Shown here: positions 1 to 33,398 of the stretch, one piece after another
Layout: each line of letters starts with the position of its first letter
Position numbering within the stretch: the stretch's first letter is position 1
IMG/VR virus record: IMGVR_UViG_3300032289_001068
Span: 1 to 33,398 of that record
Length of the DNA: 33,398 bases
Origin: a virus
Reading direction: 5' to 3' (one strand)
Notes under the pieces: generated by a model
What the model was told of the DNA's origin: nothing
Database searches by the model: none
What the model saw: only the letters and a program-made list of their open reading frames with translations
Position numbers and translations under genes: made by a program

Positions 1-433
1 AAAAACGCCACTTCCATTTAGTGATAGCTTCTTTATTTATTTGTGCATTGACCTTGTAATATCGCACCGAATCAAGTGCTATGCCTATTGCTCTGGTATC
101 TACCACAAAACCGGTGTGTATTTCTTTTACCTTAACTGTCTTGATTATTATTTTAGGCTCTTCCTTAATTGTTATGTATTCTTTTCCGTTAATAGTAATT
201 GTATCTCTTGTATAGTTAGTAATGGTATCAACAAGTAGGGTAGTGTCATATTTGGTTATTAAGGTTGTATCGTTTACGCAAGGTCTAGTTTTTTCTAGTT
301 CTCTAAATACTCGTTCACTACTCTCTAGATTATTTAAGACTCTTTTTTCTGCCTTCCTTATAGGACTGCATGAAAATACAAGTAAAGCAATGATACTTAA
401 GTAAATAAGTAAAAGTTTATTTATTGGTGCCAT
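1..433 (-). CDS. u-spanin candidate, N-terminal part (runs off left edge; continues at 33398-33325)
   Basis: The frame is open from the ATG at 433 (an alternative ATG is at 439) to position 1 and continues without a break from 33398 down to a TAG at 33325 if the window is circular, giving about 168 residues. The N-terminus has a basic start, a hydrophobic stretch and a lipobox-like VFSC with Cys22, which is a lipoprotein signal. The middle is periplasmic in character, rich in Thr, Lys and Glu with beta-type alternation and a TTLITKYDTTLLVDT segment. The far C-terminus, on the other side of the join, has one membrane span. A lipidated N-terminus plus a C-terminal inner-membrane anchor is the architecture of a unimolecular spanin (T1 gp11 type), which disrupts or fuses the outer membrane in lysis. 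It overlaps the candidate holin upstream and the M15 endopeptidase downstream. Function is inferred from topology and position; I recognise no sequence family. Confidence 0.75.
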   Translation of the reverse strand, partial: MAPINKLLLIYLSIIALLVFSCSPIRKAEKRVLNNLESSERVFRELEKTRPCVNDTTLITKYDTTLLVDTITNYTRDTITINGKEYITIKEEPKIIIKTVKVKEIHTGFVVDTRAIGIALDSVRYYKVNAQINKEAITKWKWRF

Positions 434-653
434 ATCCATATTGTTGAATGCGCATTGTTTTTTTCTTTTTTCCATATCTTGTATCTCTTGGGTTTAAATA
501 ATTAATTATAATAGGTAAAACGGATAATACGCCAGCGCTTACGCACTCCTTCCAGGTTACATCATAAACATTTCCTTTAGTCAATACCATGGTAAGTATT
601 GCAGTTAGTGCAACTTTTAACCATGATCCATAAATACTATTTAAGAATTTCAT
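417..653 (-). CDS. small two-span membrane protein, holin candidate
   Basis: This 78-residue protein has two hydrophobic stretches, roughly residues 11-26 (WLKVALTAILTMVLTKG) and 38-51 (CVSAGVLSVLPIIINYL), followed by NPRDTRYGKKKK and a basic tail. The size, two spans and charged C-terminus suit a class II-like holin, which would release the endopeptidase to the cell wall. It lies directly upstream of the spanin candidate, overlapping it by 17 bases, and its ATG overlaps the stop of the preceding gene as ATGA. The ending with an NPxDxRYG motif resembles small holin-like proteins I associate with Bacteroidetes phages, but that is recollection. A non-holin membrane role is possible. Confidence 0.6.
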   Translation of the reverse strand: MKFLNSIYGSWLKVALTAILTMVLTKGNVYDVTWKECVSAGVLSVLPIIINYLNPRDTRYGKKKKTMRIQQYGYGTNK

Positions 654-826
654 TTTTCTAATTTTTTAGTTGCTTTGTAAAAATATCGAATAGCAAAGGT
701 TCCAGAAATAATAGCAGTAAAACTTGAAAGCAAAGAGATAAACGGTTGTACTTCTGTCAATGTTACTGAGGCTGCGGCTAAACTTATGCCGGTGTTGATT
801 AATGCTTGACTGCTTTCGTGTGTCAT
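650..826 (-). CDS. 58-residue membrane protein, paralogue of the 839-1069 product
   Basis: This short ORF starts at the ATG at 826 and stops with TGA at 652-650, overlapping the next ATG by four bases. It encodes MTHESSQALINTG... with hydrophobic stretches at about residues 11-22 and 30-45 and a basic end (FYKATKKLEK). The segment TLTEVQPFISLLSSF aligns with TITQMQPVITMVSGL of the neighbouring 76-residue protein, and both end in a Y(R/Y)KAT(R/K)(N/K)L motif. The two are therefore tandem paralogues with the same predicted topology. In a lysis cassette, pairs like this can be holin and antiholin, but nothing in the sequence settles which does what. Confidence 0.7.
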   Translation of the reverse strand: MTHESSQALINTGISLAAASVTLTEVQPFISLLSSFTAIISGTFAIRYFYKATKKLEK

Positions 827-838
827 TTCATATTTTTT

Positions 839-1069
839 TTAATCTAATTCGCCTACCATAGAGTCATCTGCCTCAAGGGAATCAAAATTTTTAGTGATAT
901 TTAAGTTTCTAGTTGCTTTACGGTAATATATTATCGCGACAATACCCCAAAATATTGCCACTAATCCAGACACCATTGTTATTACTGGTTGCATTTGCGT
1001 AATAGTTAAAGTTCCAGCGATAACGCTTGCGCCGGAGCTAAATGCTACATTTAAACAATCTTTAGTCAT
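839..1069 (-). CDS. 76-residue membrane protein, holin or antiholin candidate
   Basis: This protein has two probable membrane spans, about residues 7-24 and 29-48 (VITMVSGLVAIFWGIVAIIYY), then a short basic loop (RKATRNLN) and an acidic tail (DSLEADDSMVGELD) that its smaller paralogue at 650-826 lacks. The start ATG overlaps the stop of the gene upstream as TAATG. It sits between the tail genes and the endopeptidase, where lysis genes are expected. The acidic extension is the only clear difference between the two paralogues and could distinguish an antiholin from a holin. No family was recognised. Confidence 0.65.
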   Translation of the reverse strand: MTKDCLNVAFSSGASVIAGTLTITQMQPVITMVSGLVAIFWGIVAIIYYRKATRNLNITKNFDSLEADDSMVGELD

Positions 1070-1323
1070 TATCTGTTGTTATAAGCATTAATATAATTAA
1101 GGTCTATATCGTACCCAAAAGAATGGTAACCCATAGGCTCCGGCCATACTTTGTAATTACTAAAGTTACTAGCTTCTTTGTTGGGCCAAATAATATCAAT
1201 ACTATACATTTGGGCGCTAGCTTCATCTAGAAAGCCTAAAGGTATTGCAATAACATCTTCGGCTAGGGTTTGTTTTAAAGTTGACCAGGTGGATTCGGTC
1301 ATTTCGTATTTTCTAAATTCCAT
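1069..1323 (-). CDS. hypothetical protein (84 aa) after the tail fibre gene
   Basis: This soluble 84-residue protein begins MEFRKYEMTEST and contains DIIWPN and a tyrosine-rich end (YHSFGYDIDLNYINAYNNR). It has no membrane span or signal peptide. It lies two bases after the receptor-type tail protein (1326-3113), and its stop overlaps the start of the next gene. Small genes placed directly after tail fibre genes are often fibre chaperones or accessory tail proteins, but nothing in the sequence itself shows such a role. Confidence 0.6.
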   Translation of the reverse strand: MEFRKYEMTESTWSTLKQTLAEDVIAIPLGFLDEASAQMYSIDIIWPNKEASNFSNYKVWPEPMGYHSFGYDIDLNYINAYNNR

Positions 1324-1325
1324 AT

Positions 1326-3113
1326 TTATAAAGTTGTAAGGGTTGCTAATTCTGCGTTGGTTAAACGTGTTTTAAATACTAAGGCTTGATTAAACGGATA
1401 ATCGAAAGGCGTTGTACTTGTAGTTCCCGCATCGTTTGAAAATCTAGTTAATGAAGCCGGTACTGATCCGCTTGTATCGGTACCAGCTTGGACGCCATTT
1501 ACATATAATACAAAATCATTTACTTTATAAGCTATTGCGCATTTATACCTTGTACCTACTGCAATAGTGCTAGTGATAGTTGCTTGATCAACTCCCTCAC
1601 TAGTAACCAAAGCGGTTAAAGTATTGGAAGCCGTTACACCTATTGAAACTCTATTAGAAGTTGAGGCATCGTTTATGCTTAAAACATCTCCATTTGAGAA
1701 TTGCCTATCAAATGTAAAGTCTAGAAATAAAGTTCCTTCGGTTTGTCCTAGTAAACTTGTTATGCTAGCTTTTGCAAGTAAATCTTGGTTCCTTGTAACA
1801 CTTGATGACGTTGTTGTAATATAACTTGTAGCATACGCGCCGGCTTCAAGTTGCGCTCCCCAAATATATACACTACTTGTACCATCGCCAAGATAAATAC
1901 CACTATCTGGGGTATTGTTTTGTTTCAAAATTATTGAAGGAGTGCCTGAGCCTGTTCCAATAGTAGCAGTCGCGGTTGCAGTAGCACTACAACGATACCA
2001 ACCATTCCCGTAGTTTTCAATCTTACCAGTAACATTAGCAGAATTAGTTGTAACCACTTGAGTTTGTAAATTAAAATTACAATATAAAGCAATTCCAAAA
2101 GCGGTGCTTGGAAAATTTATTTGTATATTCCTATCTCCAGTTCCTTGTTTTGCAAAAACACTTTGGGTATAAGTTGTGCCGGATACCCAGGAAAAACCTC
2201 TTTGTAATTGATGACCAGAATTTGCCGTATTTTCAATTACCAAATCAGCGTTATTATAACCATCCGGACTTACTGCAACATTAGATGTAATGCTTACATT
2301 TCCTTTTGCAAAGCTAGTATCTATCATTTGAGAATAACTTATTAAATTAGTCCTTGTTGGTTCCAATAATAAATCAGGACAACTTGTACCAAAATAATCT
2401 AAACGTGGTAGGTTTGTAACCGGCCCTTCAGTAACCGCCGCAGTTGTGGTATTGATATAATTTGTAGCAAAGTCGCCAGTTTGTCCTTGAGAGCGCCAAA
2501 TGTAAATTGAATTTGTGGTAACTGAATTTTCGTTTTGTATCGCACTTATAGAATCAACTAGTTGAATATTACCAGAGGTACTAGTACCTGTAAAAGTAAT
2601 TTGACAACGATACCAACCCCCTCCAATACTTGTCATAGTTCCGGTAGAACCAGATCCAGCAGAAAAAGTGCCAGTAGTTAAATCAAAATTAACAAAGTTA
2701 GTACTAGACCTAAGTTGTAAAAATGAATGTGTATTTGCTTTAGCATATATTGATAAAGTTTTTGATTCATTTCCAGTACCCCAAATAGCTTGGTTAATAT
2801 TTTTTGAATTTGAAGTACTAGAACTTCCAGCTAGAGAAAATGCAGTTGTGCCGCCGTTAGGATCCGTAATACTACCAGTAATAGTTGTATTGCTTTTAGT
2901 CCAACTTGCATTGCTAAAAACATTTGATTGCAAAGCCAAATTAGTAATGCAACGTTCTATAATACCAGCGCTATTAACTCTACTTGCGGTGCTTCCCGTT
3001 CTTGTAAAGGCCAAATCTCCGCTCGCATCGGTTGGCTTCTGGCTATATAATGTTGCCACTTTATATCCACTTGGGATTGTAATTATTGAAGCGTTATCGT
3101 AAAAAGATGCCAT
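1326..3113 (-). CDS. tail fibre/receptor-binding protein with lectin-like modules
   Basis: This 595-residue protein is very rich in Ser, Thr, Asn and Gly and has no Cys-rich or membrane parts. After a short N-terminal head (residues 1-50) come two copies of a carbohydrate-binding-like beta-sandwich module, about residues 55-225 and 255-440. Both open with a TNL...S segment, contain (S/Q)(I/V)(Y/F)AK, have GWYRC (first copy about 166-170) and end YIW...ATxYIxT...VT. The C-terminal 150 residues look like a concanavalin/LamG-type domain (LYVNGVQAG). This arrangement is typical of phage tail proteins that bind host surface sugars. It is the last large structural gene before the lysis cassette. 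Receptor binding is inferred from the domain type and the position. Confidence 0.75.
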   Translation of the reverse strand: MASFYDNASIITIPSGYKVATLYSQKPTDASGDLAFTRTGSTASRVNSAGIIERCITNLALQSNVFSNASWTKSNTTITGSITDPNGGTTAFSLAGSSSTSNSKNINQAIWGTGNESKTLSIYAKANTHSFLQLRSSTNFVNFDLTTGTFSAGSGSTGTMTSIGGGWYRCQITFTGTSTSGNIQLVDSISAIQNENSVTTNSIYIWRSQGQTGDFATNYINTTTAAVTEGPVTNLPRLDYFGTSCPDLLLEPTRTNLISYSQMIDTSFAKGNVSITSNVAVSPDGYNNADLVIENTANSGHQLQRGFSWVSGTTYTQSVFAKQGTGDRNIQINFPSTAFGIALYCNFNLQTQVVTTNSANVTGKIENYGNGWYRCSATATATATIGTGSGTPSIILKQNNTPDSGIYLGDGTSSVYIWGAQLEAGAYATSYITTTSSSVTRNQDLLAKASITSLLGQTEGTLFLDFTFDRQFSNGDVLSINDASTSNRVSIGVTASNTLTALVTSEGVDQATITSTIAVGTRYKCAIAYKVNDFVLYVNGVQAGTDTSGSVPASLTRFSNDAGTTSTTPFDYPFNQALVFKTRLTNAELATLTTL

Positions 3114-3123
3114 AATTTATTAT

Positions 3124-3480
3124 TTAGTTATTTTTTAATATTGATAATTTATTACTTAAGCAACTATAACCTTCAACGATACCACTATCCGCTAAAACTC
3201 TTACTTGATAAGCCGTTGCTTCTGCATTTGTTAAATACCCTTGCTCGGCTAGAGTTTGCATCCATGTACCATTTAAAGTTAAGCCCATTACTTCAACTAT
3301 GGCTTGCTCCCATGTTCCGTTTACCGGTACGGTTGCTCCCATGAATCTTGCAATGGCTTCTATCCACGTGCCGTTTACTGGGTTGGTAATACCATTGGCC
3401 TCGCATAATGCTTGTAGCCATGTGCTTTGCGTATCATTAACTCCGTTTAAGTTAGCCCATCTTTGAACGTAAGTACTCAT
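3124..3480 (-). CDS. minor structural protein with four Trp repeats and a DSGIVEG motif
   Basis: In this 118-residue protein, residues 18-80 are four degenerate repeats of about 18 residues with Trp at 21, 39, 57 and 73, each in a (S/G)TW-x-(Q/E)-(A/T)-(L/I) context. Three of the four contain NGTW. The C-terminal end carries RVLADSGIVEGYSCLSNKL, closely matching a segment of the 407-residue minor tail protein encoded at 15374-16597. It lies between a tail-completion-type gene and the lectin-like tail protein, so it is probably a virion protein, perhaps an adaptor for the fibre. No named family was recognised; the repeat and the shared motif are directly visible. Confidence 0.65.
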   Translation of the reverse strand: MSTYVQRWANLNGVNDTQSTWLQALCEANGITNPVNGTWIEAIARFMGATVPVNGTWEQAIVEVMGLTLNGTWMQTLAEQGYLTNAEATAYQVRVLADSGIVEGYSCLSNKLSILKNN

Positions 3481-3486
3481 TTTTTA

Positions 3487-3921
3487 TTAGTTTAAAGGCA
3501 TATCGCACGCGTCGAAGTCCGATATGGTGTTCATGTTAAAAGTTAATTCTACGCCACTTAAATAATCTTCAAATTTATCAAGCACAAAATTATAAGATAT
3601 GTTCTCGTCAATTTCAAAATCATTCCCGCCGTTGCGTAATTTACTTATAATGTCGGCCGCTGTACCAAGTTGGTCCGAAGCTACGTCCATTTCAAATTCG
3701 GCTTCAATACCAGCTTTATCCAAAAACCAAAGCGTAATGCTATACACTTGCTCGCGTCCTATGTTTAGACTTCCGCTATTAATGGCGTAGCAAGCAATAG
3801 GGTAAATAGGTTGATCACTTACGAAAAGCCATTCTCTTGGCGTCGCGTTCTTTACGCTGCGGATCATTGCATGGCTTTCTAGTAGTGTCCTTATTGTTTT
3901 TATTACCTGGTTGTAAGTCAT
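3487..3921 (-). CDS. putative tail terminator or head-tail completion protein
   Basis: This 144-residue mixed alpha/beta protein begins MTYNQVIKTIRTLLESHAMI, with a segment REWLFVSDQPIYPIACYAINSG and an acidic end (SDFDACDMPLN). Small proteins of this size, in this position after portal and connector, commonly cap the tail or join head and tail in siphoviruses. The overall pattern (an N-terminal helix, then beta strands including ISYNFVLDKFEDYLSGVELTF) resembles proteins I associate with flavobacterial phages. The assignment rests on gene order and general resemblance, not on a recognised motif. Confidence 0.5.
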   Translation of the reverse strand: MTYNQVIKTIRTLLESHAMIRSVKNATPREWLFVSDQPIYPIACYAINSGSLNIGREQVYSITLWFLDKAGIEAEFEMDVASDQLGTAADIISKLRNGGNDFEIDENISYNFVLDKFEDYLSGVELTFNMNTISDFDACDMPLN

Positions 3922-3956
3922 TAAATTTTTGTTTTACTTTATCGATAAACTCACGT

Positions 3957-4526
3957 TTATAGCTTCGTATTTTCATAAGGTAAATCTAAGTTTGAAAATC
4001 TCCTATTGTTATATCGTCCTAGATATATTGGCGAGGTGTAGGCTTTTGTTTGTGGCGCTATGTCGTCAAAACCACTTCCGTAGTCTAAATACTTAGGGAA
4101 TAGCTCGGCGTTCTCACGAAGATAATCAATCAATCTTTGCTTATAAAATTCGCCGTTCTCCATGTACTTACGCTCCAATAGTTCAAGTTGTCCTTTACTT
4201 GGGTTATTGCTTTCTTCGGCGCTTTTTTGTAAAACTCCTTTACTAAAAAATTGATAGCTTGTACCTACTACCATTTCGGCAATAGTAAACCAAAGTAGGG
4301 CATCGGTAACATAGTCGTCCAGTAGTGCCTTTTCGTTAGCCGTTAAATTATCTAATTCGACGCCAGTTTGTAACCTATTATAAAGTCCACTACCTAAGGC
4401 CGGCAAAATGTATTTATCTTGCGCTAGCTTAATAGTAGGCTTTATTTGTTTGCCGTCTATTGCGTCGCTTATTGCGGTTCTGCTTTTGACTAGCACTTCG
4501 TTTATAAAAAGTATATTTAAACTCAT
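3957..4526 (-). CDS. putative head-tail connector protein
   Basis: This 189-residue, largely helical protein follows the portal gene three bases after its stop. The N-terminal part (ISDAIDGKQIKPTIKLAQDKYILPALGSGLY) and the central helices (LLDDYVTDALLWFTIAEMV) have the look of gp6/gp15-type connectors that stack beneath the portal ring, and resemble the DUF6712-like proteins of Bacteroidetes phages. Position directly after the portal supports the call. Family membership is from memory and would need a profile search; a general neck protein is the safe reading. Confidence 0.55.
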   Translation of the reverse strand: MSLNILFINEVLVKSRTAISDAIDGKQIKPTIKLAQDKYILPALGSGLYNRLQTGVELDNLTANEKALLDDYVTDALLWFTIAEMVVGTSYQFFSKGVLQKSAEESNNPSKGQLELLERKYMENGEFYKQRLIDYLRENAELFPKYLDYGSGFDDIAPQTKAYTSPIYLGRYNNRRFSNLDLPYENTKL

Positions 4527-4528
4527 AT

Positions 4529-6520
4529 TTATTTTTTACGTGTTACTATTTTAACATCCCATCTATGGCGGCAATATGGTCTGTGGTTGCCGTTAGGTTC
4601 AGTAAACCAACCGCCGCGCCTATCCCAAACCGAGTAGCCTAGTCGCTCGCTTATGTTCTCAATGTCGGCTCGGCTCCAAAGTTTGGTGTCCGCTAGTTGT
4701 AGCATACGCGCACAAAATGGTCTATTTTTATCGTCCCTTGGCCCACTGTAAGTATATCTTAAAAGAACTTCGGTCGTTGTGGTTTTATCTCCGCCTGGAA
4801 TAGTTCTTAGAGGTTGTAATAGTTCACGTACAATAGGCGAGTACTTAGGGTTTAAAATACTTATTGCCTTGCCTATTACACTTAAATAACCTTCCGCTTG
4901 TAGGGCTTTCAAGGCAGTATTTATAGTGCTTACATCTTTACCTAGTACTATTGCCATTGTTTCGGGTGTAACGCGCTTATCCTTGCTTATAAGGTCCAGG
5001 ACGTTGGCTTTAAGTTTGTTAATCTCCGCGTCGGCAAATTGCTCAAAATTCTTTGCTTCAAAGGTATCAATTACATCAAAGTCGTTAACATGATCGCCAC
5101 ATGAGGCAAACTCATTTAAAAGTATTTCGTCTTGTGTTTGGGCAAAGGCTTCGAACTCATTTGCCGGATCTTCATCTATGCCTAAAAAAGTATTAACATC
5201 GGCGTCAGTAAATCCGAACCCACTCTTTAACATTAGGCTAGCTTGTTGCTTATTAATTTTACCGCTACTAAATTGGCGTACTATACGCATAACGTTTTGG
5301 TATTGGCGGCCGGATAAATTCTTTATGCTGTCGTTTGCTTGCATTGGTTGTGCTACCGCAGTAGTGTTATCAGTTGCAGCCGGTGCAGTCATTTCGGTTT
5401 TTAATCCTAGCTTTTCGCGTATTTCTTCGCGTGTCATATTGGCGCTTAATACTGCTTCACTAAATTCAAAGCTAAGTGGCTCCACTGGTATAATTGTATG
5501 TTCGCCAGGAATGCCGGCTAAATTCATGATCTTAGTAAAGGTTTGCTCGTGTTCTTGTTGGCGCTCGTTTACATAAGTATTTTGAAAAATTTGGTATGCG
5601 TCGCGTATTTCATTACGTGCGCCTAATTGCCCTTCGGTCTTGATACCAAATAAAGTAGGGCTTGTAACTTGATGACAAGCAAAAATCTCTTGTTGAATCA
5701 AATTGTTGATATTAGTAAAATCTTCTTTTGTTAAACTTGTTTCGCCTAGGTCTATAATGTCAACGGCATTTTCTTTGCTTGGGTTGAATGCTATTACTAC
5801 GCGGTCTCCGTCGTGGTTGGCGAATTTACGTTTTAGATCGCGTTCAACTTCTTCTTGTTCTTCTTCTTGAGGTAACCCGTTATTAAAATTAATTAACTTA
5901 GTTGCAACAAAGTTATGCTTTGCATTGCCTAGAATATGTCGGCTTACTTGGATATCACTTTCGATATAATTTAAACCTTGGAAGTAACTAGGTAAAGGGT
6001 AAATATCACTTTTTGGGTTGTACTGCTTTACAAATAATATTTGTACGCCGGTGTTGTCGTTTAAGTTAAAGGCTGGATATTCGCGCGCCTTTTCTTTAAA
6101 GTCACTTAAAGTCCAGTCGTCTTTAATATAGAACTTTTTTAAATCTTTGCTAGCACGTACCTTTTGAAACTCTATGTGGTACACTTCGGCAATGTTACCT
6201 AGCGCGTTCCAAAGTACTTGCAAATAAAATCCGCCATGTAGTTCGTCGTCCAGGATAGAACGTTTTAAAATTTGGTTCCAAGTTTCGCCTTGGCTATTAG
6301 CTTTTTTTTGTATATCTTTAAATCCCTTGCCAAATATATAATTTACCTTGCCTTTTACAATAGCGCCATGCTTTGGACTTTCGCCAAAAAGACTTATTAA
6401 ATAATTTGAGTAGTTATTGCGATCGCCAAACTCAACATAGTTTCTACCTTTCTTTTCTTCAAATTTAGGTTGTTGTGCTTGGTCGAACTCTACCTTTACT
6501 AGTTGATATTGTTTATTCAC
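4529..6520 (-). CDS. portal protein with C-terminal extension
   Basis: The portal forms the dodecameric ring through which terminase pumps DNA. The chosen start is a GTG at 6520 (VNKQYQLVKVEF...), overlapping the upstream stop by eight bases, which gives 663 residues. A longer reading from 6610 would overlap the upstream gene by 98 bases and adds an unlikely N-terminus. Portal hallmarks are the GAIVKGKVNYIFGKGF segment near the N-terminus, a long central domain with PSYFQGLNYIESDIQ and QEIFACHQVTSPTLFGIK, and a Glu/Gln-rich helix. The last 150 residues add a winged-helix-like stretch (RVTPETMAIVLGKDVSTIN) and a terminal module with RPFC, SVWDRRGGW and RPYCRHRW. That module has the Cys/His/Trp pattern of MuF-type head morphogenesis domains, so it may replace a separate minor head gene. 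No separate MuF gene is seen in the window. Confidence 0.82.
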   Translation of the reverse strand: MNKQYQLVKVEFDQAQQPKFEEKKGRNYVEFGDRNNYSNYLISLFGESPKHGAIVKGKVNYIFGKGFKDIQKKANSQGETWNQILKRSILDDELHGGFYLQVLWNALGNIAEVYHIEFQKVRASKDLKKFYIKDDWTLSDFKEKAREYPAFNLNDNTGVQILFVKQYNPKSDIYPLPSYFQGLNYIESDIQVSRHILGNAKHNFVATKLINFNNGLPQEEEQEEVERDLKRKFANHDGDRVVIAFNPSKENAVDIIDLGETSLTKEDFTNINNLIQQEIFACHQVTSPTLFGIKTEGQLGARNEIRDAYQIFQNTYVNERQQEHEQTFTKIMNLAGIPGEHTIIPVEPLSFEFSEAVLSANMTREEIREKLGLKTEMTAPAATDNTTAVAQPMQANDSIKNLSGRQYQNVMRIVRQFSSGKINKQQASLMLKSGFGFTDADVNTFLGIDEDPANEFEAFAQTQDEILLNEFASCGDHVNDFDVIDTFEAKNFEQFADAEINKLKANVLDLISKDKRVTPETMAIVLGKDVSTINTALKALQAEGYLSVIGKAISILNPKYSPIVRELLQPLRTIPGGDKTTTTEVLLRYTYSGPRDDKNRPFCARMLQLADTKLWSRADIENISERLGYSVWDRRGGWFTEPNGNHRPYCRHRWDVKIVTRKK

Positions 6521-6884
6521 TACTATAAGTTTTAAATTCGTTATCTTGTTTATTATATTGTACCGGTGTAAATGCAGTTGAATCGTGTAAATACATAAAT
6601 CCTTGCTCAACTATATTACCACTCAAAGCCTCGTCGGTATTACTAGAACTTGCTTGTTCACGTATTCTATAACGCCAAGTTCCACTTTCTTTAGTATCAA
6701 ATGTAGCTTTTAAAACAAGTACATCCTGGTATCTATCGTCAGTGCTTATATTGGTTCCTACAAATTTAACTATATTTTCGTTAGCGCTAGTGAAAATAAA
6801 TAAATAATGTGGATTATTTAATGTTGCCAACTCAAGGCCGGTAAAAATTAAATTATTATCTTGTCCTTTATAAATATGCAACAT
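6513..6884 (-). CDS. hypothetical virion-associated protein (123 aa)
   Basis: The start is placed at ATG 6884 (MLHIYKGQDN). An upstream in-frame ATG at 6914 lies inside a terminator hairpin and is less likely. The protein is predicted mostly beta: GLELATLNNPHYLFIFTSANEN, VLVLKATFD and GTWRYRIREQAS. It ends YNKQDNEFKTYSSE, overlapping the GTG of the portal gene. Proteins of this kind next to portals are common in Bacteroidetes phages, but I know no function. Possible roles are a decoration or neck protein; there is no motif to choose between them. Confidence 0.65.
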   Translation of the reverse strand: MLHIYKGQDNNLIFTGLELATLNNPHYLFIFTSANENIVKFVGTNISTDDRYQDVLVLKATFDTKESGTWRYRIREQASSSNTDEALSGNIVEQGFMYLHDSTAFTPVQYNKQDNEFKTYSSE

Positions 6885-6899
6885 TTGTTCTATAAATTT

Positions 6900-6930
6900 A
6901 AAAACCCTACCCACACTTATGTAGGTAGGG
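6900..6930 (-). terminator. intrinsic terminator after the tail tube gene
   Basis: Reading the minus strand, the 7-bp perfect stem CCCTACC/GGTAGGG (6930-6924 with 6911-6905) encloses a 12-base loop and is followed by TTTTT and an AT-rich stretch. It lies 41 bases after the stop of the 6972-7490 gene and just before the next gene, so it should reduce readthrough into the portal and connector genes. Confidence 0.7.
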
Positions 6931-6971
6931 CGTAATTAAATAACTGCTTTACTTTAAATAATTGGCTAAGA

Positions 6972-7490
6972 TTAACCAGCAGTCTCAAGCGCAGAACCTA
7001 CACTTGCGCTAACTTGTAAGAAATCATCCGGCTCTACACCAGTCAATGTAATATTATATCCGTTACGATCGCCAGCTCCAGTACCGCTACCATTTTCAGT
7101 AGAAGCCACATAAAGTCCGTTACCTTTACCAAACATACGATAATTGCCGTCCATGTCTAAAGTTACAACCATAACTTTTGATTTTGCTAGAGTACGTACT
7201 ATGTTGGCAGTTGTGCTATCTCTTTTGTTCAAAGGGAAAACCACTTGGTGCGTGTAAAATAATGAACCATTTTCTTCCGAACCGGTTGCGTTTGAAGTTG
7301 TATTTGCGGTTGCACGTGGCACCTCAAATTTATAAAAACGCTTACCAGTTGCCTTAGTAATTCCGGTAACTAAACCACTTACTTCAGTAACGCCAGAAAT
7401 ATTGCCAAACTCGGCAATGAATACGGCTTTTAATCCTCCTATATTTTCGCGGCAGTCGATTACGAATCCGCTAGAAATTGCACATGGCAT
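6972..7490 (-). CDS. putative major tail tube protein
   Basis: This 172-residue protein begins MPCAISSGFVIDCRENIGGLK and contains beta segments (AVFIAEFGNISGVTEV, SLFYTHQVVFPLNKRD, KVMVVTLDMDGNYRMFGKGNGLY). A glycine-rich loop leads into DRNGYNITLTGVEPDDFL near the end. A terminal NGY-x-(I/L)-T-(L/F)-TG-x-E pattern is a feature I associate with tail tube proteins of Bacteroidetes siphoviruses. It is flanked by intrinsic terminators on both sides, with the major capsid gene upstream. This isolates it as a separately dosed, abundant virion gene. A head decoration protein is the main alternative. Confidence 0.55.
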   Translation of the reverse strand: MPCAISSGFVIDCRENIGGLKAVFIAEFGNISGVTEVSGLVTGITKATGKRFYKFEVPRATANTTSNATGSEENGSLFYTHQVVFPLNKRDSTTANIVRTLAKSKVMVVTLDMDGNYRMFGKGNGLYVASTENGSGTGAGDRNGYNITLTGVEPDDFLQVSASVGSALETAG

Positions 7491-7503
7491 AAAAAAAAAG
7501 TTT

Positions 7504-7535
7504 AAAAAAAAGGCGGCGTTTTTTGCACCGCCTTT
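7504..7535 (-). terminator. strong intrinsic terminator directly after the major capsid gene
   Basis: On the minus strand the stem GGCGGTG/CGCCGCC (7532-7526 with 7518-7512, one G-T wobble) is extended by AAA/TTT at the base. It has a CAAAAAA-type loop and is followed by a run of eight T. It is the most GC-rich hairpin seen in this AT-rich window. It lies in the 64-base gap between the capsid stop (7555) and the next start (7490). Confidence 0.88.
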
Positions 7536-7554
7536 CTTTGGTTAAATATTAAAA

Positions 7555-8514
7555 CTAGATAGTTGACTTAAACTTCACACAAAGTTGTGTATAAGCTACG
7601 TTCACACCCATCTTGAAAGCTACTCTATAACGAACTTCGTTATTGTCTTTTGAATACCAGATAGTGTAGTTATCTTCTTCAGCTTCTAAGTCAAACGCCA
7701 TTGCGATATTTGACAAAGTTGTTGCGTAGATATCTCCAGTGCCATTCAATCCGTTTACTGCTACTAACTTAGCGTTAGTTCCAGGGATAACAAACATTCT
7801 ATCGGAACTTGCATCAACTTGGTAGTTGTATAAGTTCAACGCTTGGTAAGCTAATACCGCTAATCTATAAGCGTCATGTCCTACGAATATATGTAAATCT
7901 TCAGCGTCAATAATTTCAACTGGTACTGCTCTGTAAACACCTTGTAATGAAGCTACGATATTGTTAACAGTTAAAGTTGAAATAGGCGCACCAGATACAA
8001 ATCCAGAAACGTTTGCATCAACTGGGCTACCAGCATCAATCAACTTAATTAAGCCATCGAAGCGTTTTAGATTCTCGCTACCGCTACCAGTATCACCTTG
8101 CCAAATGCCAATTTCTAATTGCTTAGCAATAGTCTTGTTCTTTTGTTCAGCAAACTTAGTTTGAAATTCAGCCCATCCGAAATCTTCGTAAGTTGATCCA
8201 GCTCTTAAAGCTTCTTGAGAGAAGTAAGCTTCAAAATCTTTAGGACAAATTGATTCCTCGATTTTGATTTTACCAACTGTTACTGTCGCTTGGCTTAAAG
8301 TAGTTGTACCACTTGCATTCCAACCGCAAGCATCAGCTTGGAAGTTAGCGTTTGTAACAAGTTTAGGAACCGCTACCGCTGACTTAGTCTTAGGTAACAA
8401 GATACCACCTTGCTTAATTAATTCTTGTGTTTTTGCAGAAAAAACTGCTTCGGTCAATAAAGGTGCAATCTGTTGTTTAGTATATGCACTTATGCCTGAA
8501 AATGATAATGCCAT
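7555..8514 (-). CDS. major capsid protein
   Basis: This 319-residue protein begins MALSFSGISAYTKQQIAPLL. Next come a basic-hydrophobic segment (ILLPKTKSAVAVPKL), a Cys-containing loop, and a central region with the P-domain-like helix (FAEQKNKTIAKQLEIGIWQGD) and ENLKRFDGLIKLIDAG. The C-terminal part has DLHIFVGHDAYRLAVLAYQALN, MFVIPGTNAKLVAVNGLNGTG and YIWYS-like beta strands ending RVAFKMGVNVAYTQLCVKF. This order, with KRFDGL-I, fVg-y, and a final Y(R)VAFK-GV strand, is that of HK97-fold capsid proteins in Bacteroidetes phages. It follows protease and scaffold and precedes a strong terminator, all as expected for a major head gene. Confidence 0.85.
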   Translation of the reverse strand: MALSFSGISAYTKQQIAPLLTEAVFSAKTQELIKQGGILLPKTKSAVAVPKLVTNANFQADACGWNASGTTTLSQATVTVGKIKIEESICPKDFEAYFSQEALRAGSTYEDFGWAEFQTKFAEQKNKTIAKQLEIGIWQGDTGSGSENLKRFDGLIKLIDAGSPVDANVSGFVSGAPISTLTVNNIVASLQGVYRAVPVEIIDAEDLHIFVGHDAYRLAVLAYQALNLYNYQVDASSDRMFVIPGTNAKLVAVNGLNGTGDIYATTLSNIAMAFDLEAEEDNYTIWYSKDNNEVRYRVAFKMGVNVAYTQLCVKFKSTI

Positions 8515-8531
8515 TTTTATTAAATTTTAAA

Positions 8532-9125
8532 TTATGAACAAATTGATTTAGAGAAATTTTCAAACTCGGCCTTTGCATCTATTTTTTGACTAGCAAAAGC
8601 ATTGCTTGTTTTTACGCTTGCATCTGGTGTACCTTGAGGCGCTTCAACTAGCATCTTGCTAATTTGCATAAGTCCCTCAATTACTTTATTCGCTTGCGCT
8701 AGTTTTGTTTCGTATGCTGCAAACTTTTCTTCGTATGCTGCAAACTTTTCATTAGTTGCGTTTTCAAAAGCTGAAAACTTTGCGCTCATATCTTCTACTA
8801 CTGGTACTTCAACTTCTTCAGTAGTTGCTGGCTTAATTTCCATTATAGCGCCATTATCGCCTAGTACTATTGTCGTGCCATCTTCTAACTTATGTTCGCC
8901 TAGTGGTGCTGGCATGCCATCGATAGTTACTACGCCACCTACTGCTAGTTCGGTAACTTGTATCATTGTGCCGTCAGCTAGTTTAGCGTCCATCATTTTA
9001 ACTGCCATTTCTGGTGTCCCAGATACTGGCGCCATATCCGATGCCATTGCAAAAGATTGGTCTTCTTTTACTAATTCAACAAAAAATTGTTGAACTTTCT
9101 CTAAAATTGTTTGAGCGTCTTTCAT
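8532..9125 (-). CDS. capsid scaffolding protein
   Basis: This 197-residue protein has three parts. There is an N-terminal helix. A beta repeat region at about 45-105 (LADGTMIQVTELAVGG, DGMPAPLGEHKLEDGTTIVLG, DNGAIMEIKP) follows. The last part is an acidic linker and a helical coiled-coil part with a duplicated EKFAAYE/EKFAAYE heptad and a Met-rich helix. It sits between the protease and the major capsid gene, the usual scaffold place, and the Met/Gln/Glu-rich helices suit an assembly core that is later cleaved. The beta-rich front part is a feature I associate with Bacteroidetes phage scaffolds. Confidence is mainly from gene order. Confidence 0.7.
   Translation of the reverse strand: MKDAQTILEKVQQFFVELVKEDQSFAMASDMAPVSGTPEMAVKMMDAKLADGTMIQVTELAVGGVVTIDGMPAPLGEHKLEDGTTIVLGDNGAIMEIKPATTEEVEVPVVEDMSAKFSAFENATNEKFAAYEEKFAAYETKLAQANKVIEGLMQISKMLVEAPQGTPDASVKTSNAFASQKIDAKAEFENFSKSICS
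8711..8750. repeat. short tandem repeat (21-bp period) within the scaffold gene
   Basis: A 19-base unit at 8711-8729 is repeated identically at 8732-8750. It encodes the duplicated KFAAYE heptad in the coiled-coil part of the scaffold protein. A one-step in-frame duplication is the simple explanation. Confidence 0.85.
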
Positions 9126-9136
9126 GCTTATATATA

Positions 9137-10186
9137 TTATTTTGATTGAATAGGTACTTTTAGCAACTCTGCTAGCTCTGCTAGTTTTTGCTCGGCGTAA
9201 CTTTTTTGTCTATTTTCTGGTAAAGCATAGTCAAAAAAACCTTCTACGCTAAACCCTTTTACTTTGCCGTCTTTAATTAGTTTCCATGCTTGTTCGTTTT
9301 CTACGTAGAAACTGCCAAACCATGATCCGTCCTTAGCATCCTCAAAACCAGCCATGGGGGAAATGCCTCGTTCTTTATCTACGATAAAACTTTCAAACAT
9401 TACTAAGCCATCAAGTTGCATATTGCTATCATGCATCAAATTAACGTTTTGTTGGTATCCCTTTTTGCTAAATTTAATGGCAATGTCTTTAATAGTTTCC
9501 GCGCTAAACTTTACGTAATGTTCGCCAAATTTACTATTGTTGCGGTAGATAGGCGTATCGGCTAGCATCAACGGACCGCTTATAATGTGCTTGTCTTCGT
9601 CCTGGATAGCAAAGTTTAAATTTATACTTGCAAAGTCTTCGTTATTCATTTTGCTTTCGCACCAACGTAGCATTGATTCGCCACCCCAAAGTAAATAGCT
9701 AATTGTTCCGCAAGCCTCGGTATCGTCTGGGTTATAATATTCCGCCGCTCTACTTAAATAAGAATAAGTCCTTTTAATAGTTTCTTTTGAAAGGCGCTCG
9801 CCGTTCATTATTTGTTGCGCTCTTACCTTGCCTACTTGCGTCGCACATTTATTGCCTAGCTTTTCGTTTAATTTTATTCCACGCTCCGCAGCTTTTTTAG
9901 CTGTAACCGGATAGTCGTTATAACTTTCTTCGGCGAAGTGTTGCTCCCAAATGCTGTTACAAATAGCGACAGCTTGTTCGCTTTCTTTTCCTTCGTTAAT
10001 TACATAACTAATGCAACGAGGTAAAAATTTATCTTTATGCTCGCCTTTGCTTGGCTCAATAAAATCTTGACTAAATACAATAAAATCTTTTTGTATGGCC
10101 GGTTTGTCAACCAAAGCAATAAAACTCACTTCGGCATCGTCTTGCAATTCTTCTTGTATCTTAAGTTCGTAAATAGGTAATTCCAT
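9137..10186 (-). CDS. prohead protease (XkdF-like) with an inserted LWGG module
   Basis: This 349-residue protein begins MELPIYELKIQEELQDDAEVSFIALVDKPAI. The XkdF-like serine protease part resumes at about 185. Candidate catalytic residues are His252 in NLMHDSN and Ser313 in VKGFSVEGFF, with the GFSVEG signature seen in this family. The enzyme would trim the scaffold and capsid precursors. Between the two protease parts, residues 50-180 form a separate module with KFLPRCISYVINEG, VGKVRAQQIMNGERLS and LLWGGESMLRW. This pattern occurs in proteins beside phage head genes, where its job is unknown. It lies just upstream of the scaffold. The protease call is well supported by motif and position; the module's role is not known. 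Confidence 0.78.
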   Translation of the reverse strand: MELPIYELKIQEELQDDAEVSFIALVDKPAIQKDFIVFSQDFIEPSKGEHKDKFLPRCISYVINEGKESEQAVAICNSIWEQHFAEESYNDYPVTAKKAAERGIKLNEKLGNKCATQVGKVRAQQIMNGERLSKETIKRTYSYLSRAAEYYNPDDTEACGTISYLLWGGESMLRWCESKMNNEDFASINLNFAIQDEDKHIISGPLMLADTPIYRNNSKFGEHYVKFSAETIKDIAIKFSKKGYQQNVNLMHDSNMQLDGLVMFESFIVDKERGISPMAGFEDAKDGSWFGSFYVENEQAWKLIKDGKVKGFSVEGFFDYALPENRQKSYAEQKLAELAELLKVPIQSK

Positions 10187-10220
10187 GATAATAAATATAA
10201 AATTGTTGCTTTGTGTACTT

Positions 10221-12203
10221 TTAGTTTATTCTAGCCGCGCGGTTAAGTCTTGCCGTACGTTCTTGGTTGTTACTTATGTCGCTTTCTATTACGTATGCTC
10301 TACCCCCACTACCTCCCATTTGATTCACTTGCTCTGGGTTTAAAATAGTTGTAGCCGGTTGAGGACTAAGTGGCGCACTTGCCGTTACACTACCACCAGT
10401 ATCACCATCTCCACCGCCACTAACCGAAGGCGCTGACTTGCTTTTACCGGCTGAAATAATAGCCGCAATTTGTGCCGCACCAGCAACACCAGCACCGACA
10501 ACTTGCGCAATAGTATTTCTTTTAGATAAAGCCTTGCTAGTTGTTGCAGCACCAATAGCAGAAACACCGCCCGCGATTTGTCTTGCTCCCATTACAAAAT
10601 TACCGGCTATTGAATTGGCTCCCCCTATTGCTACTAACGATTTACCGGTCGCAATAGCTTTATCGTACTCGGCTTGTTGTTGCCTACCACTTAATAAAAT
10701 TGCACCTATACTTGAAGCCGTTGCAATAGCTACTTGCGCAATTCCAAAAGCCTTAGCCAAGTCGCTACCTTCGCCAAGTACATGCGATAAGTTGCTAATA
10801 CTTGACGCAATGCTATTACCTAAAGTAACCCAGCTTTCGCCTATTGCAATATTAGTAGCAAATGCAATGTCTTGCCTTTTTTGTTCTAGGTCGTTTATTT
10901 CTTGTTGTTGCTTATTATAAAAATCATTCCATTCTTGTTGCGCTTTGAATCTTTCGTCTATAACTTTTTGTTGTTCATCACTATTCTTTTTATCTATTGC
11001 TATTTGCTTATCGCTTAGTTCAATTTTTTTAGCAACGTATTCGGTGTCTGCGTCTATTAATTCGGTTTGAATACCTTTGTATTCAACGCTATCTTTTTTA
11101 AATAATCTTTGTTTTTTTTCTAAATCTTCCTTTTTTAATTCGTAGCTTTTTTCCGCAAAGGTTTTTTCTACATCTAGTTTTTGTTGCTCATTTGTTGCAA
11201 ATACAAGTAGTTCTTGTTTTATATTTTTTAACCTTGCTTCGCTTAATTTATTGTCGGTATCTAGATTCTTTAATTTATCCTGGAATGCTTTGTCTGCTAT
11301 TTCTTTTCTTCTACTAGCTTCCTCTTTTTCTATGCTAGTAATTTGCCCTTGTGTACGCTTTGCAATTTTCGCACCTTGTGCGCCGGCATCCTCGGCGGCA
11401 ATTATAAGCGCATCAATACCGGCAAGTTTTTCTTTGTCAATATTCTTCATGCCCATTAATTCGGCACGTGCAATCTTCAAATTTTCTAAAGTGCCGGTGC
11501 GTATAACCTTTAAAACATTTTCACGCGCTCCAAGTTCCAGTGCAAGTTGCTCCATTAATAATGTAGCCTTTTGCTTATTTATTGCTATTACTTTCTCGGT
11601 TTCTTCTCGCTCAATTCTTGCGGCTTCTTTTAGTGCGGTAATCCTTTCTTTAATAGGTGTATTTGCATCCGCAGCTATTTCGCGCGCTTCTTGTAATTTT
11701 CTATTTGCTTCGGCGGTTGCTAAAGCTGAATTTCGTTGAGCGTCTTCTAGGTCGTCCAGGGCTTCAGTAATTTCTCCGAATCGTTCGCTTGTTGCTTTGC
11801 TTGAAATACCTAGCGCATCAAGTGCAACAATTAAACCATTGTTTACAATTTCGGTAAATTGTATAAATCCGTCAATTAATGGTGTAAGTATTTTAGTTAT
11901 AAACGTAGTAAATATTCCGCTTAAAATTCCGAAGGATTTTCCTAGCGCATCGCTTACGCCCTCCATCTTTTTAAATGGTTGGAATAATGCCGTAACCACT
12001 CCGACTAGCGTAGTAACTACCGCAATAATTGGGTTGGCTCTAATTATGTTTAAAGCGTTGTTAAATAAGTTAGCGGCGTCGCTTGCCTTTTTTGCAGCTG
12101 GGGATAAGCTACTAAGCTCTTTACCTAATTCACTTACCGATTTACTGGCACCCGAGGTGTCAACCTCAATTTTTGCGCCTATTATTTTTGTCTTTTTTGC
12201 CAT
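10221..12203 (-). CDS. tail tape measure protein
   Basis: This 660-residue protein begins with a basic strand (KKTKIIGAKIEVDTSGASKSVSELGKEL), a feature of tape measures. It has a hydrophobic region at about 50-120 (NPIIAVVTTLVGVVTALF, FGILSGIFTTFITKIL), then some 300 residues of charged coiled coil. The C-terminal part is Ala/Gly/Ser/Ile-rich and hydrophobic (QVAIATASSIGAILLSGRQQ, VVGAGVAGAAQIAAIISAGKS). The family sets tail length; at roughly 0.15 nm per residue this predicts a tail near 100 nm, in the siphovirus range. It lies between the minor tail genes upstream and the prohead protease downstream. Confidence 0.85.
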   Translation of the reverse strand: MAKKTKIIGAKIEVDTSGASKSVSELGKELSSLSPAAKKASDAANLFNNALNIIRANPIIAVVTTLVGVVTALFQPFKKMEGVSDALGKSFGILSGIFTTFITKILTPLIDGFIQFTEIVNNGLIVALDALGISSKATSERFGEITEALDDLEDAQRNSALATAEANRKLQEAREIAADANTPIKERITALKEAARIEREETEKVIAINKQKATLLMEQLALELGARENVLKVIRTGTLENLKIARAELMGMKNIDKEKLAGIDALIIAAEDAGAQGAKIAKRTQGQITSIEKEEASRRKEIADKAFQDKLKNLDTDNKLSEARLKNIKQELLVFATNEQQKLDVEKTFAEKSYELKKEDLEKKQRLFKKDSVEYKGIQTELIDADTEYVAKKIELSDKQIAIDKKNSDEQQKVIDERFKAQQEWNDFYNKQQQEINDLEQKRQDIAFATNIAIGESWVTLGNSIASSISNLSHVLGEGSDLAKAFGIAQVAIATASSIGAILLSGRQQQAEYDKAIATGKSLVAIGGANSIAGNFVMGARQIAGGVSAIGAATTSKALSKRNTIAQVVGAGVAGAAQIAAIISAGKSKSAPSVSGGGDGDTGGSVTASAPLSPQPATTILNPEQVNQMGGSGGRAYVIESDISNNQERTARLNRAARIN

Positions 12204-12222
12204 TTTATTTTTAATTATTTAT

Positions 12223-15200
12223 TTAACAATCTCCGCATGATTCAATCGGTACGGCATTGTTTGCAGTTCCATTCCTTCTAAATTTCCTATATTTAAAAAC
12301 CCCGCTTATTCTTTGTTGCAACCAAAACTCGTCGTTACTAACCATGTCGGACCAAACTGCACTAGGTAAGCTAATAACTTGAGTACAATCGCATAAGGTA
12401 GTGCCTACCACTGTAATAGAAATTGAGCCGTATTCTCCACCGGCGCAAACCTCGGTTGATCCTACAAGCGACGCTCTGCCGCTGAAGGTTGCTTCAGTGT
12501 ATCCGCAAGTAGGCGAGTTGGCTTCAATTAAAGCACCTATGCCATGATTACCATAACTAGAAGAACAAGGGTTATTATCTATTGTTCTTTGATATAAATC
12601 ATAGCCCATACAAATAGTATTAGCTCCGTCGTTTACAAAATTTGGTGCGGTATTGCAATTCCCGTTTGTTGGTGCGGTAGCTCCTACGTCAACTCCGTTT
12701 ACTTGGTAATTATTATAACTAGAAGAACAAGGGTTTGTATCTCTATAAACTAAATAGTTCGTACAACTTACGCATGTATTATAGACTTGGCTTGTCCAAG
12801 TTGGCGTATAATTACAATCGCCGTTTGTTGGCGCGATTGTCCCTACGTTTATGCCGTTTACTTGATAATTTCTATAAGTAGCCGAGCATGGGTTCATATC
12901 CCTATAAACTAAGTAAGTAGTACAAGCGCTACATGTATTATAAGCCTGGCTTACCCAGTTAGCAGTAAATACACAATCGCCGCTTACTGGTGCCATAGCG
13001 CCGACATCTATTCCGTTTACATAGTAATTATTATATGTAGTGCTACAAGTATTTGTATTTCTATAAACTAAGTAAGTAGTACAAGCGCTACAAGTATTAT
13101 ATGCTTGGCTCGTTAAAATTGGATTGATATTACAGCTTCCAAAGGTAGGAGGCACCGCGCCGATATTAGTTCCGTTTACCTGGTAATTCTCATAAGTAGC
13201 CGAGTACGGGTTCACATCTTGGTAAACTTGATAAGTAACACAACTGCTACAAGTAGTTTGCCCGTAAAGTTGCCAGCTTGCAGTTGTATCAACTACGCTA
13301 CTTGATTTGTTGATAATGCGTAAAAGTTCAACTTTAGTAAGTTCGTCCATGCCGGCTTGGTAATCTATTACTCTACTTAATTTATACAAGCCACCATCTA
13401 AATAAATTAACTTACTAAAATCTAGGTTATAAATATCTATTTCGTTTAGCTTAAACATACCCGTTACTAATCGACTATCTTTGTTAGTAATTTCCGACAT
13501 GTAGCCAGAGTAGTAAGTATTAAATAAATTAGCACCAGGATAGGAATTAGGTGTAAAAAATATCTCTAAAGGCGCGCCAAAGTTTATATCTACTGTCGGT
13601 GTGGTAGGGTTGTCAACGTGTCCAAAGTAACCATAAGCAGTTAATGCAGCGGACCAGTTGCCGGATCCATCTTGTTTTTTTATGCGCCAACTATCTACGC
13701 CGGTAATTTTTTTAACCATGCCAATACGGATTTTGGAATCCATCCTATCCTCAACGGCGTTATTGTTACTTAGTTTATAAATAGCTGGGTAAACCTTATC
13801 GGTTCCGGCTTTTTTTACCATTACGCTAGGCGCAAATATTACCCCAACTTCTTCCGAATCTTTATTAAATTCATAAGTAGTATCATAAACTCGGTCAGCA
13901 TAGCCCTCGTTAAAAACCTTTTGATAATTTTCATTGTAAAAGTCATTGTCTTCGGTATATTTTAAATTGTAATAACGAGCGTTTAACTCGCTCATAGGTT
14001 TAATTTTAATCGGCTTTGAACGATCTAGCTTTTCGGACCAGTCAATTATATTTCCAGTAAAATAATTTTGATAAGGTTCAATTATTAAATGGTTCCTTTT
14101 TGTTTTATCCTCAACTATTATTAAATTAAACATCTTCATTATGCTAGTAAAGAAGTCTTTTAAAAATATACCTTTTGGGATAGTGTCGTTAACTGTTATT
14201 GCGTCGTCGTGGTTAAAAGTAACGTAAGTAGCTACGCCGTTTATTGTAATATTTCCGCTATCTACATTCACTGTTGTATATAAACCAAGGGTTGCATTTT
14301 TTGGTCCAGACCATGCAATTTTTAAAGTATCTCCATTGTTAAAGGTAACCTCGTTAATTACTATACTTAAATCAAAACTAGTTTGGGTTGTAATTTGGCT
14401 ACCTATTACAACTCCATTTTTTATTACTTTAAAGGTTACGGCTCCGGCTCTGGTGTAAGTAATGGAATCCTTTATAGTTACGTTAAAACTTCCGGTTAAA
14501 GGTGTTGCACTATTATAAGTAAAAACATTATCATCAATATTTGCAATAAAATTACCGCTAGTGGTAATAGTTGGGAATGCTATTAGTACGTCATTGTCTA
14601 TATTGTTTACATAGCTTTCGGCTCCAGTGCTTGCAGCAAAAGAAGTGGTACTTTTTTTACTAAATTCTTTTTGGTTATTTGGTACTATTAATGATTTAAA
14701 AAAAGTACTATTTAAAAATACTGATTCGTAAGTGTAATCAGTATCTTCAAACATTTTATCAATGTATTGTTTTACAAAGAAAGAAGGTCTAAACGTATTA
14801 AGTTTAAAGTCTATTTTATTGGTGCTATTTGCTCCGTAGTCAATCAATGGGTAAAAATACCCACTACCATAACCGGCACTATTATTTGCACCCCTTGTAC
14901 CGCTTACCTCCCAACTTTGTGTAATATTGTCCGCAGTATAGTTATGGTTGTAATTGCTGAAATCTAAATCTTCAAGGCGTAAATTACCTAAGCTATTTAT
15001 AAAGCTGCCTAGTTCTCCAATAATAGCGCACTCATATTCTATACCTCCATTATCGCGTATTATTTCCAATAGACGTAAATGCCCTTTTATAATCACTAAG
15101 CCGTTTACTTCAATACGAGCGTAAGCGTTGATCATTGCGTTATAATTGCTTAAAGCATTTGGATCGCTATCTAGGTAGTCGTTTGCGTTATTAAGTTCAT

Positions 15201-15372
15201 AAATATTGCCAAATATTTTATTGTTATTTGCAGTACCAGGGATAACAATAGTTTTGGTAAAGCTAGTGCTTTTACTATCTAGGTTGCGTAAATCGTCAAT
15301 AGCAAAAGTAATTTGATTACTTAGGTTTTGCGAAATATCTAGTTCGTTATCTTCTAAAAATATTCTAGTCAT
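12223..15372 (-). CDS. large minor tail protein with cysteine-rich 53-residue repeats
   Basis: This 1049-residue protein begins MTRIFLEDNELDISQNLSNQ. The first 120 residues (FAIDDLRNLDSKSTSFTKTI, VIPGTANNNKIFG) are a signature I associate with a structural protein common in Bacteroidetes phages and prophages. The middle is beta-rich and ends in KVELLRIINKSSSVVDTTASW. From about 705 to 957 there are four 53-residue repeats and a divergent fifth. Each has paired Cys (NTCSAC), YLVYRDxNPCSxxY, NYxVNG and VG-x-x-APTNGxC. The end (957-1049) is a compact beta domain with CDCTQVISL and a CG-CGDC-like ending. It is probably part of the tail tip or baseplate, with the repeats exposed. The role is inferred from gene position just upstream of the tape measure. 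Confidence 0.75.
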   Translation of the reverse strand: MTRIFLEDNELDISQNLSNQITFAIDDLRNLDSKSTSFTKTIVIPGTANNNKIFGNIYELNNANDYLDSDPNALSNYNAMINAYARIEVNGLVIIKGHLRLLEIIRDNGGIEYECAIIGELGSFINSLGNLRLEDLDFSNYNHNYTADNITQSWEVSGTRGANNSAGYGSGYFYPLIDYGANSTNKIDFKLNTFRPSFFVKQYIDKMFEDTDYTYESVFLNSTFFKSLIVPNNQKEFSKKSTTSFAASTGAESYVNNIDNDVLIAFPTITTSGNFIANIDDNVFTYNSATPLTGSFNVTIKDSITYTRAGAVTFKVIKNGVVIGSQITTQTSFDLSIVINEVTFNNGDTLKIAWSGPKNATLGLYTTVNVDSGNITINGVATYVTFNHDDAITVNDTIPKGIFLKDFFTSIMKMFNLIIVEDKTKRNHLIIEPYQNYFTGNIIDWSEKLDRSKPIKIKPMSELNARYYNLKYTEDNDFYNENYQKVFNEGYADRVYDTTYEFNKDSEEVGVIFAPSVMVKKAGTDKVYPAIYKLSNNNAVEDRMDSKIRIGMVKKITGVDSWRIKKQDGSGNWSAALTAYGYFGHVDNPTTPTVDINFGAPLEIFFTPNSYPGANLFNTYYSGYMSEITNKDSRLVTGMFKLNEIDIYNLDFSKLIYLDGGLYKLSRVIDYQAGMDELTKVELLRIINKSSSVVDTTASWQLYGQTTCSSCVTYQVYQDVNPYSATYENYQVNGTNIGAVPPTFGSCNINPILTSQAYNTCSACTTYLVYRNTNTCSTTYNNYYVNGIDVGAMAPVSGDCVFTANWVSQAYNTCSACTTYLVYRDMNPCSATYRNYQVNGINVGTIAPTNGDCNYTPTWTSQVYNTCVSCTNYLVYRDTNPCSSSYNNYQVNGVDVGATAPTNGNCNTAPNFVNDGANTICMGYDLYQRTIDNNPCSSSYGNHGIGALIEANSPTCGYTEATFSGRASLVGSTEVCAGGEYGSISITVVGTTLCDCTQVISLPSAVWSDMVSNDEFWLQQRISGVFKYRKFRRNGTANNAVPIESCGDC
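12500..13265. repeat. four 159-bp tandem repeats plus a divergent fifth
   Basis: The VNG-coding sequence ccgtttac recurs at 12695, 12854, 13013 and 13172, exactly 159 bp apart, matching 53 residues. The fifth unit at the 12500-12640 end is degenerate. The units differ at many codons, so this is an old array under selection, not a recent expansion. Confidence 0.9.
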
Positions 15373-15373
15373 A

Positions 15374-16597
15374 TTATCTTAATTGGCTATACCTTGTTTG
15401 ATTCATTTGTACTTCTACTTCTAGCACGCGCATTCTATTGTTGACATATTTACTATATTCGTAATTTGTATTATTTAAACTGACTGGGTAATAGTAGCCA
15501 TCAACTTCCATGTAAATTTGCGGGCTACTTATTAACTCATTAAGCCATTCGTAGTCTGCGTCGGTTGGCGCGTCCATAGTTAATTTATAAGTAAAGTTGT
15601 TTTGGTTTAAGTAATTAACCTTAGAACTATTGTATTTATTGTTTGCATCGTAATAAGTAACCGAGCTAGGATTCAAAGTAAAGTCGCGCTTTTCGTAACC
15701 TTTACGGCTTACGTCCATACTTAAACGGCTAGCTAAACCAAACTTGGCAGTATCAAACATACCAAGATTGTTCATAAAGTGCAAGTTGTAGCTTTGGTAC
15801 TTTGGATTGCATACAAGGTCAACTTGCAAAGTATTGCTATTACCTAGCGCTTTTAACTTATCCACTAAACAAGTTAAGCCCTCAACTATACCACTATCGG
15901 TTATTACTCTATTGTAGTACTTACTTTCTTCAATAGGGATTTGATAATACTTTGTAGCGTCTGTAATAATATTACTTATTTTATTAATTGCAATAGATCC
16001 AATATTTAATTGGGCAAAACTTTTACTACTACCGAAGCTGTTTAAAATAGTATCGGTAACTTGGTTTTGCTGGTTATAAGCTAATATGATAAATCTATTT
16101 ATATCCTTTGCCGGGATGTAAATGTTATCCCCAATGCTTGCCTTAATATTTTTAGGCCTATTAGTAAAAAACAAATTAGTGTAAGTGCTTATATCACTTA
16201 CCTTGCGTTTGAATAATGGCGCAGTCCAGTTGTAAGCCGTTATATTTCCGCTTGCTAAGTTTAAGTAAGTTACCCCACTATATTCTTCGCCAATTCTATA
16301 CTGGTACGTTTGCGATATTTGCCCACTTGCGTTAGGTTCACTTACTAAAAGTTCTTCTTTTGGTGTTAACCATTCGTAGGTCATAGTATTACGGACTACC
16401 GGTCCAGCGTCAAAATACCCCCTATTATTTGTTGGCTCCGGATATAATTTAACGCGGACTTGTTGCACGCCGTTAGTGTAAACGTCAAAAATATACTTGT
16501 AATCTACTTGTCCGGTTACATTTGTATTGAAGATATGCCAAAGCGAATCTTGTACCGAAGGCGATCCACTTGGATATGCTATGTTACTTATTGCCAT
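15374..16597 (-). CDS. minor tail protein (407 aa) with DSGIVEG motif
   Basis: This protein begins MAISNIAYPSGSPSVQDSLWHIF and continues through VDYKYIFDVYTNGVQQVRVKLYP and NRGYFDAGPVVRNTM. This beta-rich front matches a family of virion proteins I recognise in Bacteroidetes phages but cannot name. Residue 234 starts a DSGIVEGLTCLVDKLKAL segment that also occurs at the end of the 118-residue protein at 3124-3480, with near-identical DNA. The remainder is beta-rich and ends with a short basic tail. It lies directly upstream of the large repeat-bearing tail protein (one-base gap) and overlaps the preceding gene by 14 bases, so the two are probably co-translated tail-tip components. Confidence 0.7.
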   Translation of the reverse strand: MAISNIAYPSGSPSVQDSLWHIFNTNVTGQVDYKYIFDVYTNGVQQVRVKLYPEPTNNRGYFDAGPVVRNTMTYEWLTPKEELLVSEPNASGQISQTYQYRIGEEYSGVTYLNLASGNITAYNWTAPLFKRKVSDISTYTNLFFTNRPKNIKASIGDNIYIPAKDINRFIILAYNQQNQVTDTILNSFGSSKSFAQLNIGSIAINKISNIITDATKYYQIPIEESKYYNRVITDSGIVEGLTCLVDKLKALGNSNTLQVDLVCNPKYQSYNLHFMNNLGMFDTAKFGLASRLSMDVSRKGYEKRDFTLNPSSVTYYDANNKYNSSKVNYLNQNNFTYKLTMDAPTDADYEWLNELISSPQIYMEVDGYYYPVSLNNTNYEYSKYVNNRMRVLEVEVQMNQTRYSQLR

Positions 16598-17240
16598 ATT
16601 TTTTATTCATTAATTCTATTGTAATTTGTACGTCTTCGCCTAGTGCTTCTGCCATAACGTCGTCGAAGTCCGAGAACGTTTCTTCAAAAGCCATATCGAA
16701 GTAATGTGTTGCTTTTATACCATATTTTTTAATCAAGTACGCCATTGTCAATACCTGGCGCTCAATTAATGTTTTTTTATTTCCTTGTCTTAAACCTTTC
16801 TTTTCGGATCCAATGCCTAGCGCTTTGTCCTTTTGAACGCTCGCAATCTTAGCCTTTCCACTAAGTATATATTTTTTTAAGCTAGCTAGTGCCTCCGGTG
16901 GCATGCCGTATGTCTTATATTGGTATGGCGAATCTGGTGCGTTCTTGCTACTATCAACCCCTTTAACCCCTTCGTTGGGATAGTCGAAGTAATCTAGTAG
17001 CTTGAGCGTAAACACCTTTAAGTTACCAGTGTCGCGTATTTCAGCGGTCATATTTTTAAGCAATGTACCGCTTGACGTTACTTCTTCTTCTTTAGCGTAC
17101 TTGTCAATATTTTCAAGGAATAAGGCGCCGTATTGTTCAAGCACGTTGCCTATTACCCCAAATTGGGACAAGTCCTCGCCACCAAAGTCAAATCCTTCTC
17201 TAAGAGCTTTCTTTTGCGCGCTGCCTATGTTGATGCTCAT
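16584..17240 (-). CDS. hypothetical tail-region protein (218 aa)
   Basis: This 218-residue protein begins MSINIGSAQKKALREGFDFGG. It is helical in its first half (VLEQYGALFLENIDKYAKEEE), has a lysine-rich centre with GLRQGNKKTLIERQVLTMAYLIK, and ends in an acidic-basic helix. It lies between the frameshifted chaperone pair and the minor tail genes and overlaps both neighbours. Proteins of this kind occupy the same place in flavobacterial phages without a known role. Possible roles are tail completion or tail assembly. Confidence 0.6.
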   Translation of the reverse strand: MSINIGSAQKKALREGFDFGGEDLSQFGVIGNVLEQYGALFLENIDKYAKEEEVTSSGTLLKNMTAEIRDTGNLKVFTLKLLDYFDYPNEGVKGVDSSKNAPDSPYQYKTYGMPPEALASLKKYILSGKAKIASVQKDKALGIGSEKKGLRQGNKKTLIERQVLTMAYLIKKYGIKATHYFDMAFEETFSDFDDVMAEALGEDVQITIELMNKKYGNK

Positions 17241-17484
17241 CTACTTGTCTTTTTTGTTTTAAGTACGACAAATCGTTCAAAAATTGTACTACTGGTAAAT
17301 CATAAACTTCGTCTAGTGTTATCCTTTCAAACTCTGCTACTTGGCTCGCGTTATAAACCCACCCAAAATTGTCCTGAAACTCATCTTCAACTGATTTACT
17401 AGTTTTCGGCTCGTCATCCAGTTCTTTATCTGCGGTTCCAAATAGCCCTTTGTATTGGTCGTTAAACTGGCTAAGAGCGTGCAA
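17200..17484 (-). CDS. tail assembly chaperone, frameshift extension (gpT-like)
   Basis: The -1 frame extends from the T9 slip site (TTG at 17484) to a TAG at 17200. The spliced product would be about 258 residues, reading MVFFLHALSQFNDQY across the site. The extension has FGWVYNASQVAEFERITLDE and VYDLPVVQFLNDLSYLKQK, with a W near its middle and an NxLxYLKxK end typical of the extended chaperone in Bacteroidetes phages. There is no ATG, so it is not a separate gene with a normal start, and it overlaps the next gene by 41 bases. Expression by -1 slippage is the most economical reading; a sequencing error in the homopolymer could give the same picture. Confidence 0.7.
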   Translation of the reverse strand: MHALSQFNDQYKGLFGTADKELDDEPKTSKSVEDEFQDNFGWVYNASQVAEFERITLDEVYDLPVVQFLNDLSYLKQKRQVDEHQHRQRAKESS

Positions 17485-17975
17485 AAAAAAACCATTGCAT
17501 GGTAACCATGTTTGAAGTCTGCTTGCTTAAAATCCTCTGCATACTTTTCGTGGTCCAATACGTCGTAGGGTTCGTCTATTAAGTGCCATTTTTTCCAACT
17601 CCATTTTGTAGGCGTGCATATACTTGCTAGGATATTGTGCATGCTCATAACCGGTTCGGTCTTGCTAAATGTCAATACTTCAATATATCGCCCAGTGTTA
17701 AAAGGTCTCTTAATTTCAAAATTTAATCGGTACCATTTGCCATTTGCCTTAATAAGCTTTTGTGGGTTTGTACCTACTGCCTTGTCAACTTCAAGTTCGA
17801 ATAAGTCTTTTAATTCCTCGCAAAGCTTGCTAAATTTTTTAATTGGCATCTGTTCAATTTCTTCTAGCGTCTTACCAAGTATCACCTGGATGATACGTTT
17901 GGTTTTATCCAATTCGTTTTCATCTAGATTAGATATGCTGTGTAGCTTTTGGAAATTGTCAATAGTTAACTTCAT
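17337..17975 (-). CDS. tail assembly chaperone, upstream frame (gpG-like)
   Basis: This 212-residue product of the zero frame begins MKLTIDNFQKLHSISNLDEN and includes RPFNTGRYIEVLTFSK and WSWKKWHLIDEP. It ends its well-behaved part at KHGYHAMVFF, where the reading frame enters a run of nine T. Beyond that the zero frame runs 46 more residues with a composition unlike the first part, while the -1 frame opens into a natural-looking domain (17200-17484). The position after terminase and upstream of the tape measure region, with a frameshift at its end, parallels the gpG/gpGT chaperone pair of lambda, in which both the short and the extended protein are needed to load the tape measure. Confidence 0.7.
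   Translation of the reverse strand: MKLTIDNFQKLHSISNLDENELDKTKRIIQVILGKTLEEIEQMPIKKFSKLCEELKDLFELEVDKAVGTNPQKLIKANGKWYRLNFEIKRPFNTGRYIEVLTFSKTEPVMSMHNILASICTPTKWSWKKWHLIDEPYDVLDHEKYAEDFKQADFKHGYHAMVFFCTLLASLTTNTKGYLEPQIKNWMTSRKLVNQLKMSFRTILGGFITRAK
17483..17493 (-). other. probable -1 ribosomal frameshift site (T9 slippery run)
   Basis: On the minus strand GG is followed by nine T and then GC. The zero frame reads GTT TTT TTT TGC; moving back one base gives TTT TTG CAC and enters the long extension. A run of this kind lets the P- and A-site tRNA-Phe re-pair perfectly. I did not find an obvious strong hairpin directly downstream by eye. Confidence 0.65.
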
Positions 17976-17994
17976 ACGTTTATAAGTATATTTT

Positions 17995-19182
17995 TTAAAT
18001 AACGTGGTACTTGCCCACTTGCTTGTTGTCGTTTTTACATTTGTTAGCCAATGCTAAAGCTATTACACAGTCGTCATGAAATCCTTGCGGCGCAGAGTAT
18101 CTCACGCCGGTTGGTGTGAAGGTATATTCAAAAACCTCAAGTTCTTGTTTTATAAATCCTTCCGGATAGCTTATAGTTTTAGTTTGTATTGCATGGGATA
18201 AGCCCTCAAGTAGTTGTTGTTTACTTACACTGGTAAATTTAAATCCGGTCATATTTGTAAACTTCTTTTGTAGTTCTTCGACAATAGCGTCGCCTACTCC
18301 GGTGCTATCAATTAAGATAGGTAAGTGTTTTGGTAGCCTTGAAATGGTTTCTTTTGTTTGCATCCAGTCTTTTTGGAAGCGTTCGAAATGTACCGTATTG
18401 CCAAGTTTATCTAAGCCAATAATAACGGTCCAGTCCACAGACTTAGCCAAGTCAATTCCGTAATAAGCAGCCACCCCAGTTGAGGTTTTTGTGCATGCGT
18501 TGATAAACTCCGAACCAAAAGGATTGGCTGCATTCTCCATAGGATCTGCCATGTATTCTTGCCTAAATACAACGGAAGGAAGTTGGCTCTTCGCCGCGTC
18601 AATTTCCGATGCGTCAATGTGTGGGTTGTCATAAGTTGTGAATTTAAACGCTTCCCAGTCCGGACTACCACCGCGCATGAACAAGCTATAAAAATAGTTC
18701 TTGCCACGTGGCGTGCTTAAAAATATTGCCTTGCCTTTGTAGTCGGTAAGTGTTGGACGTATTGAGTTGTTCCAACCGTCTTCTAGGTTGGAAATATAAC
18801 TCGCTTCGTCAATTATAACCAGGTGGAACTTAGTACCGCGCATAGCGTCCAAACGTTCGCCAGTAAAAAAGCGTATTGATCCGCCGGTAATAAAATCAAT
18901 TAATAAATCGGTTTCGTTCTTCTTATAAATCTTTTCGGGTAGTAGCTTGCATATCTCCTTAAAGAACATCTTGCCAAGTTGGTAGGTCGGCGTAATGTAG
19001 GCAATGTTTTGCTTTTTTAGTCCGCATTCAATGGATATGTTTTGGCTGATTAAACTTTTACCAAATCTACGCCCGCACATCATTACACGAAAACGCGCAG
19101 CGCTGTCAAGTACTTGCTTTTGTGCTGCGTGCGGTTTCTTTAGCTTAACTTCAAGACTCGTACTTGATTGTAATTGTGTCAA
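17995..19182 (-). CDS. terminase large subunit
   Basis: This is the ATP-driven DNA packaging motor and headful/cos nuclease. In this 395-residue protein the Walker A-like GRRFGKS lies at 37-43, Walker B LVIIDEA with Asp125-Glu126, and the coupling motif STPRG at 156-160. The RNase H-like nuclease follows: Asp244 in YYGIDLAKSVDW, Asp292 in ILIDSTGVGD, and the Asp pair 370-371 in FHDDCVIALALA. All catalytic residues needed for function are present. The start is a TTG at 19182, inside the end of the small subunit gene (32-base overlap). No ATG is available before the Walker A motif, so a TTG start is likely. Confidence 0.93.
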   Translation of the reverse strand: MTQLQSSTSLEVKLKKPHAAQKQVLDSAARFRVMMCGRRFGKSLISQNISIECGLKKQNIAYITPTYQLGKMFFKEICKLLPEKIYKKNETDLLIDFITGGSIRFFTGERLDAMRGTKFHLVIIDEASYISNLEDGWNNSIRPTLTDYKGKAIFLSTPRGKNYFYSLFMRGGSPDWEAFKFTTYDNPHIDASEIDAAKSQLPSVVFRQEYMADPMENAANPFGSEFINACTKTSTGVAAYYGIDLAKSVDWTVIIGLDKLGNTVHFERFQKDWMQTKETISRLPKHLPILIDSTGVGDAIVEELQKKFTNMTGFKFTSVSKQQLLEGLSHAIQTKTISYPEGFIKQELEVFEYTFTPTGVRYSAPQGFHDDCVIALALANKCKNDNKQVGKYHVI

Positions 19183-19579
19183 TGTTTGTGTTTTCGGTTT
19201 GTTGCCTATCGGTCATTCCTAGCGCGTTCTTAGCATAGAAGATTGCCTTGCCTTCGTTGGCTACGATATCGGTAGCTAGGCTTTTAAACATAGATACTAT
19301 GTGCGTTGTAATTTCATAATAAGGATGGCTAGGATCTTGTCTTATTTTCCAAAGATTCATCCTTCTATAAAATTCAAAGTTATGCTTGCGTAACCAATGG
19401 TCCAGGAAGTAGTCAATAGTAGGGACGTGCCTATCCCTAATTTCTACTATCTTACCGCTACCGGTTGCCACTTCCTTTTTACCAGCCATACAGTCGTCGC
19501 AATATGCGTACGCCAACTCCATTAACTTTTCTTGGTCAATGTCTTTAAATTTGTTTGTTACTTGTTCTCTTATTTCCAT
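19151..19579 (-). CDS. putative terminase small subunit
   Basis: This 142-residue, mostly helical protein lies immediately upstream of the large subunit and overlaps it. It starts MEIREQVTNKFKDIDQEKLM, with a helix-turn-helix-like middle (VPTIDYFLDHWLRKHNFEFYRRMN) and an aromatic end. The small subunit recognises the packaging site and hands DNA to the motor. The assignment is mainly from the position and size; the sequence is not a clear match to a family I can name. Its ATG overlaps the stop of the GT2 gene by 10 bases. Confidence 0.7.
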   Translation of the reverse strand: MEIREQVTNKFKDIDQEKLMELAYAYCDDCMAGKKEVATGSGKIVEIRDRHVPTIDYFLDHWLRKHNFEFYRRMNLWKIRQDPSHPYYEITTHIVSMFKSLATDIVANEGKAIFYAKNALGMTDRQQTENTNIDTITIKYES

Positions 19580-20169
19580 AATTTTAAATCTTTTAATCCG
19601 TTGCGATATAAATAAACATCTTCAACGTGTTGTTGCCAATATTTTTTAACTAGCTCTATTTTATCCCACCCGTATTCATTACCAGTGGCGTGGCTTCCTA
19701 AATGCTCGGCCTTGCAGTTCATTACATAGTAAGTATTAAATCCGGCCAAGTTGGTCCGCTCGCAGTAGTCCAGGTCTATTGGTCCATAAGGAAACATAGA
19801 TTCATTAAAGATGCCTATCTTATCAACTACGGCCATGCTTACAAGCCAATTGCTTATAATAATTTCGCTTTGTATGTTAAATCTAACTTCATCCAAACTA
19901 CTTGCCACAATGCCCGCATTTGGGTAAGTCTGCAATGCCTCAACCTTTTTAGCTAGCCAATTGTCTGGTTCTATAATATCGTTTGACAAATAAGCTATGG
20001 CGTCGTAGTTATCAACTAACGCAACGTCAATGGCTTCGTTTTGCGCGTTGGCTATTCCTTCTTTATTTATTTCTAAATAAGTAAAAGGGTAACCCGCTTT
20101 TATTAGATTTTCTTGTAGTATATCTTTTGGCCTATTGCCATAAACAAGGCCCGCAATTAGTACTTTCAT
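19570..20169 (-). CDS. GT2-like glycosyltransferase
   Basis: This 199-residue single-domain GT-A fold protein begins MKVLIAGLVYGNRPKDILQE. It has AIDVALVDNYDAIAYLSND, where SND is a DXD-like metal/nucleotide-sugar site, then NAGIVAS, DLDYCERTNLAGFNTYYV and CKAEHLGSHATGNEYG, a typical GT2 acceptor-side His segment. It would transfer a sugar from an NDP-sugar. It is one of three sugar-related genes in a row. The 100-base gap in front of it carries tandem hairpins, so it may begin a separate unit with the terminase genes. The substrate is unknown. Confidence 0.75.
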   Translation of the reverse strand: MKVLIAGLVYGNRPKDILQENLIKAGYPFTYLEINKEGIANAQNEAIDVALVDNYDAIAYLSNDIIEPDNWLAKKVEALQTYPNAGIVASSLDEVRFNIQSEIIISNWLVSMAVVDKIGIFNESMFPYGPIDLDYCERTNLAGFNTYYVMNCKAEHLGSHATGNEYGWDKIELVKKYWQQHVEDVYLYRNGLKDLKLWK

Positions 20170-20219
20170 ATATTTATATTTTGATTCATTTTGACTTATA
20201 TTCGGTTAATGTGTGTCAA

Positions 20220-20275
20220 AAAGTAAAGTTATTGACTTACTTTATTATAATATAAGTAAACTTATTGGTTTACTT
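20220..20275 (-). terminator. two tandem hairpins between acyltransferase and GT2 genes
   Basis: Reading the minus strand, the first hairpin pairs AGTAAAC with GTTTACT (20274-20268 with 20261-20255, six-base loop); the stop codon of the acyltransferase lies in its stem. The second pairs AAAGTAA with TTACTTT (20243-20237 with 20226-20220) and runs into TTTTT. The two have nearly the same sequence. Stems are short and AT-rich, so they may be a weak terminator or a protein-binding repeat. Confidence 0.5.
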
Positions 20276-20791
20276 TTTTATAACATTTAACCCTAACTCC
20301 TTTACCGGATTGATAAAATTTGGCCCTAACTCCTTTGCCGGATTGCCAACATACTTGGTGTAAGGTTTGGTTTGAAGTTTCTTCGTTACCACCGCGCCCA
20401 TACCTAACATGCAACCTTCGGCAATGTTTTGCTTTTGGTGGATCACTGCGTTAAGTCCAATGTTGCACTTATCCCCTACTATTGTATGCCCACCTATCTT
20501 GGCTCCGCAACTTATTGTAACGTTGTTACCTATTAAGCAGTCATGCCCTACGTAGGAATGCTTAAGCATCCATACGCCTTCGCCTAGTGTAGTTACGTCC
20601 TGGGTGCCAGCGTCAATAGTTACATGGCCAGTTAGTACGCATCCGTCCCCTATCTTAACCTTGCCTATTGGCTTGTCCCAATATGCTTTATATTCTGCCG
20701 GTGCGCCTATTACACAATATGGCCCAATGTAAATATTGTCCCCTAATTCGACGCCCTCGTAAATAATTGCAGTCGCGTGAATATTATTCAT
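20270..20791 (-). CDS. hexapeptide-repeat acyltransferase (LpxA/LbetaH-like)
   Basis: This 173-residue left-handed beta-helix protein has repeated hexapeptides ((I/V/L)GxxxxI-type): ELGDNIYIGPYCVIGA, IGDGCVLTGHVTI, IGNNVTISCGAKIGGHTIVG and CNIGLNAVIHQKQNIAEGC. The region TSLGEGVWMLKHSYVGHDC-like has the His used as base in LpxA-type acyl transferases (the visible residues here are KHSYVGHDCLIG). It would acylate a sugar or nucleotide-sugar. It overlaps the small CxxC protein by ATGA, and lies between two glycosyltransferases. The end shows a duplicated NP(A/V)KELG segment encoded by a 22-base repeat. Confidence 0.8.
   Translation of the reverse strand: MNNIHATAIIYEGVELGDNIYIGPYCVIGAPAEYKAYWDKPIGKVKIGDGCVLTGHVTIDAGTQDVTTLGEGVWMLKHSYVGHDCLIGNNVTISCGAKIGGHTIVGDKCNIGLNAVIHQKQNIAEGCMLGMGAVVTKKLQTKPYTKYVGNPAKELGPNFINPVKELGLNVIKK
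20291..20345. repeat. tandem 22-base repeat at the end of the acyltransferase gene
   Basis: A 22-base unit at 20291-20312 recurs at 20324-20345 with one mismatch, a period of 33 bases. It encodes two copies of NP(A/V)KELG near the C-terminus, outside the beta helix, and is an in-frame duplication. Confidence 0.8.
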
Positions 20792-21030
20792 AATGCTAAT
20801 TGTTCGTGAAAGGTTTTATATACGTTAACCAGGAAGCTGCCAACGCATGCACCACATCGGCTATTGTAGGTATAAATAGGATCGGCCTTTTTATACACTT
20901 GCAATAGTTCGTTTTGTATTTCATGCGAAAAGCCTACCAGCTCTCCGGTCTTCATAAACAAATCGTAAAAATGCTTATGCTTAGATAAGACGGCCAAACT
21001 CGTTGCGTCTAGTTGTACTAATTTGCTCAT
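20788..21030 (-). CDS. small CxxC-type protein (80 aa) in sugar cassette
   Basis: The start is placed at the ATG at 21030 (MSKLVQLDATSLAVLSKHKHF); in-frame ATGs further upstream lie inside the GT-B gene. The product is helical and ends TYNSRCGACVGSFLVNVYKTF, with a CGAC pair that could bind metal or form a disulphide. Similar CxxC-ended small proteins occur in Bacteroidetes phages without known function. It overlaps the GT-B gene by 50 bases and the acyltransferase by 4, so it is translationally coupled within the sugar cassette. Confidence 0.65.
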   Translation of the reverse strand: MSKLVQLDATSLAVLSKHKHFYDLFMKTGELVGFSHEIQNELLQVYKKADPIYTYNSRCGACVGSFLVNVYKTFHEQLAL

Positions 21031-21991
21031 AGTTGTATTTTTGTTTTGCCCACTCGTAAAGGTCATTACCCATGCGGATCCTTTCAAGTGGATTGTTAAC
21101 TAAATATTGGATATGCTTATACCAGTCTGCTTGCTTTTTAACCCACAGCACTGGTGCGTCCTTGTCTTTGTTGTATGGTTCAACGTCGCTACATATTACA
21201 GCCACGCGTTTGCTTGCAGCTTCTAATATCTTTAAATTGCTTTTGCATGAATGCCAAGCGCTATCTTCTAAAGGTATTACCATTATGTCGGCATGCTCGT
21301 AGTGTACCATGTATTCGTTGGGTAGGGTTCCGTTTAGCTTTCTATTTGGTATGCGTCCGCCGTTAGTAAATAGGTGCCAAAGCTTGTCCCAATAATATTT
21401 ACTATTCGGATCGGTGTCGGTGTAACCACCTAGCACCAACTCAATACCCTTCATGCCTATTAAGCGCTTAAATGGTCCGTTAAGTATTCTTATGTCGTCC
21501 ATGTGCGTACTACCACCGGCCCAGAAGATACGCACCTTGTCGCTTTCGTTACGGAAGTCGGTGTACTGGTGTTCCCCCAAAGGAATGGCGTTAGGTAGTA
21601 TCACGATATTTTTATGGTACTTGCTTATCTTATCGGCAAGGCGTTCGTTAGTACATGTTACTAGGTCAGCTGCTTCAATGTTCTTTACTACGCGTTCTTT
21701 TTGTGGCTCGTAGAATTGGAATAAAGGATGGTTAAACGGTAACTCCCAGTCGTCGTCCAGGTCCATTACTATTTTCCAATGCTGTTTTGCTTCGGACCAC
21801 TTGTCGTCAAAAGGACTAAAGCGGTTAAACAATAGCAAATCGAATGGACGCTCTTTTAGTATTTCTTCGGTCGGTACATTGCAAATATGGTTATAACTAT
21901 CCGGTAAAAATGCCAATGGCATTAAAACCCTATGCCACCCGCAACCGCTTACCTTTTGCGTTATGCCTAGTACTTGTATTATTTTCTCCAC
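20981..21991 (-). CDS. GT-B glycosyltransferase (GT4-like)
   Basis: This 336-residue two-domain GT-B enzyme has an N-terminal half with SGCGWHRVLMPLAFLPDSYNH, KIVMDLDDDWELPFN and DLVTCTNERLADKI. The C-terminal half has FWAGGSTHMDDIR, an HYEHADIMVIPLED segment and SNLKILEAASKRVAVICSD, the E-x7-E-like nucleotide-sugar motif of GT4 enzymes. It would transfer a sugar to a phage or host acceptor. The start codon is GTG at 21991, overlapping the upstream stop by one base (TAGTG). It is the first of the three sugar-related genes between the late regulator and the terminase; likely targets are virion proteins or the host surface. Confidence 0.83.
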   Translation of the reverse strand: MEKIIQVLGITQKVSGCGWHRVLMPLAFLPDSYNHICNVPTEEILKERPFDLLLFNRFSPFDDKWSEAKQHWKIVMDLDDDWELPFNHPLFQFYEPQKERVVKNIEAADLVTCTNERLADKISKYHKNIVILPNAIPLGEHQYTDFRNESDKVRIFWAGGSTHMDDIRILNGPFKRLIGMKGIELVLGGYTDTDPNSKYYWDKLWHLFTNGGRIPNRKLNGTLPNEYMVHYEHADIMVIPLEDSAWHSCKSNLKILEAASKRVAVICSDVEPYNKDKDAPVLWVKKQADWYKHIQYLVNNPLERIRMGNDLYEWAKQKYNYEQISTTRRNEFGRLI

Positions 21992-22224
21992 TATATAAAT
22001 AGTTTTTTAAACTCGTTAAAAGTTAAATTAACTACGTACGAATCCTCGCCGCTAACTATCTCGGTAAACTCTTTGCCGTCCCTTATATTTCCACATGCAA
22101 AGTCTATATTGAAGAATAAGAACTCAACCTCGTTCAAGTCATTATAGCTATAATTTATCCCAAGTTCATTAAATAAGGCTGTTGATTCATCGTGGCAAAG
22201 TACTGGTAGTACAACTGGTTTCAT
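21991..22224 (-). CDS. hypothetical protein (77 aa)
   Basis: This soluble protein begins MKPVVLPVLCHDESTALF and has a mixed alpha/beta look (NELGINYSYNDLNEVEFLFF, VNLTFNEFKKLFI). There is no signal or membrane span. It overlaps the GT-B start by one base and follows the small membrane protein by one base, so it is part of the same unit. No family was recognised. Confidence 0.55.
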   Translation of the reverse strand: MKPVVLPVLCHDESTALFNELGINYSYNDLNEVEFLFFNIDFACGNIRDGKEFTEIVSGEDSYVVNLTFNEFKKLFI

Positions 22225-22225
22225 A

Positions 22226-22465
22226 TTATTTAATTTTTTGTCCTAAGAATCCCGCACCAAATATAACTAAAACAAATTGGCTATATTCAATCGGTAAGAA
22301 ATAAAGCACCACACTTGTCCATACACTTAGACAAGTTACGCAGTCGAAAGGTTTAATGCGTTGATTGTGTGGAATGTCCCATATCTTTTTTATAAGGTAC
22401 ACTATTTTGGCTACGTTAACAAAATAGTAAGCAAAGAAGAATCCAGCCAGTAGAATAATTATCAT
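22226..22465 (-). CDS. small membrane protein with CxxC (79 aa)
   Basis: It has hydrophobic spans at about residues 1-22, 45-57 and 64-74. A short loop carries KPFDCVTCLSVW, where the CVTC pair and the following W lie at the second span. Such KPF(D/N)CxxCLxxW proteins appear in Bacteroidetes phages without known role, by memory. It overlaps the sigma-like gene by ATGA, so it is co-translated with it, and precedes the sugar cassette. Possible roles are superinfection exclusion or host-membrane modification, both speculation. Confidence 0.6.
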   Translation of the reverse strand: MIIILLAGFFFAYYFVNVAKIVYLIKKIWDIPHNQRIKPFDCVTCLSVWTSVVLYFLPIEYSQFVLVIFGAGFLGQKIK

Positions 22466-22992
22466 ATATTTTTATTTTGTTTTTTACAAATATCTTTTAA
22501 TTCTTGTCTTGTTTTACGAATTACATCCTTTACATGTTTTTCGGGTATCTGGTAATAGTCCGACACTTTTTTACATGATCGCATCTCCACATATTTTTTA
22601 AAAAGTATTGCTTCGTGTGCTTGCAGTTCATCTTCTTTATGTTTTTCTTCTAGTCGTCTGCTAGCAATATTGGCAAAGTTAGGGTTTAGTCCTGGTAATT
22701 CTTTTTGACTTCGTAGGTAAGCCATTGCTTTGTCAATATCATTTTTGCGAAACTTTTTATAGAATTGGCTAGTACTACTAAACGCCATATTAGTAATAAT
22801 TTTAATACTAAAACCTATTAAGCCATTAGAAGCCCAAATTTCGCTTAACTTTTCACAATCGATACTAAGCAAGGCTAAAGCCATTTCCTGTCTTAAATCG
22901 TCTTGTAAGCCCTCAGGACGCACACTTTTGATCAGTTGGTTAATCTGCGGATCTAGATAGATGGTTTCAATATATTTATGGCAGTCGTTCAT
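22462..22992 (-). CDS. sigma-like transcription factor, first gene of the late unit
   Basis: The start is placed at the ATG at 22992 (MNDCHKYIETIYLD); a TTG four codons upstream is possible. The 176-residue protein has LQDDLRQEMALALL near the front (sigma region 2-like), NMAFSSTSQFYKKFRKNDID, an acidic EDELQAHEAILFKKYVEMRSC, and a closing helix-turn-helix-like stretch KVSDYYQIPEKHVKDVIRKT (region 4-like). Proteins of this pattern occur at the head of late operons in Bacteroidetes phages and are read as sigma-like regulators. It is the first gene after the control region and would redirect host polymerase to late genes. It lacks the full sigma-70 motif set, so a general HTH activator is possible. 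Confidence 0.6.
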   Translation of the reverse strand: MNDCHKYIETIYLDPQINQLIKSVRPEGLQDDLRQEMALALLSIDCEKLSEIWASNGLIGFSIKIITNMAFSSTSQFYKKFRKNDIDKAMAYLRSQKELPGLNPNFANIASRRLEEKHKEDELQAHEAILFKKYVEMRSCKKVSDYYQIPEKHVKDVIRKTRQELKDICKKQNKNI

Positions 22993-23001
22993 AATGATTA
23001 G

Positions 23002-23009
23002 CAAATATA
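23002..23009 (-). promoter_or_regulatory. candidate late promoter (-7 box TATATTTG), leaderless
   Basis: On the minus strand the Bacteroidetes -7 consensus TAnnTTTG is matched exactly by TATATTTG. The ATG of the sigma-like gene lies only nine bases beyond it, so a transcript starting at the usual distance would have almost no leader. The -33 region overlaps a TTAGA-N6-TCTAA dyad (23018-23033). Confidence 0.5.
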
Positions 23010-23017
23010 ATATAAGA

Positions 23018-23033
23018 TTAGAAAAAAGTCTAA
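23018..23033. promoter_or_regulatory. TTAGA-N6-TCTAA dyad, copy A (late side)
   Basis: This perfect 5-bp inverted repeat separated by six bases (aaaaag) lies at 9-24 bases upstream of the late -7 box, where a bound protein would block or contact polymerase. Two further copies lie near the early promoter, so a common regulator is inferred. Confidence 0.55.
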
Positions 23034-23087
23034 AAAATTATGCTAGTATGTTGATAAAACGTAACTAGTTGTTTTTCAATAGGTTAA

Positions 23088-23284
23088 ATACTTGGGAAAA
23101 AAATGTACAAAAGTTGTACAAAAGTTGAAAAAATAACTTATCAATATAAATAGTTGATTTTCAATAGATTATAAGGTTTTTAGATGATACTTGGGAAAAA
23201 ATGTACAAAAGTTGTACAAAAGTTGAAAAAATAACTTATCAATATAAATAGTTGATTTTCAATAGATTATAAGGTTTTTAGATG
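23088..23284. repeat. two 98/99-bp direct repeats with TGTACAAAAGT iterons
   Basis: Copy 1 (23088-23186) and copy 2 (23187-23284) are identical apart from one extra A in an A-run. Fragments of further copies flank them: an earlier TAGTTG...TTCAATAG piece at 23067-23082 and a decayed third start at 23285-23302. Each unit holds two tandem TGTACAAAAGT iterons (23104-23114, 23115-23125; 23202-23212, 23213-23223) and a TTGATTTTCAA dyad. A further TGTACAAAA lies at 23387. The array is AT-rich and sits between the divergent units, so it is a candidate replication origin or operator array. Confidence 0.85.
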
Positions 23285-23408
23285 ATATGGGACAAAATGT
23301 ACTAGGTTTTTCTTTATTTTTATACGTAGAGAAAAAAATAATATTATTATATAGAAGGAATAGAACAGCCAAATTCGCGATTTTCGTGTACAAAATCATA
23401 CTTTATTC

Positions 23409-23453
23409 TTAGAAAAAAGTCTAATAAGATAAAAGTCTTAGAAAAAATTCTAG
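23409..23453. promoter_or_regulatory. TTAGA-N6-TCTAA dyads, copies B and C (early side)
   Basis: Copy B (23409-23424) is a perfect repeat of the late-side dyad, including the aaaaag centre. Copy C (23438-23453) has one mismatch in the last base of the arm. They are 29 bases apart, just under three helical turns, and copy C ends 33 bases before the early -7 box. Confidence 0.55.
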
Positions 23454-23486
23454 TGAAAAAATATTTTTTTTTATAAAAATTAATTA

Positions 23487-23494
23487 TATCTTTG
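23487..23494 (+). promoter_or_regulatory. early promoter (-7 box TATCTTTG)
   Basis: This is an exact match to TAnnTTTG, with a run of nine T ending 14 bases upstream in place of the -33 box. Transcription would start near 23500, at the foot of the leader hairpin. The same T-tract plus TA(T/C)(C/A)TTTG arrangement recurs at 27686 and 31998. Confidence 0.75.
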
Positions 23495-23497
23495 TTC

Positions 23498-23568
23498 TGC
23501 CCTCTTAATATAAATCATTAAATAATCCGTTAGTGGGGTTATCCTGGTGGGTTAAGAGGGCAATTTTT
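23498..23568 (+). ncRNA. structured 5' leader of the early unit
   Basis: An 11-base perfect inverted repeat (TGCCCTCTTAA at 23498-23508 with TTAAGAGGGCA at 23552-23562) closes a 43-base segment. The G-rich inner part 23527-23551 (ccgttagtggggttatcctg and on) is followed by ATTTTTAA. It lies immediately downstream of the early promoter and 20 bases before the first early gene. It could be a regulatory RNA, an attenuator or a stability element. I could not match it to a riboswitch class I know. Confidence 0.55.
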
Positions 23569-23582
23569 AAAACTAATAAACT

Positions 23583-23975
23583 ATGAAACTAATAATATTA
23601 TTAATCTTAATGATCCCTAATAAATTAAGCAGTAGTTTTAGTATTAAAAAAGTTACTGATTTATCTAAATATGTAACAGTTACTACCTATACCGCAAGCG
23701 TAAGGGAAACGGATTCAACGCCATTAATTACTGCTAGTGGTTTTAAATTAGATAGCCTAAACCCAGCAAAGCATAGAATTATTGCAGTAAGTAGAGATAT
23801 CAAAAAGCAATGGAAGTTTGGTACTAGGGTAAAAATATTAAACGCAGGGATATATAATGGTATTTATTACATTCAAGATGTAATGAATAAAAGATACAAA
23901 AATCGCATTGATATCTTAATAAATCCAAACGATAAGCAAACTAAATTAACAAATATTCAAATAATAAAAATCTAA
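23583..23975 (+). CDS. exported 3D-domain (double-psi beta-barrel) protein
   Basis: This 130-residue protein has a signal peptide-like start (MKLIILLILMIPNKLSSSF). It then reads VTVTTYTASVRETDSTPLITASGF, HRIIAVSRDIKKQWKFGTRVKI, IYNGIYYIQDVMNKRYKNRIDI and an end strand. This is the pattern of 3D/RlpA-like barrels, with TASG and three Asp in the D...D...RIDI region. The family occurs in peptidoglycan-active and cell-wall proteins. Here it is the first gene after the early promoter, so its early timing and export suggest action on the host envelope or peptidoglycan rather than lysis. No catalytic residue can be proved by eye. Confidence 0.75.
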   Translation: MKLIILLILMIPNKLSSSFSIKKVTDLSKYVTVTTYTASVRETDSTPLITASGFKLDSLNPAKHRIIAVSRDIKKQWKFGTRVKILNAGIYNGIYYIQDVMNKRYKNRIDILINPNDKQTKLTNIQIIKI

Positions 23976-23981
23976 ACAAAA

Positions 23982-24122
23982 ATGAAAAAAGAAACCCGAG
24001 GTCGTAAACCTATCCCAGCTGAAGAAAGAAAGAAACCTATCATTATTTTGATTAAAAGTAAATTTGTAAACGAAGCAAAAATAAAACTTAAAGAAATTGA
24101 AAGAGAGTATTCTACAAAGTAA
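23982..24122 (+). CDS. small basic protein (46 aa), possible DNA-binding
   Basis: It has the start MKKETRGRKPIPAEERKKPI, a short beta-like IIILIKSKFV and a helix EAKIKLKEIEREYSTK. The RGRKP start is AT-hook-like, and the beta-strand plus helix pattern is compatible with a ribbon-helix-helix regulator. It overlaps the VRR-NUC gene start by 26 bases. A role in early gene control or DNA binding is inference only. Confidence 0.55.
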   Translation: MKKETRGRKPIPAEERKKPIIILIKSKFVNEAKIKLKEIEREYSTK

Positions 24123-24345
24123 GGTCATTAAGCACTTTGAACTGCTAGGCTATTTTGTTGTAAAAATTATACAATGTAATAAAAATGGCATGCCAGATTT
24201 AATGCTATTAAAAGACGGCCATACTTTCTTTATTGAATGCAAAGCCGAGAAAGGACGCCTAAGCGAGCTACAAAAGTACCGACATGAACAATTAGAAGAA
24301 CAAGGATTTGAAGTTAAAACAATTTATAAAATTCAAGAACTATGA
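24097..24345 (+). CDS. VRR-NUC domain nuclease
   Basis: This 82-residue single-domain PD-(D/E)XK nuclease has the VRR-NUC signature. The first helix begins ESILQSKVIKHFELLG, the GMPDLMLL motif has the metal-binding Asp34, and Glu47-x-Lys49 follows in FFIECKAEKG. The tail is LSELQKYRHEQLEEQGF. All residues of the active site are visible. VRR-NUC proteins act on branched or replicating DNA in phages. No ATG is available; TTG at 24097 is the best start, inside the previous gene. It overlaps the next gene as ATGA. Confidence 0.85.
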   Translation: MKESILQSKVIKHFELLGYFVVKIIQCNKNGMPDLMLLKDGHTFFIECKAEKGRLSELQKYRHEQLEEQGFEVKTIYKIQEL

Positions 24346-25070
24346 TAAGAGTTATTAATTTTAGCGGTGGCAAGACAAGTGCCTTAATGACTATTTTAAA
24401 CTATCGTCAAGGCGACCTAGTTATATTTACAGACACCGGGCGCGAGCATGAAAAAACTTATAAGTTTATTCACGACTTTGAAGCTTTTGAAAACATACCA
24501 ATTATACGCGTTATGTATGAAGGTGGCTTTAGGGGAATGCTTGAGAAAGGAGGTTTTAAAACTATGCCTAACAGAGTTAAAAGGATTTGCACTTTAGAAT
24601 TAAAAATTAAAACCGCAAAGCGTTGGCTTAGAAAAAACTACGGGAAGCAAGACTATGAATGGCTTGTAGGTTTTAGATCCGACGAAGAGCGAAGAGTTAA
24701 AAAATATAATTCATTTGTAAATTACATTTATCCTAAATTTCCTTTATACGAACAAGGTATTGACAAAGCTATGGTTAATGACTATTGGAGCAAGAAGCCA
24801 TATACTTTAGAAATACCTCCGATACTTGGCAATTATACCTTATGCTTTCTTAAAGGTAAAAACGCTATAATTAATATTATGCGAAGCTATCCGGATCTTG
24901 CTAAGGAATGGATTGAAGACGAAGAGTATAGCAAAAGTATTGGCAAGGGCCATACATATTTTGAAGACACAACTTATAAGCAATTACTTAATTTAGCACA
25001 AAGCGACCTTTTTAAAGGCCAACATTTAAACCAATTAGATGCTGCATATAATTGCAGTTGCACCAATTAA
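24342..25070 (+). CDS. PAPS reductase-like PP-loop protein with Cys cluster
   Basis: This 242-residue ATP-pyrophosphatase-type (PP-loop) protein has FSGGKTSALM at 7-16, the nucleotide-binding loop. GDLVIFTDTGREHEKTY is next, then the Cys83 segment (VKRICTLELKIK), Cys168 (YTLCFLKGK) and a CSC end (238, 240). In related phage proteins I recall CxxC at the site that here reads NYTLC, with Tyr165 in place of the first Cys. The four Cys could ligate an iron-sulphur cluster. The family covers PAPS reductase and DndC-like enzymes. The substrate here is unknown; sulphur addition to nucleic acid is possible. Confidence 0.75.
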   Translation: MIRVINFSGGKTSALMTILNYRQGDLVIFTDTGREHEKTYKFIHDFEAFENIPIIRVMYEGGFRGMLEKGGFKTMPNRVKRICTLELKIKTAKRWLRKNYGKQDYEWLVGFRSDEERRVKKYNSFVNYIYPKFPLYEQGIDKAMVNDYWSKKPYTLEIPPILGNYTLCFLKGKNAIINIMRSYPDLAKEWIEDEEYSKSIGKGHTYFEDTTYKQLLNLAQSDLFKGQHLNQLDAAYNCSCTN

Positions 25071-25082
25071 ATATCAATAACT

Positions 25083-27575
25083 ATGATAAAAGCCGCACAC
25101 TATTACACAAAACAAGGATTTTCCGTTATACCAATCGGAGAAAATAAACGCGCCGTATTCCCTTGGACGGAATATCAAACCAGAATAATAACTGACCAAG
25201 AAATTAAAGCACAGTTTAATAACGAAAGGTCAAAAAATATCGCCATTATTGGCGGTGCCGTTAGCGGTGGCCTAGAAATTATCGACGTAGATTTAAAGTA
25301 CGACGTTACTGGTACCTTATGGAATAACCTAAAAGAAGCCCTTAAAGATCTACTTCCGTTACTTTATATTGTAAGGACTAAGTCCGGTGGATACCATCTT
25401 TATTATAGATGCGAAGAAGTACAAGGTAATCAAAAACTTGCCATGCGCAACGCCACTAAAGAAGAACTTAAAGAAACACCGCATGCTAAAGAAGTAGTGC
25501 TAATTGAAACTAGAGGCGAGGGTGGTTATGTACTAGCTCCGCCAAGTGAAGGTTACACTAAAGAAAAGGAATTTAAAATAAATGTAATTACACTAGAACA
25601 GCGCGATTCTATCTTAGCTATTTGTAGATCATTCAATGAAGTTATAAAAGAAAATAGAATCCAAGTTACAGCCGACACTGATAGTTACGCTACCGCACCT
25701 TGGGACGACTATAATAATAAATGTAATGTAGCTGGTTTACTAGAAGCACATGGTTGGCAATTAATAGAAAGTAAAGGCGAACGCGATTACTTTAAAAGAC
25801 CGGGTAAAACAGATAGTCATATCTCGGCTGACTACCATAAAGGTTTAAACTTGTTTAAGGTATTTAGCACCAGTACTGAGTTCGAAACCGGACGCGGATA
25901 TAAACCATTTGCTATTTACGCAACACTAGAACATAACGGCAATTTTAGCGATGCCGCAAAGCAACTCATTAAGGATGGCTACGGAGAACAAAAAAATAAG
26001 CTAGTTGATAATATAAAAAAAGATTTTATAGATAAAAAGTATCAAGGTATCGATAATGATAATATTGCTGCATTCATAAGCCAAAAACATAACCTTGATT
26101 TTAGCAAAGCGATGGATTTAGTAAACAATTTAAATAGTAATAATATAGAATTATGTACATTTTGGTCAGTTAATAAAAAAGTAATAACTATTGACCGCTA
26201 TAAACTTGTAACATTATTAAGTAACGAAGGAGGATTTTATTTATATTACTACGACAAAAAACTTAACTACCAAATGGTTCGAGTAGTAGATAACTTTGTT
26301 TCCGAAACCAATATAGAACAAGTTAAAAAGTTTATCTATAATTACATTGATGAGATCCCTTACGAAAACTTCGACGGCATAAATAAAAACCAACTTCGCG
26401 AAGTTATTTACAAAGGCGCTGACGCTTACTTTAATAAAAGCCTATTTGAATTCATGCTTAATATAGACTTGAAACTATTAAAGCATACTAAAGAAGCTGC
26501 TTATTTCCCTTTCTTAAATGGTGTTGTACGCGTAACAAAGGATAAAAAAGAACTGCTTAAATATGGTGCTATCAATATGCACGTTTGGAAGGAACAGGTT
26601 ATCCAATATAAAATAGATATTGACAAAGACATAGACTACGAGAATGTACAATACACTAAGTTTATAAATAAAATTAGCGACAGCAACCCAGAGCGCGAAG
26701 CCTATGCAATTAGTTTAATTGGTTATTTATTACATACGTATAAGGATCCTACAAAAAGTTACGCAGTTATCCTAGCCGAAGAAACTGAAGACGAAGCCGC
26801 CGGTGGTGGTGCCGGTAAAGGTTTATTTTTTAAAGCCATTGGCAAACTTATTAACCTGGTAAGTATTGATGGTAAGAACTTTAAACTTGATAAGTCTTTT
26901 GCCTTCCAACGTGTGGAACTTAGTACACAGCTTATCGTTGTGGAAGACTGTCGTAAAAATGTTGACTTTGAAGGTTTTTATAGCAAGATAACTGAAGGTG
27001 TAACTATTGAAAAAAAGAACAAAGATGAAATTTATATTGGTTATGAAGATTCGCCAAAGTTTGGATTTACTACTAATTATACTATAAATTATTCAGGTGG
27101 TCATGGTAAACGCAGAGTGAAAGTAATTGAGTTTAGTAATTTCTTCAACCATAAAAATACACCCTTAGACTTCTTTGGTGGTAAGGCATTATTTAATGAT
27201 TGGGACAACGATGAATGGAATAGATTCTATAATTACATGATTGAATGTGTACAAATTTATCTAGAAAATGGAATACCACCGCTTGATAATAGTACGACTA
27301 TAAATCGTAAAAATATTAAGTTAAACTTTACAGAGGATTTCCTAGATTATTTTGAAGAAATAACAAAAGATAAATGGCTTGATTTTGGAGCCGAGTACCA
27401 AAACTTTTTAAATATTAACGATCTTGATAAAAAAGAATTTAGCAAAGTTAGATTTAAGAAGGGTTTACAAACTTCAAGCGAATTATTTGGATTTAAATTT
27501 GAAACATTACGTAACCGACAAAATAATAATAAAAATGAGTTTAAAATCATATCTGGATCCGTTGCAAGCTTTTGA
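25083..27575 (+). CDS. PrimPol-helicase fusion (replication)
   Basis: This 830-residue protein begins MIKAAHYYTKQGFSVIPIGEN. Residues 1-190 are a bifunctional primase-polymerase (AEP) domain: Asp68-x-Asp70 (IDVD), SGGYH at 101-105 and ETRGEGGYV at 142-150. A linker with a D5-type N-terminal-like region follows. The C-terminal half has an SF3/D5-like ATPase: Walker A GGGAGKG at 574-580 and a Walker B-like VVEDCRK with Glu621-Asp622. A single protein that primes, and may extend, and unwinds the fork is known in phages and plasmids without their own replicative polymerase. It is preceded by the PP-loop gene and followed by SSB-like and recombination nucleases. Confidence 0.88.
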   Translation: MIKAAHYYTKQGFSVIPIGENKRAVFPWTEYQTRIITDQEIKAQFNNERSKNIAIIGGAVSGGLEIIDVDLKYDVTGTLWNNLKEALKDLLPLLYIVRTKSGGYHLYYRCEEVQGNQKLAMRNATKEELKETPHAKEVVLIETRGEGGYVLAPPSEGYTKEKEFKINVITLEQRDSILAICRSFNEVIKENRIQVTADTDSYATAPWDDYNNKCNVAGLLEAHGWQLIESKGERDYFKRPGKTDSHISADYHKGLNLFKVFSTSTEFETGRGYKPFAIYATLEHNGNFSDAAKQLIKDGYGEQKNKLVDNIKKDFIDKKYQGIDNDNIAAFISQKHNLDFSKAMDLVNNLNSNNIELCTFWSVNKKVITIDRYKLVTLLSNEGGFYLYYYDKKLNYQMVRVVDNFVSETNIEQVKKFIYNYIDEIPYENFDGINKNQLREVIYKGADAYFNKSLFEFMLNIDLKLLKHTKEAAYFPFLNGVVRVTKDKKELLKYGAINMHVWKEQVIQYKIDIDKDIDYENVQYTKFINKISDSNPEREAYAISLIGYLLHTYKDPTKSYAVILAEETEDEAAGGGAGKGLFFKAIGKLINLVSIDGKNFKLDKSFAFQRVELSTQLIVVEDCRKNVDFEGFYSKITEGVTIEKKNKDEIYIGYEDSPKFGFTTNYTINYSGGHGKRRVKVIEFSNFFNHKNTPLDFFGGKALFNDWDNDEWNRFYNYMIECVQIYLENGIPPLDNSTTINRKNIKLNFTEDFLDYFEEITKDKWLDFGAEYQNFLNINDLDKKEFSKVRFKKGLQTSSELFGFKFETLRNRQNNNKNEFKIISGSVASF

Positions 27576-27654
27576 TAACTGGTTGAAAGCCAACCCCAAA
27601 GGCGGAATATTTATATGGAAGGGCAAAAAATTTAAAATAATTGCGCTAAAATAA
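27535..27654 (+). CDS. 39-residue protein overlapping the end of the helicase gene
   Basis: Start ATG 27535, stop 27654; it overlaps the PrimPol-helicase end by 41 bases. It encodes MSLKSYLDPLQAFDNWLKAN and then a compact end with IFIWKGKKFKIIALK. A short amphipathic helix and a small basic beta hairpin are seen. No family is known; it may be a small DNA-binding accessory, which is speculation. Confidence 0.5.
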   Translation: MSLKSYLDPLQAFDNWLKANPKGGIFIWKGKKFKIIALK

Positions 27655-27685
27655 AAAAAAATTTTTTTATTTAAATAAATTAATT

Positions 27686-27693
27686 TACATTTG
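27686..27693 (+). promoter_or_regulatory. promoter for the SSB-like gene unit (TACATTTG)
   Basis: This exact TAnnTTTG box follows a seven-T run (27662-27668) by 17 bases. The T run is part of a perfect 11-base AT inverted repeat (centre near 27660). The leader holds a short TCGTT/AACGA inverted repeat before the ATG at 27727. Confidence 0.7.
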
Positions 27694-27726
27694 TATTGTC
27701 GTTATAAACCAAACGATATTAAAATT

Positions 27727-28296
27727 ATGGCATTAACAAATTTAGGAGGTGCAAACATTATTTACCTCAGTGTTGCGGACGGCAACTTAGTACGCCAACA
27801 CAAGCAAGCAACAGAGCGCACAACCGAGCGCATTACAAAAACTGGTAAGCTAGTTTATGAAGAAAGGTTTAAGGATCTTACTGCAAAGCTAGTTAATATC
27901 GACACTAAAGAAAATGACTATGGCAAGCAATGGCAAGTTACTTTTACCGATGAGGGTGTAACTTACATAGTTTCGCTTCCATTTAGTAGCCGTTATGCTT
28001 CATCGTTTTTAAAGGCGTTACCTAATGCAGATTTGTCTAAGGAATTACGTTTTATGCCTTGGGCAATGAAGGACAAGAACGACGCCACTAAGACTATTAC
28101 TGGTATAACTTTGTACCAGGACGGCGAGAAGATTGCACCGGCTTACACCAAGGAAGACCCTAACGGCTTACCACAAATGACTAAGATTAAAGTTAAAGGT
28201 AAGGAGCAATGGGACGATAGCGATATGATGCTATTTCTAGAAAATATGGCAAACAATATCTTTAATTCTAAAGCCGAGGATGAGACACCATTTTAG
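27727..28296 (+). CDS. single-stranded DNA-binding-like protein
   Basis: Starting at ATG 27727 (MALTNLGGANIIYLSVADGN), this is a 189-residue protein with an OB-fold-like front and middle (KLVNIDTKENDYGKQWQVTF, VTYIVSLPFSSRYASSFL). The last six residues are EDETPF. The acidic tail with Pro-Phe at the tip is the hallmark used by SSB proteins to recruit partner proteins. It lies after the PrimPol-helicase and before two nucleases and has its own promoter, so it is probably made in large amounts. Its OB fold is inferred from pattern, but the tip is clearly seen. Confidence 0.75.
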   Translation: MALTNLGGANIIYLSVADGNLVRQHKQATERTTERITKTGKLVYEERFKDLTAKLVNIDTKENDYGKQWQVTFTDEGVTYIVSLPFSSRYASSFLKALPNADLSKELRFMPWAMKDKNDATKTITGITLYQDGEKIAPAYTKEDPNGLPQMTKIKVKGKEQWDDSDMMLFLENMANNIFNSKAEDETPF

Positions 28297-28326
28297 TAGT
28301 AGTGTTTGTTTTTAAAATAGCGGTTT

Positions 28327-28353
28327 TGGTAGTTTCCGTATAAAAAACTACCA
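28327..28353 (+). terminator. hairpin after the SSB-like gene
   Basis: TGGTAGTTT/AAACTACCA (28327-28335 with 28345-28353, nine-base loop) is a perfect 9-bp stem followed by TATTTTA. The U-tract is broken, so it may be a leaky terminator or a 3' stability hairpin that favours the SSB-like mRNA. Confidence 0.55.
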
Positions 28354-28379
28354 TATTTTAAAAACATAAAAAAAATTAT

Positions 28380-28571
28380 ATGCCAGTAGTAAAAGTTACA
28401 AAGCAAACCGATTTAATCTTTAACGAAGATAGATTCTTCGTTTACGTAGATGATGAATTTATTCGTTCATTTGGAACGGTAGAAGATGCCGACGAATTTT
28501 CAAATAAACTAATTTTGAATGGTGGTAAACAAAAAGCAGAGGAAATTACCATTAAAGAAATTATTTGTTAA
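28380..28571 (+). CDS. hypothetical protein (63 aa)
   Basis: The protein begins MPVVKVTKQTDLIFNEDRFF, then VYVDDEFIRSFGTVEDADEF, and closes with a short helix and EIIC. It is acidic and beta-rich and has no signal or span. It lies between the SSB-like gene and the RecB-like nuclease, 18 bases before the latter's start. No family was recognised. Confidence 0.55.
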   Translation: MPVVKVTKQTDLIFNEDRFFVYVDDEFIRSFGTVEDADEFSNKLILNGGKQKAEEITIKEIIC

Positions 28572-28589
28572 CCAACAAAAACAAAAATT

Positions 28590-29339
28590 ATGTTTATTAA
28601 AAATTTAAAATCAAATCAGTTGACATTTAAAGACGGGAGATTCTATACCGACGAAAATGGCAGCTATTACCCAAGTGCAACCACTTTGCTTGAGGCTTAC
28701 CCTAAGCCGGCGCAATTAATAATGTGGATGAAAGAGGTAGGATCTAAAGCCGATGAAATTAGGGACGCCGCCGGAAAACGTGGCAGCTCAGTGCATCAAC
28801 TTACCGAGGACTACGATAAAGGTATTGAATGCACTTTATTAGATGAATATGGGAAGCCTAAATATAGCTTAGAAGAATGGGCAATGTTCGAGCGTTACGT
28901 AGAGTTTACGGCAATGCATAATCCAGAGCATATATTAATTGAGCAAGCTTTTGTTAGTGGTAATCTAGGTTTTGCCGGTACAATAGATCGTATTTGCAAA
29001 ATTGACGGAAAAGTATATGTATTGGATTTAAAAACGTCAAACGGTATTTATAATAGTTACTGGTTGCAATTAGCAGCTTATAAGGAATTGTATCATAATA
29101 TCGTTAAAGAATCTAATACCATGCCTAATATCGACGGTGTAGCTATTTTATGGCTTAATGCCAAGACTAGGACCTACGGCAAAAATGGTGCAATCCAAGG
29201 ACCAGGATGGCAAATGGTAACGAAGGACGACACCGCCAAGGACTGGGATTTATTTCAGTCGGTGCAAAAACTATGGATTGCCGAACATGAGGACGACAAG
29301 CCTAGAGAATTTAGTTACCAATTAAGTCATAAAAAATAA
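28590..29339 (+). CDS. RecB/Cas4-like PD-(D/E)XK exonuclease
   Basis: This 249-residue nuclease carries all motifs of the RecB family: His69 (RGSSVHQL), Asp133 (GFAGTIDRI), Asp146-x-Lys148 (YVLDLKTS) and QLAAY at 160-164. It would resect DNA 5' ends to give single strands for annealing. It follows the SSB-like gene and precedes the DEDD exonuclease and the SNF2 helicase. It thus fits a phage recombination or end-processing set. No single-strand annealing protein was recognised nearby. Confidence 0.85.
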   Translation: MFIKNLKSNQLTFKDGRFYTDENGSYYPSATTLLEAYPKPAQLIMWMKEVGSKADEIRDAAGKRGSSVHQLTEDYDKGIECTLLDEYGKPKYSLEEWAMFERYVEFTAMHNPEHILIEQAFVSGNLGFAGTIDRICKIDGKVYVLDLKTSNGIYNSYWLQLAAYKELYHNIVKESNTMPNIDGVAILWLNAKTRTYGKNGAIQGPGWQMVTKDDTAKDWDLFQSVQKLWIAEHEDDKPREFSYQLSHKK

Positions 29340-29345
29340 TCTACC

Positions 29346-30077
29346 ATGAAAACAAAAAGAAAAAGGCTCTACTTCGATTGTGAAGTTTCAGCGAACGTTG
29401 GCCTATTTTGGCAAAGTGGGTATAAAATACAAATTGGTACGGAAAACATTATTAAAGAACGTGCCATTATTTGTATATGTTACAAATGGGAGGATGACGA
29501 AAATGTTTATTATTTACAATGGGATAAAAAACAAAATGATAAAAAACTACTTGAAGACTTTATTAAGGTTACAAATGAAGCTGATGAATTAATAGGGCAT
29601 AATGGGGATAAGTTTGATTTACCATGGATTCGTACTAGATGCTTATTGCATAATATAGATATGTTTCCTACGTACAATACAATAGACACTTTAAAAATTG
29701 CTCGTTCCAAGTTTAAATTTAATTCAAATAGGCTTGATTATATTGGTAAGTTTTTAGGGCTAGGTCAAAAGAATCATACTAGCTTTGATTTATGGAAGGA
29801 TATCATGTTAAAAAATTGCACTAAATCAATGAATATAATGATTGATTATTGTATTCAAGACGTTGTTTTATTAGAGAAAGTGCATAAAGCATTGAATAAT
29901 CATATCTTACCTAAAACGCATTACGGCGTAATTTTTGGTCAAGATCGTGGAACTTGTCCAGAATGCGGAAGCGACGAGCTTGTAAGACATATGTCGCGCG
30001 TAATGGCTAGTGGGCTTAAAAAGATTATGTATAAATGTAAAACTTGTAACAAATTTCACAGTAAAACCGATAAATAA
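29346..30077 (+). CDS. DEDD 3'-5' exonuclease with zinc ribbon
   Basis: This 243-residue protein has a DnaQ-like fold: Asp11-x-Glu13 (FDCEVS), HNGDKFDLPWI with Asp91, and Tyr168-x3-Asp172 in YCIQDVVLLEKV, a DEDDy arrangement. The end carries a zinc ribbon, CPECGS at 204-209 and CKTC at 231-234. Such a pair suggests an enzyme that binds DNA or RNA through the ribbon and trims 3' ends. There is no polymerase domain, so it would act alone or with a host polymerase as proof-reader. It lies next to the RecB-like gene. Confidence 0.8.
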   Translation: MKTKRKRLYFDCEVSANVGLFWQSGYKIQIGTENIIKERAIICICYKWEDDENVYYLQWDKKQNDKKLLEDFIKVTNEADELIGHNGDKFDLPWIRTRCLLHNIDMFPTYNTIDTLKIARSKFKFNSNRLDYIGKFLGLGQKNHTSFDLWKDIMLKNCTKSMNIMIDYCIQDVVLLEKVHKALNNHILPKTHYGVIFGQDRGTCPECGSDELVRHMSRVMASGLKKIMYKCKTCNKFHSKTDK

Positions 30078-30078
30078 C

Positions 30079-30318
30079 ATGAAAGCAAACGAAGAACAAA
30101 TAGGAGGAAATCACTATAAACTTTACAAGATTCAGCCTATTGAATTTATACAAAGTAATAGTATTCCATTTATTGAGGGCAACGTAATTAAATACGTAAT
30201 GCGCCATAGATATAAAAACGGAATTGAAGATTTAAAAAAAGCAAAACATTATATTGATCTATTAATACATTACGAATATGAAACTGCCAAAAAATTGGAA
30301 CAAAATGAAGTTAAGTGA
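30079..30318 (+). CDS. DUF3310 protein
   Basis: Start ATG 30079 (MKANEEQIGGNHYKLYKIQP). The GGNHYK and QPIEFIQSNS start, then EGNVIKYVMRHRYKNGIEDL and KKAKHYIDLL, is the DUF3310 pattern of phages, a small nucleotide-metabolism-linked protein. It follows the exonuclease stop by one base. The stop overlaps the next gene by 14 bases. Confidence 0.85.
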   Translation: MKANEEQIGGNHYKLYKIQPIEFIQSNSIPFIEGNVIKYVMRHRYKNGIEDLKKAKHYIDLLIHYEYETAKKLEQNEVK

Positions 30319-30466
30319 GCAAGAAAGTTACCTGGTTAAAAAGTTAAGTGAACTATATGAGATAGAAAATTATATAAGAAAAAACCTAGCTTCTATACGT
30401 GGAGGCCAGCGAATCCACATAACTGAAGATATTAGACCAGACGAAGACATTTTAAAAAATTCATAA
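30305..30466 (+). CDS. hypothetical protein (53 aa)
   Basis: Start ATG 30305 (MKLSEQESYLVKKLSELYEI); a longer form from 30278 would overlap the DUF3310 gene more. It has two amphipathic helices and a basic middle (ASIRGGQRIHI), and an acidic end (EDIRPDEDILK). The next gene starts two bases after its stop. No known family. Confidence 0.5.
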   Translation: MKLSEQESYLVKKLSELYEIENYIRKNLASIRGGQRIHITEDIRPDEDILKNS

Positions 30467-30467
30467 A

Positions 30468-30734
30468 ATGGAAATAATTTACAGAAAACTAGGACGCGAA
30501 AGAGTATACGGTTTAGCCAGTAAAGAGGATGGCATTATTGAAATAGATGAACGTCTTAAAGGTAAAAAACACCTAGAAATTCTACTTCATGAAGTATTAC
30601 ATTTGTTATATCCTTTAGATTGCGAAGAACAAATAGTTAAAAATTCGGTAGCAATAACTAATATTTTATGGAAAGAAGATTATAGACGCGTGGACCAGAC
30701 GGACGATATTCCTTTACAAGATGAACCAATTTAA
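30468..30734 (+). CDS. mini-metallopeptidase-like HExxH protein
   Basis: This 88-residue protein has LLHEVLHLLYP with His41-Glu42-x2-His45, then an acidic DCEEQIV that may supply a third ligand. Before it is GIIEIDERLKGKKHLEI and after it NSVAITNILW. This compact HExxH pattern occurs in phages with no known target. It sits between the DUF3310-type genes and the SNF2 helicase. Protease activity is inferred from the motif only. Confidence 0.65.
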   Translation: MEIIYRKLGRERVYGLASKEDGIIEIDERLKGKKHLEILLHEVLHLLYPLDCEEQIVKNSVAITNILWKEDYRRVDQTDDIPLQDEPI

Positions 30735-30742
30735 AAACTATC

Positions 30743-31969
30743 ATGCAATTACGAGACTATCAAGTTGACATAAGCGAGCAAGCCATACAAATAATAAAAG
30801 ATTTTGGCTTAGTGTATTTAGCAATGCAAGTGCGCACTGGTAAGACAATTACCAGTTTGAATGTTGCAAATTTATATGGCGCTAAAAAAGTGTTATTTGT
30901 AACTAAGAAAAAAGCAATTAGCAGTATCCAGGAAGACTACGACGCAAGTAATTGTTTTTACGATTTAGATATTATTAATTATGAAAGCGTGCATAAGGCC
31001 GTACAAAATTACGATCTTATTATAATTGACGAAGCGCATGCGTTAGGGCAATATCCTACGCCTAGCAATAGGACGACGGAACTAAAAAGGATTTGCACTG
31101 ATAAGCCTATTATTTATTTAAGTGGCAGTCCTACACCAGAGAGCTACGCGCAGTTGTTCCACCAATTTTGGGTAAGCAGTTATAGTCCATTTAAGCTATT
31201 TAAAAACTTTTACGCATGGCATAAAGAGTATGGCATACCGGCAAAAAAATATGTTTATAATAGGGAATTGGTGGACTATTCCAAGGTTAAGCAAGAACGC
31301 ATCCAAATTGATACGGCGCATTTATTTTTAACCTATACGCAAGAAGAAGCTGGGTTCGAGGGCTTAGTAGAAGAATCAATCCTTTATGTGCCTATGTCGG
31401 AAAAAATTAAATGGGCTATTAGCAGAATAACTAAAGATAAACTTTTTAAAACTAAGGACGGGCAAGTAGTCCTGGCGGATACTGCGGTTAAGGAAATGCA
31501 AAAGGTACACCAAATTTGTAGCGGATCCGTTAAGACTGAGGACGGCAACGCTATAATGTTTGACGACACAAAGGCCAAGTTTATTAAAGAGCGGTTTAAA
31601 GGGCAAAAGATAGCCATTTTTTACAAGTACATTGCCGAGGGTTTACAATTACGATATACCTATGAAGCCGATGTTTATGACGATCCTATGGCCTTTAACG
31701 AGGCATCCGGCCCAGCGGTGTTTATAAGCCAGATACAAAGCGGTAGGGAAGGCATTAATTTAAGCACCGCCGACGCCTTGGTTATGTACAATATAGACTT
31801 TGCAGCCGTAAGCTATTGGCAATCAAGGGCAAGAATGCAAACAAAGGACCGCACCGAGGCTAGTAAAGTGTACTGGGTATTTACCCAGGGCGGGATTGAG
31901 GATCGGATTTACAAACTAGTCCAAAGCAAAAAAGACTTCACTTTAAGCCATTTTAAAAAAAATTATTAA
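30743..31969 (+). CDS. SNF2-type DNA helicase/translocase
   Basis: This 408-residue SF2 helicase begins MQLRDYQVDISEQAIQII (Q-motif-like). It has AMQVRTGKTITS (Walker A, 28-38), LIIIDEAHALG (motif II, 92-102), SGSPTPESYAQLFHQF (motif III), SQIQSGREGINLSTAD (motif V) and SYWQSRARMQTKDR (motif VI). It resembles phage SNF2-like proteins such as those aiding replication or recombination. It closes the nuclease cluster. It is probably the main duplex remodeller of the recombination set. Confidence 0.88.
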   Translation: MQLRDYQVDISEQAIQIIKDFGLVYLAMQVRTGKTITSLNVANLYGAKKVLFVTKKKAISSIQEDYDASNCFYDLDIINYESVHKAVQNYDLIIIDEAHALGQYPTPSNRTTELKRICTDKPIIYLSGSPTPESYAQLFHQFWVSSYSPFKLFKNFYAWHKEYGIPAKKYVYNRELVDYSKVKQERIQIDTAHLFLTYTQEEAGFEGLVEESILYVPMSEKIKWAISRITKDKLFKTKDGQVVLADTAVKEMQKVHQICSGSVKTEDGNAIMFDDTKAKFIKERFKGQKIAIFYKYIAEGLQLRYTYEADVYDDPMAFNEASGPAVFISQIQSGREGINLSTADALVMYNIDFAAVSYWQSRARMQTKDRTEASKVYWVFTQGGIEDRIYKLVQSKKDFTLSHFKKNY

Positions 31970-31997
31970 AAATATTTTTTTATTAACAAAATTAGTA

Positions 31998-32005
31998 TAT
32001 CTTTG
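31998..32005 (+). promoter_or_regulatory. promoter (TATCTTTG) before the small-gene cluster
   Basis: This exact TAnnTTTG box follows a seven-T run (31975-31981) by 16 bases. The predicted leader holds a TTTATC/GATAAA inverted repeat before the ATG at 32028. Confidence 0.7.
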
Positions 32006-32027
32006 ATTTATCAAAAACGATAAAACA

Positions 32028-32198
32028 ATGACAACTTTAAAAACTCCAATGCAAAAAATTAATGATTTAGTAGAAGACAAATCATTTAGAGAATCAGTAT
32101 TAACAATCTGCAAAGAAAACGGATGCAGTGCAAAAGAATGGAATGAATTTAAGTGGGCAATTATTTTAAGATTTGCAACACATATAGTTTGTAATTAA
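32028..32198 (+). CDS. hypothetical protein (56 aa)
   Basis: Begins MTTLKTPMQKINDLVEDKSF and continues RESVLTICKENGCSAKEWNE to a final hydrophobic AIILRFATHIV. It is the first gene behind the third early promoter and is followed at once by a terminator, so it is probably expressed by itself as a short mRNA. The family is unknown. Confidence 0.6.
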   Translation: MTTLKTPMQKINDLVEDKSFRESVLTICKENGCSAKEWNEFKWAIILRFATHIVCN

Positions 32199-32213
32199 CT
32201 TCTTTGCGTTTAG

Positions 32214-32255
32214 GTCGGTATCGCCTATGGAACAACCGACATTCTTTTTATTTTT
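32214..32255 (+). terminator. intrinsic terminator after the 56-residue gene
   Basis: The stem GTCGGT/ACCGAC (32214-32219 with 32235-32240, 15-base loop) is followed by attctttttattttt. The short but GC-rich stem and T-rich end support termination 16 bases after the gene. Confidence 0.65.
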
Positions 32256-32266
32256 AAAACTTTAGC

Positions 32267-32353
32267 ATGAATAAACAACAAAGACACAATTTCGAAGGTG
32301 CTATTATTATAGTAATAGTATTTTTATTAACCGCATATTTGCAAAATATATAA
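32267..32353 (+). CDS. 28-residue single-span membrane peptide
   Basis: The ATG at 32267 opens MNKQQRHNFEGAIIIVIVFL and the peptide ends LTAYLQNI. It has a single span (residues 11-24) with basic-polar N-terminus. The next gene begins four bases after its stop. A real but tiny gene is likely because the spacing is operon-like; function is unknown. Confidence 0.45.
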   Translation: MNKQQRHNFEGAIIIVIVFLLTAYLQNI

Positions 32354-32357
32354 AATT

Positions 32358-32543
32358 ATGGCAAACCACAAAGATTGGATAGATTTACCAATTACACAAA
32401 AAATAGAACTGGTAGGTAAATTGACGCACCTTTTACAAAACGACGTTAATAGTTTTAAAATATTTAATACTCTTATAAAAAAAAGCGAACTAGCCGGATT
32501 ATTTAACGATATAAAAATTAATACCAATGAAGGAAATTCTTAA
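32358..32543 (+). CDS. hypothetical protein (61 aa)
   Basis: Begins MANHKDWIDLPITQKIELVG with an amphipathic helix (KLTHLLQNDVNSFKIFNTLIKK) and polar end. It overlaps the DnaA-like gene by 17 bases, so it may be coupled to it. No known family. Confidence 0.55.
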   Translation: MANHKDWIDLPITQKIELVGKLTHLLQNDVNSFKIFNTLIKKSELAGLFNDIKINTNEGNS

Positions 32544-32901
32544 ATATATTCAACTTTACACCGGATGCAATGATCACGCACTAAAGCGTATCAGTGTTAT
32601 TTTAGAGGATAAGATTAACCCTAGAGTAACTGAAAAAGTGGTGTTTGTAGAAAGGTTTGTAAATAAAAATACAAAGCCAAAAATGAGCATTGAAGATTGG
32701 GCGACAATTTATTTTAAAGAAAACAGCCTTACTTATGAGGAAGTAAACCAAAGGTCCAGAAAGCTAGAGGTTTGTAGAATTAGAACTAAATTTTGTCGTG
32801 AGGCGTTTACAGCTGGTTACGGATGCGCCGTACAAGCAAGATTTTTAAAGCGTAACCATACTACAATATTGCACAGTATACACCAGATAAAAACTAAATA
32901 G
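32527..32901 (+). CDS. DnaA domain IV-like DNA-binding protein
   Basis: In this 124-residue protein, residues 78-124 match the pattern of the DnaA C-terminal helix-turn-helix domain: RKLEVCRIRTKFCREAF, GYGCAVQARFLKRNHTTILHS. The RNHTTILHS segment is the DnaA signature (RDHSTVLHA in bacteria). The ATPase part is absent; residues 1-70 are an unrelated helical front with an MSIEDWATIYFKEN segment. It may bind DnaA boxes or iterons as a phage initiator or compete with host DnaA. It is the last gene of the early unit and overlaps the endopeptidase by 8 bases at the ends. Confidence 0.75.
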   Translation: MKEILKYIQLYTGCNDHALKRISVILEDKINPRVTEKVVFVERFVNKNTKPKMSIEDWATIYFKENSLTYEEVNQRSRKLEVCRIRTKFCREAFTAGYGCAVQARFLKRNHTTILHSIHQIKTK

Positions 32902-33352
32902 GCTCGTATTTACTCCCATCTAAAGCCCTTAAGACTTGGTTTCTTAGGGGTTTTTTTGTTGTGTAACTTACATGTACCCAAGATGGGTTTTTATCCGTCC
33001 CATGCTCCCAGATAAGTTGATCAAATTTTAAACTTGATTTTATATAATTAAAAATGTCAGCATTTGTAATATTGTGGCTGTGTCCGTCCATGTCAATATC
33101 TATGGCTTCCCCCCTAGAATGCTGGCTATTTTTTGCGGCGCCTTTTATTAACTTACAAAGCTCGACGGACCGGAAGCCACTGCTAATATAAATAGGCACG
33201 CGGAAGTTATTTCGTATTGGCTCGAATATGTTTTCGGCTAATTGTTTAAGGTTCTCTATTTGTTCGGCGTTGGGCATATTTGTAATGCCGGCACGCTTTG
33301 CGCTCTCGGATCTAATAAGTTCCCCTAATGTAAGGTGTTCGCTAATGACCAT
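32894..33352 (-). CDS. M15-family endopeptidase (endolysin)
   Basis: This 152-residue zinc peptidase of the M15 D-Ala-D-Ala carboxypeptidase type begins MVISEHLTLGELIRSESA. Zinc and catalytic residues are in place: SSGFRS, His78 and Asp85 in SQHSRGEAIDID, Glu116 in LIWEHG, and His127 in WVHVSY. It would cut cell-wall cross-links. It has no signal peptide, so a holin is needed for access. It overlaps the spanin candidate by 28 bases and is the last gene of the late unit, converging on the early unit. Confidence 0.9.
   Translation of the reverse strand: MVISEHLTLGELIRSESAKRAGITNMPNAEQIENLKQLAENIFEPIRNNFRVPIYISSGFRSVELCKLIKGAAKNSQHSRGEAIDIDMDGHSHNITNADIFNYIKSSLKFDQLIWEHGTDKNPSWVHVSYTTKKPLRNQVLRALDGSKYEPI
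32925..32957 (+). terminator. plus-strand terminator inside the M15 gene
   Basis: The stem CCC(T)TAAGA with TCTTAGGG (one bulged T; 32926-32934 with 32942-32949) is followed by seven T (32951-32957). It lies 24 bases after the DnaA-like stop and inside the end of the antisense endopeptidase gene, so it closes the early unit while serving as coding sequence on the other strand. Confidence 0.75.
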
Positions 33353-33398
33353 ACGTAACGTTTTAAAAATATAAAACCTACTATTGCAATTATAAGCC
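33325..33398 (-). CDS. u-spanin candidate, C-terminal part (continues the gene at 1-433)
   Basis: With position 33398 joined to position 1, the split codon TGG keeps the frame and gives WLIIAIVGFIFLKRYVWSLA and then NTLH stop at 33325. This is one hydrophobic span, preceded by KWKWRF and followed by KR, so it is an inner-membrane anchor with a short cytoplasmic tail. The stop overlaps the M15 start by 28 bases. It has no ATG of its own and makes sense only as the continuation of the left-edge gene. Confidence 0.75.
   Translation of the reverse strand, partial: LIIAIVGFIFLKRYVWSLANTLH

Follow-up and report, generated by a model that had tools for sequence, protein, structure and literature searches.

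The u-spanin (unimolecular spanin) gp11 of Escherichia phage T1 has an N-terminal lipobox, a periplasmic body and a C-terminal membrane span, and its gene adjoins the holin and endolysin genes. Proteins of the T1 gp11 type have a short helix and, after it, at least four beta elements (PMC6139136). None of 58 catalogued u-spanins, belonging to 13 families, has a periplasmic cysteine (Kongari et al. 2018, PMC6139136), and a later review likewise describes u-spanins as devoid of periplasmic cysteines and as having no known amphipathic region (PMC7830690). In two-component spanins, at least one periplasmic cysteine is found in 507 of 528 cases, and the sole Cys29 of lambda Rz1 forms a homotypic disulfide (PMC6139136).

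As for phages of Bacteroidota, a 2025 survey reported that Bacteroidetes phages use u-spanins exclusively (PMC12596118), and therefore the u-spanin class is already known there. It is fair of the first-pass annotation to call the spanins of Bacteroidetes phages poorly described, although u-spanin use has been reported, both in this survey and for Cellulophaga phage Ingeline (PMC12596118, PMC8776804). The Bacteroides phage B124-14 and the phages P2559S and P2559Y are Bacteroidota phages that stand on a published list of spanin-less phages (PMC6139136).

Here we describe a u-spanin-like gene found in a viral record of 33,398 bases without end repeats; this whole stretch is called the window. With a probability of about 0.82, the gene is read as encoding a unimolecular-type spanin of a Bacteroidota phage, a protein proposed to fuse both membranes and perhaps to act as a Cys52 disulfide-linked dimer.

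A gene interrupted by the circular join

The ORF lies on the minus strand, running from an ATG at position 433 to base 1 and then from base 33398 to a TAG stop at 33325–33327, and comprises 168 codons when joined (MAPINK...LLVFSC22SPIRKAEKRVLNNLESSERVFRELEKTRPC52VNDT...KWKWRFWLIIAIVGFIFLKRYVWSLANTLH). The 5′ part (1–433, minus strand; codons 1–144 plus 1 nt) covers the signal peptide, the lipobox, the amphipathic helix region, Cys52, the middle region and the start of the pre-membrane segment, while the 3′ part beyond the circular join (33325–33398, minus strand) covers the C-terminal membrane span, the tail and the TAG codon. By codon count, the lipobox V19-F20-S21-C22 is located at 368–379 and the codon for Cys52, an invariant periplasmic cysteine at +30 from the lipid cysteine, at 278–280, both on the minus strand.

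The circular join is considered real because a close relative, L002, reads straight across it: this 8.2-kb contig from a different sample encodes a 92% identical, uninterrupted protein. When L002 is compared with the joined window, the single gap in the gene body is 3 nt long (TGG) and falls exactly at the join, and the remaining ten sequences of alignment A1 also have a residue at this position. Thus, the real product probably has 169 aa, with the sequence ...WRFWWLII... in which RFWW lies at the join. The earlier statement that the gene is hidden in linear assemblies applies to this record but not to the relatives, as the gene is intact in 49 distinct ones.

Relatives are encoded at 55 viral loci and on one contig of a Chitinophagaceae MAG. 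The distinct full-length set consists of 49 homologues, with identities of about 47–93%, and the window protein (n = 50). Between the window gene and that of L002, dN is 0.036 and dS 0.247; the u-spanin-like gene is under purifying selection, and these values, together with the retention of both anchors in 49 distinct sequences, argue that the ORF is not a chance one. The protein was said to belong to no recognised family, and indeed no useful match was obtained in Pfam, PHROGs, NCBIfam or the GenBank phage collection, the last searched by tblastn with three family members. Library matches such as Chordopox_G3 and Trep_dent_lipo were at chance level and under the cut-offs, and the only match in a search of solved structures was by chance. 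Searches of about 395 Bacteroidota genomes and of 398 genomes from the order of genome G454 yielded few true relatives; weak matches at L074, L075 and L078–L080 were rejected as relatives.

The lysis cassette

Directly upstream of the u-spanin-like gene, a 78-aa small membrane protein of the MKFLN type, a holin candidate, is encoded at 417–653 (minus strand), overlapping the spanin start by 17 nt. Downstream, a 152-aa M15 peptidase (Peptidase_M15_3; 32894–33352, minus strand) shares 28 nt with the end of the spanin gene; it is the likely endolysin, with matches to the endolysin family phrog_894 (3e-31) and to PF08291 (2.1e-14). The overlaps with a holin candidate and an endopeptidase claimed by the first-pass annotation are therefore both present. 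The order of spanin and endolysin is reversed in T1, where the endolysin gene precedes the spanin gene.

Farther upstream on the same strand lie the genes for a 58-aa small membrane protein of the MTHES type (650–826) and, beyond it, its 76-aa tandem paralogue (839–1069), both holin/antiholin candidates. The MTHES-type gene, doubled in the window, is present as a single copy in the near relative L002 (2451–2636), and the tandem paralogues are possibly a holin/antiholin pair born of duplication. The upstream genes are candidate holins by size, hydrophobicity and position, and their library matches are weak.

In each of the 49 relatives, the u-spanin-like gene is preceded by two small membrane genes and followed by a peptidase gene. 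The peptidase is of the Peptidase_M15_3 type in 46 of them and of the VanY/M15_4 type in the other three (L059, L061 and L064; that of L061 matches PF13539 at 9.5e-15), and hence the wall enzyme has been swapped in a cassette that kept its spanin candidate and the neighbouring membrane genes. This lysis-cassette context, combined with the architecture of the protein, makes a strong contextual case for a spanin of the unimolecular type.

The two predicted membrane anchors

The lipobox VFSC with Cys22, as described by the first-pass annotation, is present in the ORF, and its cysteine is kept in every homologue; in all 50 distinct sequences, a cysteine closes the N-terminal hydrophobic stretch. 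The strict lipobox consensus [LVI][ASTVI][GAS]C is matched by 20 of the 50. The window motif deviates from this consensus by Phe at position −2, a residue found at this position in 0 of 31 control cysteine motifs, which were drawn from loci of SusD-type genes and are mostly SusD-type themselves. Atypical lipoboxes, such as AWAC, have been proven functional in a u-spanin (PMC6139136). Position +2 after the lipid cysteine is occupied by Asn in 48 sequences, Ser in one and His in one. Averaged over alignment columns, identity amounts to 0.49 for the signal and 0.53 for the span, and it is highest, at 0.79, in the 37 residues that directly follow the signal. Such a variable signal ahead of a well-conserved stretch would be expected if the signal is that of a lipoprotein and is cleaved off, and Cys22 is predicted to be lipidated.

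Acidic surface-export signals have been described for Bacteroidetes lipoproteins (PMC5080379). No acidic residue occurs at +2 to +6 after the lipid cysteine in any of the 50 family sequences, and the family thus lacks a surface-export signal of the Bacteroidetes type, which is what an outer-membrane anchor facing the periplasm would require.

The C-terminal membrane span, which had been proposed to lie across the join, was found in the window as a hydrophobic stretch and is present in 50 of 50 distinct sequences, with no homologue lacking it. An AlphaFold2 model places a long C-terminal helix here with pLDDT of about 80–90. Since positively charged residues lie on either side of the span, the positive-inside rule leaves its orientation unfixed. 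The predicted topology is one with the lipid end in the outer membrane and the span in the inner membrane.

Since both ends are hydrophobic and the neighbours are small membrane proteins, the product may alternatively be a two-span inner-membrane protein, namely a holin, antiholin or lysis timer, whose N-terminal stretch is an uncleaved anchor that is never lipidated; the departure of VFSC from the strict consensus, with a Phe missing from the control set, also speaks for this. However, the cysteine after the hydrophobic stretch is invariant and nearly always followed by Asn, conservation is low in the stretch itself and highest right after the cysteine, the periplasmic body of more than 100 residues is far above typical holin size, and the place of the holin is already filled by two other small membrane genes. 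We regard this reading as quite improbable. Phage lipoproteins of the Cor or Llp kind exist, and the lipobox would equally suit an outer-membrane lipoprotein with another role, such as superinfection exclusion or receptor blocking, that merely resides inside the lysis cassette. However, lipoproteins of this kind are not known to have a C-terminal span, whereas here the span is conserved, a surface-export signal is absent, and none of the 49 relatives has the gene outside the lysis cassette, despite the exchange of the endolysin; such a role is highly improbable.

The periplasmic body and an invariant cysteine

Exactly one cysteine, at +30, is located between the lipid cysteine and the span in 50 of 50 sequences. 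This residue, Cys52 of the window protein, had not been mentioned by the first-pass annotation. The absence of a periplasmic cysteine, regular in catalogued u-spanins though outside their definition, is thus not a feature of this family. Segment 36–49, just before Cys52, is amphipathic when modeled as a helix: its moment of 0.70 is reached by 0.2% of shuffles, and the corresponding value is below 5% of shuffles in 42 of the 50 members. AlphaFold2 with alignment A2 gave a low-confidence model (mean pLDDT 63, pTM 0.28), with helices at 4–21, 23–34 and 36–49, a hairpin at 75–81/84–90 and a helix at 113–168 entering the span. A beta-type body, as earlier suggested, is therefore not established and at most partly supported, the model having few strands, in one weak hairpin.

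In comparison with T1 gp11, the lipobox, body and span of the window protein follow the same plan, as had been noted, but the likeness is one of plan and not of descent: there is no sequence relation (hhalign probability 0.8%). The periplasmic part of T1 gp11 is free of cysteine, its other cysteines being in the signal and the span, in contrast to the window family with Cys52, and its beta-strand pattern (PMC6139136) contrasts with the amphipathic helix of the window family. Lambda Rz1 shares with the family an outer-membrane lipoprotein end with one periplasmic cysteine; Rz and Rz1, however, are encoded by two genes, whereas both anchors are carried by one chain in the window, where neither a second lipobox gene nor a nested frame shared by the family was found.

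Spanin candidates of other Bacteroidota phages were also compared. The Ingeline candidate, whose identity with the ORF of PMC8776804 we infer, shares the lipobox and the C-terminal span but is unrelated in sequence, and has one periplasmic cysteine in a different context. In Flavobacterium phages 11b and FCL-2, proteins with a lipobox and a C-terminal span were found by architecture, and these lack a periplasmic cysteine. Their genes (L093:28129–28593 in 11b, following a GH19 gene, and L095:11415–11798 in FCL-2) are unannotated; the products start with CGSRKVE after the signal and are u-spanin candidates of another family. As the 11b and FCL-2 candidates are free of cysteine and that of Ingeline has one, the cysteine marks this and some other lineages rather than Bacteroidota phages as a whole. 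In a phage of Bacteroides fragilis, Bacteroides phage vB_BfraS_NCTC, a 201-aa DUF6549 protein is encoded directly after an M15 peptidase (L069:3390–3995); with its N-terminal hydrophobic anchor and coiled-coil-like body, it looks i-spanin-like.

The invariant cysteine and the amphipathic helix place the family nearer to two-component spanins than to catalogued u-spanins (PMC6139136, PMC7830690), which might mean that the protein is half of a two-component spanin, an o-spanin-like lipoprotein with an accessory span whose i-spanin is encoded unrecognised elsewhere. Against this, no nested frame common to the family was found, the longest alternative-frame ORF being 42 aa, and the genes from holin to endolysin are contiguous with no space for a partner; only a very small probability is given to this explanation. 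As candidates for a nested o-spanin, 31-aa alternative frames of L003 and L005 with a lipobox-like string were rejected, being too short and not shared. The u-spanin-like gene itself is the sole credible lipobox ORF in the window, where a second lipobox gene was not found.

It is very likely that the family is a u-spanin-type lysis protein with an unusual conserved cysteine. With Cys22 lipidated, a disulfide of Cys52 would have to be intermolecular, and by analogy with lambda Rz1 a homodimer linked through Cys52 is the natural inference. Cys52 could also be conserved for a different reason, for example, binding of a metal or a host partner. The more specific idea of a u-spanin acting as a disulfide-linked dimer, in which an o-spanin-like module (lipid, amphipathic helix and one cysteine) is combined with an inner-membrane span, is put forward tentatively, as possible but somewhat doubtful.

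Remote relatives and the host

Two genes in genomes of the family of the MAG, Chitinophagaceae, match the profile over nearly the whole length: L076 (E = 7e-19), which also gives an hhalign probability of 98.8%, and L077 (E = 2.7e-16). These prophage genes, at ~30% identity, resemble the window gene in both cysteines, the KA and PC motifs and the C-terminal span, the second cysteine being at +30 in L076 and at +29 in L077. An alignment including both retains 15 invariant columns, among them the lipid cysteine and the Pro-Cys pair. Their holin or endolysin neighbours, however, are of other types than those of the window; L076 lies between a gene that weakly matches Phage_holin_4_1 and one for a PG_binding_1 protein. 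The L076 contig is 4.67 Mb long, and L076 is therefore chromosomal. Both genes support a Bacteroidota host. The terminase of the window was uninformative as to host, and the phage probably infects Bacteroidota of the Chitinophagales.

There is a more distant case. L081 (1282–1764, minus strand) encodes a 160-aa protein with a lipobox, a C-terminal span and a second cysteine at about +25. Its likeness to the family is convincing over about 39 N-terminal residues alone (hhalign 70%). The gene overlaps a Phage_holin_4_1 gene and has a weak match to phrog_812 (Rz-like spanin).

Possible mechanism and its meaning

In the preferred reading, a disulfide-linked u-spanin, the signal peptide would export the protein, a lipid would be attached at Cys22, and the N-terminal end would become anchored in the outer membrane, at its inner leaflet, with the C-terminal span remaining in the inner membrane, so that a single molecule bridges the periplasm. 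Cys52, as the only free periplasmic cysteine, would then pair with Cys52 of a second molecule, and the resulting dimer would be held in the peptidoglycan mesh until lysis. Once the inner membrane has been opened by the upstream small membrane proteins, acting as holins, and the wall has been cut by the M15 peptidase, the released dimers may collapse or cluster, whereby the two membranes would fuse, the last barrier would disappear and the phages exit. What the sequences show directly is the ORF with its join, the conserved sequences of both anchors, the single invariant cysteine, purifying selection and the lysis neighbourhood, from which lipidation, location, topology, the disulfide, fusion and the host are predicted.

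The lysis task of such a protein is already known; what appears to be new, judging from the sequences, is an invariant periplasmic cysteine in a u-spanin-type family without a counterpart in Pfam, PHROGs or NCBIfam. Most spanins of Bacteroidota phages lack an annotation, and this family offers a defined, widespread and testable set. It raises the question of whether all u-spanins do without disulfide-linked dimers, as has been stated, or whether one lineage has a covalent dimer of the lambda type. A disulfide-linked u-spanin, if true, would break the rule that u-spanins dispense with periplasmic disulfides. It would also fit a proposed, hitherto undocumented route in which an o-spanin acquires a C-terminal span.
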